From positions 74,333-138,332 of the forward strand of contig JACPCL010000029.1 in NCBI GenBank assembly GCA_016179765.1: 64,000 bases of DNA, read 5' to 3'. The translations under genes were made by a program, and so were the position numbers. This document shows positions 1 through 64,000 of the stretch, piece after piece. Positions within the stretch are counted from its first letter, which is position 1; every line of letters starts with the position of its first letter. The stretch is from Chloroflexota bacterium. Lineage in GTDB: Bacteria > Chloroflexota > Dehalococcoidia > Lucifugimonadales > JACPCL1. The notes under the pieces are model-generated. The model worked only from the letters and a program-made list of their open reading frames with translations. It was not told where the DNA came from and searched no databases.

Positions 1-2
1 TG

Positions 3-344
3 CGTCGCTCGGAAGGACGGACGGCTTCTCAGGTGCAAGGCTTCCTGCGGTGCGGCAACCTGGTGCTGGACCTGGAGACCCGCAAGGTGGTCCGGGATGG
101 CCAAGCCATAGGGGTGACGCCCATAGAGTTTGATCTGCTTCGCATTTTGGCGTCCAACCCTGACCGTGTGGTGACCTACGGGGATCTGCTGCTTAAGGTA
201 TGGGGACAGGAGTACGCCAGCGAGCGGGGGTACCTTCGGGTCCACATGAGCCACATGCGGCAAAAGATTGAGCAAGACCCTACCAACCCTCAGTACATCC
301 ACACCGTCACCAGGGTAGGCTATCGCCTCTCCTGGTCGCCTTAG
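3..344 (+). CDS. OmpR/PhoB-family response regulator, C-terminal part (5' end outside window)
   Basis: The reading frame is open from the first bases of the window, so the receiver domain lies upstream and only the linker and DNA-binding domain are visible (113 residues). A GTG at 33 could be read as a start, but the codons before it continue the same frame and read like an inter-domain linker. The visible part is a complete winged-helix Trans_reg_C domain: the N-terminal beta strands (LVLDLETRKVVRDG), the TPIEFDLLRILASNP helices, the recognition-helix region with RGYLRVHMSHMRQKIE, and the C-terminal hairpin ending GYRLSWSP. Its partner kinase and targets are not visible. It is the only OmpR-type regulator in the window, while OmpR-type direct-repeat operators occur at 2769-2818 and three times at 55-59 kb; any link is speculative. 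The TAG stop lies inside the start of a MITE-like repeat. Confidence 0.93.
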   Translation, partial: RRSEGRTASQVQGFLRCGNLVLDLETRKVVRDGQAIGVTPIEFDLLRILASNPDRVVTYGDLLLKVWGQEYASERGYLRVHMSHMRQKIEQDPTNPQYIHTVTRVGYRLSWSP

Positions 345-427
345 CAGGTTGCTACCTCACCCCCAGACCCCCGCCAGAGTCCCGACCTGTCGGGACTCTG
401 GCCCCCCTTTCTTCCACGGCCTGCTAG
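341..427. repeat. MITE-like CTAGCAGG element, copy 1 (short)
   Basis: The element runs from TTAGCAGGTTGCT to TTCCACGGCCTGCTAG, so its ends are inverted copies of CTAGCAGG. It contains an internal perfect palindrome (374-386 against 389-401, CCAGAGTCCCGAC arm). The TAG at its left end is the stop codon of the upstream regulator. Other copies are near 2160, 9194, 19708, 19806, 40080, 45543 and 46240. Confidence 0.7.
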
Positions 428-439
428 AGCGGGCTGCGG

Positions 440-769
440 CTACGCGGGCCCTGCCTTTTTGGGTCCGATGAGGATGTCCTGCCCCTGAATGCGCACCGCA
501 TAGACGGGAACTGGTTGCTGGGCGGGGCCATCCTCCACGGCGCCCGTCCTGACGTTGAACTGGCTGCCGTGGCAGGGACACTCCACAACGTCGCCCTCCA
601 GGTTGCCGTCGGAGAGGGAGCATTCCATGTGGGTGCAGGTGTCGCCGAAGGCGTAGTGCTGACCGTCCACATTAGCCAGGGCCACCATCTGCCCTCTCGC
701 TTCTACCAGCTTCAAGTCTCCTGGAGCCATCTCGCCAACCTTTGCCCCTGGTACGAACTCGTTCTCCAT
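440..769 (-). CDS. Rieske-type [2Fe-2S] ferredoxin
   Basis: A 109-residue soluble Rieske protein, probably an electron carrier for an oxygenase or other redox enzyme. Both cluster-binding boxes are present: CTHMEC supplies Cys and His, and CPCHGSQF supplies the second Cys/His pair, followed by the usual G-x-V-x-D-G-P-A segment. The start at 769 is chosen because AAGGAG lies 5 bases upstream of the ATG; the frame stays open further upstream without a better site. There is no signal peptide or membrane anchor, which argues against a cytochrome bc-type Rieske subunit and for the small biphenyl-dioxygenase-type or NirD-like ferredoxins. No oxygenase or reductase partner is adjacent. Confidence 0.92.
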   Translation of the reverse strand: MENEFVPGAKVGEMAPGDLKLVEARGQMVALANVDGQHYAFGDTCTHMECSLSDGNLEGDVVECPCHGSQFNVRTGAVEDGPAQQPVPVYAVRIQGQDILIGPKKAGPA

Positions 770-910
770 GATGTCTCCTTGCTTTGCCTCCTCATCTATC
801 AGGGTAAGGAAGAGGGGCTTGTCCCTCTGCACTCCCCCTTTTCCGCAGCCCGCTATAGTTTACAATAGAAGCGAGGGGTTGTGTGGGGTAAGCCGTATAC
901 GGGAGGCAGC

Positions 911-1135
911 ATGATTTATCGTTCAGAGCAGCGGGTCCTGGAGATGGAGGGAGGGGACGAGGTGTTCCTGCGGCGCCACTTTGAGAACGCGCGGAGGGCC
1001 TGGAAGGCGCAGCGGGAGATTACCGACGCCACCTACCACTACAAGCCGGATGAGCAAGGGGTGTGGGGGTTTAGCCTGGGCGTCCCCAAGAGCGACTACT
1101 TCTGGCCAAAGGAGCTTGTACGGCAGCAGGTTTGA
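911..1135 (+). CDS. Small conserved-looking hypothetical protein
   Basis: A 74-residue protein that I do not recognise. It is rich in charged and aromatic residues (MIYRSEQRVLEMEGGDEVF at the N-terminus, SDYFWPKELVRQ at the C-terminus), with no signal peptide or membrane span. The ATG at 911 has GGAGG five bases upstream and is preferred to a start at 881. A plausible -10 box (TACAAT, 861-866) lies about 45 bases upstream, shared with the divergent Rieske gene region. Codon use and the ribosome binding site support a real gene; function unknown. Confidence 0.6.
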   Translation: MIYRSEQRVLEMEGGDEVFLRRHFENARRAWKAQREITDATYHYKPDEQGVWGFSLGVPKSDYFWPKELVRQQV

Positions 1136-1148
1136 CCTAACCCCCTTG

Positions 1149-1383
1149 CCCCCTTCCCTAATGGTTATTGACAAAACAAACTGCCAGTGGGTTCCGACCT
1201 CTCCCCCTGTGGTCCCCCTCTCCTCATAGGAGAGGGGGACGATGATCTGAAGAATCGTTGTGATGCGCCGTTGGCGCATCACAACGATTCAAATTCATCT
1301 TCTCCCCCTCCCCCTTCCCCTGGGGGGGTAGGGGGAGCCAGCGGGGGTTAGGTTATTTAGTCAAACACCATAAGGGAAGGGGG
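1149..1383. repeat. MITE-like element with ~24-bp terminal inverted repeats and central hairpin
   Basis: The left end (1149-1172, CCCCCTTCCCTAATGG...) and right end (1360-1383) are inverted copies of each other with three mismatches over 24 bases. Between them lie a CCCCCTCTCC/GGAGAGGGGG palindrome (about 1215-1239) and a perfect 18-bp hairpin (1252-1290). No ORF is inside. This fills most of the gap 1136-1502 between two convergent genes. Confidence 0.6.
1252..1290. repeat. Perfect 18-bp hairpin, 3-nt loop
   Basis: Arms 1252-1269 and 1273-1290 are exactly complementary, with loop GTT. It lies between convergent genes. No U-tract follows on either strand, so it is not a standard intrinsic terminator. 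Confidence 0.85.
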
Positions 1384-1502
1384 GAACAGAAGTATGGGTT
1401 GGCCTCCCAAAGGGCAGGCGCTCTAAAAGGGTAGCGGCCCGAAGATTTGGGGATCGCCGGGCGCTACGCTACGGAGGGGGTGGAGTGTTCGTGAGAAGAG
1501 AG

Positions 1503-1994
1503 CTACGTGGCCGGCGAACCGATGGCAAAGACTACCTCACCCTGCTTGAGGGGACACCGACAGCTCACCTGATCGCCTGGCGCTCCCCGAGCCGCCTCTT
1601 CCAGCCCCAGGGCCAGCGCCGTCATGGCCGGTCTACAGAGGGGGCGGGACACCTTGCCGTACTCATCCACCTGCCAGGTTTGTCCAGGTCGGAATCCGAG
1701 GGGGCAGAAGCCCACTTCCTGGGTCACGGTGATGGTGGCGGCGAAGCCAGAAATGGGGACAATATCTTGCAATTCCAGAGCCCGCTCTTCCACGGCCACC
1801 TGGCTCTTGGCGGCGGCCTTGGCCTCGGTCACGCCTGCCCACAGCACGGCATAGGCGATGAGGGCGACCCCCAGCACCGTGACCGTGGGGATGCCGCTCA
1901 CTAACACCAGGGCTGCTACTGCCGCCAGCCCGGGTAAAGGCCCCAGCAACATCACCGGCTCCCAACCAGAGAAAGCGCCTCGCTGTGTGGTCAT
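1503..1994 (-). CDS. Membrane-anchored protein with TIGR04076-like domain
   Basis: A 163-residue protein with two N-terminal hydrophobic segments (about residues 15-35 and 38-56). They are followed by a domain resembling TIGR04076: strand ATITVTQEVGFCPLGFRPGQTW, then a conserved LCRP segment and a C-terminal CRCP segment. Cys97, Cys120, Cys145 and Cys147 could bind a metal, but no function is established for the family. The ATG at 1994 is preceded by GGAGGGAGG. The gene is convergent with the small gene at 911-1135. The fusion of the TIGR04076-like domain to a membrane anchor is unusual, since most members I know of are short soluble proteins. Confidence 0.65.
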   Translation of the reverse strand: MTTQRGAFSGWEPVMLLGPLPGLAAVAALVLVSGIPTVTVLGVALIAYAVLWAGVTEAKAAAKSQVAVEERALELQDIVPISGFAATITVTQEVGFCPLGFRPGQTWQVDEYGKVSRPLCRPAMTALALGLEEAARGAPGDQVSCRCPLKQGEVVFAIGSPAT

Positions 1995-2159
1995 GGCTCC
2001 TCCCTCCTTTCTCTCTTAGCAGAGTGCTGACCTTTCAGCTGAAGGACTCTTCAGCCGGGATAAGCTGGGCAATACCTGCGATATGCCAGGCAGTAATCGG
2101 GAATAGCGGGGGTGAGGTGACTTGTGTTCCCCCTCTCCTAAAGAGAGAGGGAGAAGATT

Positions 2160-2253
2160 GGTTCTGGGGGACACCCCCATCCGCCGCAGGCGAACCGAGG
2201 GCAGGCTCCAGGGCTTCGCCCCTCTGTGCTGCCCTTTTTCAGCAGCCTGCTCA
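2160..2253. repeat. MITE-like CTAGCAGG element, partial copy
   Basis: The right end (TTTTTCAGCAGCCTGCTCA, 2235-2253) matches the inverted terminal sequence of the family, and the interior carries the GGGGGACACCCCC and CAGGGCTTCGCCCCTCTG segments. The left part grades into a CCCCCTCTCC...GAGAGAGGG palindrome at about 2131-2155. Confidence 0.55.
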
Positions 2254-2330
2254 ATGGCTAAATCGCCAGGGATAGACCACACACACAGTTTTCCTGCCCT
2301 GTAAGGAGCGGGGAGATAGTAAAGTGTCTC

Positions 2331-2537
2331 CTAGGCGGCCATAATGAGGCGCTTCATCTGCGCTGCCATCTCTGGGGTCGCCTGCATCTTGTGCACTGTA
2401 GTGGCGTGCGCCGCTGCCTTCTGCAAGACTTCCTCGTCCGTGGCGCCTGTGATGACCGCAGCGCAGTCCATGCCCATGTCCCGGCACCGCAGCGCCCGTT
2501 GCGCCTTCTTCTTGCCGAATAACCCGAATAGTGCCAT
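2331..2537 (-). CDS. DUF1059 family small protein
   Basis: A 68-residue protein matching DUF1059: an N-terminal basic segment (GLFGKKKAQRALR), then CRDMGMDCAAVITGATDEEV and a helical tail. The family is small, cytosolic and without a proven role. Cys18 and Cys25 are the conserved pair. The start has AGGAGGG at the right distance. A TTGACA-17-TAACGT promoter lies about 100 bases upstream, and a four-fold direct-repeat operator lies a further 100-150 bases upstream, so the gene may be under an OmpR-family regulator. Confidence 0.85.
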   Translation of the reverse strand: MALFGLFGKKKAQRALRCRDMGMDCAAVITGATDEEVLQKAAAHATTVHKMQATPEMAAQMKRLIMAA

Positions 2538-2641
2538 AGTATTTCCCTCCTAGTGGGGATTGCGTAGAATTGCGTCATCTACCACAAGCTATTACGCAAT
2601 CTGGGCGGCCCTAGAATGCCTGCCCCGTAACTCACAAGCTC

Positions 2642-2670
2642 ACGTTAGACGCTTCCCGCCTGTCTGTCAA
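2642..2670 (-). promoter_or_regulatory. Sigma-70-type promoter for the DUF1059 gene
   Basis: Read on the minus strand, -35 TTGACA (2665-2670) and -10 TAACGT (2642-2647) are 17 bases apart. The expected start near 2636 gives a leader of about 100 bases. Confidence 0.5.
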
Positions 2671-2768
2671 TAGGCCTCCCCAATTCCGTCAAAAGACCCG
2701 GGTACCATAAGGCCTTCACATGCTGCAAGGCGCACCCGTTCTTGGCGCCCCTAACGTGGCCCATGACT

Positions 2769-2818
2769 CCTGAACGCCGCCTGAATATTTGGGCTTTGGG
2801 CCTGAATAATTCCTGAAC
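2769..2818. promoter_or_regulatory. Four-fold RTTCAGG direct repeat, PHO-box-like operator
   Basis: On the minus strand the heptamer occurs at 2818-2812 (GTTCAGG), 2807-2801 (ATTCAGG), 2786-2780 (ATTCAGG) and 2775-2769 (GTTCAGG). Starts are 11, 21 and 11 bases apart, so all lie on one helix face in two 7-4-7 pairs. This is the architecture bound by PhoB/PhoP-type winged-helix regulators, and the unit is close to the Streptomyces PhoP unit GTTCACC. It lies upstream of the DUF1059 promoter. Confidence 0.55.
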
Positions 2819-2832
2819 AATGGCTAGGGGAA

Positions 2833-5811
2833 TCACCCGTTGAGCCAAACGCTCTCCAGGGTGGGCACGCCCTGGGCCGTCAGCGCATACCCCTGGACGT
2901 AGGGCTTCACGAGCACGTAGCTGGTTCCATGCCACAGGGGGACGGCAGCACCATCCTGCAGGAGGAGGTCCTGGGCCTGGCGGTACAGACCCAGCCGTTG
3001 CCCCGGGGCTTGCGCGATGCGCGCCGCCTCCAACAAGGCGTCCACCTGGGGATTGGCGTAAGCGCCGGTGTTGTTAGGTGCGCCGGCGTGGAAGAGCACA
3101 TCCAAGAGGTTCTCCGGGTCGGGGTAGTCGGCGATCCAACCGAAGTCGAAGAGGTTATCCACCTCCGCTGACAGGCGATAGAAGTATTCGTCGGTGGGTA
3201 TAAGGCGGACCGAAATCTCCACGCCAAGGTTTGCCCGCCACATCTCCGCCGCCGCTCCCAGGAAGGGGGCGATCTGGTCCAGGCCGGAGGAGGTGTAGAC
3301 GATGGTGGGTAACCCTGCCGGGCCGCCGTAGCGGGACTGGGCCAGAAGCCGCCGGGCCTCCGCCGGGTCATAGGGCAAACCCAGAGGGTTGGGGGTGTAC
3401 CCGGGCATCCCTGGGGGAAGCAGTCCTACGGCCCGTTGCACGTACCCTTCCTGGTCGGCCTCCACAAGCCTGTCCACCTCAAGGGCCATGGCAAAGGCGC
3501 GTCGCACCAGGGGGTCATCAAAGGGCGGCCTGGCGGTGTTGAAGCCGATGTAGAAGACGGAGAGCTCGCCGTAGGTACGCAGCTCGCCAGCCAGGCGGCT
3601 CTGGGGGTCCAGGATGCGAGGCAAGCTGCCTGCGCCCACTTGGACCGAGCCAATCTCGCCCTCCTCGTACAGGCGTATGGGCGGCTCTGTCAGGAATCGG
3701 AAGGCCACATAGCGGACGCCCTGTTGCGCCCGGTAGAAGTCTGGGTTACGCTCCAGGAGGAGGTGCTGCCCCGCTTCCCATGCCTTTAGCCGGAAGGGGC
3801 CGCTGCCATTGGGCGCGCGCCACCACTCCGGGCCATCCGCCACGTTTTCATGGTCTACCACGTAGGCTACCGGGTAGGCCAGCTTCGCCAGGAAGTAGGC
3901 CTTCGGCCCGTCAATGGTGATCTCCAGGGTCCTGTTGTCCAGCACCCGGACGCCTGAGACGGTCTGGGCCGCCCCCGCCAGCCTGTCGTTTACGCCCAAG
4001 ATGTCCGAAAGATAAGTGGCGGCGGTGGGCGAGTGGAGGGCCGGGTCTGTAGCCCTCTGCAGGGAGTAGGCGATGTCCTGGGCGGTGATGGGCCGGCCGC
4101 TGTGAAACCGGGCGTTGGGCCGCAGGTGGAACCGGTAGCGCGTGCCGCCATCCAGCGCCTCCCATGACTCGGCCAGGTCTGGGGCCAGGCGAAGGCTCTG
4201 GTCCAGGCGCACCAGGCCACTGAAGATGTGGGCCACGTACAGGAGAGAGGTGGTGTCCTGGGAGAGGGCTGGGTCCAGGGAGCGAGGCTCCCCTTCGGCC
4301 AGGACCAGGGTCTGGGAGCGAGGCACGCCAGCCAGCAACTCGGCGCTGGCTGTGGGGGTCGGGAAGGGGGTTGGGGTAGAGGTAGGCGAAGGCGTAGGCG
4401 TAGGGGTTGGGGTGGGCGTGGGAACAGGAACGGTCGTCCCCGTTGGCGTGGCCACGAGGATAGGGGTCGGAGTGACCGTAGGGGTGGGCATCGGCAAGCC
4501 ACCGTTGCAGCCACCCCTTGACGTAGCCCTGGCGGGTGTGAGAGTGGGGAGTGTTGTGGGAGTAAGGGTTGGAGTGGCTACGATTGCAGGGGCCGCTGTT
4601 GGGAAGGGCGTGGGTGTGGGTGTGGGCGTATCCAAAGCATAAGGCTCAAAGGCAGGCAGCACGGGCGTGGGCAGGAGCAGGCGCGTCCCGCCGGCCCCTG
4701 CCTCCCTCGGTGGTGCGCCGACGTGCGCCCGCCAGAGGGCGTCCAGGCCCTCCTGGTCAAAGCCGTAGGTTGCCCGCAATGCGGCGTCGGCCTCTGCGCC
4801 GCGCCGGATAGCATCCAGCAGAAGGCGCAGGCGCTCCGGGCCATAGGTAAGCGACAGGTAGGCCGCCAGGCTGTTGCTCTGGCCGTAGGCGAGCAGCGCC
4901 TCCTGGGCGTCCGTGGGGAAGCCATTGCTCAAACCCGGCACGGATAGCAGGCGGCCAGAGCGTATGCCCTCTTGCAAAGGCCCGCCGTAGGTGGGCTGGA
5001 CCTGGCCCGAGGGGTCCTCGTTATAGGTGGCCAGGCCCTCATTGAGCCAGGTGGGCAGACGGCCCAGGCAGGTGAAGGTGGCCTGGTCAAGAAGGACGTG
5101 GGTGACCTCGTGGGCGACGGCGCGGCGGCCCCAGGTGAGGGAGCCTGGGGCGATGCCGATGGCGATGATGTTGAAGCCGGCGAATGCCACGCCGCCGGTC
5201 CACTCTTCTGGAAAGACGAGGGCGTCTTGCAGGTGCTGGCCGGATGCGTAGATGTAGAGGCTGAGGGGACCCGTGGGCTGGAGCTGGGCCAGGGCCTCCA
5301 GCCTTGCCAGGGACTCCTGGGCGGAGTCCAGCAGGGCAGCGGCGAAGGCGTCGTCCCCTTCGTACCAGAAAAGTCGTATGGGGCCACGGGACATCTGCCG
5401 CCAGGGGCGCCGGCTGTCCTGGGCCTGGAAGGTTTGCCAGGGGGTGTCCAGGGCCGGGCCAGTCCGGTCTCCAAGGAGCCACCGGTAGCGCACCGTAGCG
5501 CCTGGGGGCAGGCTGCCACCCTTGCGCAGGTCCCAGGTCCAGGAGGCGCTGAGATGGGGCGACGGCGGGAAGTCGGCGAAGCCGCTGGTCTCCACCGGGG
5601 CGCAGGCGCGCTGCTCCGTGGCAAAGCGCACCTCTGCCCTGGTGATGTTAGACGGCCCCTGGGCGCGCAGTTGAAAGGTGATGGCGTTGGGGAAGGCCGG
5701 GGCGACGCTGCTCTCCAGGAGGCGTATGCCCTCCTGGGCGGTGGCAGGCAGGGTCGCCAGGAGGGCCAGGCCCAGGAGGAGGAGAAGAAGGAGACGATGG
5801 ATGGGCATCAC
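2833..5811 (-). CDS. Secreted fusion: gluzincin-type metallopeptidase-like domain + ABC-transporter peptide-binding protein
   Basis: A 992-residue exported protein in three parts. Residues 1-25 form a signal peptide. Residues about 30-380 are a peptidase-MA-like domain with HEVTH at 234-238 and a third ligand candidate Glu258 in LNEGLATY, the order expected for gluzincins. Residues about 385-490 are a low-complexity Pro/Thr linker. Residues about 495-985 are a family-5 extracellular solute-binding protein (SBP_bac_5), with RSQTLVLAEGEPRSLDPAL at its start and the SWEALDGGTRYRFHLRPNARF and LLERNPDFY motifs. There is no lipobox. No permease or ATPase genes are adjacent, so the binding domain may act with a transporter encoded elsewhere or as a cell-wall protein. 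It starts 3 bases after the prfB stop, so the two are probably cotranscribed. Two adjacent ATG codons make the start uncertain by one residue. Confidence 0.88.
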   Translation of the reverse strand: MMPIHRLLLLLLLGLALLATLPATAQEGIRLLESSVAPAFPNAITFQLRAQGPSNITRAEVRFATEQRACAPVETSGFADFPPSPHLSASWTWDLRKGGSLPPGATVRYRWLLGDRTGPALDTPWQTFQAQDSRRPWRQMSRGPIRLFWYEGDDAFAAALLDSAQESLARLEALAQLQPTGPLSLYIYASGQHLQDALVFPEEWTGGVAFAGFNIIAIGIAPGSLTWGRRAVAHEVTHVLLDQATFTCLGRLPTWLNEGLATYNEDPSGQVQPTYGGPLQEGIRSGRLLSVPGLSNGFPTDAQEALLAYGQSNSLAAYLSLTYGPERLRLLLDAIRRGAEADAALRATYGFDQEGLDALWRAHVGAPPREAGAGGTRLLLPTPVLPAFEPYALDTPTPTPTPFPTAAPAIVATPTLTPTTLPTLTPARATSRGGCNGGLPMPTPTVTPTPILVATPTGTTVPVPTPTPTPTPTPSPTSTPTPFPTPTASAELLAGVPRSQTLVLAEGEPRSLDPALSQDTTSLLYVAHIFSGLVRLDQSLRLAPDLAESWEALDGGTRYRFHLRPNARFHSGRPITAQDIAYSLQRATDPALHSPTAATYLSDILGVNDRLAGAAQTVSGVRVLDNRTLEITIDGPKAYFLAKLAYPVAYVVDHENVADGPEWWRAPNGSGPFRLKAWEAGQHLLLERNPDFYRAQQGVRYVAFRFLTEPPIRLYEEGEIGSVQVGAGSLPRILDPQSRLAGELRTYGELSVFYIGFNTARPPFDDPLVRRAFAMALEVDRLVEADQEGYVQRAVGLLPPGMPGYTPNPLGLPYDPAEARRLLAQSRYGGPAGLPTIVYTSSGLDQIAPFLGAAAEMWRANLGVEISVRLIPTDEYFYRLSAEVDNLFDFGWIADYPDPENLLDVLFHAGAPNNTGAYANPQVDALLEAARIAQAPGQRLGLYRQAQDLLLQDGAAVPLWHGTSYVLVKPYVQGYALTAQGVPTLESVWLNG

Positions 5812-5814
5812 CCC

Positions 5815-6910
5815 CTAGCCCACGGTGCTCAGCAGGTAGGCTTCCAGGAGGGGGGCCAGCTCGCCATCCAGCACGGCGGAGGTGTCGGAGGTCTCGTATC
5901 CGGTGCGGTGGTCCTTGACCATCTGGTAGGGGTGGAGGACGTAGCTGCGAATCTGGTTGCCCCACTCCGCGGAGATGTGTTCCCCCTTGATGCGTGCCTG
6001 CTCCTCCTGCCGCCGCTTCATCTCCAGGTTGATGAGGCGCGCTCGGAGCACCTTGAGGGCCGTCTCCTTGTTCTGCCACTGGGAGCGCTCATTCTGGCAG
6101 ATGGCTACGATGCCCGTGGGCAGGTGGGTGATGCGCACGGCGGTGGAGGTCTTCTGGACGTTCTGGCCGCCGTGGCCCCCGGCGCGGAAGACGTCTATGC
6201 GCAGGTCGTCGGGGTTGACCTGGACCTCCACATCGCCCTCGGACTCCGGCAGCACCTCCACCAGGGCAAAGGAGGTGTGGCGGGCGTGGGAAGCGTCAAA
6301 AGGTGAGATGCGAACCAGGCGGTGGACGCCCCGCTCCGCCTTGAGGTAGCCGTAGGCCCAGCGTCCAGCGACCTCCAGCAAGGCGCTTTTGAGGCCGGCC
6401 TCATCCCCAGTGGACATATCTATGACCTGGGCTTTGTAGCCGCTGCGTTCCGCCCATCGCAGGTACATGCGCAGCAGCATCTGGGCCCAGTCTTGGGACT
6501 CGGTGCCGCCGGCGCCAGCGTGGACGGCCAGAATGGCGGTGCGCTCGTCGTAGGGGCCGGAGAAAACGAGCTGGAGCTCCAGCTTGCGCAGCTGCTCATC
6601 CAGGGAGGCCGCCTCCTGTTGCAGGCTGGGCTGAATGGAGGCGTCCCCTTCCTGGATAGCCAGGTCGGCCAGTTCGGCGACCTCCCTGGCCCTGGAGGCG
6701 ATGCCTCGCCAGGTGTCCACCCACTCCTTCAGGCCGGCCATGCGCTGCATGAGCTTGCGAGCCGCCTCTGGGTCATTCCAGAGGTCGGAGGAGGCGCTGC
6801 GCCGCTCCAGGGCGGCGATCTCCTGCTCCTTGCTGGCCAGGTCAAAGACGCACCATAAGTTCATTGATGCGCTTGCACCGGGTTTCCGCCTGTTCCTTGA
6901 GCTCTTGCAT
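5815..6910 (-). CDS. prfB: Peptide chain release factor 2 (programmed +1 frameshift)
   Basis: RF2 recognises UGA and UAA stop codons. The gene starts at the ATG at 6910. The first 22 codons (MQELKEQAETRCKRINELM to VRL) run into an in-frame TGA at 6844-6842 within CTTTGAC. A +1 shift there continues as DLASKEQEIAALE and the remaining protein to 5817. The downstream part has GGQNVQKTSTAVRITH, with the GGQ catalytic loop for peptidyl-tRNA hydrolysis, and AGAGGTESQDW typical of RF2. This autoregulatory site is classical for prfB. The Shine-Dalgarno-like booster found before the shift site in Escherichia coli is weak here. Annotating from 6864 without the shift would lose the N-terminus. Confidence 0.96.
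6841..6847 (-). promoter_or_regulatory. prfB programmed +1 frameshift site CTT TGA C
   Basis: The minus strand reads CTTTGAC, with TGA in the frame set by the ATG at 6910 and the RF2 body continuing in the +1 frame. RF2 shortage slows termination at the UGA and favours the shift, giving feedback control. Confidence 0.95.
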
Positions 6911-6988
6911 GGTGCTGTTCCTTCGGTCTGATTGTAACCTCTCCCCCTGTTTCCCTCTCTCCGATGCGGATAGGGGGATATTATTCTG

Positions 6989-7031
6989 GTATGAGGTAGT
7001 GTTGCGGCAAAGCCGCAACACTACCTCATAC
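6989..7031. repeat. Perfect 20-bp hairpin, 3-nt loop
   Basis: Arms 6989-7008 and 7012-7031 are exactly complementary with loop AAA. It lies between nfi and prfB (both minus strand) and is flanked by CCCTCTCC and CCTTCCCT/AGGGAAGG repeat pieces. No U-tract follows. Confidence 0.85.
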
Positions 7032-7063
7032 ATTTCTTTCCTCCTTCCCTCAAGGGAAGGGGG

Positions 7064-7747
7064 TCAAGGGGGCGTGGTCTTTGACTTCCCTGCCGCGGCA
7101 ACGTGGGCCAGGCGCGTTGGCTCTGGCACGCGGTAGCGGGTGCAGCAGGCCAGCACCCAATGCATGGCGGAGGGTAAGTCCACCTTGTGCCCTATGGACA
7201 CGTATAGTGGCCTGACGTTGTGCCGCGTGCGCAGGGCGGCGCCTACCACCTCCCCCTTATGATGCAGGGAAGCCGAAGCCCCTTTCTCCAGCGGCAGGAG
7301 CCCATGTACCCCCACCAGCAGGGACTTGGCGCACCCGATGGTGGGCAGGCCGGTCAGCAGCCCCAGGTGGCAGGCGAGGCCGAACCGCCTGGGATGCGCA
7401 AGCCCCTGGCCATCGGCCAGCAGCAGGTCCGGTGGATGCGCAAGGCGTTCCAGCGCCTCCAACACCAGGGGAGCTTCCCGGAAAGAGAGCAGCCCCGTCA
7501 CGTAGGGGAAGCTGGGCTTGCCCCGGGCGGTTACTATCTCCACCAACTGCAGGGATGGAAAGTCCAGGACCACCACGGCGCATTGCACATAGCCTTCCTT
7601 ATCAGGTGCGGAGAGGTCTGCCCCCGCAATGCGCTGGACGACCGGTGGGATGCCGTTCTGATGTGAAACCTGGGATGCCAGACGGCGCTGGATGGCAATC
7701 GCCTCCGCCGCCGCGACGTCCCACGGGTGGATATGGCGAATGTTCAC
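7064..7747 (-). CDS. nfi: Endonuclease V (deoxyinosine repair)
   Basis: Endonuclease V cuts the second phosphodiester bond 3' of deoxyinosine. The 227-residue length is usual. The metal-binding acidic triad is present: Asp44 in IAGADLSAP, Glu91 in LLSFREAP, and Asp112 in LLADGQGLAHPRRFGLA. The C-terminal segment includes GCAKSLLVG and VGAALRTRHNVRPLYVSIGHKV, also typical. The ATG at 7747 (MNIRHIHPWD) is accepted; no better start is seen. The gene reads toward prfB but is separated from it by about 150 bases containing a long hairpin. Confidence 0.95.
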   Translation of the reverse strand: MNIRHIHPWDVAAAEAIAIQRRLASQVSHQNGIPPVVQRIAGADLSAPDKEGYVQCAVVVLDFPSLQLVEIVTARGKPSFPYVTGLLSFREAPLVLEALERLAHPPDLLLADGQGLAHPRRFGLACHLGLLTGLPTIGCAKSLLVGVHGLLPLEKGASASLHHKGEVVGAALRTRHNVRPLYVSIGHKVDLPSAMHWVLACCTRYRVPEPTRLAHVAAAGKSKTTPP

Positions 7748-7828
7748 GATGGCCTACTGCCCACGCCCCCATGCGCCTATCTTATCAACGGCTTTGGGGG
7801 TAATTCAACGCCTGGCCAGCCCTTCTGC

Positions 7829-7857
7829 TTGACCATCTCCTTGCGCCTTCCTATAAT
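7829..7857 (+). promoter_or_regulatory. Sigma-70-type promoter of the ComD/ComE-like genes
   Basis: TTGACC (7829-7834), a 17-base spacer and a consensus TATAAT (7852-7857). The expected start near 7864 leaves a leader of about 130 bases before the first gene at 7994. Confidence 0.7.
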
Positions 7858-7993
7858 GAGGCCGCCTTGCCCCTGGCCTCGCACCCTCAGTCCAACCATG
7901 GTCCTTCTGTCTGGCCGTTTGGGATGTGTGCGGAGCTGGCCGAGGCCGAAGGCCCCGGCGAACCTTATATCAGAAACCATTGTAGGAGGAAGG

Positions 7994-8557
7994 ATGACGA
8001 CTCAACAAGGGGTGCTCAGCCCAGTGAAGATACTGGAACAGTTCAGGAAGAACGGCGTCACCCACGTGGTCTACTTGCCCGATAGCGAGACCAACCACCT
8101 CTTCCTGGCGATGGAGGAGGACCCGAACATTGACGTTATCCCGGTGGGACGCGAAGCGGAGACGATGGCCATTGCCGCAGGCCTGCTCATTGGCGGCAAG
8201 AAGCCGGTCTGCCTGGTGCAGAACACGGGCATGTTGGAGTCCGGCGACTCCATTCGCGGCCTGGCCATGGACTGCAACCTGCCCATCGTCATGGTCATTG
8301 GCTACCGTGGCTGGACGCGCTGGGGCGTCACCCCTGACTCCGCCGCCCGCCTGACCCAGCCGACGCTGAATGCCTGGGGTGTTCACTTCTACCTTGTGGA
8401 GCACGACGGCGACGCCGACCGCATCTCCCTGGCCTTTGATGAGGCCACCAAGACCAGCAAGCCCGTGGCTGTCCTGGTCGGAGACGAGTACCACGGCTTC
8501 AACCGCACCAGCCTTTCGGAAGAGCGCCGCCAGGTGCAGGCCCAAATGGGCCGCTAA
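7994..8557 (+). CDS. TPP-enzyme PYR-domain subunit, sulfopyruvate/phosphonopyruvate decarboxylase alpha-like (ComD-like)
   Basis: A 187-residue protein matching the N-terminal (pyrimidine-binding) half of ThDP-dependent decarboxylases, as in the separate alpha subunit ComD of sulfopyruvate decarboxylase. Visible features are YLPDSETNHLFLAMEED, VGREAETMAIAAGLLIGG with the conserved Glu that activates the cofactor, and VQNTGMLESGDSIRGLAMD. The ATG at 7994 follows TAGGAGGAAGG; the longer frame from 7727 has no comparable site. It pairs with the beta-like genes that follow, the first after 51 bases. Substrate is unknown: sulfopyruvate, phosphonopyruvate or another 2-oxo acid are all possible, and no coenzyme M or phosphonate genes are nearby. 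Confidence 0.88.
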   Translation: MTTQQGVLSPVKILEQFRKNGVTHVVYLPDSETNHLFLAMEEDPNIDVIPVGREAETMAIAAGLLIGGKKPVCLVQNTGMLESGDSIRGLAMDCNLPIVMVIGYRGWTRWGVTPDSAARLTQPTLNAWGVHFYLVEHDGDADRISLAFDEATKTSKPVAVLVGDEYHGFNRTSLSEERRQVQAQMGR

Positions 8558-8608
8558 GCGACCTGCGCCACCGCTCACACAGCTCATAACGCATCAGGAG
8601 TCATTCCC

Positions 8609-9196
8609 ATGATCAAGTACGAAGCCTTCATGCAGATCCTGGAAAAGCAGCGGGACAAGGCCATCGTCGTGCCCACCATGACGGCCGGCGCTCACTGGGC
8701 CAACGTCAGCCGGAGCCCCGGGCGGGACCTACCCATCAGCGGCGCCATGAGCAAAGCCTCTTCCCTGGCCCTGGGCTTGGCCCTGGCCCAGCCCAACAGC
8801 AAGGTGGTGGTGCTGGACGGCGATGGCAGCTTGCTCATGAACCTGGGTACGCTGGCCACCATCGCTGGCAAGCAGCCCAAGAACCTGTACCACTTTGTCA
8901 TGAACAATGGCGTCTTTGCCATCACCGGCGGCCAGCCCATCGCAGCCGATGGCGTCATTGACTTCTCCGTCGTGGCCAAGGGTGCGGGCTATGCCGCCGC
9001 TTTCAGTTTTGACGACATTGAGGAGTTCTCGGTCAAATGCGCGGAGGTGTTCAAGACGGAGGGCCCTGTCTTCGTCACCATCAAGACGGAGCCTGAAATC
9101 CAGAACGAGCCAATTGGCCGCCGCCCCCGGGACCCGCGGGCCCGGAGCACGCCCCAGGCCATGGTGGAGATGCGCAAGGAGCTGGGCACGGCCTAG
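8609..9196 (+). CDS. TPP-enzyme PP-domain subunit, ComE-like, copy 1
   Basis: A 195-residue diphosphate-binding (PP) domain, the expected partner of the preceding alpha-like subunit. The Mg/ThDP motif is complete: Gly71-Asp72-Gly73 in LDGDGSLLMN, then Asn99-Asn100 in FVMNNGVFAITGG. The alpha and beta genes together would form an alpha/beta decarboxylase. The last ~25 residues form a basic tail. The TAG stop is also the start of a CTAGCAGG repeat element. Confidence 0.88.
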   Translation: MIKYEAFMQILEKQRDKAIVVPTMTAGAHWANVSRSPGRDLPISGAMSKASSLALGLALAQPNSKVVVLDGDGSLLMNLGTLATIAGKQPKNLYHFVMNNGVFAITGGQPIAADGVIDFSVVAKGAGYAAAFSFDDIEEFSVKCAEVFKTEGPVFVTIKTEPEIQNEPIGRRPRDPRARSTPQAMVEMRKELGTA

Positions 9197-9330
9197 CAGG
9201 TTGCTGACCTTAACCCCTTGTGTTCCCCCTCTCCTTTTAGGAGAGGGGGAAGATTAATTCTGGGGGACACCCCCAGACCCCCGCCATCCGCCTGAGGCGG
9301 ACGCCCCTCTGGACTCCCCTTTGACAAGCC
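9194..9330. repeat. MITE-like CTAGCAGG element between comE-like genes
   Basis: The left end TAGCAGGTTGCTGACC begins with the stop codon of the upstream gene. Inside are a CCCCCTCTCC/GGAGAGGGGG palindrome (about 9225-9250) and GGGGGACACCCCCAGACCCCCGCC; the right side ends around CCCCTCTGGACTCCCCTTTGA without a clear CTAG end. Confidence 0.55.
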
Positions 9331-9399
9331 CGTCAGAAGATGTATGCTGGGGCGGGCGCCTTGGAATCTGCCTACAACTTCTCCGTGGAGCAGTGTGTC

Positions 9400-10005
9400 A
9401 TGATCTCTCTGGAAGACGGCCTACGCCTCATTGAGCGATTCCGCCAGGGCGCCGTGGTGGTTGCTTGCGAGGAGAATGGCCGTCCCTGGGCCAGCGTGAG
9501 CCGTCATCAACAGCTAGATATTCCTTTCCCTGACGTGGTTGGGAAGGGGGTTTCCCTGGGCCTGGGCATCGCTTTGGCCAGGCCAGACAAGAAGGTGGTG
9601 GTGGTAGACACCGATGGCGGCCTGCTGGCGAGCCTGGGGGCCATGGCGACGGTGGCGGGCAAGGAGCCTGCCAACCTGTGCCACTTTCTGGTGGAGGACG
9701 GCATTTACGCCTACAAGGGCGGCCTCCCCATCCCCAACATCGGCAAGATCTCCTTCACCAACCTTGCCAAGGGCGCGGGCTACGCCAGCGTCTATGAGTT
9801 CCGGGACATTGAGGACCTGGCCTTGCAGATAGAAGAGGTGATGCAGGCCCCTGGCCCCGTCTTCGTTTGCCTCAAGGTAAGGCCAGACCCCTCCTTGGTC
9901 GCCGATTTCCCGGACTACGATGGGGGCGAGGGCTTTCGCAAGGCCGTCCAGACGGTGAAAGAAGTCCTGGCTAAGGAGAGGAAGGCCCCAGAGGGGCCTT
10001 CTTGA
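9400..10005 (+). CDS. ComE-like PP-domain protein, copy 2, altered cofactor motif
   Basis: A 201-residue paralogue of the preceding gene (same fold, collinear over the full length). The ThDP/Mg motif differs: GDG is Thr71-Asp72-Gly73 (VVDTDGGLLASLG) and the Asn-Asn pair is Glu99-Asp100 (LVEDGIYAYKGG). The first Asp is kept and an acidic residue replaces Asn, so metal binding may persist, but activity is uncertain. The ATG at 9400 (MISLEDG) is preferred to one at 9340 because paralogues start at the equivalent position and GGAG lies nearby. The C-terminal codons lie in a 41-bp segment repeated before copy 3. Confidence 0.83.
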   Translation: MISLEDGLRLIERFRQGAVVVACEENGRPWASVSRHQQLDIPFPDVVGKGVSLGLGIALARPDKKVVVVDTDGGLLASLGAMATVAGKEPANLCHFLVEDGIYAYKGGLPIPNIGKISFTNLAKGAGYASVYEFRDIEDLALQIEEVMQAPGPVFVCLKVRPDPSLVADFPDYDGGEGFRKAVQTVKEVLAKERKAPEGPS

Positions 10006-10272
10006 AAGAAAAAGGACGGCCTCTCAGATCAGAATCGCTCATGTCCTGCTTCTTGGGACACCAGGGAGGACGAAAAGGGTCAATCTTCAGTTCCTTCCCC
10101 CTTGATGGGGGAAGGTTAGGATGGGGGTGAACAAGGTCTACCCCCCACCTCAATCCTCCCCCGCAAGGGGGGAGGAAGCCTTTTCCGTAGGAAGACGTAG
10201 GTGTATGCCCGCTTCATCACGCATGCTGTAAGAGAGGAAGGCCCCAGAGGGGCCTTCTTGAAAGAAAAAGGA
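9976..10272 (+). repeat. Pair of identical 41-bp direct repeats (9976-10016 and 10232-10272)
   Basis: Both copies read GAGAGGAAGGCCCC-AGAG-GGGGCC... and end AAAGAAAAAGGA. The first encodes the last residues and stop of copy 2; the second is the leader of copy 3 and supplies its AAGGAG ribosome binding site. Each contains a short G/C hairpin. A related hairpin occurs at about 45639-45665 and, inverted, at 14936-14956. Confidence 0.8.
10085..10198. repeat. ~100-bp dispersed palindromic repeat, copy A
   Basis: CAGTTCCTTCCCCCTTGATGGGGGAAGG, then a ~30-base variable part, then CCTCAATCCTCCCCCGCAAGGGGGGAGGAAGCC. Near-identical copies lie at about 11755-11870 and 48400-48510. Confidence 0.75.
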
Positions 10273-10277
10273 GCGCC

Positions 10278-10838
10278 ATGATCTCTTCGCGAGAAGCCCT
10301 GTACGCTATCCACGAACTGCGCCGGAATGCCCTGGTGGTGGCCACGATGACGGGGCGCCGGGAGTGGGACTCCTTTTCCACCCGGCCCAACCAGGACGTG
10401 GCGGTGGCGGCCATGGGCAAGGCCTCCTCGGTGGCCCTGGGGCTGGCCCTGGCCCAGCCCAAGCGCAAGGTCATCGTCATAGACGGCGACGGCAGCCTGC
10501 TGATGAACCTTGGCGCCCTGGCCTCGGTGGCGGGCAAGGCTCCCGAAAACTTCGTGCACATCGTCCTTGAGAACGGTGGCTACACCAACACCGGCGGCGA
10601 GCCTACACCTGGCGCAGAGCTGGTCTCCTTTCACACCCTTGCAAAGGGCGCAGGCTACGCCAACGCCTACGAGTACGACAACCTGGAGGAGTTCCAGACG
10701 GACGTTGAGGGCATTCTGCGAGAGAGAGGCCCCGTGTTCATCTGCCTCCACGTGCGCCACGAGCCTATGCCCCGGACCGAAATGCGTTCGCCCGCGCAGA
10801 CGATGCAGGACATGAAAGAGATGCTGGCGAAGGGATAG
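10278..10838 (+). CDS. ComE-like PP-domain protein, copy 3
   Basis: A 186-residue third paralogue. The motif is nearly canonical: Gly70-Asp71-Gly72 in IDGDGSLLMNLG and Glu98-Asn99 in VLENGGYTNTGG, with the first Asn of the pair replaced by Glu. AAGGAG precedes the ATG at 10278. It is separated from copy 2 by about 270 bases of repeats and hairpins, so it may be transcribed separately or at a lower level. One alpha-like and three beta-like subunits suggest alternative beta partners with different substrates. Confidence 0.86.
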   Translation: MISSREALYAIHELRRNALVVATMTGRREWDSFSTRPNQDVAVAAMGKASSVALGLALAQPKRKVIVIDGDGSLLMNLGALASVAGKAPENFVHIVLENGGYTNTGGEPTPGAELVSFHTLAKGAGYANAYEYDNLEEFQTDVEGILRERGPVFICLHVRHEPMPRTEMRSPAQTMQDMKEMLAKG

Positions 10839-10876
10839 GGAGGCCTTACCTAACCCCCTCTCGTCCCCCTTCCCTT

Positions 10877-11130
10877 CAGGGAAGGGGGACGAACTATTCT
10901 CAGGGGACACCCCTGAAACCCCGTCAGGAGTACCACAAAGCTGGCGCTACCTGTACGGATGCCTTGCGGAGAGGGGTGTGCTGTTCCTGTGTTGCTTTCC
11001 ACAGGGAAGGGGGACGAACTATTCTCAGGGGACGCCCCTGCAACCTCGCCAGGAGTGCTAAAAAGCTGGCGCTACCCGTACGGATGCCTTGCGGAGAGGG
11101 GTGTGTTATTTCTGTGTTGCTTTCCACAGG
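10877..11130. repeat. 125-bp tandem duplication covering the 3' end of the CDP-alcohol phosphotransferase gene
   Basis: Two copies (10877-11001 and 11002-11126, extending a few bases) with a period of 125 bases and scattered differences. The second copy ends inside the last codons of the minus-strand gene at 11106-11693; the first copy carries a decayed version of those codons. The remainder is CAGGGAAGGGGGACGAAC-type repeat sequence. Confidence 0.85.
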
Positions 11131-11693
11131 TGGTACATGCGCTGGAGGGCGGAGAAGAGAGAGGTGAGGAAGATGATGGCGAGGGCCGCTGGCACCCAGC
11201 CCGTCAGCAGGCCAGCCACCATCACAATGACCCGCTCGGTGCGGGTGAAGAGGCCCGACTCCTTCATGGTGACGCCGAGGCCTTCGCCACGGGCGCGGAT
11301 GTAGCTGACCATGAAGGAGGCCACCATGGCCCCGAAGGCCAGGTAGGCGATGGCATTGTCTCCCGTGCGGATGTAGTGCATTTGCACGCCCAGAAGGATG
11401 ATGGCCTCCGCCAGGCGGTCCGCCACGGAGTCCAGGGCGGCCCCAAACGGGCTGGCCTTGCCGGTGAGGCGGGCCAGGGTGCCGTCCAGCATGTCCATGG
11501 CGCTGGCGAAGAGCAGCGCCACCCCTGCCCACAGGAAGTGGCCGCGGGAGGCCAGGTGGCCCGCCCCTGCCGTCACGCCCAGGCCCAACAGGGTCACGGC
11601 GTTGGGAGGGACGTGGAGGCGCCGCAGGAAGTGGGCCGCGGGTTCCTCAAAGAGACGGGAGAGGCTTGTTCGGAGCTGCTCGCGGAGGGTCAT
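11106..11693 (-). CDS. CDP-alcohol phosphatidyltransferase, probably phosphatidylinositol-phosphate synthase type
   Basis: A 195-residue integral membrane enzyme that transfers a phosphatidyl group from CDP-diacylglycerol to an alcohol. The family signature is complete: D67-x2-D70-G71-x2-A74-R75-x8-G84-x3-D88-x3-D92. Several membrane spans follow. Phosphatidylglycerophosphate synthase is the main alternative, but the nearby inositol-phosphate synthase and PimA-like glycosyltransferase make inositol phosphate a likely acceptor, as in actinobacteria. About 280 bases of repeats separate it from the glycosyltransferase upstream. Its 3' end is part of a recent tandem duplication. Confidence 0.85.
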   Translation of the reverse strand: MTLREQLRTSLSRLFEEPAAHFLRRLHVPPNAVTLLGLGVTAGAGHLASRGHFLWAGVALLFASAMDMLDGTLARLTGKASPFGAALDSVADRLAEAIILLGVQMHYIRTGDNAIAYLAFGAMVASFMVSYIRARGEGLGVTMKESGLFTRTERVIVMVAGLLTGWVPAALAIIFLTSLFSALQRMYHLWKATQK

Positions 11694-11754
11694 GGGGCGG
11701 TCTCAGACAGCTTAGGAGGCGACTGGCTAGGGCGTCTTATTGGCTTCATGCTCC

Positions 11755-11870
11755 AGTTCCTTCTCCCTTGACGGGGGAAGGTCAGGATGGGGGTGAACGA
11801 TGGCCTACCCCCCACCTCAATCCTCCCCCGCAAGGGGGGAGGAAGCCATTCTCGTAGGAATGGCTTCCTG
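11755..11870. repeat. ~100-bp dispersed palindromic repeat, copy B
   Basis: CAGTTCCTTCTCCCTTGACGGGGGAAGG...CCTCAATCCTCCCCCGCAAGGGGGGAGGAAGCC, near-identical to copies at 10085 and 48400. It is followed by a short hairpin (GAAGCCATTC-TCGTAG-GAATGGCTTC). It fills most of the gap 11694-11970; nothing else is visible there. Confidence 0.75.
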
Positions 11871-11970
11871 GATAAGGTATCTCGTTTGTTACTACACTGG
11901 GAGGTGTCTTCAACGCGAGGCAAAGAGAAGTCTGGCTGGGGCGTCTTTGCGATAGCATGTTTTTGCGTCG

Positions 11971-13101
11971 TTAGGCAACTTTAGCGGCCAGGACGGCCCC
12001 CGTGGCCTCCCGGTAGCACGCTTCCACCTGGGCGGCGACCTTTTCCCAACGGTAGCTCTGGGCGGTTATCCGGCCGTCCTCCCCCATCTGGCTGCGAAGG
12101 TCTGGGTCCAGGATGAGGCGCTCCAGCGCTTCCGCCAGCGCCTCATCGTTCTTTGGCGGCACCAGCAAGCCTTCCTGGCCGTCGGTCATCACGCTGGCGT
12201 AGCCGGCAATATTGGAGGCGACGATGGGCTTGCCGGAGGCCATAGCCTCAGCCAACACGATGCCGAAGCTCTCTCTGCCGGTGGCTGGCGTGCAGAAGAT
12301 GTGAGCGGTGCGGAAGTAGCGGCGTTTGTGCTCCTCGCTGACGCTGCCGACGAAGACGACATCCTGGAGGTTCCGCTCCGCCATGATCTGGTAGCACTCT
12401 TTGCCCGGGTTGCCGCTTCCCACCACAATGAGGCGCAGGAAGGGATAGCTCCATTTCAGGCGGGAGAAGGCCGCCAGCAAATACTTGAGCCCTTTGCGCT
12501 TCTCCAGGCGGCCCACGAACAGGATGTTGAGCTTGCCGTCGCTGAAGGCGTCAAAGGGCCGGGTCTCCTGGGCAAAGGAGTCCACATCCAGGCCGTTGGG
12601 GATAATGCGGTAGTCCCCTGGGAAGAACTTGCTAACGTAGCGCATGGCGGGGGGGGAGACGGCGATGCGGCCATCCAGCTTGTTAAAGAGGCGGTGCAGG
12701 AAGCGGTGGCTCAGGCGGTAGCGGTAGGCGCGCTCGCTGTAGGCGTGGAAGGTGCCGACGTTCACGGCGTTGGAGTGATGCAGCACGGTGAGGGGCAACA
12801 CCGGGGCCAGCGGCTCGTGCAGGTGCACGATGTCAAACCCTTCCTCGCGCAGCACGCTCTTGACCGTGCGCTCCCGCCAGACGGAGAGGGAGATGCGGGC
12901 GATGGAGCCGTTGGTGGGCACGGGGAAGGGCTTGCCCACGGCGATGAGGTTGTCCACGCCCACGGCGCTGCCTCTGGTGAGGGGGGCCATAATCTTGACG
13001 GTGTGCCCCCGTTCTTCTAGCTCCCTGCCCAGGTTGGCGATGTGAGCCACCACGCCTCCCGGGGAGGCGAAGTCGTAGGGGGAGACCAAGGCTATTTTCA
13101 T
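11971..13101 (-). CDS. GT4 glycosyltransferase, PimA-like (phosphatidylinositol mannosyltransferase type)
   Basis: A 376-residue two-domain GT-B retaining glycosyltransferase. The N-terminus (VSPYDFASPGGVVAHIANLG) closely resembles mycobacterial PimA, which adds mannose from GDP-mannose to phosphatidylinositol on the cytosolic face of the membrane. The second domain has ILFVGRLEKRKGLKYLLAA, the E-x7-E element in RESFGIVLAEAMASGKPIV, and a helical C-terminus. It is encoded with inositol-phosphate synthase and a CDP-alcohol phosphotransferase, which supports a phosphatidylinositol acceptor. Sugar donor and exact acceptor are not proven by sequence. No PatA-like acyltransferase lies in the cluster. 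Confidence 0.88.
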   Translation of the reverse strand: MKIALVSPYDFASPGGVVAHIANLGRELEERGHTVKIMAPLTRGSAVGVDNLIAVGKPFPVPTNGSIARISLSVWRERTVKSVLREEGFDIVHLHEPLAPVLPLTVLHHSNAVNVGTFHAYSERAYRYRLSHRFLHRLFNKLDGRIAVSPPAMRYVSKFFPGDYRIIPNGLDVDSFAQETRPFDAFSDGKLNILFVGRLEKRKGLKYLLAAFSRLKWSYPFLRLIVVGSGNPGKECYQIMAERNLQDVVFVGSVSEEHKRRYFRTAHIFCTPATGRESFGIVLAEAMASGKPIVASNIAGYASVMTDGQEGLLVPPKNDEALAEALERLILDPDLRSQMGEDGRITAQSYRWEKVAAQVEACYREATGAVLAAKVA

Positions 13102-13150
13102 GGTGGTTCCACCCTGTTATTGGATGGGTCGCCGTGGCGATGTGTCATGC

Positions 13151-13690
13151 CTATATAGGCGCCACGCTCTTGTGCAAGAGGTGCTCCTGGAGAATGGCGA
13201 TATCGTGAATGTCTTTGTCCCGCAGCGGCCCACCATAGGGGTGGTGGGGCCAGCGCTCTTTAGAATCAAGCTGGCCTTCCGGGCTCAGCACGGGGCATTC
13301 ATGCCCACCCAGGCTCGCTGTCTGTGTCCCAAAGGAACCTTCAGGGAAAGGCCAGTCAGACCAGCGACCACCGACCACAATCCACCCGGTTGCATCCCGT
13401 TGAAGGAGGTAGAACTCAAAGGGACATCCCTCCTTCAAGAGCCTCGCCGTCTCATCGGGGAAAGCGTTGTCTCTTGGGGTGAAGCCTTGGGCCAAAAGCA
13501 GGGCTTCCACTTGGGGCCAGTCGTCCAGCCACACGGCGAAATCTATGTCCCCATGCTTGCGGGTCGCCCTCCCCAGGAGGAAGTCTATCCCCCAGCCGCC
13601 TGCCAACCAGTGGGGTATACCCTTGTTGGAAAGCAGCCTGTGTACCATGCCAATCAGGTCTAGCTGTCTGGCCGCCGACGGCTCTATCAT
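13151..13690 (-). CDS. Nucleotidyltransferase, aminoglycoside 2''-adenylyltransferase-like
   Basis: A 179-residue protein with the polymerase-beta-type nucleotidyltransferase core: WLAGGWGIDFLLGR followed by HGDIDFAVW, giving the Gly-Gly helix start and the D-x-D metal-binding pair. The fold resembles ANT(2'')-type enzymes and uncharacterised nucleotidyltransferases of the same family. It lies between the inositol-phosphate synthase gene (11 bases apart) and the PimA-like gene (49 bases apart), so it is probably cotranscribed. A role in inositol-lipid metabolism rather than antibiotic resistance is possible, but no function can be assigned. Confidence 0.78.
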   Translation of the reverse strand: MIEPSAARQLDLIGMVHRLLSNKGIPHWLAGGWGIDFLLGRATRKHGDIDFAVWLDDWPQVEALLLAQGFTPRDNAFPDETARLLKEGCPFEFYLLQRDATGWIVVGGRWSDWPFPEGSFGTQTASLGGHECPVLSPEGQLDSKERWPHHPYGGPLRDKDIHDIAILQEHLLHKSVAPI

Positions 13691-13701
13691 GATGCGTCTT
13701 C

Positions 13702-14802
<1,101 letters not shown>

Positions 14803-14935
14803 GGGTACCCCTTCTTCCTACGGGAGCGTAGCCGATGGGGCTGCTGCCCTAGCTGACGTACTCATGTAAAACCGTAGGAATGCTAGCACGTTGCTAGATG
14901 GGGTGCAACTCGGGGTGAACCTATCTTGCTTTCAA

Positions 14936-14956
14936 GGAAGCCCCAGAAGGGCTTCC
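14936..14956 (-). terminator. Hairpin directly after the siroheme reductase gene
   Basis: Arms 14936-14943 and 14949-14956 (GGAAGCCC/GGGCTTCC), 6 bases after the stop codon. The minus strand continues TTGAAAGC, so there is no strong U-tract. It is an inverted relative of the GGAAGGCCCC hairpin family near 9980, 10235 and 45645. Confidence 0.5.
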
Positions 14957-14961
14957 CTCTC

Positions 14962-16734
14962 CTATATGGCGCACTCGCCCTCGCCGCGCTCCAGCTTGTA
15001 CAGGATGGTCTTGGACCAGTCCATGTACAGGCCGATGTTCTCCCGGTTCAGGGGGCCAATCTCCTTCATGTCCTCCAGCACGGCGTCAAAGGCCTTGACG
15101 GATACGCGACTGACGAAGCTGTTGAACTCCTCGCCGTCGTTGCGGCCCTGGACGTACAGGTCCAGTATGCGCTTGACGGCCTCTGGGGCGCGCTTGGCCG
15201 GCACCCTGGCCTTGAGGCGCTCGCCGATGCGGGTGTTGGCGTTCTCATAGGCGCCGCCCAGGAAGAGCTCGTAAGCGGGGATCTGGTTGCCCGCGGGTCC
15301 TTTCATGGAGCCGCCGTGGAAGCCGATGTTGGCGATGTGGTGCTGTCCGCAGCCGTTGGGGCAGCCGCTCATCTTGATGTGCAGCTTGCGCACCAGTGGG
15401 TCGGTGACGTTCATGTCCATGAGGGACTTGCGCAGCTCCCAAGCCAGGCCCATGGAGGAGGTGATGCCCAGCTTGCAGGAATCGGTGCCAGGGCAGGAGG
15501 TGATGTCGGTGATCTCGTCGGCGCCGGCCTCGCCCAGGCCCAGGGCGTTCAGGTCCCCCCAGAGGGAGGGGAGGGCGGCGTTGGGGACCCAGCGCAGCAT
15601 CAGATTCTGCTGCTGGGTGACGCGGGCGCGTCCGCCGGCATACTTGCGCAGCACGTCTGCGAGGACAGGAAACTGCTCGGCCTGGATGTCGCCCAGGGGT
15701 ATTTTGACCAGGGCGGCGTTGTAGCCCGTTTGCTTCTGCGGCGCAACGTTGGAGCGCAGCCATTCCTGGTACTCAGGAGAGCCGTGGCCGTTTCTGCTGT
15801 TGGAGCCGTGGGCGAAGGCGTTGGGGTTGGGGGCGTCAACCTCCTCGTCGTCCAGATAGAGGAGGGGTGTGGGGTCAAAGGATTTCTGGGCCCACTCGCC
15901 CTTCATCTCCTCCTCCACCAGCTTGCGGAACTGGTCAATGCCGATGCGGTCAATAAGGAACTTGATGCGGGCCTTCATTTTGTTCTTGCGGAGTTCGTCG
16001 GCCTTGTCAAAGACGCGGAAGGCGGCCTCCGAGGCTTTCAGGTACTCGTCCACGGGGATGAACTCGTACAGCACGGGGGCAATGCGGGGCATGATGGATG
16101 TGCCGCCGCCCATGACCATCTTGAAGCCCTTCTTGCCGTTTTTGATGACGGGCAGGAAGCCGATGTCATGAATGGCGGTGATGGCGCAGTCCCTGGGGCA
16201 GCCGGAGAAGGCGCTCTTGATCTTGCGTGGCATCTTTTGGGTGACGGGGTGCCGCACGAAGTAGCGGGCGTAGGCTGCGGCGTAGGGGGAGACGTCAAAA
16301 GGCTCGTCGGCGCAGACGCCGGCCATGGGGCAGCCCGCCACGTTGCGGACGGTGTTGCCGCAGGCTTCCCGGCTACTGAGACCCACCTCGCCCAGGATGT
16401 GCATTGCGGTGGTGGCCTCCTCCAGCCTCATGTGGTGGAACTGCATGTTCTCCCGTGTGGTGAAGTGGCCCTTTTGCAGGGGGGCGAGGTCCCTGGCGAC
16501 GACGCCCAGGGCCTCTAGCTGGTCTGCCTTGAGGCCGCCGTAGGGGATCTTGACGCGCATCATCTGGGCGTCCGGCTGGCGCTGGCCGTAGACGCCGCGC
16601 AAAAGCCGCCAAGCGGTGAAGTGGTCCGGGTTCTCCCACTCTCCGTCGCGGAAGCGTTTCACCTCGCGTTCGTACTCTGCAAACTCCTCAGGGAGGATGG
16701 GGAGGACGCCACGCTGTTCAAAGGTGGTTGTCAT
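14962..16734 (-). CDS. Ferredoxin-type sulfite/nitrite reductase (siroheme, [4Fe-4S])
   Basis: A 590-residue monomeric siroheme reductase with two ferredoxin-like half domains and two reductase repeats. The [4Fe-4S]-siroheme ligands are visible as CPGTDSC and, 35-40 residues later, GCPNGCGQHH. The first repeat has NVAGCPMAGVC and SGCPRDC. It performs six-electron reduction of sulfite to sulfide or nitrite to ammonia; sequence by eye cannot separate the two. No sulfate-activation or nitrate genes are adjacent; an assimilatory sulfite role is my slight preference. The ATG at 16734 is preceded by AGGAGG. Its leader contains a terminator with a competing upstream stem. Confidence 0.93.
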   Translation of the reverse strand: MTTTFEQRGVLPILPEEFAEYEREVKRFRDGEWENPDHFTAWRLLRGVYGQRQPDAQMMRVKIPYGGLKADQLEALGVVARDLAPLQKGHFTTRENMQFHHMRLEEATTAMHILGEVGLSSREACGNTVRNVAGCPMAGVCADEPFDVSPYAAAYARYFVRHPVTQKMPRKIKSAFSGCPRDCAITAIHDIGFLPVIKNGKKGFKMVMGGGTSIMPRIAPVLYEFIPVDEYLKASEAAFRVFDKADELRKNKMKARIKFLIDRIGIDQFRKLVEEEMKGEWAQKSFDPTPLLYLDDEEVDAPNPNAFAHGSNSRNGHGSPEYQEWLRSNVAPQKQTGYNAALVKIPLGDIQAEQFPVLADVLRKYAGGRARVTQQQNLMLRWVPNAALPSLWGDLNALGLGEAGADEITDITSCPGTDSCKLGITSSMGLAWELRKSLMDMNVTDPLVRKLHIKMSGCPNGCGQHHIANIGFHGGSMKGPAGNQIPAYELFLGGAYENANTRIGERLKARVPAKRAPEAVKRILDLYVQGRNDGEEFNSFVSRVSVKAFDAVLEDMKEIGPLNRENIGLYMDWSKTILYKLERGEGECAI

Positions 16735-16760
16735 GGGGGCCTCCTTGCACGCTAGTGGGT

Positions 16761-16826
16761 AAAAGAAAACGCCCCTCTCAGATAAGCGCCGAGAGGGGCG
16801 TGCGCCTATGTGGCGAACGACGCCCC
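16761..16826 (-). promoter_or_regulatory. Candidate attenuator/riboswitch-type leader of the siroheme reductase gene
   Basis: On the minus strand ACGCCCCTCTC (16801-16791) pairs with GAGAGGGGCGT (16779-16769), followed by TTTTCTTTT: a textbook intrinsic terminator about 27 bases before the start codon and in the same direction. The same ACGCCCC arm can instead pair with GGGGCGT at 16826-16820, closing around a small CGCC-ACATA-GGCG hairpin (16815-16812 with 16806-16803). The two folds exclude each other. The rest of the gap to ftsK (16827-17160) has no convincing gene; its right part holds the ftsK promoter (possible -10 TACAAT near 17125). Confidence 0.6.
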
Positions 16827-17160
16827 GTCATCTACAGGTACAGATACGGTCCATACTTTTCTTCATCATTTGGTGGAAAGTGTATTCCCTATGGAGACGA
16901 TTGTCAACACGTTATCTGTACTCGCCCAGCGTGGGAATACCGAGATTCGCCACTACACCCGCAACGCCTTGCGAGAGAGCCTCTCCGTGACTCCCGAAGT
17001 GATTTGGACGAAGGAGGGCAGCAGGGGGTGAGAGATATTGGGATAACTTCTGTTGTAGGCGTGAGAAAAGTAACGCCAGGGAAAGTAGCCGCCACAGGCA
17101 ATAGTAATTTTCAGAGAATTTGCTGTACAATAGGGCAACATCCTTCCCCAGGAGAAGCCC

Positions 17161-19710
17161 ATGGCACGGACAACAAGCCTCGGCAAAAGACGCGGCGCTA
17201 AGGGGAAAGGCAGGGCCTCCTCCCCCGTCGCCTGGCTCCTGAGTGGCGCCCCAGGGCGGCTCTTGCTTCTGGGACTCATCTCTGTTATTGCCTACGCCCT
17301 TGGCCGGGACTACCTCTGGGAGGTGGTGTACCCCAGCCTGGAGGACAACGTGCTGCACGCCGTGGGCTACGGCTTCGTCCCCATGACCGCCTGGGCGCTG
17401 CTGTTTCTTGCCAGCGCCCGCTTCAAGAAAGAGTGGCTGGGCCGCTACTGGCGCTGGGGGATCGCCGCCGCCCTCCTGACCCTGGCTGCCCAGACCCTCA
17501 TGGGCGGCATCCACGGCAGCCAGGGCGTGCCGGCGGTGGACACCCTGGGCGGCCTCTTCGGAGCGTCCCTCTGGGGCGGCTCCACCTGGATTGGGCTGTC
17601 GCGCGCCGCTCTCTTCGCCCTGGCCGGCCTCGTCTTCTCACAACCCCAGGCCGCACACAGCCTGGCCAAGGCCACCCTCCTCGCCCTCGGACGCCTGCTC
17701 CTGGCGCTGCTGCGTCTGAGTGGGCGCGGCCTCCTGCACACCGCTCGCGCAGCTGGCCGCAAAGGCAAGGAACTGTTCAGCGCCATCGCTGAGCGGCGCA
17801 AGATTGAGGATGAGTGGGGACCCAACCCCTCGGATTACGAGGAGGCCGCCGAGGAAGGCTCTCCTGCCTGGACCACCCGGCTCCCTGCCAGGCTGCCGGG
17901 CCGGCGCTCCATAGCCAGGCTGGCATCCAGGGGCGCCAAGAATAAAGAGGTCGGGGGGCTTGTCCCAGATCCCCTGCCCCCAAGGACAGAGCGTGTGAGT
18001 GCGCTGAACGTCGCCAACGGCGACCATCCTCCCCTGAGTCACCTCGCCGGTGACGGCGGCGAGGCCCTGAAGGAGGATGGTGGCCTCGTCTGGGGGCCGA
18101 CCACGGCGGTGGCTCCCGTCCCCAGGCGGCCCTGGACCCTGCCCCCCATGCCCCTCCTGGAATACGGACCCAGGATGGACATCACCAAGGCCGAGACCAC
18201 CGAGACGGCGGAGCATATAGAGGAGACCCTGAAGAGTCACGGGATAGAGGTGGAGGTCAACCAGATCAAACCAGGGCCCACCGTCACCCTGTACGGCCTC
18301 ACTCCCGGCTGGGTGCGCACCGTCAAAGAGTCCAGAGAGCGGGACGAAGAGGGTAACATCATCCGGGACGCCCACGGCAAGCCCATCATCAAGCGCACCA
18401 AAGAGCAGACCCGGGTACGCGTGGACGCCATTGTCGCCAGGGAGAAGGACATGGCCCTGGCCCTGGCGGCCCCCAGCCTGCGCATCCAGGCCCCAGTCCC
18501 CGGCGAATCGGTCGTCGGCATAGAGGTGCCTAACCACAAACCGGTTGTCGTATCCTTGCGTACGGTGCTAGAGTCGCCCCAGGTGAAAGAGATCAACAAG
18601 AAGGGGGGCCTGGCCCTGCCCCTCGGCCAGGGCTCCGGCGGCGAGGCCATCGTCACCAATCTGCGCAAGCTCCCTCACCTGCTCATCGCCGGCGCCACCG
18701 GCAGCGGCAAGAGCGTCTGCCTCAACACCATCATCATCTCCCTGGTGACGCAAGTGCCCCCAGAGAAGCTGCGCCTGCTGCTGGTTGACCCCAAGCGCGT
18801 GGAGTTGACCTCCTTCAACGGCTTGCCTCACCTCATCAAGCCCGTAGTGGTGGACGCCGAGGACGCGGTGGCCAGCTTGAAGGGAATGCTGAAGGAGATG
18901 TTCCGGCGCTACCGGCTCATGGAGGCTATGGGCGTGCGTAACATTGACGCCTACCAGGCCCACCCACAGCCGCCTGAGCCGCTACCCTACCTGGTCATCG
19001 CTGTGGACGAGTTGGCAGACCTCATGGCCTCCGACCGGTACAACGTGGAGCGCACCCTCACCCGCCTGGCCCAGCTTGGCCGCGCCACAGGCATCCACCT
19101 CGTCGTCGCCACTCAGCGGCCCTCCGTGGATGTGGTCACCGGCCTCATCAAGGCCAACTTCCCCAGCCGCATCAGCTTCGCCGTCGTCTCCCAGGTAGAC
19201 TCCCGCACCATCCTGGACGGCGCCGGCGCCGAGAAGCTCCTGGGCAAGGGGGATATGCTCTTCCTCTCCTCCGACACCCCCAAGCCCGTACGCGTCCAGG
19301 GAGCCTACCTCTCTGACCGGGAGATAGGACGCGTCATGGACTTTTGGCGCAACCAGCATGGCCCCCCGCTGCCAGAGATCAACCTGGAGCTGGGGCCGGA
19401 GGACGCCGAGAAGGGCGATGGCGGCGGTAAGTTCAATGACGACCCCTCCGACCGTGGTGGCTCCAGCAGCGACGATCTGCTGAACAGAGCGATAGAGCTG
19501 GCGGGGCGTCACTCCCGCATCTCTACCTCCCTGTTGCAGCGCCGGCTGCGCATCGGCTACCCCAGGGCGGCGCGCCTCATGGACCAGCTAGAGGAGGAGG
19601 GCATCCTTGGCCCAGGAGGAGAGCCCGGCAAGCCCAGGGAGGTGTACCTTCCCAAGCATGAAGGCATGCTCCCGCCCGCAGGCGAACCGCCGCCAGATGT
19701 AGCGGCCTAG
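17161..19710 (+). CDS. ftsK: DNA translocase FtsK/SpoIIIE
   Basis: An 849-residue ATP-driven DNA pump that clears and dimer-resolves chromosome termini at the division septum. The N-terminus has about four membrane spans (residues 30-170). A charged linker (about 180-340) is followed by the alpha and beta motor domains: Walker A GATGSGKS at 511-518, and the Walker B strand LPYLVIAVDELADLM near 608-622. The C-terminal gamma winged helix (about residues 770-835: LLNRAIELAGRHSRIS, LQRRLRIGYPRAARLMDQLE) binds polar DNA motifs. AGGAG precedes the ATG. The stop codon TAG lies at the border of a MITE-like element. Confidence 0.96.
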   Translation: MARTTSLGKRRGAKGKGRASSPVAWLLSGAPGRLLLLGLISVIAYALGRDYLWEVVYPSLEDNVLHAVGYGFVPMTAWALLFLASARFKKEWLGRYWRWGIAAALLTLAAQTLMGGIHGSQGVPAVDTLGGLFGASLWGGSTWIGLSRAALFALAGLVFSQPQAAHSLAKATLLALGRLLLALLRLSGRGLLHTARAAGRKGKELFSAIAERRKIEDEWGPNPSDYEEAAEEGSPAWTTRLPARLPGRRSIARLASRGAKNKEVGGLVPDPLPPRTERVSALNVANGDHPPLSHLAGDGGEALKEDGGLVWGPTTAVAPVPRRPWTLPPMPLLEYGPRMDITKAETTETAEHIEETLKSHGIEVEVNQIKPGPTVTLYGLTPGWVRTVKESRERDEEGNIIRDAHGKPIIKRTKEQTRVRVDAIVAREKDMALALAAPSLRIQAPVPGESVVGIEVPNHKPVVVSLRTVLESPQVKEINKKGGLALPLGQGSGGEAIVTNLRKLPHLLIAGATGSGKSVCLNTIIISLVTQVPPEKLRLLLVDPKRVELTSFNGLPHLIKPVVVDAEDAVASLKGMLKEMFRRYRLMEAMGVRNIDAYQAHPQPPEPLPYLVIAVDELADLMASDRYNVERTLTRLAQLGRATGIHLVVATQRPSVDVVTGLIKANFPSRISFAVVSQVDSRTILDGAGAEKLLGKGDMLFLSSDTPKPVRVQGAYLSDREIGRVMDFWRNQHGPPLPEINLELGPEDAEKGDGGGKFNDDPSDRGGSSSDDLLNRAIELAGRHSRISTSLLQRRLRIGYPRAARLMDQLEEEGILGPGGEPGKPREVYLPKHEGMLPPAGEPPPDVAA

Positions 19711-20016
19711 GTGGCTGCGGAAGAAGGGGGAGTCAAGAGGGCTACGCCCTCTTGCGGGGGTCTGGGGGTGTTTTTCAGCAGCCTGCTAATTCTTAGGCGT
19801 CACGCCTTTAACAGGCTGCTGAAAAAAGGGGAGTGCAGAGGGGCAAAGCCCCGGAGCCTGCCGTGAGCGGTAGCGAAGGGACGGGAGTCTGAGAGCCTGT
19901 CCTTGAGTCCGCCGAAGGCGGACGAAGGAGTGCCCCTCAGATACAAAATCTACGCCCTTCCTTCCAGGAAGGGGGCAAGGGGGATGGTCAAAAGGTGTTT
20001 TTCAACACCCTGTTAG
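19708..20016. repeat. Two adjacent MITE-like CTAGCAGG elements
   Basis: The first runs from CTAGGTGGCTGCGGAAGAA (at the ftsK stop) to TTTTTCAGCAGCCTGCTAA (~19790). The second runs from TAACAGGCTGCTGAAAAA (19809-19826) to TTTTTCAACACCCTGTTAG (20016). Between them is a small AGGCGT-CACGCCT palindrome. The interior holds GGGGAGTGCAGAGGGGC, GGACGGGAGTC and a CCTTCCTTCCAGGAAGGGGG piece. These fill the gap 19711-20047; no gene is seen. Confidence 0.7.
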
Positions 20017-20047
20017 TGAAAAAGGGATTCTGGGCAACGCCCACTCT

Positions 20048-20467
20048 CTACCTTGCGGGACGGAACATGGGCACGTGCACCTGGGGCGTGGCCGGCACAA
20101 AGGTCACCTCCACCGGCATCCCCATGCGCACCTCCTGGGGACGACAGCCGATGATGTTGGTGAACACCTTCACCCCCTCCTCCAACTCCACCAGGGCCAA
20201 CACGTAGGGAACCTCCTCGGCAAAGCCAGGGGTCCGGTTCTGGTAGGTGATGGTAAAGGTCCACACCGTCCCACGGCCCGTGGCCTTCACGTACCTGATG
20301 CGGCGGCTCCAGCAATGGGCGCAGAACCCACGGGGATACCACTGATGCTGGCCGCAATCCTCGCACTGCTGGATAAGGTACTCCCCCCGCCGCGCCGCCT
20401 CCCAGAAGGGCCGCGTCTCGCCCGTAATCTCAGGGATAGGCCTCTTCCACTCCTGTTGCGTCGTCAT
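20048..20467 (-). CDS. DUF35 zinc-ribbon/OB-fold protein (acyl-CoA-associated type)
   Basis: A 139-residue protein with an N-terminal rubredoxin-like zinc ribbon (QQCEDCGQHQWYPRGFCAHC, four Cys) and a C-terminal OB fold (GRGTVWTFTITYQ, VPYVLALVELEEGVKVFTNI). DUF35 proteins usually work with thiolase-like or acyl-CoA hydratase subunits, for example in sterol side-chain degradation. No thiolase is adjacent, so its partner lies elsewhere. The ATG at 20467 (MTTQQEW) follows AGGGGGG and is preferred over a start at 20629, which would run into the divergent gene's promoter. Confidence 0.87.
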   Translation of the reverse strand: MTTQQEWKRPIPEITGETRPFWEAARRGEYLIQQCEDCGQHQWYPRGFCAHCWSRRIRYVKATGRGTVWTFTITYQNRTPGFAEEVPYVLALVELEEGVKVFTNIIGCRPQEVRMGMPVEVTFVPATPQVHVPMFRPAR

Positions 20468-20535
20468 GTTCGCCCCCCTTTGCAGACCTATTGTACCACC
20501 GCCGTCCACAGACACGAATCCCCCCTCTGTCCGTA

Positions 20536-20544
20536 TGCTACAAT
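20536..20544 (+). promoter_or_regulatory. Extended -10 box TGCTACAAT before the Uma2 gene
   Basis: The same TGCTACAATACC string occurs at 23910-23918 before the alpha/beta hydrolase gene. No good -35 is present in either case, consistent with extended -10 promoters. Confidence 0.4.
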
Positions 20545-20585
20545 ACCCCCAAGCGCCGTACCACTCCCACGCAGGCAGGCCACCT

Positions 20586-21158
20586 ATGGCAATCCATCTC
20601 CCAGTCCAACTCCAGCGCCACACCTTCACCGTAAGTGACTACCACCGCATGCTTGAGGCAGGCATCCTCACCGAGGACGACCGTGTAGAGCTGATTTGCG
20701 GGGAGATTATAGCTATGGCACCCATTGGCACACGCCACGCCACCTGTGCAAACGGCCTCAATGAAATACTGGGGCAGGTGCTCAGGCGTCGGGCAGTAGT
20801 GAGCATCCAAAACCCCGTTGTGGTGGGTGAAGGTTCTGAGCCTCAGCCAGACATTGCCGTCACCCGCCTGCCCAGGTCCCGTTATGCCAACGCTCACCCC
20901 ACACCCGCAGACATCTTCCTCCTCATAGAGGTCGCTGACACCACCGCCGTTCACGACCGCGAAATGAAAGTACCCCTCTATGGCAAGGCGGGCGTCCCCG
21001 AGACCTGGCTGATAGACCTAGCCACCCGCCGCATTGAAGCCTACCGCGAGCCATCAGCCAACGGCTACCGCTCCCTCCGCTACGCCTACCCCGGCGATAC
21101 CCTCACTCCTTCCTCCTTCCCCGACGTGACGCTGGCGGTGGACGAGGTGCTGGTGTAG
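20586..21158 (+). CDS. Uma2 family (DUF820) PD-(D/E)xK nuclease-like protein
   Basis: A 191-residue Uma2/DUF820 protein, a restriction-endonuclease-like fold common and multicopy in cyanobacteria and Chloroflexota, with unknown biological role. Motifs seen: FTVSDYHRMLEAGILTEDD and RVELICGEIIAMAPIGTRH, then QPDIAV and FLLIEVADTT carrying the acidic active-site residues, and VPETWLIDLATRRIEAYREP. The ATG at 20586 is the family start; the frame is open upstream to 20466 but overlaps the divergent gene's start. It precedes the sacsin-type ATPase gene by 45 bases. Confidence 0.88.
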   Translation: MAIHLPVQLQRHTFTVSDYHRMLEAGILTEDDRVELICGEIIAMAPIGTRHATCANGLNEILGQVLRRRAVVSIQNPVVVGEGSEPQPDIAVTRLPRSRYANAHPTPADIFLLIEVADTTAVHDREMKVPLYGKAGVPETWLIDLATRRIEAYREPSANGYRSLRYAYPGDTLTPSSFPDVTLAVDEVLV

Positions 21159-21203
21159 AGGATCAGGCGGTTGCGCCTTTAGCCTACTAAGAAGGAAACT
21201 GAC

Positions 21204-23681
21204 ATGGGTTTGGTTAAGGATCACTTAGAGCGCCTTCTAGCGCAAAGCAATGAGTTCCTTTGGGAAGAGGGAGGCTATGTTAACCTTCTCAAAACTCTTG
21301 AATCCGTGTTCCAGTCGCCCAAGCATTGGATTCTAGAGTTCTTGCAGAATGCAGAGGACGCCCACGGAGAGAATGAAAAGATAATTCAGCCAATCCGATT
21401 CGCGATACATTTTGGGGAAGACAATATCTGGATTCTCAACGATGGCAAAGTTTTTGATGAGCCAGATCTGCGTGCTGTGTGTGCCGTGAAATCACGAAAA
21501 CTCCCCTCCCTCGGATTCCGCGGCTACATCGGCATAGGGTTCAAGTCCATATTTCACATTGCTGATGAAGTAGATGTGCACTCAGGAGACTACCATTTCA
21601 AATTCAAGCGAGATGACTGGAAAGAGTACTGTGCCCAAAAAAAGATACCTCTGAGTCAATGGCCTTGGGAAATACTGCCCATTGAAATCGCCCCTACACC
21701 GCTGCCAAATGGATTCACGACAGGCTTTCATGTTCCATTGACCAAGCAGAAAGGGACGGCTGCTCTCCAAGAACTCGGAGCTTTCTTTAACGGGAATGAT
21801 TTCCCAAAGGAATCTATATTGCTTCTCCAACATGTGAAACAGATAGAAATACAGACCCTGGACACCCGGTATTTGATCACGTCGGACTGCGACTCACGCG
21901 AAGAACTTGACGACAAAGTGACAAAAGAGGTTCGTCGCGTCAAGAAGCAAAATCCTAACCGGCCGCGGGCAAGTGAAGACACTTGTTACCTGGTAATCCG
22001 CAAAGAAGTATGCGTTCCTGAGGACGTACGGGAAGACGAGGAAACGGAACGGGTACGGCGGTCTGAAGTCCCTAAACGAGAAATCGGTATGGTCTTCGGC
22101 TTGACTGCAAAAGGGGAGCTGGAGCGCCTTTATGGGAAGCTCGCTGGTGTTTATTCCTTTTTGCCCGTTGAGGGTGAGCAGACCGGCTTGCCTTTTGGCA
22201 TCTTCGGAGACTTCATTCCGCAGCCTGGCCGTGACTTGATTAACTACGGGGCCCGTTGGAATCAGTGGATGAGTACGGAATTGGTGACTTTGTTCAAGGA
22301 GATAACCCCCACGGTATTCTCGAAGGAATGGGCTTCTTTCCCCAGCACCATTTTGAGTGAAACTCAGTTTGAGAAAAACGTAGGTCCGGGAACAAGGTTC
22401 TGGAGCACCTCGCTTAGAGAACCCATACACCTTTTCCTGCAAAATGAGCCAGTTCATTTGGACTTTGCAGGTAACAAGCGGTTACTGGACCAGTTGGTTT
22501 CTCCTGACAGGAGCCTCCTGGAGGTACTGGACATCGAAATTATAGAGGAACTCACGGGCAAGCATGTGCCCTCCTCTCTTGTCCAAGGAGTAGGCCTACC
22601 AGTCCAGCAGCTAACGGTGTACGATTTGCTACGTGACGGCAACGTTGTCAATAAGCTTCGCAACTCTCCTGCAATTTTGGCTAAGCTCTACGGACTTATA
22701 GACCGTCGTGATGATAGATACAGGGGAAGCAGAAACATACCACTTAGCCAGATTCCTTTCGTTCTGGGTGCTGATGACCAACCACATTGTCCAGAGGAGA
22801 GTGTAGTTATCGACCTGAACGTTGGTGACCTTCCAAGTTTCCTAAGGGCCCTGGTGCCCCAAGGCAAAACCCTCTTGCACCCTGTGATTGCCGCTGATGA
22901 GAAGGCTGTCACAGGACTCAAACAGTGCAGCCTTGAAGCTTTGGATAGCGCGAGCATTCTGGAAAAGCTTGAGAGAGTGCTGAAAAGGGTCAGAAGCAAA
23001 GATGATATGCCTTTAGATTGGATTTACCCTGATACTTTTATCGAAGCATCCCTGTTTCTGCTTGCCCAGAAAGATACTGCCTCTCTCGACACGTTTTGTT
23101 CGGCTGGTGGAACGCTTGAAGCAGTTCAAAACCTCTTTGTGCCGGGATCAATCCTTGATTGGTCACCTGTTTTTGAAGCTAACCTTCTTCCTGGGTTCTA
23201 CCCTATTCATCCCGAGTACCTGGACACTACCTTGCTGCACAGGCATGGACTGGACCTACCGCGCCTGTATAACAACCTGAAGCACCAGGGGATGCATGGG
23301 TTCGATCCTGAACACGACCGGCAGCGCATCCAAGAAACGGGGGAGAATCTCGCCAAAGCGAGACTGGAGAACGGGGAAGGACATAAACTCAAACCCGTGA
23401 CCAATAGGGACCGTTTGGGCTTTGATTTTGAATGCGAGAGCCACTGTCAGAAAGTATTTGAGGTCAAGGGAATGGTTGAGCCTCATGATGTGGAATTGCC
23501 AGCAAGTGAAGTAGAAGCAGCCCGCCAACGACGGGCCAACTACGTTCTCATCTTCGTCTACAACCTGCCTGCTCCTCCTCACAAGATTAGTTGGAAGGCC
23601 ATTACTGACCCAGCGTCGGTGGACGGCCTCCTGGAGCCTATCGAGCGGGCAAGAGTGAGGAAAGACAAATGGCTTAATTAG
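21204..23681 (+). CDS. Sacsin-type HSP90-like ATPase with C-terminal DUF3883 (nuclease-like) domain
   Basis: An 825-residue protein. Residues 30-250 form a GHKL ATPase of the sacsin/NO VEIN kind: N-box E45FLQNAED52, Asp80-Gly81 in WILNDGK, and the G-rich lid GYIGIGFKS at 107-115. The middle 400 residues have no recognised domain. The C-terminus (about 733-800: GFDFECESHC, VFEVKGM, ANYVLIFVYN) matches DUF3883, which has a restriction-nuclease-like fold with E-x-K. Such ATPase plus nuclease-like proteins recur in defence islands. The gene is visibly richer in A+T, with A/T-ending codons unlike its neighbours, suggesting horizontal acquisition. AAGGA precedes the ATG. No methylase or helicase partner is adjacent. 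Confidence 0.82.
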   Translation: MGLVKDHLERLLAQSNEFLWEEGGYVNLLKTLESVFQSPKHWILEFLQNAEDAHGENEKIIQPIRFAIHFGEDNIWILNDGKVFDEPDLRAVCAVKSRKLPSLGFRGYIGIGFKSIFHIADEVDVHSGDYHFKFKRDDWKEYCAQKKIPLSQWPWEILPIEIAPTPLPNGFTTGFHVPLTKQKGTAALQELGAFFNGNDFPKESILLLQHVKQIEIQTLDTRYLITSDCDSREELDDKVTKEVRRVKKQNPNRPRASEDTCYLVIRKEVCVPEDVREDEETERVRRSEVPKREIGMVFGLTAKGELERLYGKLAGVYSFLPVEGEQTGLPFGIFGDFIPQPGRDLINYGARWNQWMSTELVTLFKEITPTVFSKEWASFPSTILSETQFEKNVGPGTRFWSTSLREPIHLFLQNEPVHLDFAGNKRLLDQLVSPDRSLLEVLDIEIIEELTGKHVPSSLVQGVGLPVQQLTVYDLLRDGNVVNKLRNSPAILAKLYGLIDRRDDRYRGSRNIPLSQIPFVLGADDQPHCPEESVVIDLNVGDLPSFLRALVPQGKTLLHPVIAADEKAVTGLKQCSLEALDSASILEKLERVLKRVRSKDDMPLDWIYPDTFIEASLFLLAQKDTASLDTFCSAGGTLEAVQNLFVPGSILDWSPVFEANLLPGFYPIHPEYLDTTLLHRHGLDLPRLYNNLKHQGMHGFDPEHDRQRIQETGENLAKARLENGEGHKLKPVTNRDRLGFDFECESHCQKVFEVKGMVEPHDVELPASEVEAARQRRANYVLIFVYNLPAPPHKISWKAITDPASVDGLLEPIERARVRKDKWLN

Positions 23682-23953
23682 CCGAAGCTTAGTCTGCCAC
23701 CCGCCACTCCCTTAAATGCCAGCTTCTGCGCTATCCTTGCTCCATGACCCTTTGCCCACTTGCCTGTTTGCCTACCTGCCCGTCTCAAGAGATTCGTTTC
23801 GCCAGAAAATAAAACGAATGTCTAGCCGTCCTTGTCCCCCTTCCTCTTTAGGGAAGGGGGACCACAGGGGGTTAGGCCATCCCCTCGCCTGTTTCCCCCC
23901 TTGCCCGTCTGCTACAATACCACCAGGCGCCAACTACCGCTCCGGAGGCCCCC

Positions 23954-24787
23954 ATGCCCAGGCTCAAGCTCAAGGACGTAGAGATCAGCTACACCCTTGA
24001 CGACTACACCGACCCCTGGACCCGTGCCCCCTGGGTGCTCCTGCATCACTCCGCCGTGGGCAGCTCCCGCCGCTGGTACGCCTGGGTGCCTGCCCTGGCC
24101 CGCCACTATAGGGTGCTGCGCTACGACGTACGGGGCCACGGCGACTCTTCCTGGCCCGCCGCCAACGGCAACTTCAACCTGGACACCCTGGTAGATGACG
24201 TCACCGGCGTCCTGGACGCCCTGGACATCAAGCGCGTCCACTTCGTTGGGGCCTCCGGCGGCGGCATCGTTGGCCTCAAGTTCGCCCACGACCACCCAGC
24301 GCGCCTTCGCAGCCTCACCCTGGTCGCCTCTACCCCCAAGCTCGCGGAGAGCCGCATAGACCTCTCCCGCTGGGGCGACCTCCTTGACCAGCACGGCGTC
24401 CGCGGCTGGCTCATGGCCGATGCCTCAGCCCGCTTCGGCGCCGCCAACCCCAAGCTGACCGAATGGTTCGCCGAAGAGGGCGCGCGCACCCCAGTCGCTG
24501 TCGCCAAGGCATACACCTCCTACATGGCCTCCGTGGACCTGACCGACCTGCTGCCAAACATCAAGACCCGCACTCTCATCCTGGCCGCCGACAATGACGA
24601 CATCACGCCTTTGCGCGTCCAGGAGCTGATGCGAGACCGCATGCCCAAGGCCACCCTCAAGCTCTACCCCGGCGTGGGCCACAACATCAAGGTGCTCATT
24701 CCCGATACCCTCTCCGCCGAAGCCCTTGCCTTCATGAAAAAGGCGGACGAGCTAGAGGAGCTTAGCGAGGGCATGGGCGAGTGCTGA
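23954..24787 (+). CDS. Alpha/beta hydrolase
   Basis: A 277-residue hydrolase of the 3-oxoadipate enol-lactonase/haloperoxidase-like group. The fold signatures are in order: VLLHHSAVGSSRRWYAW (oxyanion region), VLRYDVRGHGDSSWP, the nucleophile elbow GASGGG, the acid Asp in LILAADNDDITP, and the His in PGVGHNIKV. Substrate unknown. An extended -10 box (23910-23918) precedes it. It is the first gene of a likely operon: the alaX gene begins 1 base after its stop. The gap 23682-23953 contains only a CCCCCTTCC/GGAAGGGGG palindromic repeat (about 23837-23865). Confidence 0.9.
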   Translation: MPRLKLKDVEISYTLDDYTDPWTRAPWVLLHHSAVGSSRRWYAWVPALARHYRVLRYDVRGHGDSSWPAANGNFNLDTLVDDVTGVLDALDIKRVHFVGASGGGIVGLKFAHDHPARLRSLTLVASTPKLAESRIDLSRWGDLLDQHGVRGWLMADASARFGAANPKLTEWFAEEGARTPVAVAKAYTSYMASVDLTDLLPNIKTRTLILAADNDDITPLRVQELMRDRMPKATLKLYPGVGHNIKVLIPDTLSAEALAFMKKADELEELSEGMGEC

Positions 24788-24788
24788 C

Positions 24789-25496
24789 ATGACCATCCCA
24801 CTCTACCACACCGACAGCTACATGAAAGAGTTCACCGCCGTCGTGACAGAGGTGATGGGCAACGCCATCGTCCTGGACCGCACCGCCTTCTACCCCGGCG
24901 GAGGCGGCCAGCCCAACGACACGGGCCACCTCCGCCTCGGCGACGCCGAATACCCCGTCGTCAAAGTCAGCCGCAAGGATGGCAAGCTCCTCCACGAGGT
25001 GGGTAGAACGCCTCCCTCCGTGGGCGCTCAGGTCGCGGGCGTCATAGACTGGGACCGCCGCTACCTGCTCATGCGCACCCATACCGCCCTGCACATCCTG
25101 TGCGGCGTCGTCTGGCGCGACTACGGCGCCCAGGTCACCGGCGGCGACATGCAGCCCCTGCTGGCCCGCATGGACTTTGAGCTGGAGAACATGAGCGCCA
25201 CCTTCGCCAAAGAGATGGAGGAGAAGGTCAACAACGAGGTCGCCGCCGCCCGTACGGTGGCCGTCTCCAACCTGCCCCGCGACGTGGCGATGCAAACGCC
25301 AGACCTCATTCGCACCAAGATCAACCTGCTGCCCGCCGGCATTCTGGAGGTGCGCGTGGTGGACATCCAGGGCCTTGACCTCCAGGCCGATGGCGGCACC
25401 CACGTCGCCAACACGCGAGAGGTGGGCCGAATCAAGGTCGTCGGCCACGAGAGCAAGGGCCGCATCAACAAGCGGCTGCGTATTCAGATAGAGTAG
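24789..25496 (+). CDS. Alanyl-tRNA editing protein (AlaX family)
   Basis: A 235-residue free-standing editing domain that hydrolyses Ser- or Gly-tRNA(Ala). The N-terminal beta-barrel module has TAFYPGGGGQPNDTG. The zinc site is HTALHIL (two His) and, in the C-terminal part, ADGGTHVANT, where an Asp stands at the position of the Cys of the classical CGGTH motif; only the His is retained of that pair. It overlaps nearly completely in transcription with the hydrolase upstream and the EamA gene downstream. Medium-length AlaX by size. Confidence 0.92.
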   Translation: MTIPLYHTDSYMKEFTAVVTEVMGNAIVLDRTAFYPGGGGQPNDTGHLRLGDAEYPVVKVSRKDGKLLHEVGRTPPSVGAQVAGVIDWDRRYLLMRTHTALHILCGVVWRDYGAQVTGGDMQPLLARMDFELENMSATFAKEMEEKVNNEVAAARTVAVSNLPRDVAMQTPDLIRTKINLLPAGILEVRVVDIQGLDLQADGGTHVANTREVGRIKVVGHESKGRINKRLRIQIE

Positions 25497-25507
25497 GCCC
25501 ATCCCCC

Positions 25508-26413
25508 TTGTCTACCCAGCGTCGCGAGCCTTGGCTATACCTGGGCCTCATCGCCGGCGTCTTCGCCGTTTCCCTGGCCGCCATCTTCATACGCCTGGCT
25601 GGCGAGGCCCCGCCTCTGACCATTGCCACCTACCGCTTGGCCATAGGCGCTGCCCTTACGGGGGGCTTTGCCGCCCAGACCTGGCTTCGCAGCGGCCAAA
25701 GGCCCTTCCCAGGCCTGGTCTGGAAGGACCTGCCCCTTATCATAGTCGCCTCCCTCAGCCTGGCCTTGCACTTCTGGGCGTGGACCCTCTCCCTTGCGCA
25801 CACCTCCGTGGCCAGCTCCGTCGTCCTGGTCACCGCCAGCCCCCTGATGGTGGCGGTGGCCTCCCGTCTTCTCCTCGGCGAGCCTATCTACAAACGGGCG
25901 CTGGTAGGCATTGGCATTGGGCTGGTTGGAGGGGCGGTCCTTGCGTTGGGAGACCTGGGCGAGGGAAGCGAGCCGTTCGGCGACCTGATGGCCTTTCTGG
26001 GGGCGGTTGCCATTGTGGGCTACCTGATAGCAGGGCGCAGGCTGCGCTCCCACATGCCCGCCGCCACCTACAACACCGCCGTCTACGCCGCCACCGCCGT
26101 CCTGCTGGCGGCTGCCGCCTTGGTCACCGGCGCGCCCTTCAACGGCTTCCGCACGGATACGTACCTCTGGCTCGTCGTCACCGCCCTGGTGCCCCAGGCC
26201 ATTGGCCACTCCCTGCTCAACTGGTCCCTGGTGCACGTCACCGCCACCACTATTGCCATCGCCGTCATGGCCGAGCCCGTCATCGCCACCATCGCCGCCG
26301 TGCCCATCCTGGGCGAATGGCCTCCCTTCACCAGCGTCCTGGGCGGCGCGCTGATCCTGGCCGGGATTTACGTTGCCATGCGAAGAACGGGATCGCCGGC
26401 AAAGCCGCAATAA
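25508..26413 (+). CDS. EamA/DMT-superfamily transporter
   Basis: A 301-residue inner-membrane protein with about ten hydrophobic helices in two repeated EamA halves (first half from LYLGLIAGVFAVSLAAIFIR, second from AFLGAVAIVGYLIAGR). The group exports amino acids or other metabolites; substrate unknown. The TTG at 25508 is taken as the start, 11 bases after alaX; there is no ATG before the first membrane span, and no strong Shine-Dalgarno. Probably the last gene of the hydrolase-alaX operon. Confidence 0.88.
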   Translation: MSTQRREPWLYLGLIAGVFAVSLAAIFIRLAGEAPPLTIATYRLAIGAALTGGFAAQTWLRSGQRPFPGLVWKDLPLIIVASLSLALHFWAWTLSLAHTSVASSVVLVTASPLMVAVASRLLLGEPIYKRALVGIGIGLVGGAVLALGDLGEGSEPFGDLMAFLGAVAIVGYLIAGRRLRSHMPAATYNTAVYAATAVLLAAAALVTGAPFNGFRTDTYLWLVVTALVPQAIGHSLLNWSLVHVTATTIAIAVMAEPVIATIAAVPILGEWPPFTSVLGGALILAGIYVAMRRTGSPAKPQ

Positions 26414-26476
26414 AACACCCCGGCCCGTTCAAGTGGCTGAGGTGTCTGCTTCCCCTATCCACCCTGACCATCGTCG

Positions 26477-27190
26477 TCAATCCCCGTTGCCCTTGCGCAA
26501 CATGCCAATGGCGCCTCGCAGGTAGTAGGCCCACACGGGCAGCGCCACGAGGGCCGTGGCTAATGCCCCACCCGGCCGGTTGCCGTAGTCCTGCCTCATC
26601 GTGTCCAGCAGGTAGTAGCGCAAGGACTCGTAGATGGCCGATGGCAGCGTGACCAGGGTCACGACGCCAAAGAGAGCCAGTAGCAGGATGAGGTACACCC
26701 GGTGGGGGATGCCACGACGCTCCTCCTCCGTCTCCAATCGCCTTCTGCTCCAGGTGTGCAGCGCCAACACCGCCGCGCCGACGATGCTCAGGCTCAGGCC
26801 ATTCAGGAGACCCTCCTTAAGAGCACGGTCCAGCCCCTTCTGGCGGAGCTCCTCGTCGGCCTTAGGGTCAACGGTAGGCGGCTCCCCTTTCACCGGTTCA
26901 GGCGCGGGACGGAACGGCTCTGCCACATAGACGGGGTTGTAGCTGAACTCCTTGCCCAGGGCAGCCCCTAGGCCCGCCTGGACAAGGTTAGAGAGACCCG
27001 CTACCAACGTCACCAGGCTGATGAGGGAGATGACGTACAGGTACAGGCGAAACAGCAGCCGGGTAGGGAACGTGATGCGCTCCCCAGCCCGCAGCTTCAA
27101 CACAAGGTAAACAATGCCGCCAACGGCGCCTACCAGTGCCGCCAGCACAAGAATGATGCCCAAGAAGGGGATAATGTCTCTCAGTTGCAT
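26477..27190 (-). CDS. Four-span membrane protein (DUF5671-like)
   Basis: A 237-residue integral membrane protein. Spans at about residues 8-32, 43-65, 130-150, 165-190 and near the C-terminus are separated by a charged Pro-rich loop (FRPAPEPVKGEPPTVDPKAD). The alternation FRLYLYVISLISLVTLV and HRVYLILLLALFGVVTLV looks like an internal duplication, similar to DUF5671 proteins of Chloroflexota; I am not certain of the family. The ATG at 27190 has AGGAG upstream, better than a start at 27370. Convergent with the EamA gene. Confidence 0.65.
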   Translation of the reverse strand: MQLRDIIPFLGIILVLAALVGAVGGIVYLVLKLRAGERITFPTRLLFRLYLYVISLISLVTLVAGLSNLVQAGLGAALGKEFSYNPVYVAEPFRPAPEPVKGEPPTVDPKADEELRQKGLDRALKEGLLNGLSLSIVGAAVLALHTWSRRRLETEEERRGIPHRVYLILLLALFGVVTLVTLPSAIYESLRYYLLDTMRQDYGNRPGGALATALVALPVWAYYLRGAIGMLRKGNGD

Positions 27191-27291
27191 AGCTATCTCC
27201 TCTTGGAGAGGTGAACCATTGGGAGTATGCCTACAACTGCAGTCTACTCTACCAAGTGGCACTGTACCTACAAAAGTAAACAGGGGTGGGG

Positions 27292-28116
27292 TTAGGCGCT
27301 GCTTCCTCTCATGAACGCCGCCACCCTCTTTCGCACATCGCCATAGCCCCGCACGCCCTCCTTCAACCACGCCTCCAGCGCCTGCTGATGCCGGCGCAGT
27401 TCCGCCTCCAGGTCACCCTGAAGACCAAGGCGATTCCGCAGGGCCTCAACCCCTGAGGGAGAGGTGTCAACGACGAAGCTATCGTTCCCTGGCTCCCACT
27501 GGGCGATGGCCCTAAAGGAGAGGGAGTTGCTCTGGGTATCAGCCTCCTGCATCCATACCTCGCGCACACGGCGCAGGATGCCGCTTCGTGTGTACCCCGT
27601 CTCCAGGTTCACCACTAGGGCAAGGTGGCGCAGCAACTCCGGAGGCACGGCCACCTCTGCGTGACGCAGATCGTCCACCACCTCCTGAGGGCTGTCCGCA
27701 TGCATAGTAGAGCCCAGGGAGTAGCCGCGAGCCACCGATTGAAAGAGCGTCAACACCCTCTCGCCCCAGAGGTAGGTGGGAAGGTGAGGGCTGATCTCGT
27801 TGCACAGGATGTAGGTCTTGGAAGGCTCCATTTCCCTGAGGAAGGAGAAGTCTTCCTGCTGGCCGCGGGTGTACGCAAGTTGGACATCGGGCCGTCTTAG
27901 GCCGATGAGGGCTGTGAGCATGGTAGTCTTGCCCGCCAGCCGCGGCGGCGCCGCCACGATGAGGGACGCCTTCCGCTCCACGAACAGCCATAGCAGGGCA
28001 GCGGTAGCCGCATCCAGCGTGTGGTTCTCTATGAGGTGCAGGATGGAGAGCGCGCTCTCTTCGTCCCAGCGTGTCCCTGGGCCTGACCAGGCGAAGGGCT
28101 GCCGAAAGGAGACCAT
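27292..28116 (-). CDS. VirB11/PilT-like secretion-type ATPase (short)
   Basis: A 274-residue P-loop ATPase resembling the C-terminal domain of type II/IV secretion ATPases. An N-terminal helical segment precedes Walker A (APPRLAGKTTML), an Asp-box-like EDFSFLREM, and the GSTMHADSPQEVVDDL segment typical of VirB11/CpaF (His box). It lacks the N-terminal domain of full secretion ATPases, and no pilus or secretion genes are nearby. It lies 120 bases downstream of the VWA gene on the same strand, which suggests they act together, as ATPase/VWA pairs often do. Confidence 0.8.
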   Translation of the reverse strand: MVSFRQPFAWSGPGTRWDEESALSILHLIENHTLDAATAALLWLFVERKASLIVAAPPRLAGKTTMLTALIGLRRPDVQLAYTRGQQEDFSFLREMEPSKTYILCNEISPHLPTYLWGERVLTLFQSVARGYSLGSTMHADSPQEVVDDLRHAEVAVPPELLRHLALVVNLETGYTRSGILRRVREVWMQEADTQSNSLSFRAIAQWEPGNDSFVVDTSPSGVEALRNRLGLQGDLEAELRRHQQALEAWLKEGVRGYGDVRKRVAAFMRGSSA

Positions 28117-28147
28117 GTCGTCACCCCCTCCGTTCTCTTCGTCTTGT

Positions 28148-28188
28148 GGTGCACATGGGGCACGGCGTTGCCGTGCCCCATGTGCACC
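28148..28188. repeat. Perfect 19-bp hairpin, 3-nt loop
   Basis: Arms 28148-28166 and 28170-28188 with loop GTT. It lies between the VWA gene and the ATPase gene and is followed by a TTCCCCTTCCC/GGGAAGGGGAA palindrome (about 28193-28219). No U-tract. Confidence 0.85.
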
Positions 28189-28236
28189 TTCTTTTCCCCT
28201 TCCCTTTTAGGGAAGGGGAAAAGGGTTAGGTAATCC

Positions 28237-30264
28237 CTACACCACCCTCTTTCGGCGGTTCTGCAGGTAGTCCACCAGGACAAACTCCCCCAGCTTGTCT
28301 GGGTTGGTGTAAAAGGCGCGGCCCCGGTTGATGCGCGTCATCTGGTCAACGAAGTGCATCAGGTAAGCGCTGCTCTCCAGCATGAAGGTGTTGATGGTGA
28401 TGCCCGCCTCGGTGCACCGCTTCACCTCCTTCAGCGTCTCCTGGATGGTGCGATAGCTGGGCGGGTAGGCGAAGTGGGCGCGGTTGCCCTCAATGTGGGC
28501 CGTCGGCTCGCCATCGGTGATGACGATGATCTGGCGTGTCGCCGCCTTCTCCTTGGACAGGAGTTGCCGGGAGACCATGAAGGCGTGCTGGAGGTTGGTG
28601 CCCGATACCCAGGCGTTCCAGGTAATCTCCGGCAGGTCTTCGCCCCGGAGTTGCACGGCGTAGTCGGAAAAGCCGATGACCCACAGCTTGTCCCTGGGAA
28701 ACTGGCTCTGGGTGAGGGTGTACAGGGCCAGGGCCACCTTCTTGGCGGCCAGAAAGCTCCCGAACATCCCCATGGAGCGGCTCTGGTCTAGCAAGAGACA
28801 GGTGGCCGCCTCGGTCACCTGCTCCCGGCGATGGATCTCAAAGTCCTCCCGCTGCAATTTGACTGGGACCTGAGGGCCGCCGCGCGCCACTGCGTTCATG
28901 ATGCTGCGGCGCAGGTCAACGTCAAAGGGGTCTCCGAACTCGTACCCCTTGGTTTCGCCCGTATCCTCCCCGTTGAGGCCGCGGCTGTGCATCTCGTGCT
29001 GGCCCAGGCGTCCCTTCTTCAGTTGGCCAAACATCTCCCGCAGGGCCTTCTGGCCAATCTTGCGTATACCACGGGGGGCCAGCTCCAGCTTGTTGCCCTT
29101 GCGCTTGATGTATCCCGCCTCCTCCAGCATCTGGGTGACCTTGTTCAGCTCCTCAAGGTTGCGACGGGCCTCCTCCCCCAGTATCTCTGCCACCTTATCC
29201 AAGTCCAGCCGGTCAAACGCCCCTTCCTTCATCACATCCTGAAGCTGCCTGTCTAGGTCATCCATGCTCTGCATCGTGCGCATCTGCTCCATGGCCTGGT
29301 CAAAGGTCATATCCTCCTGGCCCATAAAGGGGTACTGGCCCCGCATGTCGTCCATGGGGATAAGCTGTTCCATAGCCATGGCAAGCTGGGCCAGCTCATC
29401 CATCGTCTCCTCGTCCAGGAGGGACTCCATCATCTTCTCCAGCTCCCGGCGCATCGCGGGGGACATACTGTCCATGAGAGACTGCATCTGCCCTATCTGC
29501 TGGGCCAGACGCTCCATCAGCGCCTCCAGGCTTTGGGGTGGATTGTCTCCGAACATCTCTCCCCACTTGCCCATGAACCCCTGGAAGTTCGGCTCCTTGC
29601 CGTTGGCCTTATCCGCAAGCATCTGGTTCAGGTCGCTGAGCATCTGCTTGAGAGCCTGCATATCCTGAGGGGAGAGGCCCTGAAGCTGCTCCTTCATGTT
29701 CTGGAAGTAGTTCTGCAGCATCTGCTGCTTCAGGGAGTCCATCAGTTCTTGGAACTCCTGGCGTGCCTCATCGTCCATGAAGTCGTAGCTGCTCAGTTCC
29801 TTGATCTTGCCGCCGGGGCTATCGGGCAACTGGTCCAGGCGCTCCCGGTTGCGGTTGGCCCGATGCTCCATCATGTCCAGGAGCTTCTGCTTCTGCTCTG
29901 GGGTCAGGTCTGCGTTCTGGGCGGCCTGCTCTCGGGCCTCTTGCACCCGCTTGTCTATGCCGCCGCGCTCCTTCTGAACGATGTTGTTCAGCTTCTCTTC
30001 AATATCCTTGAAGATGTTGTTGAGGTTGTACCGGTCCAGGTTCTCCTGGCGGCGCTGGCGCAGGAGCTCCCGCATCTGGCGCAGCCCCTGAAGGCCATCG
30101 TTTTCCCGCCCGCGGAGGCCCCGCTGCATCAGGTTCCGCAGCGCCCGCTGGACGTCCCCGTGGGCCATCAACTCCTCAGACAGCTCGTCCATGACGGTCT
30201 CTTCATCCAGTTCAAAGATGCGCTGAGAGCCGTCCCACTGAGAATAGCGGTATCGGTACGTCAT
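28237..30264 (-). CDS. VWA-domain protein (CoxE-like C-terminus)
   Basis: A 675-residue soluble protein. The N-terminal two thirds are highly charged, Gln/Met-rich and helical (coiled-coil-like, with many LMEM/QLQ stretches at about residues 100-370). The C-terminal ~200 residues are a von Willebrand A domain with MIDAS residues in LLLDQSRSMGMFGS (DxSxS), a Thr in SGTNLQHAF, and Asp in VITDGEPTAH. VWA proteins paired with ATPases act as metal-insertion or assembly chaperones. Here the neighbours are a VirB11-like ATPase downstream and, divergently, a molybdenum hydroxylase operon, so a maturation role is possible. The ATG at 30264 follows GGGAGG. Confidence 0.85.
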   Translation of the reverse strand: MTYRYRYSQWDGSQRIFELDEETVMDELSEELMAHGDVQRALRNLMQRGLRGRENDGLQGLRQMRELLRQRRQENLDRYNLNNIFKDIEEKLNNIVQKERGGIDKRVQEAREQAAQNADLTPEQKQKLLDMMEHRANRNRERLDQLPDSPGGKIKELSSYDFMDDEARQEFQELMDSLKQQMLQNYFQNMKEQLQGLSPQDMQALKQMLSDLNQMLADKANGKEPNFQGFMGKWGEMFGDNPPQSLEALMERLAQQIGQMQSLMDSMSPAMRRELEKMMESLLDEETMDELAQLAMAMEQLIPMDDMRGQYPFMGQEDMTFDQAMEQMRTMQSMDDLDRQLQDVMKEGAFDRLDLDKVAEILGEEARRNLEELNKVTQMLEEAGYIKRKGNKLELAPRGIRKIGQKALREMFGQLKKGRLGQHEMHSRGLNGEDTGETKGYEFGDPFDVDLRRSIMNAVARGGPQVPVKLQREDFEIHRREQVTEAATCLLLDQSRSMGMFGSFLAAKKVALALYTLTQSQFPRDKLWVIGFSDYAVQLRGEDLPEITWNAWVSGTNLQHAFMVSRQLLSKEKAATRQIIVITDGEPTAHIEGNRAHFAYPPSYRTIQETLKEVKRCTEAGITINTFMLESSAYLMHFVDQMTRINRGRAFYTNPDKLGEFVLVDYLQNRRKRVV

Positions 30265-30388
30265 GGTGCCTCCCGGTGTGGGGCCACGAAGCCGCACCAT
30301 GTATAGTGCGGCTTCAAGCCGCCGCTTAAGGGCTGCGGCGCAGGGGTCAGTACTGGTATCATACACCTGGCCCCAAAGGTGTCAATCG

Positions 30389-30417
30389 TTGCCAAGCCAG
30401 GTAGCTCTGGGTATAAT
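30389..30417 (+). promoter_or_regulatory. Sigma-70-type promoter of the molybdenum hydroxylase operon
   Basis: TTGCCA (30389-30394), 17-base spacer, TATAAT (30412-30417). The expected start near 30424 leaves about 23 bases before the TTG start at 30447. Confidence 0.65.
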
Positions 30418-30446
30418 TGCTTACACTACGCCTCTGGAGGGTTTGC

Positions 30447-31334
30447 TTGAAGCCATTCACCTACGTCGCTCCCACCTCCCTACGCGAAGCGCACCAGGTC
30501 CTTGCCAAGGCTAAAGGCCCCGGAGACATCCGCGCCCTGGTCGGCGGCTCCGACCTTGTTGACCAGATGCGTGTCAACCGTCGCACGCCATCCGTTGTCC
30601 TGGACATCAAGCGCATCCCGGAGATGAAACGCCTACAGTGGTTGCCCCGCAGTGGGCTGCACGTGGGCGCCGCGGTCAGTTGCACCGACACGGCAAGCTT
30701 CCCGGCAGTCGCCCAGCACTATGGCTCTATCCACGAGTCCTGCCAGCTTGTCGGCTCCACCCAGATCCAGAACCGCGCCAGCATGGCGGGCAACATCGGC
30801 AACTCCGCCCCCTCCGGGGACACCATCCCCGGCCTCATCACCTTCGGCGCCAAGGTGCTGCTCACCAGCCCCAGAGGCAAGCGACCAGTGCTCCTGGAGG
30901 AGTTCTTTACCGGCCCTGGCCAGAACGTCTGCGCCCCGGACGAGATCATCCAGGAAATCATCGTCCCTCCGCCGCCAGCCAACAGTAGCGGCCACTACCT
31001 GCGCTTCATCCCCAGGAACGAGATGGACATCGCCGTGGCCGGCGTGGCAAGTATGATTACCCTGGACCGGCGCACCCACCGGTGCACCGCCGCCCGCATC
31101 GCACTGGCCTCCGTCGCCCCAACGCCCGTGCGGGCCAAGGCGGCGGAAGCCGTTCTGGAAGGCAAGCAGATCACCGCCGCCCTGATCCGGGAGGCGGGCG
31201 AAAAGGCCGTGGAAGCTGCCAGGCCCATCTCTGACGTCCGCGGCACCATAGAGTACCGCAAGGAGCTGGTGAAGGTGCTGACCCGCCGCACGCTGCGCCT
31301 GTGCCTGGACTCCCTGGGCCAAAAAGTAGACTGA
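30447..31334 (+). CDS. Molybdenum hydroxylase, FAD-binding medium subunit (CoxM/CutM-like)
   Basis: A 295-residue FAD subunit of the xanthine dehydrogenase/CO dehydrogenase family; it passes electrons from the iron-sulfur subunit to an acceptor. FAD motifs: ALVGGSDLVDQMR and the GSTQIQNRASMAGNIGNSAP loop. The C-terminal CO_deh_flav_C domain is present. The start is taken as TTG at 30447 (LKPFTYVAPTSL) because GGAGG lies six bases upstream; the open frame to 30417 lies over the promoter. First gene of a three-gene operon, about 100 bases before the small subunit, with a CCCTCTCC/GGAGAGGG palindrome in that gap. Confidence 0.9.
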   Translation: MKPFTYVAPTSLREAHQVLAKAKGPGDIRALVGGSDLVDQMRVNRRTPSVVLDIKRIPEMKRLQWLPRSGLHVGAAVSCTDTASFPAVAQHYGSIHESCQLVGSTQIQNRASMAGNIGNSAPSGDTIPGLITFGAKVLLTSPRGKRPVLLEEFFTGPGQNVCAPDEIIQEIIVPPPPANSSGHYLRFIPRNEMDIAVAGVASMITLDRRTHRCTAARIALASVAPTPVRAKAAEAVLEGKQITAALIREAGEKAVEAARPISDVRGTIEYRKELVKVLTRRTLRLCLDSLGQKVD

Positions 31335-31432
31335 TGCCGGCCTAGCCCCCGTGGTCCCCCTTCCCCCTCTCCTGCTAGGAGAGGGGGACTACATGGGGAG
31401 AGGTTCACACAACCCACCAAACGGAGGAAATC

Positions 31433-31903
31433 GTGCCCAAGATACCGCTCGCCTTCAAAGTCAATGGAGACACCCAGGAGATTCTGGTCCAGCCCTGGCA
31501 GACCCTGCTGGAAGCCCTTCGGGACGAGCTGGGCCTCACCGGCACCAAAGAGGGGTGCAGCAACGGCAACTGTGGCGCCTGCACCGTCATGGTTGACGGC
31601 AGGGCCATCGTCTCCTGCTGCACCCTGGCCGCCGAGGTGGAGGGCCAGAGCGTTATCACCGTAGAGGGCCTGGCCAAGGGTGGCAATTTGGACCCATTAC
31701 AAGAGGCCTTCATTGAGCACGGCGCCTTGCAGTGCGGGTTCTGCACCCCCGGCTTTCTCGTCTCCGCCCGCGCCTTCCTCAACCAGAACCCCCACCCCTC
31801 AGAGCACGAGATTCGCCTGGCCATCGCCGGCAACCTCTGCCGCTGCACCGGCTACGATAAAATAGTCCGGGCCATTATGGACGTAGCCCAGAAAGGGGCG
31901 TAA
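31433..31903 (+). CDS. Molybdenum hydroxylase, [2Fe-2S] small subunit (CoxS-like)
   Basis: A 156-residue subunit with two [2Fe-2S] clusters. The N-terminal plant-ferredoxin-type cluster is EGCSNGNCGACTVMVDG plus SCC; the C-terminal cluster is QCGFCTPGF and NLCRCTGYDKIV. It carries electrons from the molybdenum site to FAD. GTG start at 31433 with GGAGG upstream. The large subunit begins 2 bases after its stop. Confidence 0.95.
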   Translation: MPKIPLAFKVNGDTQEILVQPWQTLLEALRDELGLTGTKEGCSNGNCGACTVMVDGRAIVSCCTLAAEVEGQSVITVEGLAKGGNLDPLQEAFIEHGALQCGFCTPGFLVSARAFLNQNPHPSEHEIRLAIAGNLCRCTGYDKIVRAIMDVAQKGA

Positions 31904-31905
31904 GC

Positions 31906-34173
31906 ATGGCGACCACCAAGGAGCGCGCCTACAAATACGTCGGCGCCAGAGTCCGTAAAATGGACGCCCTGGAGCGCGTCACCGGTCGGGCCGCCTACGG
32001 CGCAGACATCACCCTCCCTGGTATGCTGGTGGGCAAGGTGCTGCGCAGCCCCCATCCCCACGCCAGAATCTTGAGCATTGACACCACCAAGGCCGAAGCC
32101 CTCCCCGGCATCTACGCCGTGGTGACCGCCAAAGACCTGCCGCCCATGGAAAAGGTCGCCGGCTCCATCGGTGGTGAGCTGACCATTACCCTCATTGACC
32201 TGCGCAAAATGACCATCGCCCACGATAAAGCCCTCTTTGACGGCCACGCCGTCGCCGCCGTCGCCGCCGTCTCTCCAGAGGTCGCCGAGCGAGCCCTGGA
32301 GCTGATTGACGTCAAGTACGAGGTGCTGCCCCCGGTGGAGGACGCCGTAGAGGCGATGAAACCCGACGCCCCTCTGCTGCACGAAGACCTCTCTACCCGC
32401 TCCCTGGGCGAGCGCGCCAAAAGGCCCAGCAACGTCGCCGCGTACGTGGAGAATAGCTTCGGCGACGTAGATAAGGGTTTCGCCGAGGCCGACCTGGTCC
32501 ACGAGACCACCTACGACACCAAGATGGTGCACCAGGGCTACCTGGAGCCTACCACCGCCGTCGTCTCCGCCCAGTCCGATGGCAAGCTCACCGTCTGGAG
32601 CTCCACTCAGGGCACCTTCGGCGTGCGCCGCACCCTCTCCCAACTCCTGGACCTGCCTCAACACCGCATCAACGTCATCCCTACCGAGATCGGCGGCGGC
32701 TTCGGCGGCAAGGTCTACGCCATCCTGGAGCCCATCACCGCCATGCTCTCCCTCAAGGCCAACCGCCCGGTCAAACTGGTCATGTCCCGGTCAGAGGTGT
32801 TCCGCGCCACCGGCCCCGGCTCCCCCATGCACGCCGTCATTCGGACCGGTGTCAAGAGGAACGGGAGGCTCACCGCCTGCTACGCAAAGATCATCCTGGA
32901 CGCCGGCGCGTTCCCGGGCGCGCCCGTATGGGGCGCTGGAGCCGTCAGCTTCGGCCCTTACAAAACGGACAACTTGAAGATAGAAGGGTACGACGTCGTC
33001 ACCAACAAGCCCCGCGTCCAGGCGTACCGCGCCCCAGGGGGTACCCCCATCGCCTTCGCCATTGAGTCCCACATGGACGAGGTGGCGGAAAAGCTAGGTA
33101 TTGACCCCCTTCAGTTCCGCATCCTCAACGCGCCCGGTGAAGGTGACAAGGGCACTAGCGGCCAGCCTTACAACCGCATCGGCATGAAGGAGGTGCTGCG
33201 GCGCCTCTCCCAGCACCCCTGCTGGACCTCGCCGGCCCCCAAGGGCCCCCATCGCGGCCGCGGCCTTGCCCTGGGCTACTGGCCCGGCGCTACCCTCACC
33301 TCCAGCGCCGTCGTCCAGGTCTTGCCCGATGGCGGCATCAGCCTCTTCAGCGGCCAGGTAGACCTTACCGGCACCCGCACCACCATGGCCCAGATGGTGG
33401 CCGACGAGATGCAGGTGCCCATTGAGAACGTCAGCGTCCGCGTGGCCGACACGGAGACCGCGCCCTACACGGACCTCAGCGCCGGCAGCCGCACCACCTA
33501 CAGCATGGGCGCCGCCGTCCACGAGGCCTGCAAGGACGCTCTTGCGCAGCTCAAGACCCACGCCGCCCAGCACTTCAAGTCGCCCAAAGAGGACGTGGAG
33601 TACGCAAACGGGGTGTTCTGGGTTCGGGAAAATACCGAGCAGCGGGTAGACCTGCAAACCGTCGCTGGCAACTCCACCCGCCTTGCCAGCGGCCCCATCT
33701 GCGGCTACGGTACCGTCACCCGCCTTCAGCCAGCCCACCAGTTCGCCGCCCACGTGGCAGACGTGGAGGTGGACCCGGAGACGGGCAAGGTCACCATCCT
33801 GCGATACACCACCTTCCAGGACGTAGGCAAAGCCATCAACCCCACCATGGTGGAGGGACAGATGCAAGGCGGCGCCCTCCAGGGCATCGGCTGGGCCTTG
33901 ACCGAATACTACGACTACAGCAAGGGCATGATGCGTAACCCCACCCTACTGGACTACCGCATGCCCACGGCGCTGGACATCCCCATGATTGAGGCCGTCA
34001 TCGTGGAGGTCCCAGCCTCCGACGGCCCCTACGGCGCCCGCGGCATAGGTGAAGTGCCCATTGTCCCCCCCGCCGGCGCTCTGGCCAACGCTATCTACCG
34101 CGCCACCGGCAGGCGACTCCACACCTTGCCCATGACACCACAGGAGGTCTGGGGAGCCATCCACAGCAAGTAA
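31906..34173 (+). CDS. Molybdenum hydroxylase, molybdopterin-binding large subunit
   Basis: A 755-residue catalytic subunit of the xanthine dehydrogenase family binding molybdopterin cytosine dinucleotide-type cofactor. Visible: EIGGGFGGKVYA (cofactor-binding), the active-site loop AYRAPGG at 373-379, LFSGQVDLTGTRTTMAQ, and GARGIGEVPIVPP near the C-terminus with the conserved catalytic Glu. The loop is neither the CO dehydrogenase form I AYxCSFR nor the form II AYRGAGR, so CO oxidation is unlikely and a purine, aldehyde or N-heterocycle substrate is more plausible. Last gene of the operon; a hairpin follows. Confidence 0.93.
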   Translation: MATTKERAYKYVGARVRKMDALERVTGRAAYGADITLPGMLVGKVLRSPHPHARILSIDTTKAEALPGIYAVVTAKDLPPMEKVAGSIGGELTITLIDLRKMTIAHDKALFDGHAVAAVAAVSPEVAERALELIDVKYEVLPPVEDAVEAMKPDAPLLHEDLSTRSLGERAKRPSNVAAYVENSFGDVDKGFAEADLVHETTYDTKMVHQGYLEPTTAVVSAQSDGKLTVWSSTQGTFGVRRTLSQLLDLPQHRINVIPTEIGGGFGGKVYAILEPITAMLSLKANRPVKLVMSRSEVFRATGPGSPMHAVIRTGVKRNGRLTACYAKIILDAGAFPGAPVWGAGAVSFGPYKTDNLKIEGYDVVTNKPRVQAYRAPGGTPIAFAIESHMDEVAEKLGIDPLQFRILNAPGEGDKGTSGQPYNRIGMKEVLRRLSQHPCWTSPAPKGPHRGRGLALGYWPGATLTSSAVVQVLPDGGISLFSGQVDLTGTRTTMAQMVADEMQVPIENVSVRVADTETAPYTDLSAGSRTTYSMGAAVHEACKDALAQLKTHAAQHFKSPKEDVEYANGVFWVRENTEQRVDLQTVAGNSTRLASGPICGYGTVTRLQPAHQFAAHVADVEVDPETGKVTILRYTTFQDVGKAINPTMVEGQMQGGALQGIGWALTEYYDYSKGMMRNPTLLDYRMPTALDIPMIEAVIVEVPASDGPYGARGIGEVPIVPPAGALANAIYRATGRRLHTLPMTPQEVWGAIHSK

Positions 34174-34235
34174 GTAACGGTTGACCTAACCCCCTTGGTC
34201 CCCTTCCCTATGGGGAAGGGGGGTAGGAAAAAGAT

Positions 34236-34278
34236 GTGGGGAAATGGGTTGTGGGTTCCCCGCAACCTATTTCCCCAC
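34236..34278. repeat. 20-bp hairpin with two G-U pairs, between convergent genes
   Basis: Arms 34236-34255 and 34259-34278, loop TTC. Two positions are G-U in RNA rather than Watson-Crick. It separates the molybdenum hydroxylase operon from MGMT and is flanked by CCCCTTCCCT and CCCCCTCTCC repeat pieces. Confidence 0.75.
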
Positions 34279-34359
34279 GGTTCAATGATCCCCCTCTCCA
34301 ATTCGGGGAGAGCCAGTCCTGAACCCCAATGTCATCGGCAATAGGAGGACTTCCCCCTC

Positions 34360-34875
34360 CTATTGCCTTGCCGCCCACCCCTTTTCCAACCCCAGGAGAT
34401 GCCTCTTCATCGGTAGCCCACCCCCATACCCATGCAGCCCGCCGTCGCTGCCTACCACCCGGTGGCAGGGAATGATCAGCGGAAGAGGGTTGCGGGCCAT
34501 GGCCTGCCCGGCGGCCCGCACCGCTGCGGGGCTGCCCGCCTGGGTCGCCAGCCAGGCATAGCTCCTGGTCTCTCCCGGCGGGATAGCGGCGCAGGCCTGC
34601 CAGGCCCGAGAGAAAAAGGGGCTGTACCCCTCCATATCTAGCTTTACCTCAAAACGCGTACGCTCTCCTTGAAAGTACGCCTCTAACTGCCGCCGAAGGC
34701 CATCAAATCGCTCCGGCGCGTGCTCTGTGCCCTGGGCCTCCTTGCCCAGCGCCCGTACCGCCTCCTCCGGCGTAGCCACGGGCAATGAGAGCCGGCGCAG
34801 CCCCCTTTGGGAGGCCAGCACACCAATCCACCCCAGGGATGACGGCAGCACCGCCCAGTAGCGTCTCTCGCCCAT
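34360..34875 (-). CDS. Methylated-DNA--[protein]-cysteine S-methyltransferase
   Basis: A 171-residue suicide repair protein that removes methyl groups from O6-methylguanine. The active-site loop is IIPCHRVVGSDGGLHGYGGG, with PCHR carrying the acceptor Cys. Upstream are the helix-turn-helix segment (IPPGETRSYAWLA) and the Arg finger region (AAVRAAGQAMARNPLPL). No AdaA-type domain is fused. The ATG at 34875 follows AAGGAG, so the longer frame from 34938 is rejected. Same strand as the transglutaminase operon, about 100 bases downstream of it. Confidence 0.95.
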   Translation of the reverse strand: MGERRYWAVLPSSLGWIGVLASQRGLRRLSLPVATPEEAVRALGKEAQGTEHAPERFDGLRRQLEAYFQGERTRFEVKLDMEGYSPFFSRAWQACAAIPPGETRSYAWLATQAGSPAAVRAAGQAMARNPLPLIIPCHRVVGSDGGLHGYGGGLPMKRHLLGLEKGWAARQ

Positions 34876-34971
34876 TGCACTCCTTTCGCCTGAAGAATGG
34901 ATTTGGCCATTGAAACGGGAAGGCTCGCCCCTCATCAACGAGGAGCACAGATTGGGGGGGGGTAACTAGGG

Positions 34972-37479
34972 CTACCGTGGAACAGCGGCCCTGCGCGGCC
35001 ACCCCAGCCGCCCCAAGGCCTGGCCCAGCAAAGGCAGGCGCACCTGCCGCCAAGCTACCCCCACCACGCGTTCCTCCTCTAGCGTCAGGTTCTTCTGGCC
35101 GTACCGCCCGCGGCCGTAGGCGTCCACCACCGTGGCGAAGGCAGGCCGCAAGTCTGGCAGGCGGTGGCCCAGGCTCAGGCCAAACTCTCTGGGGGTTTGC
35201 CCCGCAGCCGGCCCAAGGCCCGCCAAGGCCGTCAAACGCGTCAGCTTACGGTACACCGCAGACGCCTGCGATGGCGTCCCCATGAGCCAGCGCAGGCCAG
35301 CCCGCAAGACCAGAAAGATGGCAACGAGAGAGGTCGCCAGGGCCAACCAAAGTCGGACTGACAGGCCGAGCAGGATGCCGCCCTGAATATCGCCACCGTC
35401 TCGGGAACCCAGGGGCGGCAACTCCGACTCGTCCCCTTCGAACTCAGAGAATGGATCATCCTCTCCCAGGCCCTCTATATAAAGGTCCTCCTGCGACAGA
35501 AGCTCCGGCCCCGGCAACTCTCGCCCCGGGGTCGGCTCAAAGTCCACCCAGCCGTAGTTGGGGAAGAACACCTCCGCCCATCCGTGGGCATTAAGGTCCC
35601 GTACCAGCACCACCCCATTGGCGTCCGGCTCATCGTAGGTGTAACCCACGGCCAGGCGTGCGGGCACACCTACCACCCGCAGCATCACGGCCATCGCGGA
35701 GCCGTAATACTCACTATAGCCAGCCTGGGCCACAAAGAGGAAGTGGTCAACGCCGTCGGCGTTGTAGCCGGGAGGCGGTATCGCCTGGCTGTAGCGTACC
35801 GTCTTCAAGTAGCTTTGGATTGCCATGGCCTTGTCGTAGGGGGTATCGGCTCCAACCGTTAACCTCTGGGCCAGGTCTCTTACCCGCTGGGGCAAGGTGT
35901 CCGGGAGCTGCAAGTACAGGTCGCGTACCCAGGTGGGGTAGCGTTCCCCCGCGCCACGCAGCTCCTCCGGAGTAGCAATGGACACCGAGGTGCGTGCGAC
36001 GTAGGTGTCTTCCGTCAGCAGCCGCGTGGCGCTTTGCACCGAGAGGACTTCCAGGGCGGGCGGTATGACGCGCCGGGTGGAAACGGTGACGACAACGCCC
36101 GCCTCGCTCCTGTGCACCGCAAGCAACTCAAAGCCCTCGGGAAGCAAAGCCTTGATGCGGGCGTCGGTCAACGACGAAAGGGGGGTACGTCTCAAGTTCC
36201 GGGTGAAGAGGCGCACCTCGGCTGGCAGGCGGGGGTCTATCGGCGCATTGACTAGGGGGATGGTGAACGTGGGCGACACGGGTACCTCCGCCAGCAGGGC
36301 GCGGTCCGACTCCTCCACCTGCCCGCCCATAGGGAGCAGGCGCGGGCTGTACTGGAGCTTCACCCCTTGCAGGACAGGCAGGCGCTCCAGGTACAGGGCT
36401 TCGGAGCTCTCTCCCGGCGTCCAGTCCACAGGCACGAGCTGCGTATCGCCTGCAATCCACCCCTGGGAGATGTAGATAGGATAGCTACGCATCCGAAAGT
36501 AGGTGGGCAGAGTGCTCTGCGCAGCGAATATCACCTGGTCGCCCAACTTTATGGTGCCCTGGAAGGCGAGGGTGTCGTCAAAGGTGCGGTAAGGCACGGC
36601 CTTCTTCGCCGGGACGCCCGCAAAGAGGCGGCTGAAATCGCCGCTATAGCTCTCCACCGGCCACCGCATGACCTCGTACGCCTTCTTGAAGATGGGTGGC
36701 CTGGGGAACCCGGAGGGCAGCAACAGCGCAATAATGATGGCTGCCAGGCCAAACCACAGTGCGTCGCTCAGGCCATAGGCCGCCAGGGTCGCCGAGTGAC
36801 TGATGCGCTGGCGGTCCCAAGCCCTGCGGCGCTCCATAAAGCCGGTCCAGGCCACGGCGAGTAGGGCGAAGAAGAGGTACAGGTAGAAGTAGGAGTAGTA
36901 GCTCTTGGGGAGGTAGCTGAGGTTGGTCAACAGCGCCAGGCCTGCGAGCACCAGGGGCAGCCACACGCTGCGTCGGCGGAAGGTAAGCCAGCCGACGGCA
37001 TACCCCAGCACCCACGTCAGCACCGTCAGCGTGACAGCGAAGGGGAGGGCGTCGGTGCTGATGCCGCCGGTGCGGGCGGCGTAGAACCACTGTCCAAAGC
37101 GCTCCCCCAGGTGGTATATGCCCGCGAAGCCACCTGGCGCGTTGAGGAAGGCGATGAACATCCAGAGAATGGTGAGCAGCCAGAGGGTGAGAGCCACGCT
37201 TTGCAGGACCCACACGTTGATGGGCGCTCTGGCCAGGGCCGCGCCCACCGCCAGGCCAAGAAAGACTGCCAGGTGCAGGGGCGGCGTGGTCGTCCACCGG
37301 GCGGCCTGGAGCGACCACACCACGCTGATCACTACCCCCAGTATCAGCAGGAAAGTCACCCACTGAAAGCTGGGCATGAAAGCTCGTAGGGCAGGCTCCA
37401 TGCGCTGCCGCAGGGGAGGCATAACCCCGCCGGGGTGTCGCCCTTGCCAGCGGCCAAAAGAGGCCGCCCTCGTCGTCAT
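34972..37479 (-). CDS. TgpA-type membrane transglutaminase-like protein with Ser in place of catalytic Cys
   Basis: An 835-residue membrane protein: about six N-terminal spans (residues 35-260), a large extracellular part, a transglutaminase-core domain (about 560-680), and a final span plus a cytosolic DUF4129-like tail. In this family the catalytic Cys lies in a G-Y-C-(D/E)-Y-Y segment; here the codon is AGT (Ser589, AGYSEYYGSAMAV). The His (DLNAHGWAEVF) and Asp/Glu segment (VDFEPTPG) are kept. Its ATG overlaps the DUF58 stop by 4 bases, so moxR, DUF58 and this gene form one operon, a common trio of unknown cell-envelope function. Confidence 0.9.
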   Translation of the reverse strand: MTTRAASFGRWQGRHPGGVMPPLRQRMEPALRAFMPSFQWVTFLLILGVVISVVWSLQAARWTTTPPLHLAVFLGLAVGAALARAPINVWVLQSVALTLWLLTILWMFIAFLNAPGGFAGIYHLGERFGQWFYAARTGGISTDALPFAVTLTVLTWVLGYAVGWLTFRRRSVWLPLVLAGLALLTNLSYLPKSYYSYFYLYLFFALLAVAWTGFMERRRAWDRQRISHSATLAAYGLSDALWFGLAAIIIALLLPSGFPRPPIFKKAYEVMRWPVESYSGDFSRLFAGVPAKKAVPYRTFDDTLAFQGTIKLGDQVIFAAQSTLPTYFRMRSYPIYISQGWIAGDTQLVPVDWTPGESSEALYLERLPVLQGVKLQYSPRLLPMGGQVEESDRALLAEVPVSPTFTIPLVNAPIDPRLPAEVRLFTRNLRRTPLSSLTDARIKALLPEGFELLAVHRSEAGVVVTVSTRRVIPPALEVLSVQSATRLLTEDTYVARTSVSIATPEELRGAGERYPTWVRDLYLQLPDTLPQRVRDLAQRLTVGADTPYDKAMAIQSYLKTVRYSQAIPPPGYNADGVDHFLFVAQAGYSEYYGSAMAVMLRVVGVPARLAVGYTYDEPDANGVVLVRDLNAHGWAEVFFPNYGWVDFEPTPGRELPGPELLSQEDLYIEGLGEDDPFSEFEGDESELPPLGSRDGGDIQGGILLGLSVRLWLALATSLVAIFLVLRAGLRWLMGTPSQASAVYRKLTRLTALAGLGPAAGQTPREFGLSLGHRLPDLRPAFATVVDAYGRGRYGQKNLTLEEERVVGVAWRQVRLPLLGQALGRLGWPRRAAVPR

Positions 37480-38735
37480 GCGCGGCCTCCTGGGGCCACC
37501 GCCACCCCTACCCTGGCATCCCAGTGAAGGGCGACAGGATGGTCCAGGGCCGCAGCCAGATTATCCCCCTTGCCCACGACGTACGGGGCCACCCCCAAGG
37601 TCCGCAGTAAAGGGGCTAAGGCGGACGTATCGGCGCCGCCAAAGGAGGTGGCGTCTACCAGCACCGCAGCAAGGCGCACACCCCGCTGCCCAAGGACGCC
37701 CATAGCCTCCAACCACGATGGCTCCGCCGAAGGGGTGACGACCACCAGGGTGGTGTGCCGCGTGAGCAATGAATCCAACCGTGCGACGGCCTGAACGAGG
37801 GACACATCGCCATTGGCCTGGGCACGGGATAGCAGGTCAAGAATGCGGCCATCCTGGATACCGTGACTATCCGGCGGCAGCAGCGAGAAGTCTGCGCCGC
37901 TGGCGGCAAAGCCCACGGGCAACCTTCGGCCCAGGAAGTAGCGGGCAAGGGAAGCGGCCGCCGTCACCGCCAGCTCCTCCGTGGTCTCCTCCCCCTGGGC
38001 CGCGTGGGCCGCAGCCTCCATGTCCAGCAGCACCCAGATGTCGCTGGTCAGGCCCAGGTCAAACTCCTTCACCATTAGCCTGCCCTGGCGGGCGGTGGAG
38101 GGCCAGTGGATGCGGCTGAGGCTGTCCCCCGCCAGGTAGTCCCGCACCGAGGCCACGTGGGGCGACACCTGTTGGGAGCGCAGTCGCAACTGCCCGTCTC
38201 CCGTGAGGTCAGCCGAGGGAACAAAGAAACGGGTTATGGGCACCACGGCGGGCAACACAATCACCTGCTGCTGGCCGTGATAGGACCGCTCCAAACGGAA
38301 GACGCCAAAGGGATCGCCGGTGGCTATCCTCAGGGGCCCCAGGGTGAATACCCCGCGGCGGCGGGCAAGGGTGCGAGTTCGCCAGGAGCGGAACCCCCGT
38401 CCGGTCAGGCCAACAACCTGGCCGGTGTAATGGCCTGGGATGTCCGTCAGGTCCGTCACCTCCAGCCACGGCTTGGGCAGAAAGGAGGTGTTGCGCACGG
38501 TGATACGCTCCTCCACCGGCTGGCCCACGTGCACCCTTTGGGTACGTCGCTCTATGTGCGCCTCCAGCCAGCGCAGGTTCAGCCATGCCCACAGGTAGCC
38601 GCCGGCGATGGCCAAGGTAAGCACGTAGAAGAGGCGCATGAGCAGGGGGAAGCCCGTGACGAGGGCAAAGATGAGGACAATGAGGGTGAGGGCGAGCACC
38701 AAAAGAGATCGTTTTTTCACCTCGTGTACCCTCAT
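37476..38735 (-). CDS. DUF58 membrane protein (VWA-like)
   Basis: A 419-residue protein with two N-terminal membrane spans (about 12-55) and a conserved DUF58 domain. The diagnostic [24 protein letters not shown] segment is present, here written in part as [14 protein letters not shown], followed by a VWA-like strand ([10 protein letters not shown]). It overlaps the moxR stop by 4 bases upstream and the transglutaminase start by 4 bases downstream, showing translational coupling. MoxR-DUF58 pairs are thought to act as chaperone modules. Confidence 0.94.
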
Positions 38736-39688
38736 CTCCCCGCTCTGGCTCCTGGCACCATCGCCTCCTCCGTAAGCTGGCGCACCACTCGCAAACCATC
38801 CAGCCCCTGCATCCGTGCGGCTGCCGTGAGCACAAAGCGGTGGGCCAGCACCGTGCCCGCCAGCTCCTTCGCATCGTCGGGCAGCACGTAGTCCCTCCCC
38901 GCAAGGAAGGCCTGGGCCTGGGCGGCGCGCTGCAACGCTAGGGATGCGCGAGGCGACGCCCCCAGGGCAACGGCGCTGTGCCTGCGGCTACCCTCAGCCA
39001 GGGTCACGATGTATTGCTTCACCAGGGTGTCTACGTACACCCGGCGCACCTCTTCTTGCAGCCGCACCACCTCATCAGGGGTAGCCACCGCCTCCAGGGA
39101 GTCAAAGGGATGGGTCATCTGCTGCGACTCCAGGATGGCTATCTCCTCCTGCATGGATGGATAGCCGAGACGGATGCGCAGCATGAACCGATCAAGCTGG
39201 GCCTCTGGCAAGGGGAAGGTGCCCTCGTACTCCACCGGGTTCTCCGTAGCCATTACCATAAAAGGCAAAGGCAACCGGTGGGTCACGCCGTCCACCGTCA
39301 CCTGCCGCTCCTCCATCGCCTCCAATAGGGCCGACTGAGTCTTCGGCGTGGCGCGGTTGATCTCATCCGCCAGCACAATTTGGGAATGGACCGGCCCTGG
39401 GCGGAACTGGAAATCGCCAGTACGCTGGTTGTAAATGGAGGCGCCGGTTACGTCGCTGGGGAGCAGGTCCGGCGTGAACTGGATGCGGCTGAAGGTGCAC
39501 CCGGAGGAGCGGGCCAGGCTCTTGGCCAGCATGGTCTTGCCTACCCCAGGCACGTCCTCAATCAAGGCGTGGCCCTGGCAGATAAGGGCAATGACTCCCA
39601 GGCGGACCGCATCTCCCTTGCCAAGGATCACCTTGTTCACGTTGTCCAGGATGCGTTGGGCAACATCTCTGCCCTGGGACTCTGGATG
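38732..39688 (-). CDS. MoxR-family AAA+ ATPase
   Basis: A 318-residue AAA_3 ATPase. Walker A is [17 protein letters not shown], Walker [21 protein letters not shown], and the sensor region [24 protein letters not shown]. The C-terminal lid domain follows ([20 protein letters not shown]). The ATG at 39688 has GGAGGGG upstream; a TTG at 39706 is rejected. First gene of the moxR-DUF58-transglutaminase operon. Confidence 0.95.
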
Positions 39689-39801
39689 CATCAGGCCCCT
39701 CCACAATGGGCGATAGGATGGGAATAAGCGTACCGGTCTATTAGATTATAGAATACTCCCAGAAGATACAGATGCCCCTGGTAAAGAAACAGGGAGGAAA
39801 G

Positions 39802-39875
39802 TGGGCGATGAAGGACTTGAACCTACGGCCTCCTGCGTGTAAAGCAGGCGCTCTAACCAACTGAGCTAATCGCCC
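39802..39875 (-). tRNA. tRNA-Val (anticodon TAC)
   Basis: Acceptor GGGCGAT (39875-39869) pairs with ATCGCCC (39809-39803). Anticodon stem CCTGC/GCAGG holds loop TTTACAC, giving TAC. The T loop is standard. CCA is not encoded. Confidence 0.93.
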
Positions 39876-39890
39876 AGGACAATATGGGAG

Positions 39891-39967
39891 TGGTGCGCTC
39901 GGCGGGACTTGAACCCGCGACCTCAGCCTTCGCAGGGCTGCGCTCTATCCATTTGAGCTACGAGCGC
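39891..39967 (-). tRNA. tRNA-Arg (anticodon GCG)
   Basis: Acceptor GCGCTCG (39967-39961) pairs with CGAGCGC, and an encoded ACCA follows (39894-39891). The anticodon stem CAGCC/GGCTG encloses loop CTGCGAA, so the anticodon is GCG rather than the usual bacterial ACG. Confidence 0.9.
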
Positions 39968-40079
39968 TTGCGACATGGGTTCAGGGCCAGGGAAGGCTGT
40001 GGCGCCGAAGGAGAGATCCCAGTCTGGCCTGCTACTCATTGCCGCTAGATATGATGTTAGCACAACCAGTCCAGCACCA

Positions 40080-40150
40080 CTAGCAGGGTGACGAAAGAAA
40101 GGGGAGTCCAGAGGGGCGAAGCCCCTCTGGACTCCCCTTTCCCGGGGTAA
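40080..40150. repeat. MITE-like CTAGCAGG element with perfect 21-bp hairpin
   Basis: CTAGCAGGGTGACGAAAG, then a perfect stem 40097-40117/40121-40141 with loop GAA, reading GAAAGGGGAGTCCAGAGGGGC on its left arm minus one base. The right end has no clear CTAG. It lies downstream of the minus-strand response regulator gene. Confidence 0.7.
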
Positions 40151-40208
40151 CGTCACAGTGTCCACGACCTTCGGAACAGACCCTTCATCATCCGTCTACC
40201 CTGGGGAG

Positions 40209-40895
40209 TTACACGCTCAACCATCCTCTGTTCATGGCAGCAACGACGGCTCCCGTGCGATTCTTGGCGCCTAGCTTGATGAGTACATTCTCTATGTGCG
40301 CCTCCACGGTTTTCACTGCGATATGCATGTCTGTAGCTATTTCGGTGTTCTTGCGGCCATCAGCCACACGTTGAAGAACCTCAGCCTCCCGGACCGTGAG
40401 GTTCCGATCGCCTAACGTCGGCTGAGGGTGGGCTCCCTCCTGAAACGTCAGAAGATCCAACACCTTGGGTGCGATGGGGGGCGCAAATACCAACCATCCC
40501 TCGGCAGCGTCATGTACCGCTCTTATGAGTTCGTGCACAGAGCCAGTTTTCATGAGGTACCCACTCACTCCTAGCTTGACCAGTACCGATACGTATTGGC
40601 CATAGTCATAGGCGCTGACCACCAATATCTTGGTGGTTGGCGAAATGGTCTTGACAGCTTTGCTGACATCTATCCCGCTCCCTTCGCCGAGCCGAATGTC
40701 CACTACCGCCACATCCGGTTTAAGTTGGCCTATCAGCGAGATTGCCTCTTTGCTGCTCGCTGCTTCGCCAATCACCCTAATGTTTCGGTCTTGGGTCAGT
40801 GAAGCCTTTATACCCTGGCGGATGGTTTCCTGGTCGTCTACTACGACCACCGTGACTATGCGCTCGGCGATAGCTATATTTGTAGTCACACTCAT
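40209..40895 (-). CDS. NarL/ComA-type response regulator, divergent from the signalling operon
   Basis: A 228-residue regulator: receiver domain with acidic pair Asp20/Asp21 (VVVVDDQET), phospho-acceptor Asp66 (VAVVDIRLGEGSG), Ser in LVVSAYDYGQY and Lys in YLMKTGS. The C-terminal LuxR-type helix-turn-helix is about residues 160-220 (LTVREAEVLQRVADGRKNTEIA, KTVEAHIENVLIKLGAKNRT). AAAGGAG precedes the ATG. It resembles the regulator at 44833-45483 across its length and is transcribed away from the X-Q-P-A operon from a shared 424-base intergenic region, so it may be a second output or a feedback regulator of the same system. Confidence 0.92.
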   Translation of the reverse strand: MSVTTNIAIAERIVTVVVVDDQETIRQGIKASLTQDRNIRVIGEAASSKEAISLIGQLKPDVAVVDIRLGEGSGIDVSKAVKTISPTTKILVVSAYDYGQYVSVLVKLGVSGYLMKTGSVHELIRAVHDAAEGWLVFAPPIAPKVLDLLTFQEGAHPQPTLGDRNLTVREAEVLQRVADGRKNTEIATDMHIAVKTVEAHIENVLIKLGAKNRTGAVVAAMNRGWLSV

Positions 40896-41177
40896 TTCTC
40901 CTTTGCGACTCGTTCCACGGCTCTCACGCCTCTAGCTTGAAGCGTCCCCTAACTACCAGGGTAGCTAGAGAAACCAGATGGTGCATCGGGGCCAACCAAG
41001 AAAACCCTTACGTGGGACTCGCGGTGATCAGACGCCTACATACAGCCCCGCCACGCAGACAAACCCCGTGCCAACGTCGTCGGATACTTTACGATGTAGC
41101 CTCCACGGCTATCGTAGCAATCTCCACTCGTTCCCCCCTTGGATGCGACCAGCCTAAAGCAGTACCATTAGCCATTA

Positions 41178-41274
41178 TACGTACGTACCCTCGTTAGTGG
41201 TTTCCTCTACGGGTTTATGAGTACGTAAATACCCTTACGCAACGCTTGTCCCTTAACCTTTCTTTAACTACTAT
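41178..41274 (+). promoter_or_regulatory. Promoter and candidate operator of the X-Q-P-A operon
   Basis: -35 TTGTCC (41246-41251), 17-base spacer, -10 TACTAT (41269-41274), about 45 bases before the first start codon. Upstream are TACGTACGTA (41178-41187) and TACGTA (41222-41227), each followed by ACCCT, and CCCTTACG occurs at 41232-41239 and also at 41005-41012. These repeats are candidate sites for the two LuxR-type regulators. No gene is seen in the rest of the 40896-41319 gap. Confidence 0.5.
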
Positions 41275-41319
41275 TACCTCCACGGACGCAGAGTCCACAC
41301 ATTCTCTAAGGAGGCGGCT

Positions 41320-41535
41320 ATGGACATTCGTGAACTGGAGAAAGCGGTACGGACGGCTATTCGGACATCCCCCACGACGCCTGCTCTGGCGACCCTGGCG
41401 GGCAACGGACAGAGTGGCGCACTGCTACCGGCGGAGCTGGATACGGCTGTGCAGAGCTTGCTGCAACGTCTCCACATGACGGCTCGTGGGGATGGCATGG
41501 AAACGAAGGAAGCCGGCTCCTTGCCCTGGGTCTAA
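41320..41535 (+). CDS. Candidate ComX-like pheromone precursor peptide
   Basis: A 71-residue peptide that I do not recognise by sequence but that stands in the position of a pheromone gene: directly upstream (38 bases) of an isoprenyl-synthase-like gene and a kinase/regulator pair. ComX precursors are 50-75 residues long, with a Trp close to the C-terminus that ComQ prenylates before release of a 5-10 residue peptide. Here the C-terminus is METKEAGSLPWV, with Trp70 next to last and the only Trp in the protein. The N-terminal part (MDIRELEKAVRTAIR) is amphipathic. AAGGAGG precedes the ATG and a promoter lies 45 bases upstream. Identification rests on context, length and Trp position. Confidence 0.65.
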   Translation: MDIRELEKAVRTAIRTSPTTPALATLAGNGQSGALLPAELDTAVQSLLQRLHMTARGDGMETKEAGSLPWV

Positions 41536-41573
41536 TCATCAGGCAACGACTTTGAGAGGAACGGGCCAGTTTG

Positions 41574-42548
41574 ATGTCAAGCGCGCTGGCAAAGGAAATC
41601 AGGGCGCTCGTGGACCTGTATTGCAGTGAGCCGGGTCACCGAGAGGCCATGCTGTGCGCCCTGGGGCAGCCAGGCTTTGTCCTGCACCCCGAGGCTCCCC
41701 GCCGCGCCGGCACCCTCACTCTAGAGGTGTACCAGGCCATCTCCGGAGCACTGAGTATCGCGGCCATCCAGGGTGCGGCAGGAGTGGAGCTTCAGATGGA
41801 GGCTGCCTACCTGTTTGACAGGGTGGCAGATAGGGAGACAGGTTCAGGCCAGGGCCTGAGCGCTGCCGAAGAGCTGGCTCTGGCCATAACCATGCAGACC
41901 TGTGGGGCGGCTGCCGCCTGTGAAGCTGTGCACCGGGCAAAGGGAAATGGGGTCGGCCTTCGGCCGCTGCTTCTCCTCTTTGAGAACTGCGTGAGAGCCT
42001 GCGCCGGACAGTTCATGGACGCCCGCCTGGAAAAGCGCAACGTCGCCACCACGGACGAAGCCTTGAACATGACCTCCCTTAAGGCCGGGAGCCTGGGCAG
42101 GTTCGCGGCCGAGTTCGGCGCTGGCCTGGCCACCGATGAAACGGAAACTATCAGGCTATGTGGGGACCTTGGGTTCAATCTGCTTACCTATGCCCAGTTG
42201 ATGGATGACTTGAGGGATGCGTGTCCTGTGGTTTATGCAGAGGGAGATTTGGCGCGGCATAAGAAGACTCTGCCCCTCGTATTTTTCTACGATTCTCTGC
42301 TAAAATCATCTCCGCCGGATGGCGAAGTACGGACGTGGGCAAGCTCGGGTGAAGGTTATCCAGACACATGTCTGGAATTTGAAAGGTCCGGCGCCAGGGT
42401 CTTCTCCGCCATAATCGCTGAGGTCTTTCTCAATCGGGCAAAATCCAACTTGGTGGACCTACGAGGTCGCGTTGTTGAGGTGAAGGGTCTTGAGGATCTC
42501 CTGGACTCACTCGTTGGCAGCTCGGCGAGGACCGTTGTGGTTTCGTAA
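41574..42548 (+). CDS. ComQ-like class I isoprenyl-diphosphate-synthase family protein
   Basis: A 324-residue all-helical protein of the polyprenyl synthetase/ComQ group. Visible: first aspartate motif LFDRVAD (Asp82, Asp86), KAG at 170-172, GQFMD (Gly145-Gln146), the second aspartate motif QLMDDLRD (Asp211, Asp212, Asp215), and HKKTLPLVFFYDS, which matches the GK-TLP region after the second motif. The first motif is shorter than DDxxD, as in ComQ-type transferases that do not elongate chains. ComQ attaches a farnesyl or geranyl group to the pheromone Trp. ATG at 41574 is taken; a TTG lies 3 bases upstream. The kinase gene begins inside its last codons. Confidence 0.85.
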   Translation: MSSALAKEIRALVDLYCSEPGHREAMLCALGQPGFVLHPEAPRRAGTLTLEVYQAISGALSIAAIQGAAGVELQMEAAYLFDRVADRETGSGQGLSAAEELALAITMQTCGAAAACEAVHRAKGNGVGLRPLLLLFENCVRACAGQFMDARLEKRNVATTDEALNMTSLKAGSLGRFAAEFGAGLATDETETIRLCGDLGFNLLTYAQLMDDLRDACPVVYAEGDLARHKKTLPLVFFYDSLLKSSPPDGEVRTWASSGEGYPDTCLEFERSGARVFSAIIAEVFLNRAKSNLVDLRGRVVEVKGLEDLLDSLVGSSARTVVVS

Positions 42549-44805
42549 TCTTCTCGTCTCTGTCGCTCCCCGTCTTTCCAGGGTTGCTGCGTTTTCTCTC
42601 CTCGCCGCCTATATTGTTGTTGTGGCCACAGCCTACACCTCCTCGCAGCAACAAGCCTCCCTCGCGTTCCAAATAGAGCCTTGTGGAGATACCCACTGCG
42701 TTGCTTCAGTTACGCCTGGAGGTGCAGGTTGGTTTCTTGGAGTCAGGCCGAGAATGGAGGTCCTGGCCATCAACGGGCAGCCGTATGCCAAGGTCAATAC
42801 AGACATCACTATTGATGAGCCTATAAGGCAGACCCGTCTCCTGAGCACAACGGGAGAACTTCTGGACGTGGAGTTGAGCCCGAAGTCCGCCTCCCAGGGT
42901 CGCGAAAATTTCTTCATGTGGACCCTTGGCGGCGTGTTTGCCTTGCTTGGCACAACCGTTGTCCTTCGCCGGCCAGACCTTCACGCTGCTAGAATGTTCT
43001 GGCTGTTTGCCGGAATGACCGCCATCGCCCTCGCCGCAGGTCCTAGCTCTGGCCTGGGGTTTGCCTGGGCGCGGATCGTACAAGTCCTGAGTCTGGTAGG
43101 TGTTGGGGCAACCCTTCTCCCGTTCGTATCCATGCTTACCAGAGACCGTCTAGCATCAGGACGCTCTTTAGTTGCTCCCATATTCGCGAGCCTGGGAATC
43201 ATCATCACGGCCTCCTATGGAGCGTCACTCTTTTTCGTGCCACCTCTTTATCAACTGGTGCGACCGATGTTTCTTCTCTATGTGTCTACGTCGGTTGTTG
43301 CCGCCGTTGGCCTGCTTGCCGTAAAAGGAGTCCGCCAACGGTCGCCTGCTGGCCGTCAGCAGGCGCGGATCGTCCTATTGGGAATTGCACTGGGCACACT
43401 GCCGGTCATAAGTCTTACGGTTGTTCCTGAGGCGCTAGGGTATGGTTCGCTCCTTCCTGTCCATTTGCCCATTCTGGCCTTGGGTCTCATTCCGGTCTCT
43501 TTTGCCTACGCTATCCTTCAGTACCAGCTACTGGGAATTCGTAAACTGGTTCATCGCGGCATGGTGTATGGCCTGGCCACTTTTGCACTGCTACTACTCG
43601 TTGCCTTGGTGTTGACACTAGCGCCACTCCCGAACGAAGTTGTTGCCAATGAATCTCAACCCGTTTGGGTCTCCACCATTCTCGTTGGTGCAGTATTGCT
43701 CTTTTTCGTGTTGCGTCGGTCGGCGCTATGGTTAGTGGACAATTTCATCTACCGTGATGTGGTTAATTATCGGTCGGCCCTTGAGGTCTTTCGCAGGGAC
43801 CTACCTGCTCCTGACCGGCTCCCCGAAGTGGCAGAGCTCATCGCTCGTCGTCTCGCCCAAATTGTGCACGTGGAGTCAGTCCTCTTGTACCTGGGCCATG
43901 AACCAGCTCAATGCCAGTTGACAGCGGCAGCAGGTGAACGTACACAGGAGATTCTCGGTCACGTACGTCCCCATCTGGAAACATATATAGAAGGTTCAAA
44001 AACCCGAGAGTTAGCAGAGTTACATTGGGAGTCCGACTCCCTGTTGCTCGTGAACCTCTCGGTATGGGGGCGGTACTTGGGCTATGTGCTCCTGGGGCCA
44101 AAAATGGGAGGCGAAATCTTTCTGGAAGAAGAAAAACGACTGGTTGCTACTATCACGCCATTGTTGGCCCTTGCCTTTGAAAAGAGTATGCTCTCTGAGG
44201 AGCTGAGGGGGGTGAACCAACGCCTCACGAAAGCTGAGGAGGCGGAACGAGGCCGCATCGCCGGCGATCTGCACGACGGGCCCCTTCAGAAAGCCATAAC
44301 GCTGGCAGGAGGGGTAAGCTCCACAGGCAATGGTCAGGTCAATCTCGCACGGCAGCTCGTCCTGGAACTTAGGGAAATCTGCTCCCGCCTCAGACCCGCG
44401 ATTCTGGACGATCTGGGGATCGTCCCGGCTCTGGACTGGCTTCTAGATGGGGTGTCTCAACAGTCCGGCATCAAGGCTCTCCTGTCGTTGCTTAATGTGA
44501 GCGAAGAAGATAGGTTTTCACCAGAAACCGAACTGGCCTTATTCCGTGTTACTCAAGAGGCCACCAACAACGCTGTCAAACATGCGAAAGGCACCTCGGT
44601 GGAGGTGTCGCTTTCCAGAGAAGGCCATAGCCTCGTCCTGAAAGTGGCAGATGATGGCATCGGCTTTGCCGCCTCATCCTATGGGAAAGGTGGGTTTGGC
44701 CTCTCCGGGATGCGGGAGCGTGTCATGCAGGTCGGAGGCTCCTTTGAAATCAATTCGGCGCCTGAGTTGGGTACAACGATTATAGCTAGAGTTCCCCTCG
44801 GGTAG
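42490..44805 (+). CDS. ComP-like multi-membrane histidine kinase
   Basis: Up to 771 residues from TTG 42490, overlapping comQ-like by 59 bases; TTG 42535 (756 residues) is an alternative start with GAGG before it. After a first membrane span (about 35-52) comes a PDZ-like extracellular segment (VASVTPGGAGWFLGVRPRM, VLAINGQPY). Then about seven to nine spans (140-430), a GAF-like region (440-575), a HisKA_3 dimerisation helix with phospho-acceptor His595 (GRIAGDLHDGPLQKAI), and a HATPase domain (TQEATNNAVKHAKG, VADDGIGF, GGFGLSGMRERV). Length, order and the PDZ-like loop match Bacillus ComP (769 residues), which senses the prenylated ComX peptide. Predicted partner: the regulator at 44833. Confidence 0.9.
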   Translation: MRISWTHSLAARRGPLWFRNLLVSVAPRLSRVAAFSLLAAYIVVVATAYTSSQQQASLAFQIEPCGDTHCVASVTPGGAGWFLGVRPRMEVLAINGQPYAKVNTDITIDEPIRQTRLLSTTGELLDVELSPKSASQGRENFFMWTLGGVFALLGTTVVLRRPDLHAARMFWLFAGMTAIALAAGPSSGLGFAWARIVQVLSLVGVGATLLPFVSMLTRDRLASGRSLVAPIFASLGIIITASYGASLFFVPPLYQLVRPMFLLYVSTSVVAAVGLLAVKGVRQRSPAGRQQARIVLLGIALGTLPVISLTVVPEALGYGSLLPVHLPILALGLIPVSFAYAILQYQLLGIRKLVHRGMVYGLATFALLLLVALVLTLAPLPNEVVANESQPVWVSTILVGAVLLFFVLRRSALWLVDNFIYRDVVNYRSALEVFRRDLPAPDRLPEVAELIARRLAQIVHVESVLLYLGHEPAQCQLTAAAGERTQEILGHVRPHLETYIEGSKTRELAELHWESDSLLLVNLSVWGRYLGYVLLGPKMGGEIFLEEEKRLVATITPLLALAFEKSMLSEELRGVNQRLTKAEEAERGRIAGDLHDGPLQKAITLAGGVSSTGNGQVNLARQLVLELREICSRLRPAILDDLGIVPALDWLLDGVSQQSGIKALLSLLNVSEEDRFSPETELALFRVTQEATNNAVKHAKGTSVEVSLSREGHSLVLKVADDGIGFAASSYGKGGFGLSGMRERVMQVGGSFEINSAPELGTTIIARVPLG

Positions 44806-44832
44806 CCTGCTAGTCGCAGTATGGAGCGATAG

Positions 44833-45483
44833 GTGAATCCTCCCATACGAGTTCTCATCGTTGACGACCAGCGAATGTTTCGCGAGGGAATCCGTAGTCG
44901 CTTGGAGCAGGAGCCGGATATTGAGGTGGTGGGAGAAGCTGCATCGGGGAAAGAGGCTTTGGCGTTAGTGGCGCAGTCCACCCCTGCCATTGTACTGGTG
45001 GACATTCGGCTGCCTGATATGACAGGAATTGAGTTGGCTCGTGCCTTGCGGCGGCAGTGGCCGGAGCTGAAGATCCTGGTCCTAACGGGTTATGACTTTG
45101 ACCAGTATGTCCGAGCAATGGCGCGAGTGGGTATAGATGGCTACATGTTGAAAGACTCAACCCAAGACGCACTGGTGGAAGCACTCCACGAGATTGCTGC
45201 AGGGGGTGCAGTAATACCACCAGATATCGCATCCAAAGTCATGCGAAGCTACTCTGCTCTCTCATCGGGAGCCCGCGGCTGGCAGCTTGGCGATCTAACT
45301 TCACGGGAGATGGACGTAGTTGAACTGATGTACCAGGGGCTGAAAAATACCGAGATTGCCGATCGCCTTTCCATCTCGCCTAGAACCGTAGAAGCACACG
45401 TAGGCAACATTATCTCTAAACTAGGAGCTCTGAGCAGGGCAGAGGCGGTTCGTATTGCCTTGCAGAAGAATCTGATCAAGTAA
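44833..45483 (+). CDS. ComA-like NarL-family response regulator
   Basis: A 216-residue regulator (ComA is 214). Receiver: Asp11/Asp12 (VLIVDDQRMFREG), phospho-acceptor Asp57 (IVLVDIRLPDMTG), Thr85 and Lys107 (GYMLKDST). LuxR-type DNA-binding domain at about 153-210 (LTSREMDVVELMYQGLKNTEIADRL, SPRTVEAHVGNIISKLGA). GTG start at 44833 with GGAG six bases upstream, 27 bases after the kinase stop, so it is cotranscribed with the kinase. It is the expected phosphorylation target. Confidence 0.93.
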   Translation: MNPPIRVLIVDDQRMFREGIRSRLEQEPDIEVVGEAASGKEALALVAQSTPAIVLVDIRLPDMTGIELARALRRQWPELKILVLTGYDFDQYVRAMARVGIDGYMLKDSTQDALVEALHEIAAGGAVIPPDIASKVMRSYSALSSGARGWQLGDLTSREMDVVELMYQGLKNTEIADRLSISPRTVEAHVGNIISKLGALSRAEAVRIALQKNLIK

Positions 45484-45542
45484 CATTCCTGGAGTGGAGC
45501 GCCTCACCATTGCTGGTTCACGGTCCATTGCCGTTGTCAGGC

Positions 45543-45725
45543 CTAGCAGGCCATAGAAGAACCGGGAGTCCAGAGGGGCGAAGCCTCTCTGGCGGGGGTC
45601 TGGGGGTGTCCCCCAGATACAAATCCATCCCCGAGAGGAAGGCTCCTTTGGAGCCTTCTTGAAAGGGAAGTCAAAATCTTGAACCCCCCTGAGGGGGTTG
45701 GGGGTGTTTTTCAGCAGCCTGATAG
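45543..45725. repeat. MITE-like CTAGCAGG element with inner hairpins
   Basis: Left CTAGCAGGCCATAGAAGAA, right TTTTTCAGCAGCCTGATAG. Inside are GGGAGTCCAGAGGGGCGAAGCC, GGGGGTCTGGGGGTGTCCCCC, a GAGGAAGGCTCC-TTTG-type hairpin (~45639-45665) of the family seen at 9980 and 10235, and CCCCCCTGAGGGGG. The stretch 45484-45833 holds no gene; a CCAGGGGCC/GGCCCCTGG palindrome lies near 45775-45802. Confidence 0.7.
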
Positions 45726-45833
45726 ACCACGGGGGTAGAGAAAAGGCCAATTGACAAGGCCCCATTGTCGAAAAGGCCCCTGGCAACGTCGCCAGGGGCC
45801 TTTTCAGGTACAAAACCAGGGCCAGATAGCAGA

Positions 45834-45919
45834 TGGTGCCGAAGGAGAGATTTGAACTCTCACGCCCGTAAGGGCACTACGCCCTGAACGTAGCGCGTCT
45901 GCCGTTCCGCCACTTCGGC
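45834..45919 (-). tRNA. tRNA-Leu (anticodon CAG)
   Basis: Class II tRNA with a long variable arm. Acceptor GCCGAAG (45919-45913) pairs with CTTCGGC, CCA encoded (45836-45834). Anticodon stem CTACG/CGTAG holds loop TTCAGGG, giving CAG. Confidence 0.94.
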
Positions 45920-45961
45920 CCGGGCCCCTGGCAAAGGAAAGCTTCGGTCTGCAAGCGAGCA

Positions 45962-46038
45962 TGGTGGGCGGTGATGGACTCGAACCAACGACCTTCGCGA
46001 TGTGAACGCGACGCTCTAACCGGCTGAGCTAACCGCCC
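45962..46038 (-). tRNA. tRNA-Val (anticodon CAC)
   Basis: Acceptor GGGCGGT (46038-46032) pairs with ACCGCCC; CCA encoded. Anticodon stem TCGCG/CGCGA holds loop TTCACAT, giving CAC. Confidence 0.94.
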
Positions 46039-46054
46039 TCTCCCTGGACTTGCC

Positions 46055-46129
46055 TGGTGGCAACGGGTGGATTCGAACCGCCGACCTAACGCTTATGAAG
46101 CGTCCGCTCTGCCGCTGAGCTACGTTGCC
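46055..46129 (-). tRNA. tRNA-Met, elongator type (anticodon CAT)
   Basis: Acceptor GGCAACG (46129-46123) fully pairs with CGTTGCC, so it is not an initiator; CCA encoded. Anticodon loop TTCATAA gives CAT. The T stem has one C-A mismatch (GGCGG against CCACC). A lysidine-modified tRNA-Ile is an alternative. Confidence 0.88.
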
Positions 46130-46239
46130 ACCGAATAGGAGAGACCAGACGCCTCTTCCCCTATCCTCGCCACATAGCATCTTACGGCCCGCCAAAGGTG
46201 GGTGTCAATTCCTGGACACCAGTTGAGGGTTAAGACGAC

Positions 46240-46384
46240 CTAGCAGGCTGCGGAAGAAAGGGGAGTCCAGAGGGGCGTAGCCCCGGAACCTGACCTGGTG
46301 AGCCGAAGCCCTGAACGCAGTGAAGGGGGAGTAAAGGGGCGGTCCGCCTGCGGCGGATGGGGGTGTTCTTCAGCACCCTGCTAG
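46240..46384. repeat. MITE-like CTAGCAGG element, complete copy
   Basis: Left CTAGCAGGCTGCGGAAGAA, right TTCTTCAGCACCCTGCTAG, about 145 bases. The interior includes GGGGAGTCCAGAGGGGCGTAG and CCGCCTGCGGCGG. This is the cleanest full-length copy. Confidence 0.75.
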
Positions 46385-46482
46385 GTGAGGGTTAAGGCGA
46401 CCTAGATATCTGCCCCTAGGATAGGGCCAACAATGAGGTGGGCAACGTCAAAGAGGAGAAGGCGCGTTTCATCTGGCACAGA

Positions 46483-46529
46483 ATAGCAGAAAGCATGGGC
46501 TGTCAGTGACAGCCCATGCTTTCTGCTAT
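46483..46529. repeat. Perfect 23-bp inverted repeat at the 3' end of gltD
   Basis: Arms 46483-46505 and 46507-46529 are exactly complementary around one base. It begins 7 bases after the gltD stop. No U-tract follows on the minus strand. Confidence 0.85.
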
Positions 46530-46536
46530 CGGAAAC

Positions 46537-48000
46537 CTATCTCGGTAGCGCCCCCGGCAAGCTTCTCGGCAGCTTCGTGGCGCCCATGAGCCACTTGTCT
46601 ATATGGTGGGCGGCCTCACGCCCCTCAGCTAATGCCCATACCACCAGAGACTGGCCCCGGCGCATATCCCCCGCCGAAAAGACGCCCGGCACGCTGCTCA
46701 TGTGGTCAAGCCCCGTCTTGACGTTGCCGCGCTGGTCCATCTCCACGCCCAAGGCCCTGGCCAGATACTGCTCGCCGCCCAGGAAGCCCAGGGCCAGGAG
46801 CACCAGGTCGGCCTGGACCTCAAACTCGCTGCCGGGAATTTCCTTCATCGTCGGACGACCCGAGGCGTCGGGCGGCCCCCACTCCAGCCGCGTGGCGTGC
46901 AGCTTCTCCACACGGCCTTCGCTGCCGGAGAAGCGCTTGGTCTGGATGCTGTAGTCGCGGATGCCGCCCTCCTCATGGGCGGGGGAGGAGCGCAGGATGA
47001 GGGGCCAGTAGGGCCAGGGGTTGTCATCGCGACGCACCACGGGCGGCTCCGACAGCAGCTCGTACTGGTACACGATCTCCGCGCCCTGCCGGTGGGCCGT
47101 GCCCAGGCAGTCGGCGCCCGTATCGCCGCCGCCCAGGATGACGACCCGCTTGCCCTCGGCGCTGATGCGTTGCTCCGGTGGGACGTGCTCACCGGCCAGG
47201 AGCCGGTTTTGCTGGGTCAGGTACTCCATAGCGAAGTGGACGCCCTTGAGCTCCCGTCCTGGGACGGGCAGGTCCCGGGGCTGCGTGGCGCCACCCGCCA
47301 GGCAGACGGCGTCAAAGCTAGCCCTGAGATCATCGGCGGGCAGGTCTACCCCTACATTGACGCCAGGCTTAAAGAGGACGCCCTCCTCCTCCATTTGGCG
47401 GAGGCGCCGCTGGACGACGGCTTTCTCCAGCTTGAACTCCGGAATGCCCAGGGAGAGCAAGCCACCCAGGTAGTTGTCCCGTTCAAAGAGGGTGACGGTG
47501 TGGCCAGCCCGGTTGAGCTGCTGGGCGGCGGCCAGGCCCGCCGGCCCCGAGCCGACGACGGCAACGCGCTTGCCCGTGCGCACAAGGGGCGGCTCTGGTT
47601 TGACCCAACCCTCGGCGAAGCCCCGGTCGGCAATGGCCTTTTCTACATACTCAATGGTTACTGGATCCTGGTTGATGTTCAGGACGCAGGCCGACTCGCA
47701 GGGGGCGGGGCAAATGCGGCCCGTGAAGTCCGGGAAGTTGTTGGTGGAGTGCAGCACCTCCAGGGCGCGCTGCCACTTGCCGCGGTACACCAGGTCGTTG
47801 AAGTCGGGGATGATGTTGCCCAGGGGGCAGCCGGTGTGGCAGAAGGGCACGGCGCAGTCCATGCAGCGGGCCGCCTGATCCCGGGCGTGGCTCTCCGGCC
47901 ACTCCAGGTAGACCTCCTGCCAGTGCTTAAGGCGCGATGCGACAAGCTGCCGCTCTGGCGGCCTTCTGCCGAACTCCTTGAATCCGAGGACTTTGCCCAT
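46537..48000 (-). CDS. gltD: Glutamate synthase small (beta) subunit
   Basis: A 487-residue NADPH-dependent flavoprotein that feeds electrons to the large subunit, which makes glutamate from glutamine and 2-oxoglutarate. N-terminal iron-sulfur Cys clusters (CMDCAVPFCHTGCPLGN, CPAPCESAC), an FAD fold (VAVVGSGPAGLAAAQQL) and an NADPH fold (VVILGGGDTGADCLG) are visible. The C-terminal FAD loop is VFSAGDMRRGQSLVVWA. ATG 48000 (MGKVLGFKEF) is the family start. It lies downstream of gltB on the same strand but about 700 bases of repeats separate them, so cotranscription is uncertain. Confidence 0.95.
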   Translation of the reverse strand: MGKVLGFKEFGRRPPERQLVASRLKHWQEVYLEWPESHARDQAARCMDCAVPFCHTGCPLGNIIPDFNDLVYRGKWQRALEVLHSTNNFPDFTGRICPAPCESACVLNINQDPVTIEYVEKAIADRGFAEGWVKPEPPLVRTGKRVAVVGSGPAGLAAAQQLNRAGHTVTLFERDNYLGGLLSLGIPEFKLEKAVVQRRLRQMEEEGVLFKPGVNVGVDLPADDLRASFDAVCLAGGATQPRDLPVPGRELKGVHFAMEYLTQQNRLLAGEHVPPEQRISAEGKRVVILGGGDTGADCLGTAHRQGAEIVYQYELLSEPPVVRRDDNPWPYWPLILRSSPAHEEGGIRDYSIQTKRFSGSEGRVEKLHATRLEWGPPDASGRPTMKEIPGSEFEVQADLVLLALGFLGGEQYLARALGVEMDQRGNVKTGLDHMSSVPGVFSAGDMRRGQSLVVWALAEGREAAHHIDKWLMGATKLPRSLPGALPR

Positions 48001-48029
48001 GTGATCACCAATTGAGAAGATATGTGGTC

Positions 48030-48510
48030 CCGTTGGTGTCATACTGAGCCATGACGGCAGTCAGGCGAAGCATCCAAGGCGGTTGCCCTCGTAGCGTTGC
48101 TTGTGTGCAACAGCAGAGCGCCTTCCCACGCCCACGCCTTAGATTCTTCGCGATGTTCGTTCCTCACTCGCTCAGAATGACAGCAGTCCCATTCACCAAT
48201 AGCCATTGTTGTCACGCTGAGCCATGACGGCAGTCAGGCGAAGCGTCCAAGGCGATTGCTGGTGTGGCGTCTCCTATTGGCGCTTGCAGGCGCCTTCCCA
48301 TGCGCAAGGCCTTAGATTCTTCGCGATGTTCGTTCCTCACTCGCTCAGAATCTTTCATGCCCATAGTCATGGGCACCCTCAAGGATGAAAACGGCTGGCC
48401 CTCAGTTCCTTCCTCCTTGACGGGGGAAGGCCAGGATAGGGGTGAACCCTTCGGCAACCCCCTACCTCAATCCTCCCCCGCAAGGGGGGAGGAAGCTATT
48501 TTCGTAGCAA
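48030..48510. repeat. Repeat cluster: two GCGATGTTCGTTCCTCACTCGC units and one ~100-bp palindromic repeat
   Basis: Two copies (about 48040-48182 and 48211-48352) of a ~150-bp unit: TGAGCCATGACGGCAGTCAGGCGAAGC..., a variable part, then TTAGATTCTTCGCGATG... and CTCACTCGCTCAGAATG. After them is copy C (48400-48510) of the repeat at 10085 and 11755. The remaining gap between gltD and gltB (to 48694) has a GCGATGATCGC palindrome and a CCTCCAGGGAAGGGGG piece; no gene seen. Confidence 0.8.
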
Positions 48511-48694
48511 TGACAATAGAAGGCGATGATCGCTCTTAGCCTATCCCGTTCAAGGCCATCAACTACCTCGGCTGTAGACCCTAAGCACCATTTCTACTTT
48601 GCCGATTGCAGCATCTAGTTCACGGGTTAGTGCAAGGAGTCCATCCTGTAGTTGCTTCCCTCCAGGGAAGGGGGACTAAGAGGGTTAGGTAAAG

Positions 48695-53266
<4,572 letters not shown>

Positions 53267-53428
53267 GACGTCCTGCCTCAATGGTTCCTGTCTCTTCCGC
53301 CGCACCCCTTCAGGTTTGGGCGGAGAAACCAACGTACGCCGCTGAATGAGGTCCTTCCCATCACCCAAGAAAACAGCTTCCCCCTTGTGCTGGCCTTGGG
53401 GAAAAGAGACACCGGAGGAGCGGCCAGC

Positions 53429-54769
53429 CTACAGAATAGGCAGGTAGCGCTTGACCTCAAAGTCCGTCACCTGGGCGCGGTAGGTGTTCCACTCAATGCG
53501 TTTGTTCTGGATGAAGCTGGTGAAGACGTGGTCACCCAGGGCCTTGCGCAAGAGGTCGCTGTGCTCGGCGAACTGGATCGCCTCAAGGAGGCTGCCTGGC
53601 AGGGTCTTGATGCCCCGGCGCCCCCGCTCCTCCTCGGACATCTCTGTAACATTCTCCTCCACCGTCGGAGGAGGCTCGTACTCCTTCTCTATGCCCTCCA
53701 GGCCGGCAGCCAGGAGGACGCTGAAGGCCAGGTACGGATTGCAGGCGGGGTCCGGGGCACGATACTCAATGCGGGCCGACTCCTCCTTGCCGCGCCGGTA
53801 CGAAGGAATGCGGATGAGGTCGGACCGGTTGATGGGCGCCCAGGTGATGAAGAGGGGCGCCTCAAAGCCAGGGGTGAGGCGCTTGTAGGAGTTGACCCAC
53901 TGGTTGGTGACCAGGGTGATCTCCTGGGCGTGGCGCATGAGGCCGGCCGCAAAGGAGCGAGCCAGTTTGGAGAGGCGGTAGGGGCCATCGGCATCAAAGA
54001 AGGCGTTGCGGTCCCCGCTGAACAGGGACATGTGGACGTGCATGCCATTGCCGTTAATATGGGCGATGGGCTTGGGCATGAAGGTGGCGTATACCCCATG
54101 GCGCAGGGCCACCTCCTTCACCACCAGGCGGTAGGTCATGACCGTCTCCGCCATGGTGAGGGCGTCGGTGTAGCGCAGGTCAATCTCCTGCTGGCTGGGA
54201 GCAGCCTCATGGTGGCTGTACTCCACGGGGATGCCCATCTCCTCCAACATCAGCACCGTATCCCGACGCAGGTCTGTGGCCAGGTCCGAGGCAGACTGGT
54301 CAAAGTAGCCACTAGAGTCCAGCAGCTCCGGCGATTCGGCGCTCTTGAAGTAGAAGAACTCTATCTCCGGGCCGACGTGAAAGGTGTAGCCCAGGCGGCT
54401 GGCGCGCTCCAGGTTGCGCTGGAGGACATGCCGGGAATCGCCTTCAAAGGGCTTGCCGTCGGGCGTCAGGATGTCGCAGAACATGCGCCCCACGGCGTTC
54501 TGCCGGGGCCGCCAGGGGAGGATGCGGAAGGTGGTGGGGTCCGGCATCGCCACCATGTCGCTCTCGTCAATGCGGGCGAACCCTTCAATAGAGGAGCCGT
54601 CAAACCCCTTGCCGGACTCCAGGGCGTTCTCCAGCTCCGCCACGTTCAGCGCAAACCCCTTCAGGTTGCCCAGGATATCCGTGAACCACAGGCGGACAAA
54701 GCGCACGTCGTTGTCCCTGGCGTTGCGCAGGACGTACTCAATGGCCTCCTCCCGTTCTTGCCGGTTCAT
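53429..54769 (-). CDS. glnA: Glutamine synthetase type I
   Basis: A 446-residue GSI. Motifs: FDGSSIEGFARIDESDM (substrate/Asp50-loop), the metal ligand region GPEIEFFYFK, NGNGMHVHMSLFSG, KRLTPGFEAP, and the Arg-rich active site ESARIEYRAPDPACNPYLAFS. The adenylylation Tyr region of enterobacterial enzymes is not obvious, so covalent control is doubtful; length fits the GSI-alpha group. ATG 54769 (MNRQEREE) matches the family start. A strong promoter with an inverted repeat lies 64 bases upstream, and a terminator separates it from the micropeptide and PII genes. Confidence 0.95.
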   Translation of the reverse strand: MNRQEREEAIEYVLRNARDNDVRFVRLWFTDILGNLKGFALNVAELENALESGKGFDGSSIEGFARIDESDMVAMPDPTTFRILPWRPRQNAVGRMFCDILTPDGKPFEGDSRHVLQRNLERASRLGYTFHVGPEIEFFYFKSAESPELLDSSGYFDQSASDLATDLRRDTVLMLEEMGIPVEYSHHEAAPSQQEIDLRYTDALTMAETVMTYRLVVKEVALRHGVYATFMPKPIAHINGNGMHVHMSLFSGDRNAFFDADGPYRLSKLARSFAAGLMRHAQEITLVTNQWVNSYKRLTPGFEAPLFITWAPINRSDLIRIPSYRRGKEESARIEYRAPDPACNPYLAFSVLLAAGLEGIEKEYEPPPTVEENVTEMSEEERGRRGIKTLPGSLLEAIQFAEHSDLLRKALGDHVFTSFIQNKRIEWNTYRAQVTDFEVKRYLPIL

Positions 54770-54839
54770 GAAGCGGGCGTCCTCTCTTGACAGAAGCAGG
54801 GTGAAGGTAGTTTGACTCTCCTCCGGAGAGGGTGGAGCT

Positions 54840-54884
54840 ATCTTACGGGCTTGTGATTCTTTTGTCAAATTGATTGTGACAAAA
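54840..54884 (-). promoter_or_regulatory. glnA promoter overlapped by an 8-N9-8 inverted repeat
   Basis: Minus strand: -35 TTGACA (54868-54863), 17-base spacer, -10 TAAGAT (54845-54840). The perfect inverted repeat TTTTGTCA-N9-TGACAAAA (54884-54877 and 54867-54860) covers the -35 box, fitting a repressor site. It resembles, but is two bases wider than, the Bacillus TnrA/GlnR box. No 11-bp GlnR-type array of the kind at 55340 is present here. The rest of the gap 54770-55169 holds only the terminator at 55086. Confidence 0.6.
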
Positions 54885-55085
54885 ATCGCAATCGCCCGCT
54901 GACAGAGGTGGGTGGGCACTCCGTCTCATGAACCGCTGCTCGCTGCCTATACTCTTGCGAAATCCGCTCTGGCCTACGGTGTTGATAACGATTCCCCTGT
55001 GCAGTATCCGCCGCATCCAAGACCAGAAGCCTTTCGGGGGTCGTCACTCCCCACCCGCCGCACACCCATCCCCTTGCGGCGGACG

Positions 55086-55127
55086 AAAAAGAGAAGGGAA
55101 GAGCCTTCTTATGAAGGCCCTTCCCTT
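55086..55127 (-). terminator. Intrinsic terminator after the 30-residue peptide gene
   Basis: On the minus strand AAGGGAAGGGCCTTC (55127-55113) pairs, with one G-U, with GAAGGCTCTTCCCTT (55108-55094), followed by CTCTTTTTC. It separates the peptide transcript from glnA. Confidence 0.75.
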
Positions 55128-55169
55128 GCACGCTTTTGTCTATTCCAGCGAAGGCGCCTGCCCGTTGCC

Positions 55170-55262
55170 TTAGTGCTTTGCAGGGACCCTCGTTGGCAAC
55201 ACCACCCAGCTTGCCAGGACGACAACGAAGCTCACCAGACCCACAATTGCGGTGATTTCCAT
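55170..55262 (-). CDS. 30-residue single-span membrane peptide, nitrogen-operator controlled
   Basis: MEITAIVGLVSFVVVLASWV followed by VLPTRVPAKH and TAA. One hydrophobic helix (residues 4-22) with a basic C-terminal tail, probably N-out. AGGAGGT lies seven bases before the ATG, among the strongest ribosome binding sites in the window. A four-site GlnR-type array is 78 bases upstream, and a terminator follows, so it is its own transcription unit between the PII gene and glnA. It resembles the 29-residue peptide at 57067-57156: both begin ME, share GL-x-F and WVV-x-P, and end basic. Function unknown; a small partner of the Amt transporters or of a membrane enzyme is possible. Confidence 0.75.
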   Translation of the reverse strand: MEITAIVGLVSFVVVLASWVVLPTRVPAKH

Positions 55263-55339
55263 ATCTCATACCTCCTGAGAGCCGGCGGCCCCCGTAACTT
55301 GCGCCTCTTACCTGCGTGCTTTCAGCATAAGGCGCAGGT

Positions 55340-55377
55340 GTTACCTGGTTGTTTCAAAGATGTTACAAAAGTGTTAC
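55340..55377 (-). promoter_or_regulatory. GlnR-type operator, four sites at 11-bp steps (box A)
   Basis: Minus strand: GTAAC (55377), N6, GTAAC (55366), N6, GAAAC (55355), N6, GTAAC (55344). This is the actinobacterial GlnR pattern of alternating GTnAC and GAAAC boxes with six-base spacers. It lies between the PII gene stop and the 30-residue peptide. Confidence 0.8.
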
Positions 55378-55386
55378 CAACGCCGC

Positions 55387-55728
55387 CTATAGTGCGATCT
55401 CTCCCGTTTCGCCCGTGCGCACACGGATGGCGCTGGACACCGGCAGGACAAAGATCTTGCCGTCGCCCACCTGGCCAGTCCGGGCAGCGGCGACGATAAT
55501 ATCTATCACCCTTGTGGTGTCCTGGTCCTTGACCACGATCTCCAGCTTGATCTTGGGCAGCATGTCCACCACGTAGCTCTGGCCCGCGCGCCCCACATGG
55601 GCAATGCCCCGCTGCTCGCCGCGTCCCGTCACCTGGGCAGTGTTCAGCCCGTGGAACCCCTCTTCAGCCAGGGCCGCGACCACCATGCTCAGCCGCTCGG
55701 GCCGGATAATTGCTTCAACCTTGTTCAT
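55387..55728 (-). CDS. PII nitrogen regulatory protein (GlnB/GlnK family)
   Basis: A 113-residue trimeric signal protein that senses 2-oxoglutarate and ATP/ADP and gates Amt transporters. Features: MNKVEAIIRPERL start, T-loop region GRGEQRGIAHVGRAGQSYVVD then MLPKIKLEIVV, and the B-loop RTGQVGDGKIFVLPV. At the top of the T-loop, where enterobacterial PII has the uridylylated Tyr51 (LYRG), this protein reads HVGRAG, so uridylylation there is not possible. It follows amtB1 by 12 bases on the same strand, an amt-glnK pair in reverse of the usual order. Confidence 0.95.
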   Translation of the reverse strand: MNKVEAIIRPERLSMVVAALAEEGFHGLNTAQVTGRGEQRGIAHVGRAGQSYVVDMLPKIKLEIVVKDQDTTRVIDIIVAAARTGQVGDGKIFVLPVSSAIRVRTGETGEIAL

Positions 55729-55740
55729 GGCTCCTCCTGC

Positions 55741-56982
55741 CTACAGAGTGTACGCTGGCTCGCCGTGCTGGCTCGCGTCCAGGCCCACCGCCTCATCCCC
55801 TTCCGCCACACGCAGGCCCATGACCTTATCCAACACCTTGAGCAGCACAAAGGTCCAGCCAAAGGCCCATATCCAGGTCACGCCAATGGCAATGAGCTGA
55901 TTGACCACCTGTCCCGGGTTGCCAGCAAAGAGGCCATCAATCCCGCCAATGCTAGCCACGGCAAAGAGGCCCGTCGCCAAAGCGCCCCAGGTCCCACCGA
56001 CGCCGTGGACAGCCCAGACGTCCAAGGCGTCGTCCACCTTGAGCTTTGCCCGGAACTGAGTGGCAAAGTAGCACAGGACACCAGCCACAAAGCCAATAAT
56101 GATAGCAGCCGCGGGGGTCACGAAGCCCGCCGCCGGCGTGATGGCCACCAGGCCCGCCACAGCGCCAGAGGCCGCGCCCACCACGCTAGGCGCGCCGCCC
56201 CGCCACCAGCTCATGGTCATCCAGGAGAGGGCCGCCATAGCCGCAGCGGTGTTGGTGGTGACAAAGGCGTTAGCCGCAGCCCCGTTGGCCCCCAGGGCGC
56301 TGCCCGCATTGAACCCGAACCACCCAAACCACAGGAGACCCGCCCCCAGGACCACGAAGGGGATGTTATGGGGAATCTCCGGCTCAGTCGCAATGCTCTT
56401 GCGCCGCCCCAGGACAGTTGCCGCCGCCAGGGCGCTGACACCAGAGCTGATGTGCACCACCGTTCCACCGGCGAAGTCCAGCGCCTTGCCCTCCAGGCCA
56501 CTCATGCCCAGGCTGGAAAGGTCCCCCAGCCATCCTCCCAGGCCCCACACCCAGTGGGCCAGGGGCGCGTACACAATGGTAGACCAGAGCACGATGAATA
56601 CCAGGAAGGTCTTGAATTTGATGCGGCCCACCATCGCCCCTGTAATGAGGGCCGGAGTGATGATGGCGAACATCATTTGGAAGGCCATGAAGATGTTGTG
56701 AGGCAGCGTGGCGGAGTAGTCCCCCGGCTCCATGCCCACGTCCCGCAAGCCAAACCACTCCAGCCCGCCGATGAAGTGTCCCTTGTCCGGACCGAACGCC
56801 AGGGTGTACCCCCACAGCACCCACACCACGCTTATGAGGGCAATGGTCACAAAGCTGTGCATGATGGTAGCCAGGGCATTGGTTCGGCCCACCAATCCGC
56901 CGTAGAAGAAGGCAAGCCCGGGCGTCATCAGTAGCACCAGCGCCGATGCCGCCAGCACCCACGCCGTATCGCCTGTATCCAT
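55741..56982 (-). CDS. amtB1: Ammonium transporter Amt, copy 1
   Basis: A 413-residue trimeric channel for ammonium with eleven membrane spans. The twin-His pore residues are in GGTVVHISSGVSAL and WAVHGVGGTWGAL; the N-terminal segment is TPGLAFFYGGLVGRTNALA. The C-terminal tail (DEAVGLDASQHGE) contacts PII. ATG at 56982 (MDTGDTAW) has GGGAGG upstream and is preferred to a GTG three codons earlier. The PII gene follows after 12 bases. Upstream lie a hairpin and the 29-residue peptide gene with its operator, so this gene may be expressed by readthrough from that operator. Confidence 0.95.
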   Translation of the reverse strand: MDTGDTAWVLAASALVLLMTPGLAFFYGGLVGRTNALATIMHSFVTIALISVVWVLWGYTLAFGPDKGHFIGGLEWFGLRDVGMEPGDYSATLPHNIFMAFQMMFAIITPALITGAMVGRIKFKTFLVFIVLWSTIVYAPLAHWVWGLGGWLGDLSSLGMSGLEGKALDFAGGTVVHISSGVSALAAATVLGRRKSIATEPEIPHNIPFVVLGAGLLWFGWFGFNAGSALGANGAAANAFVTTNTAAAMAALSWMTMSWWRGGAPSVVGAASGAVAGLVAITPAAGFVTPAAAIIIGFVAGVLCYFATQFRAKLKVDDALDVWAVHGVGGTWGALATGLFAVASIGGIDGLFAGNPGQVVNQLIAIGVTWIWAFGWTFVLLKVLDKVMGLRVAEGDEAVGLDASQHGEPAYTL

Positions 56983-57005
56983 GGAGCGCACCTCCCAAAA
57001 ACATA

Positions 57006-57039
57006 GGTTAGCGTGGGGCGATCGTGCCCCGCGCTAACC
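57006..57039. repeat. 14-bp hairpin between the 29-residue peptide gene and amtB1
   Basis: Arms 57006-57019 and 57026-57039, loop GATCGT, one G-U pair. It could partially terminate or stabilise the peptide transcript; no U-tract. Confidence 0.7.
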
Positions 57040-57066
57040 CTCTCGTACCTAGATTGTAGCTGGTGT

Positions 57067-57156
57067 TTAGTCCCGCTTCTTGAGGAGCTTGCTAGGCACT
57101 ACAACCCACATGGCGAAGAGTCCTACGAATGCCAGACCGCCGAGTAGCAACTCCAT
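57067..57156 (-). CDS. 29-residue single-span membrane peptide, nitrogen-operator controlled
   Basis: MELLLGGLAFVGLFAMWVVV followed by PSKLLKKRD and TAA. A hydrophobic helix (residues 3-20) and a strongly basic tail. GAGGTG lies seven bases before the ATG. A four-site GlnR-type array is 53 bases upstream. It is a paralogue-like partner of the peptide at 55170 (shared ME start, GL-x-F, WVV-x-P, basic end) and lies directly before amtB1. Both are too short for usual gene callers. Confidence 0.75.
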   Translation of the reverse strand: MELLLGGLAFVGLFAMWVVVPSKLLKKRD

Positions 57157-57208
57157 CAAAGGCACCTCAGTTCATTGAGTTTCGTTGGAGATATGATGCC
57201 AGGCCCGT

Positions 57209-57246
57209 GTTACGCCGTTATTTCCGAAATGTTACGCCCGTGTTAC
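57209..57246 (-). promoter_or_regulatory. GlnR-type operator, four sites at 11-bp steps (box B)
   Basis: Minus strand: GTAAC (57246), N6, GTAAC (57235), N6, GAAAT (57224), N6, GTAAC (57213). Same order and phase as box A, upstream of the 29-residue peptide. Confidence 0.8.
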
Positions 57247-57297
57247 AGGGTGGTCTCTTCAATCCCTCCCTCTCTCCCTATGGGAAAGGGGAGGAAT

Positions 57298-57343
57298 GAC
57301 ATGAACAGGCGGCGCGACAGAAGTCGCGCCGCCTGTTCATGTC
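57298..57343. repeat. Perfect 21-bp hairpin between amtB2 and box B
   Basis: Arms 57298-57318 and 57323-57343, loop AGAA. Located 41 bases after the amtB2 stop; no U-tract. Confidence 0.85.
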
Positions 57344-57383
57344 GTCTTTGCATTCCCCTTCTTTGACCAAGGCCGCCCGGGAA

Positions 57384-58790
57384 TTAGGCTTTCCCAGGCG
57401 CTACAACGGAGGGATGCTCCGGGTAGACCTCAATGCCGTGCTCTGGCACGTCCAGCCCTTCCAGCTCCTCCTGGCGGGAGGCGCGCAGGCCCATGGTCCT
57501 CTTCAGGGCGAAGAAGAGGATGAAGCCAGCGCCCAGGCCCCAGGCGGTGACGGTCGCCATGCTGATGAGCTGGGCGATGATCTGCTCGGTATCGCCAGCG
57601 ATGAGGCCGGACACGCCGCCATAGGTGCCGTCGGCGAAGATGCCCACGGCCAGCAGGCCCCACAGGCCACCAGCGCCGTGCACGCCAAAGGCCCCCACCA
57701 CGTCGTCAATCTTCAACCTCTTCTCAACAATAGCGGACGCCCCTTGCTGTACCAGGGGAGCAATGGCGCCGATGACCACGGCAGCCCAGGGTGCGACGTA
57801 GGCGCAGGGGGCCGTGATGGCCACGAGGCCCGCGAGCGAGCCGTTGCAGGCAGCGATGATGTCGGCCTTGCCCGTGCGTATGATGCTGAGGTACAGGGCA
57901 ACCACCGCGCCGGTCACCCCCGCCAGGAAGGTGTTCACGGCGATGACAGAGATGCGCAGGTCCGTCGCCGCCAGGGTGCTGCCGGGGTTAAAGCCAAACC
58001 AGCCAAAGAAGAGGATGAATGTCCCGATGACCACATACACCAGGTTGTGGCCCAGAAAGGTGTTAGGAGTGCCGTTGGCATTGTACTTGCCCAGGCGCGG
58101 CCCCACCAGCCATGCCCCCATCAGTCCCACCATCCCGCCGATGGCATGGACGACGCCAGAGCCGGCAAAGTCCTTTGCCCCCGCGCCGAAGGGCAGTGTA
58201 GCCAGCCAGCCGCCGCCCCACACCCAGTGGCCATAGATGGGATAGATGACCGCGCCGATCATGAAGCTGTACGCCAGATAGGCGTTGATCTTCATGCGCT
58301 CCGCCACCATGCCCGCCACAATCGTCGCGGCGGTGGCCGCAAAGACCATCTGGAAGAACCAGTTCATGATGGTCTTCACATCGTAGGCATCCCCCGTGAG
58401 AAAGAACCCGCTTAGGCCGATAAACGGGTTCCCGGTCTCCAGACCCGAGGCCATGGCCGAGCCGCCGAACATCAGGGCGAAGCCGAAGGCCCAGTAGGAG
58501 AGGCCCGTGAGGCAGAAGTCCATAAAGGACTTGGTCATGTAGTTGACGGTGTTCTTGGCCCGCAAAAGGCCCGCGCCCAGAAGGGCAAACCCTGGCTGCA
58601 TGAAGAACACCAGGAAGGCGGTGACCAGTGTCCAGGCCATGTTTACCCCAGCGTTGGGGTCCGCTGCCAGGGTATCCGCCCCGCTGGGGTCAGCGGCAAA
58701 GACCAGCCCAGCCGAGGTCAAGAATATCGCCGCGCCCAGGCCCGCAAACAGTGCAATCCTCACCTTCCGTTTCACCAAAATGCCGAGCAT
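57384..58790 (-). CDS. amtB2: Ammonium transporter Amt, copy 2 (with signal peptide)
   Basis: A 468-residue Amt with an N-terminal signal-like helix (VRIALFAGLGAAIFLTSAGLVFAAD) absent from copy 1. Pore His residues are in GSGVVHAIGGMVGLM and GAFGVHGAGGLWG; MQPGFALLGAGLLRAKN is the family's entry motif. It is more diverged from copy 1 than a recent duplicate would be. ATG 58790 (MLGILVKRK) has GGAGGG upstream. A GlnR-type array ends about 53 bases before the start. Ordinarily such genes respond to nitrogen limitation, which the operator supports. Confidence 0.94.
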   Translation of the reverse strand: MLGILVKRKVRIALFAGLGAAIFLTSAGLVFAADPSGADTLAADPNAGVNMAWTLVTAFLVFFMQPGFALLGAGLLRAKNTVNYMTKSFMDFCLTGLSYWAFGFALMFGGSAMASGLETGNPFIGLSGFFLTGDAYDVKTIMNWFFQMVFAATAATIVAGMVAERMKINAYLAYSFMIGAVIYPIYGHWVWGGGWLATLPFGAGAKDFAGSGVVHAIGGMVGLMGAWLVGPRLGKYNANGTPNTFLGHNLVYVVIGTFILFFGWFGFNPGSTLAATDLRISVIAVNTFLAGVTGAVVALYLSIIRTGKADIIAACNGSLAGLVAITAPCAYVAPWAAVVIGAIAPLVQQGASAIVEKRLKIDDVVGAFGVHGAGGLWGLLAVGIFADGTYGGVSGLIAGDTEQIIAQLISMATVTAWGLGAGFILFFALKRTMGLRASRQEELEGLDVPEHGIEVYPEHPSVVAPGKA

Positions 58791-58842
58791 ATGCACCCTC
58801 CAGCAAGAAATGTGTTGTACCAGACCATGCTGCGGCGCGGGT

Positions 58843-58880
58843 GTTACAGAGGTGTTGCGGGGCGGTTAAGGATGTGTTAC
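58843..58880 (-). promoter_or_regulatory. GlnR-type operator, four sites at 11-bp steps (box C)
   Basis: Minus strand: GTAAC (58880), N6, TTAAC (58869), N6, GCAAC (58858), N6, GTAAC (58847). The two inner sites are degenerate but the phase is exact. It lies 53 bases before the amtB2 start. Confidence 0.72.
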
Positions 58881-58904
58881 AGAGGGAAGGAGGGGAACAA
58901 GAGA

Positions 58905-58947
58905 CTGTGAAGATGTGTCCCGATGCCATCGGGGCACATCTTCACAG
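58905..58947. repeat. 21-bp inverted repeat (one G-U) between the MmgE/PrpD gene and amtB2
   Basis: Arms 58905-58925 and 58927-58947. It is followed by a CCCCCTCTCC/GGAGAGGGGG repeat piece (about 58957-58982). No U-tract. Confidence 0.8.
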
Positions 58948-59011
58948 AAAAAGAGTCCCCCTCTCCGAGTCGGAGAGGGGGACGTTGGCGGCATGAGAAC
59001 CGTGGAAACTG

Positions 59012-60391
59012 TTAGTCTATCCCCGCATTCACCTGGGCCACGGCGGCGTCCATCAGGGTGGTCACGTCCTCCAGCTTCTCCAGGTCATTCACGTGCTGGA
59101 CGATGCGCTCAATCTGGGCCTTGCCTATGCCTGCCAGGCGAGCGTTGTCCCGGAACTTGTTCACCGCCTCCTCGCCTTCCAGGGCGCGGCCATTCTCCAC
59201 CCGGTGGGTCAGCACCGTGCCATCCTTCATGCGAATGGTGATCTCATTAAAGCGGGCGGACTCGGTGGCGCGGGCGGGCTTGGCCCTGAAGTCGTTGTGC
59301 TGCTCCACCTTGATGCGCTTGATGAGGTCCTGGGCCTTGGAACGCTGCACCTTGCGGTCGGTAAAGGAGTTGAGGTTGACCTCGCCGTCCAGGAGATAGG
59401 CGGCGATGACGTACCAGAGGCTGAACTTGCCATTGAGCCCCGACTGGGGGTCCCAGATGGAAGGGGCGATGTTCATCGGCTCCTGGCTGATGGACACATC
59501 CACCCAGGCGATGTCGTCGGCCTTCAGGCCGGTGTGCTCCGCCTTCATCTCCTCCAGGCAGGTGAGGGCGGCATGGGTCCCGCCGCAGCAGGGCCAGGGC
59601 TTGATGCGGATGCCCCCGGTGATGGCCAGGGGGTTGCCCAGGTTGCGGGCCACAGCGTCCAGATTGGAGCGGTCATCGGCGAAGACGGAAAAGTAGCCGA
59701 AGCGGTCCTCAATGGCGTCCGGGTTGGCGGTGAACCCCTTCTTCGCCAGCATGGCCGCGACAACGCCGGCGCGCGCAGAGTTCCCAGGATGGTACGGCTT
59801 GCCCATAAAACCAAAGTTGGCGCGCACGCCCGAGGCGGAAGAGGTGGCCAGCCCCAGGGCGCAGCGGGTCTGCTCAACGTCCAGGCCCAGCAGTCGGCTG
59901 GCGGCGGCGGCGGCCCCCATGGTGCCATTGGTCGCGGTGGAGTGCCATCCCCGCTCGTAGTGGTCTCCGCCGATGTTCTGGCCGATCTTGGACCCCACCT
60001 CAAAGCCTACGACGAACCCCTCCAGCACTTGCTTCCCGCTCAGGTGGTGCTGCTCCCCCAGGGCCATGACCGTGGGCATAAGGACGCAGGCGGTGTGGCC
60101 GAAGCCGGCCCCCCCATCGTCGTAGTCCGTGCCATGGGTCAGAATGCCGTTGGCGAAGGCTGCGTTGGGCGCCGAGGTCTTGATGCCGCTGCCAATAAGG
60201 CGTGAGGTTGGATTGCCGCCCACCTCTTCCGTGAACTCAGCCACAATGCGGCCAATGGGGCGGATGGTGCTCTCCAGGGAGGTGCCAATGCCATCCAGGA
60301 TGGACTTCTTCACCTCCTTGGCGGCGTTCTCCGGGACCTCCGAAAACTGCGTCTCCACAACCCACTTTGCCAGTTTCTCCGTAGTTGTCAT
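59012..60391 (-). CDS. MmgE/PrpD family protein
   Basis: A 459-residue protein of the 2-methylcitrate dehydratase/iminodisuccinate epimerase superfamily. Motifs: DGIGTSLES, LTHGTDYDDGGAGFGHTACV, GFEVGSKIGQ, WHSTATNGTMGAAAAASRLLGL, and RIKPWPCCGGTHAALTCLEEM in the lid domain. True PrpD acts in the methylcitrate cycle, but no prpB or prpC is nearby, so the substrate is open. AAGGAAGAG precedes the ATG. A paralogue-rich family in several marine and soil Chloroflexota. Confidence 0.92.
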   Translation of the reverse strand: MTTTEKLAKWVVETQFSEVPENAAKEVKKSILDGIGTSLESTIRPIGRIVAEFTEEVGGNPTSRLIGSGIKTSAPNAAFANGILTHGTDYDDGGAGFGHTACVLMPTVMALGEQHHLSGKQVLEGFVVGFEVGSKIGQNIGGDHYERGWHSTATNGTMGAAAAASRLLGLDVEQTRCALGLATSSASGVRANFGFMGKPYHPGNSARAGVVAAMLAKKGFTANPDAIEDRFGYFSVFADDRSNLDAVARNLGNPLAITGGIRIKPWPCCGGTHAALTCLEEMKAEHTGLKADDIAWVDVSISQEPMNIAPSIWDPQSGLNGKFSLWYVIAAYLLDGEVNLNSFTDRKVQRSKAQDLIKRIKVEQHNDFRAKPARATESARFNEITIRMKDGTVLTHRVENGRALEGEEAVNKFRDNARLAGIGKAQIERIVQHVNDLEKLEDVTTLMDAAVAQVNAGID

Positions 60392-60635
60392 GACTGCTCT
60401 TCCTTCTCCTCTTGTCTTCCGGGCATGGTAGCCATTATATCCTTAAACCATACGGGTTTTGTCAAGTGCAATCCAGGGCCGGTGCCCTTTCCTTGGGCGC
60501 GGACAATCTCAACCCGTCCCAATGCATCGGGACCCGTCGGAACCCCGTGAAAGGGGTAGTATAACTCCGCACCCAAAGGGTGCGGCACTACAGCCGAAAG
60601 CAAACAGAACCCCAGGGGCTAGTGGCGAAGCCTCC

Positions 60636-62702
60636 CTACCGAGGGAACGCCTCTGGCACGCCGCCGTCCACGGGGATCATGCACCCGGTCGTCTTGGCGG
60701 AGCGGTCGCTGGCCAGCCACAAGACAGCCTCGGCCACGTCCTTAGGAGTGATGAAGGCCTGGAGCAGGTTGCGCTTGCGATAGAACTCCTCCAGCTCCTC
60801 CTCAGGCACGCCGTGGGCGCTGGCCCGCTCCTCTCGCAGCTCCTGGGACCACAAGCCGGAGTCCTGGAACACGGCGTCGGGGTTGATGATGTTGGAGCGT
60901 ATGCCATAGGCGCCGTTCTCTATGGCAAAGACCCGGGCAAGCTGGGCCTCCGCCGCCTTGGCGGCGCTGTAGGCCCCAAACCCTCGCCCGGGGGCGGTGA
61001 CATTCTTGGTGGCGATGAAGACCATACTGCCGCCCAGGCCCTGCTCCCGCAGGATGCGCGCCGCCTCCCGGCCCACCAGCAGGTGCCCCGTGGCGTTCAC
61101 CTCCAGGCTCCTGCGCCACTCCGCCAGGGGCATACCGTCCAGGGACCCCGTCGGGGCGACGCCGGCGTTGGACACCAGGATGTCCACGCCGCCAAAGGCC
61201 ATCAACGTCTCCTGGAAGGCCGCAGCCACCTGCTCCGGGCTGGAGACGTCCAGCGCCAAGGCGATGCACCTCCCCACCGCCGTCTCCTGGTTGATCTCCG
61301 ACGCCGCATCCTGTGCACCCTCGGCGTCCAGATCCCCCAGGGCCACATGGGCGCCCGCCTGGGCCAGCCGCCTGGCAATGGCCTTGCCAATGCCTCTGGC
61401 CGCGCCGGTGACCAAGGCCACCTTGCGGGAAAGCTCAGCCTCTGGGGGCAACAGGGTCAGCTTGTACAGTTCCAAGGGCCAGTACTCCGCCTCAAAGGCG
61501 TCTCTAGGGGACAGAGAGGTGTAAGCGTCCACTGCCTGTGCCCCTGCCATGATGCTGATGGTGTGATGGTAGATATCTGACACCACGTCCAGGGCACGGG
61601 CGTCCCTTCCCGCCACCCACATGCCAAGGCCCGGCGCGATGATAACCCGCGGGTTGGGGTCGCGCATCTCCACTCCCGCGCCCGCGTGCCGGAGGAACCA
61701 CTGGGTGTACTCCTGCCGATACTGGGCTACCCCCTCCTCCAGAGCGCGGCGCAGCTCCACCGCGTCCGAGGGATCCTGCGTCTCCACCCACAGGGGCGCG
61801 CGCTTGGTGTTCAGCAGGTGGTCTGGGGTGGCCGCCCCCACCATAGCCACCTCTCGCCCCAGCTTGGAACCTGCGAACCTCATCGTCTGATCGTCGTCCA
61901 GAAAGCGAAGGAGAGTCCGGCTGCCCCCGAGGGCGCCCAGCTCCGACCGCAAGACAGGCGTCGCCGCTGCCGCTACCCTTCGCCGCTCCTCCTTGGGCAG
62001 CGGCTCGCTCTTCACCCCCCCGAAGGGGAGCTTGCCCACGGCCCGCTCCGCAAGGTACGCCTCGGCGCGGCCCACCAGTTCAACGTGGGCGTCGTAGCTG
62101 GACTTGGCGTCCGCCCCCCAGGTGACGAGGCCGTGGTTCAGCAGCACCATGCCCTTGGCTCGTGGCCGGGACAGCGCCGCCTGGGCCACCCCCTTGGAGA
62201 GCAGGAATCCCGGGCGCAGGTACGAGACTATCACCACGTCGCCACCCAGGGCGGCGCGGATAGCCCCCGACGGGTTGGAGGTGTTGGTGAGGGAGAGAAT
62301 GGCATCGGCGTGGGAGTGGACAATGCTGGCCTGGGGCAGGAAAGCGTGCAGCAGCGTTTCAATGGAGGGGCGGGGTGAGCCCGGGTCCAGCAGGCACCGT
62401 TCCAGGTAGTCCACCATCTCCTCGTCCCCCATCTCCGTCCGCTCGTACAGGGGCAGCAGGTCCTCCAGGCGCACCGCCGGGAAGTCCCCGGGCTGGGCCG
62501 CCTTCATGTCCGAGCCACTACCCTTGATGAGCATGGCCTTGACCTCCCGGCCGCGGAAGTCCCTGCGCGCCACCTTGAGCGAGGTGTTGCCACCGCCCCA
62601 CATCACCAGGGCGGGCTCCGCTCCCACCAGGCGGCTCTGGTACGTAAGCACCTCCACGTCCGAGAGGCTCTGGGCCTCCTCCTGTTTCCAGCGGTTCAGC
62701 AT
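60636..62702 (-). CDS. Bifunctional class II aldolase / short-chain dehydrogenase (RhaD-RhaE-like)
   Basis: An approximately 688-residue fusion. The N-terminal class II aldolase/adducin domain has MWGGGNTSLK, metal ligands in IVHSHADAILSL and LNHGLVTWG. The C-terminal SDR has the NAD fold VTGAARGIGKAIARRLA, the NAG motif SNAGVAP, and catalytic YSAAKAA. Family members split rhamnulose- or fuculose-type sugars (phosphorylated or not) and oxidise the lactaldehyde formed. ATG 62702 (MLNRWKQEEA) resembles family starts; ATG codons at 62714 and 62726 are alternatives. The 244-base gap after it (60392-60635) has a CCGCACCC/GGGTGCGG hairpin near 60570-60588 and nothing else. Confidence 0.92.
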   Translation of the reverse strand: MLNRWKQEEAQSLSDVEVLTYQSRLVGAEPALVMWGGGNTSLKVARRDFRGREVKAMLIKGSGSDMKAAQPGDFPAVRLEDLLPLYERTEMGDEEMVDYLERCLLDPGSPRPSIETLLHAFLPQASIVHSHADAILSLTNTSNPSGAIRAALGGDVVIVSYLRPGFLLSKGVAQAALSRPRAKGMVLLNHGLVTWGADAKSSYDAHVELVGRAEAYLAERAVGKLPFGGVKSEPLPKEERRRVAAAATPVLRSELGALGGSRTLLRFLDDDQTMRFAGSKLGREVAMVGAATPDHLLNTKRAPLWVETQDPSDAVELRRALEEGVAQYRQEYTQWFLRHAGAGVEMRDPNPRVIIAPGLGMWVAGRDARALDVVSDIYHHTISIMAGAQAVDAYTSLSPRDAFEAEYWPLELYKLTLLPPEAELSRKVALVTGAARGIGKAIARRLAQAGAHVALGDLDAEGAQDAASEINQETAVGRCIALALDVSSPEQVAAAFQETLMAFGGVDILVSNAGVAPTGSLDGMPLAEWRRSLEVNATGHLLVGREAARILREQGLGGSMVFIATKNVTAPGRGFGAYSAAKAAEAQLARVFAIENGAYGIRSNIINPDAVFQDSGLWSQELREERASAHGVPEEELEEFYRKRNLLQAFITPKDVAEAVLWLASDRSAKTTGCMIPVDGGVPEAFPR

Positions 62703-62879
62703 GGCGAGCCTCATGAAGGCCCTCATTCCTACACTGAGGGCATGTAGATACGGGGATATTGTAGCATAGGGGTGTATGCAGAAAGGGAACAACAAGCTAC
62801 CCCAAAAACCTTTGCGGCACCGCCCTTCTGATCGTCATTGAATGAATAAAGTGATGTCTCAGTTGACACAAGGGGATAC

Positions 62880-63345
62880 AGACCGATGTCATGCTGAGGG
62901 AGTCCCGACGTGTCGGGACGACCGAATGCATCTTGTCTGCCTGCCTAAGTGGTCGCCGTTCTCCTAAGGCGTTTCCATCTGAGGGCGAACAAGATTCTTC
63001 GTCGCTGCGCTCCTCAGAATGACAGCAGTCGCTTTGGCCGATTGCCATTGTTGTCATGCTGAGCCATGACGGCAGTCATGGCTCAGCATCCAAGGCGATT
63101 GCTGGTGTGGCGTCTCCTATTGGCGTTTGCAGGCGTCTTCCCACGCGCAAGGCCGTAGATTCTTCGCGATGTTCGTTCCTCACTCGCTCAGAATGACGGC
63201 AGTCCCTTTGGCCGATTGCCATTGTTGTCATGCTGAACGAGTCCCGATGAGGGCGGGACGAAGCGAATGAATCTCTCCTGGTAGGAGATTCGTTCCCGGC
63301 GTGGTCGGGACTATCTCGGCCCTCCCTCAGCATGACAAGATAACT
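62880..63345. repeat. Repeat cluster: three degenerate CTCAGAATGAC/GCATGAC units
   Basis: Three partial copies of the unit also found at 48030-48352: TGTCATGCTGAG..., ...TCGTCGCTGCGCTCCTCAGAATGACAGCAGTC (first), GATTCTTCGCGATGTTCG...CTCAGAATGACGGCAGTC (second), and TGTCATGCTGAACGAGTCCCGATGAGGGC...CAGCATGACAAG (third). They fill most of the 62703-63502 gap; the rest holds no recognisable gene. It is the longest gene-free stretch of the window. Confidence 0.75.
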
Positions 63346-63502
63346 CGCCCTTGGTGAACGTGTAGAACGGTTCCCTGACTCAGGACCCTAGAATATCTCA
63401 GGAGAATCAGTAATAATCAGTTGACCTGCAGGAGATTTCCTAGTATTATCTGTTTTGTTTTAGATATTCTGGAGGATAACGCCCCTGTAGTAAAGAGCAG
63501 CC

Positions 63503-64000
63503 GTGCGCATAACGGGAGGCACAGCCCGCGGAATACCTCTGGCCGCGCCTAGAGGCGCAAAGCTGAGGCCCACCTCTGAGAAGGTGAGGAACGCCCTCTT
63601 TCAGCTGGTAGGCGCGGTGGTGCAAGACGCCAGGGTACTGGACCTGTACGCGGGCACCGGCGCCCTGGGCATTGAGGCCCTGAGCCGTGGGGCTGCCTCC
63701 GCGGACTTCGTGGAGCAGGATGCCCGCCTCTGCCAGGTCATAGACCAGAACCTGGAGCGAGCGGGCTTCCGCCAGAGTGGCCACGTGCACAGGGCCAGGG
63801 TGGAGCAGGCGCTTCAGTTCCTTGAGGGGGCGTACCGGCTGGCCCTGCTTGACCCGCCCTATGGGATGGCCGGGTCGCCAGAGGTTCTGGTGATGCTCAG
63901 CCGGCCTGGTTTGCTAGAGGACGGCGCCATCGTGGTGCTGGAGCACAGCAGCCGGGATGCTGTGTCGGAACAGTACGGTAGCTTGCAGATGAAAACGCGG
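63503..64000 (+). CDS. rsmD: 16S rRNA (guanine(966)-N2)-methyltransferase RsmD, 3' end outside window
   Basis: The frame is open from a GTG at 63503 to the window end (166 codons). The protein starts MRITGGTARGIPLAAPRGAK and continues LRPTSEKVRNALFQL, then the SAM-binding motif VLDLYAGTGALGIEALSRGA, FVEQDARLCQVIDQNL, and the catalytic LLDPPYG (D/N-PPY). This is the conserved RsmD order. It methylates G966 of 16S rRNA in the assembled small-subunit body. Family length is about 185 residues, so only the last 15-25 residues are missing. Confidence 0.93.
   Translation, partial: MRITGGTARGIPLAAPRGAKLRPTSEKVRNALFQLVGAVVQDARVLDLYAGTGALGIEALSRGAASADFVEQDARLCQVIDQNLERAGFRQSGHVHRARVEQALQFLEGAYRLALLDPPYGMAGSPEVLVMLSRPGLLEDGAIVVLEHSSRDAVSEQYGSLQMKTR

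Follow-up and report, generated by a model that had tools for sequence, protein, structure and literature searches.

The window analysed here, a 64,000-nt stretch of a Chloroflexota genome, carries four co-directional genes, designated X, Q, P and A, that probably constitute a signalling system based on a tryptophan-prenylated peptide. The module is a ComQXPA-like variant rather than ComQXPA proper, and we consider it likely that it works as a self-contained peptide-pheromone module in the manner of ComQXPA.

Organization of the locus

X (71 amino acids; nt 41320–41535), Q (324 amino acids; nt 41574–42548), P (771 amino acids; nt 42490–44805) and A (216 amino acids; nt 44833–45483) were all located on the + strand and close-set, with a gap of 38 bp between X and Q, an overlap of 59 bp between Q and P, and a gap of 27 bp between P and A. 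ORF calls and domain searches gave the same positions for the four packed genes as had originally been predicted. For P, the earliest possible start codon was TTG, and the exact start is uncertain. A further gene, absent from the original prediction, diverged from X (nt 40209–40895, - strand) and encoded a second NarL-type response regulator of 228 amino acids, with Pfam domains Response_reg (1.3e-21) and GerE (2.6e-18). The 424-bp region between this gene and X (nt 40896–41319) probably serves as a control region for both directions; it possessed an ideal ribosome binding site, AAGGAGG (nt 41308–41314), just 5′ of X and a weak repeated 12-mer, AAAACCCTTACG/AATACCCTTACG, at nt 41001 and 41228. 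The genes had been described as tightly packed behind one promoter; the packing was observed, whereas a sigma-70 promoter scan ahead of X gave no match above background. Neither an exporter nor a protease gene was present in the X-Q-P-A cluster.

Distribution of related loci

In whole-genome searches of the window's class with Q, 16 of 393 genomes scored at least 238 bits, while housekeeping enzymes scored 216 bits and less. Three close relatives (L013, L014 and L015; 50–56% identity in Q), from two families of Dehalococcoidia (Chloroflexi) other than that of the window, shared the full layout, that is, a divergent NarL-type regulator followed by X, Q, P overlapping Q, and A, with different flanking genes. 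The layout was common to the window and these relatives, which represent three families of the class. A full-length Q match of 39% was found in an Acidobacteria MAG, and a search of the phylum around it identified 4 of 297 genomes, all with X-Q-P; in L112, the clearly readable case, A was located downstream of P. In the Acidobacteriota loci L110 to L113, a divergent kinase/receiver protein occupied the position held in the window by the second NarL-type regulator.

Altogether, 23 X-Q-P loci were read, 19 from Chloroflexota and 4 from Acidobacteriota, with X read in the window, L013–L020, L052–L057, L065, L072, L084–L086 and L110–L112. A kinase gene was situated directly 3′ of Q in all of them, and X preceded Q in the window and in every relative read, in agreement with the departure from the Bacillus order Q-X-P-A that had been noted; the synteny search proposed earlier recovered the full layout in three relatives of the class and X-Q-P throughout. 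Q groups other than the window type also had the order X-Q-P, some with a hybrid kinase bearing its own receiver. L053, L057 and L072 come from small genomes, each a single contig, that belong to one genus (f24/g77); in these three, X and Q were followed by a hybrid kinase of 1066–1081 amino acids with a receiver, and the X cores ended in GPMAGWL, GPMAGWF and GPMGGWF, respectively. No relative was found in viral contigs, and a plasmid search with the window Q gave no match.

Sensor kinase, response regulator and proposed mode of action

The membrane histidine kinase encoded by P had been predicted to carry HisKA_3/HATPase and a PDZ-like loop. The HisKA_3 box and HATPase domain were located by hmmscan at residues 586–601 and 681–770 (nt 44245–44799, + strand); of the two kinase domains that characterize ComP, HATPase_c (PF02518) was confirmed (E 7.8e-15, 55.7 bits), whereas HisKA_3 (PF07730), at 18.6 bits, was below the cut-off of 24. 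The sensor half aligned with canonical ComP over 320 columns in hhalign (E 1.7e-10, probability 96.9), while a control comparison of P with MFS transporters, an unrelated polytopic family, gave no match (E 0.31). A chain of pairwise BLAST comparisons led from the window P to the P of L053 (7e-19) and from there to ComP (8e-15). An AlphaFold2 model of P of moderate confidence (pLDDT 66.5), built, as was that of Q, on an alignment of five rows, began with a single helix, continued with five strands plus a short helix, and ended in nine further helices, giving ten long helices in total; the identical arrangement of helices and PDZ-like loop has been reported for ComP (PMC9620489). In this model, the predicted PDZ-like extracellular loop lies between membrane helices 1 and 2 (nt 42667–42873, + strand). 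Foldseek of the model returned PDZ domains of Ctp proteases at high probability, with E values above 0.3, and nothing at E<=0.001. The PDZ-like loop is therefore regarded as supported, not proven, by the sequence alignment and the predicted pattern of strands and helix. The product of A possessed Response_reg (PF00072; 2.2e-27) and GerE (PF00196; 2.9e-20), which identified it as the predicted NarL-type regulator, and its 216 residues fall in the ComA range of 196–245. The profile searches thus bore out the likeness of the sensor to ComP and of A to a NarL-type regulator of ComA size.

By analogy with ComQXPA, X would be a ribosomal precursor with its N-terminal part acting as a leader. Q would bind an allylic prenyl diphosphate via D82, D86 and Mg and move the prenyl group onto Trp70 of X, which would then be cut to a short prenylated C-terminal peptide and released. 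P would sense this matching ligand extracellularly, using the PDZ-like loop together with the multi-helix membrane domain, and would phosphorylate A, leading to a change in transcription that may depend on cell density. As for the second regulator, encoded divergently, it probably provides an additional output or acts as a partner in regulation. One point against the pheromone reading is that PalQ, the only enzyme for NHLP substrates found to have been studied, requires a terminal Trp (PMC10853753), whereas here one residue follows the Trp. Also counting against it are the window X, which matched neither RiPP nor ComX profiles, the cluster devoid of exporter and protease genes, and the HisKA_3 score under its cut-off.

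Alternatively, the product of X and Q might be a prenylated RiPP, chiefly antimicrobial or surface-active, which P and A would sense for self-induction or immunity. NHLP-clan leaders such as those of related X genes serve in RiPP pathways, and C10-prenylated Trp peptides made by PalQ gain antimicrobial activity (PMC13290415). However, genes for transport, immunity or additional tailoring are missing from the conserved cluster, the resemblance of the sensor is specifically to ComP, and the X core varies across relatives while the Trp is constant, as in pheromones. An antimicrobial role is accordingly judged unlikely, and the pheromone module is retained as the preferred reading.

The prenyltransferase-like protein Q

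Q matched PF00348 with 37.2 bits (cut-off 27) and, at 324 amino acids, was slightly longer than ComQ (286–309 amino acids). In a maximum-likelihood tree of 18 Q proteins, four canonical ComQ (L067, L069, L070 and L071) and 17 housekeeping prenyl synthases, the latter mostly of one kind and PalQ and ChrPC not being included, Q and ComQ were split from the housekeeping enzymes by one branch with support of 100/100, while the position of ComQ within Q was not resolved. For this tree, L072 was taken as an X-Q-P locus and L049, a wrong-frame ORF, was left out.

As shown by column comparison, the residues G-K-R-P (GKxxRP, near 41–46), H75, N76, R91 and R92, invariant or nearly so across the 17 housekeeping synthases, were missing in window-type Q and ComQ, both of which conserved D82, D86, Q146, D149, K170, Q208, D212, D225 and P234. 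The GKxxRP, His, Asn and RR positions are those that we take, as established for the prenyl synthase family, to bind IPP. Judged from its residues, this pattern suggests an enzyme that may ionise an allylic diphosphate but would no longer accept IPP. The two predicted motifs, D-RVA-D and QLMDDLRD, were both located: the first Asp-rich motif (FARM) is a DxxxD formed by D82 and D86 (nt 41817–41831, + strand), and QLMDDLRD (nt 42195–42218, + strand) comprises Q208, D211, D212 and D215, with Gln208 three residues ahead of the second Asp-rich motif (SARM). The outer two Asp of the FARM were invariant in all Q and ComQ, and the second Asp of the canonical DDxxD was lost in window-type Q, which thus had DxxxD and a SARM DD, versus DDxxD and ND in the sampled ComQ and most other Q. 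The Gln preceding the SARM was shared by all window-type Q (5/5) and all ComQ (4/4) and by 12/13 of the remaining Q; it also occurs in housekeeping enzymes and is not diagnostic alone. A structural comparison of Q with ComQ had been proposed; the AlphaFold2 model (pLDDT 70.7, poor at residues 217–276 after the SARM) had the isoprenyl-synthase fold, and the matches named were prenyl synthases, Ord1 structures among them.

Could Q be an ordinary isoprenyl diphosphate synthase or a terpene enzyme, with X unrelated to it? PF00348, the fold and the SARM DD retained by window-type Q would fit such an enzyme, but the loss of the IPP-site residues, the separate clade, the Trp-ending X conserved ahead of Q at each complete locus checked, and the existence of another synthase-like gene in the window genome argue against it, and we consider this reading very unlikely. 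Neither X nor P adjoined the housekeeping synthase loci checked. The outcome named beforehand as contrary to the original prediction, namely a Q among housekeeping synthases and relatives devoid of a Trp-ending ORF, did not hold, given the 100/100 split and the presence of X in 23/23 loci. Less probable still is a Q that, like Ord1, prenylates free tryptophan, with the small molecule as the ligand of P and X merely assisting: Ord1 is among the fold matches and has the identical Q-x-x-D spacing, but X is co-conserved beside Q, always with a C-terminal Trp, which would be needless for a free-tryptophan enzyme.

The precursor peptide X

The product of X, a 71-residue peptide as predicted, ended in SLPWV with Trp70 (codon at nt 41527–41529) as the penultimate residue. 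A small gene with a Trp within the last 12 residues directly preceded Q in all 23 loci; the Trp was penultimate in 17, terminal in one (L086), third from the end in one (L110), and lay between positions -5 and -12 in the other four (L016 and L054–L056). Among 794 background small ORFs from these loci, 4.2% had a penultimate Trp and 24% a Trp in the last 12 residues; the 23 loci being mutually related, the contrast with 4.2% is not a probability in the strict sense, but 17/23 is at odds with a chance reading. L054, L055 and L056, whose Q belongs to a subfamily outside the window's class, had the Trp 11–12 residues from the end, a placement that suggests a longer core or a follower.

Homologues of X occupied the equivalent position in the relatives, a ribosome binding site was present ahead of every X gene checked, and the Trp was invariant in the X alignment (A3). 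Purifying selection was indicated by dN of 0.15–0.58 versus dS of 0.31–2.2 in the five pairs with both estimable. Whether relatives constantly possess a Trp-ending X had been raised as a check, and the C-terminal Trp was kept in every complete relative. That X is a chance ORF, for which one could cite that the window X by itself matches no family, has next to no probability in view of homologues with ribosome binding sites, dN well under dS, and a Trp invariant in all complete relatives.

No match to PF05952 (ComX family) was found by hmmscan among 16 X proteins, while three canonical ComX proteins, used as positive controls, did match; a genome profile search with PF05952 gave no match anywhere, controls included, and is thus uninformative on absence. 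Six of the 16 related X proteins matched NCBIfam NF038399 (Os1348 NHLP-clan model; best E 5.6e-12); the window X was not among these and matched no RiPP, ComX or other family profile. By profile, X is placed outside the ComX family, and related X genes carry predicted NHLP-clan leaders, as does PalX. The canonical ComX peptides compared (..EIWN, ..GYWM and ..SYWK) likewise carry a penultimate Trp. In a profile comparison, NHLP-type X and canonical ComX were in register without significance (prob 1.2), and we therefore do not claim that X and ComX share an ancestor.

Occurrence of ComQXPA and wider implications

A 2014 census of 9,590 genomes by Dogsa found ComQXPA in Firmicutes only (PMC4008528), and a ComP-ComA-type pair alone has been noted in Chloroflexi (PMC8895600). 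A literature search with limited coverage, taking in few subscription journals and no preprints, returned no ComQXPA case in Chloroflexota or Acidobacteriota; together with the census, this is in line with the earlier statement that no Chloroflexota case had been described.

Three plasmids deserve mention. One labelled Stenotrophomonas rhizophila (L069; CP031730.1, nt 66660–75361) has a complete comQXPA with a ComQ that shares about 94% identity with the Lysinibacillus fusiformis protein, and is likely a mislabelled or contaminated assembly. In a Lysinibacillus fusiformis plasmid (L067; NZ_CP130332.1, nt 72269–80970), genes for a sigma factor and a DUF4179 protein come after comQ and comX in place of comP and comA, possibly a different readout of the pheromone. 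A Priestia megaterium plasmid (L068, nt 3830–4837) contains a 335-amino-acid ORF that is weakly related to Q; no small ORF ending in Trp was found next to it.

Tentatively, X-Q-P(-A) may represent an old, widespread, multi-phylum family of prenylated-Trp peptide signalling built on NHLP-clan leaders, of which Bacillus ComQXPA would be one derived branch, a possibility that we rate as less likely than not. In that case, isoprenylated-peptide quorum sensing would be no invention of Bacillota. If the signalling reading is true, largely uncultured Chloroflexota and Acidobacteriota would communicate by ComX-like lipidated peptides. The variety among Q, X and P is a starting point for asking how prenyl synthases gave rise to ComQ and how the position of the Trp is recognized, and the Q proteins are new Trp prenyltransferase candidates for peptide chemistry.

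Comparison with known systems

For the type of X, the nearest match is PalX-PalQ-PalP of Paenibacillus alvei (PMC10853753), which has an NHLP-type precursor with a C-terminal Trp (the NHLP leader being shared with related X, not with the window X) and an adjoining histidine kinase. PalQ, compared by description, is a Trp prenyltransferase of the isoprenoid-synthase superfamily with the same DxxxD (D89 and D93) and a Gln three residues before the SARM (Q-x-x-D, Q197/D200) (PMC10853753). In contrast to the window X, with its penultimate Trp, PalX ends in Trp, a terminal placement found here only in L086, and PalQ rejects extensions; furthermore, no regulator has been described in the Pal cluster (PMC10853753). 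Ord1 (PDB 9v4g–9v4j) shares with Q the fold and the Q-x-x-D spacing (Q216/D219 mutants), but it farnesylates free tryptophan (PMC13290415) and no peptide partner has been described.

With Bacillus subtilis ComQXPA, the module shares four co-directional genes encoding a prenyl-synthase-like enzyme, a small precursor with a C-terminal Trp, a kinase of about 770 amino acids with a PDZ-like loop and a ten-helix sensor, and a NarL-type regulator of about 215 amino acids. Q is on the ComQ side of the 100/100 branch, the P sensor is homologous to that of ComP, and X, with 71 amino acids and Trp70, fits the ComX range of 52–73 amino acids with a Trp near the C-terminus. The differences are the order X-Q-P-A instead of Q-X-P-A, an X that does not match PF05952, the FARM DxxxD and SARM DD of window-type Q versus DDxxD and ND in the sampled ComQ, the additional divergent regulator, and the phyla, Chloroflexota and Acidobacteriota. 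Thus, the designation ComQXPA-like stands for Q, P, A and the retained Trp of X, with the refinement that X is not of the ComX family; since both PF05952 membership and gene order fail, the module is a ComQXPA-like variant and not ComQXPA.
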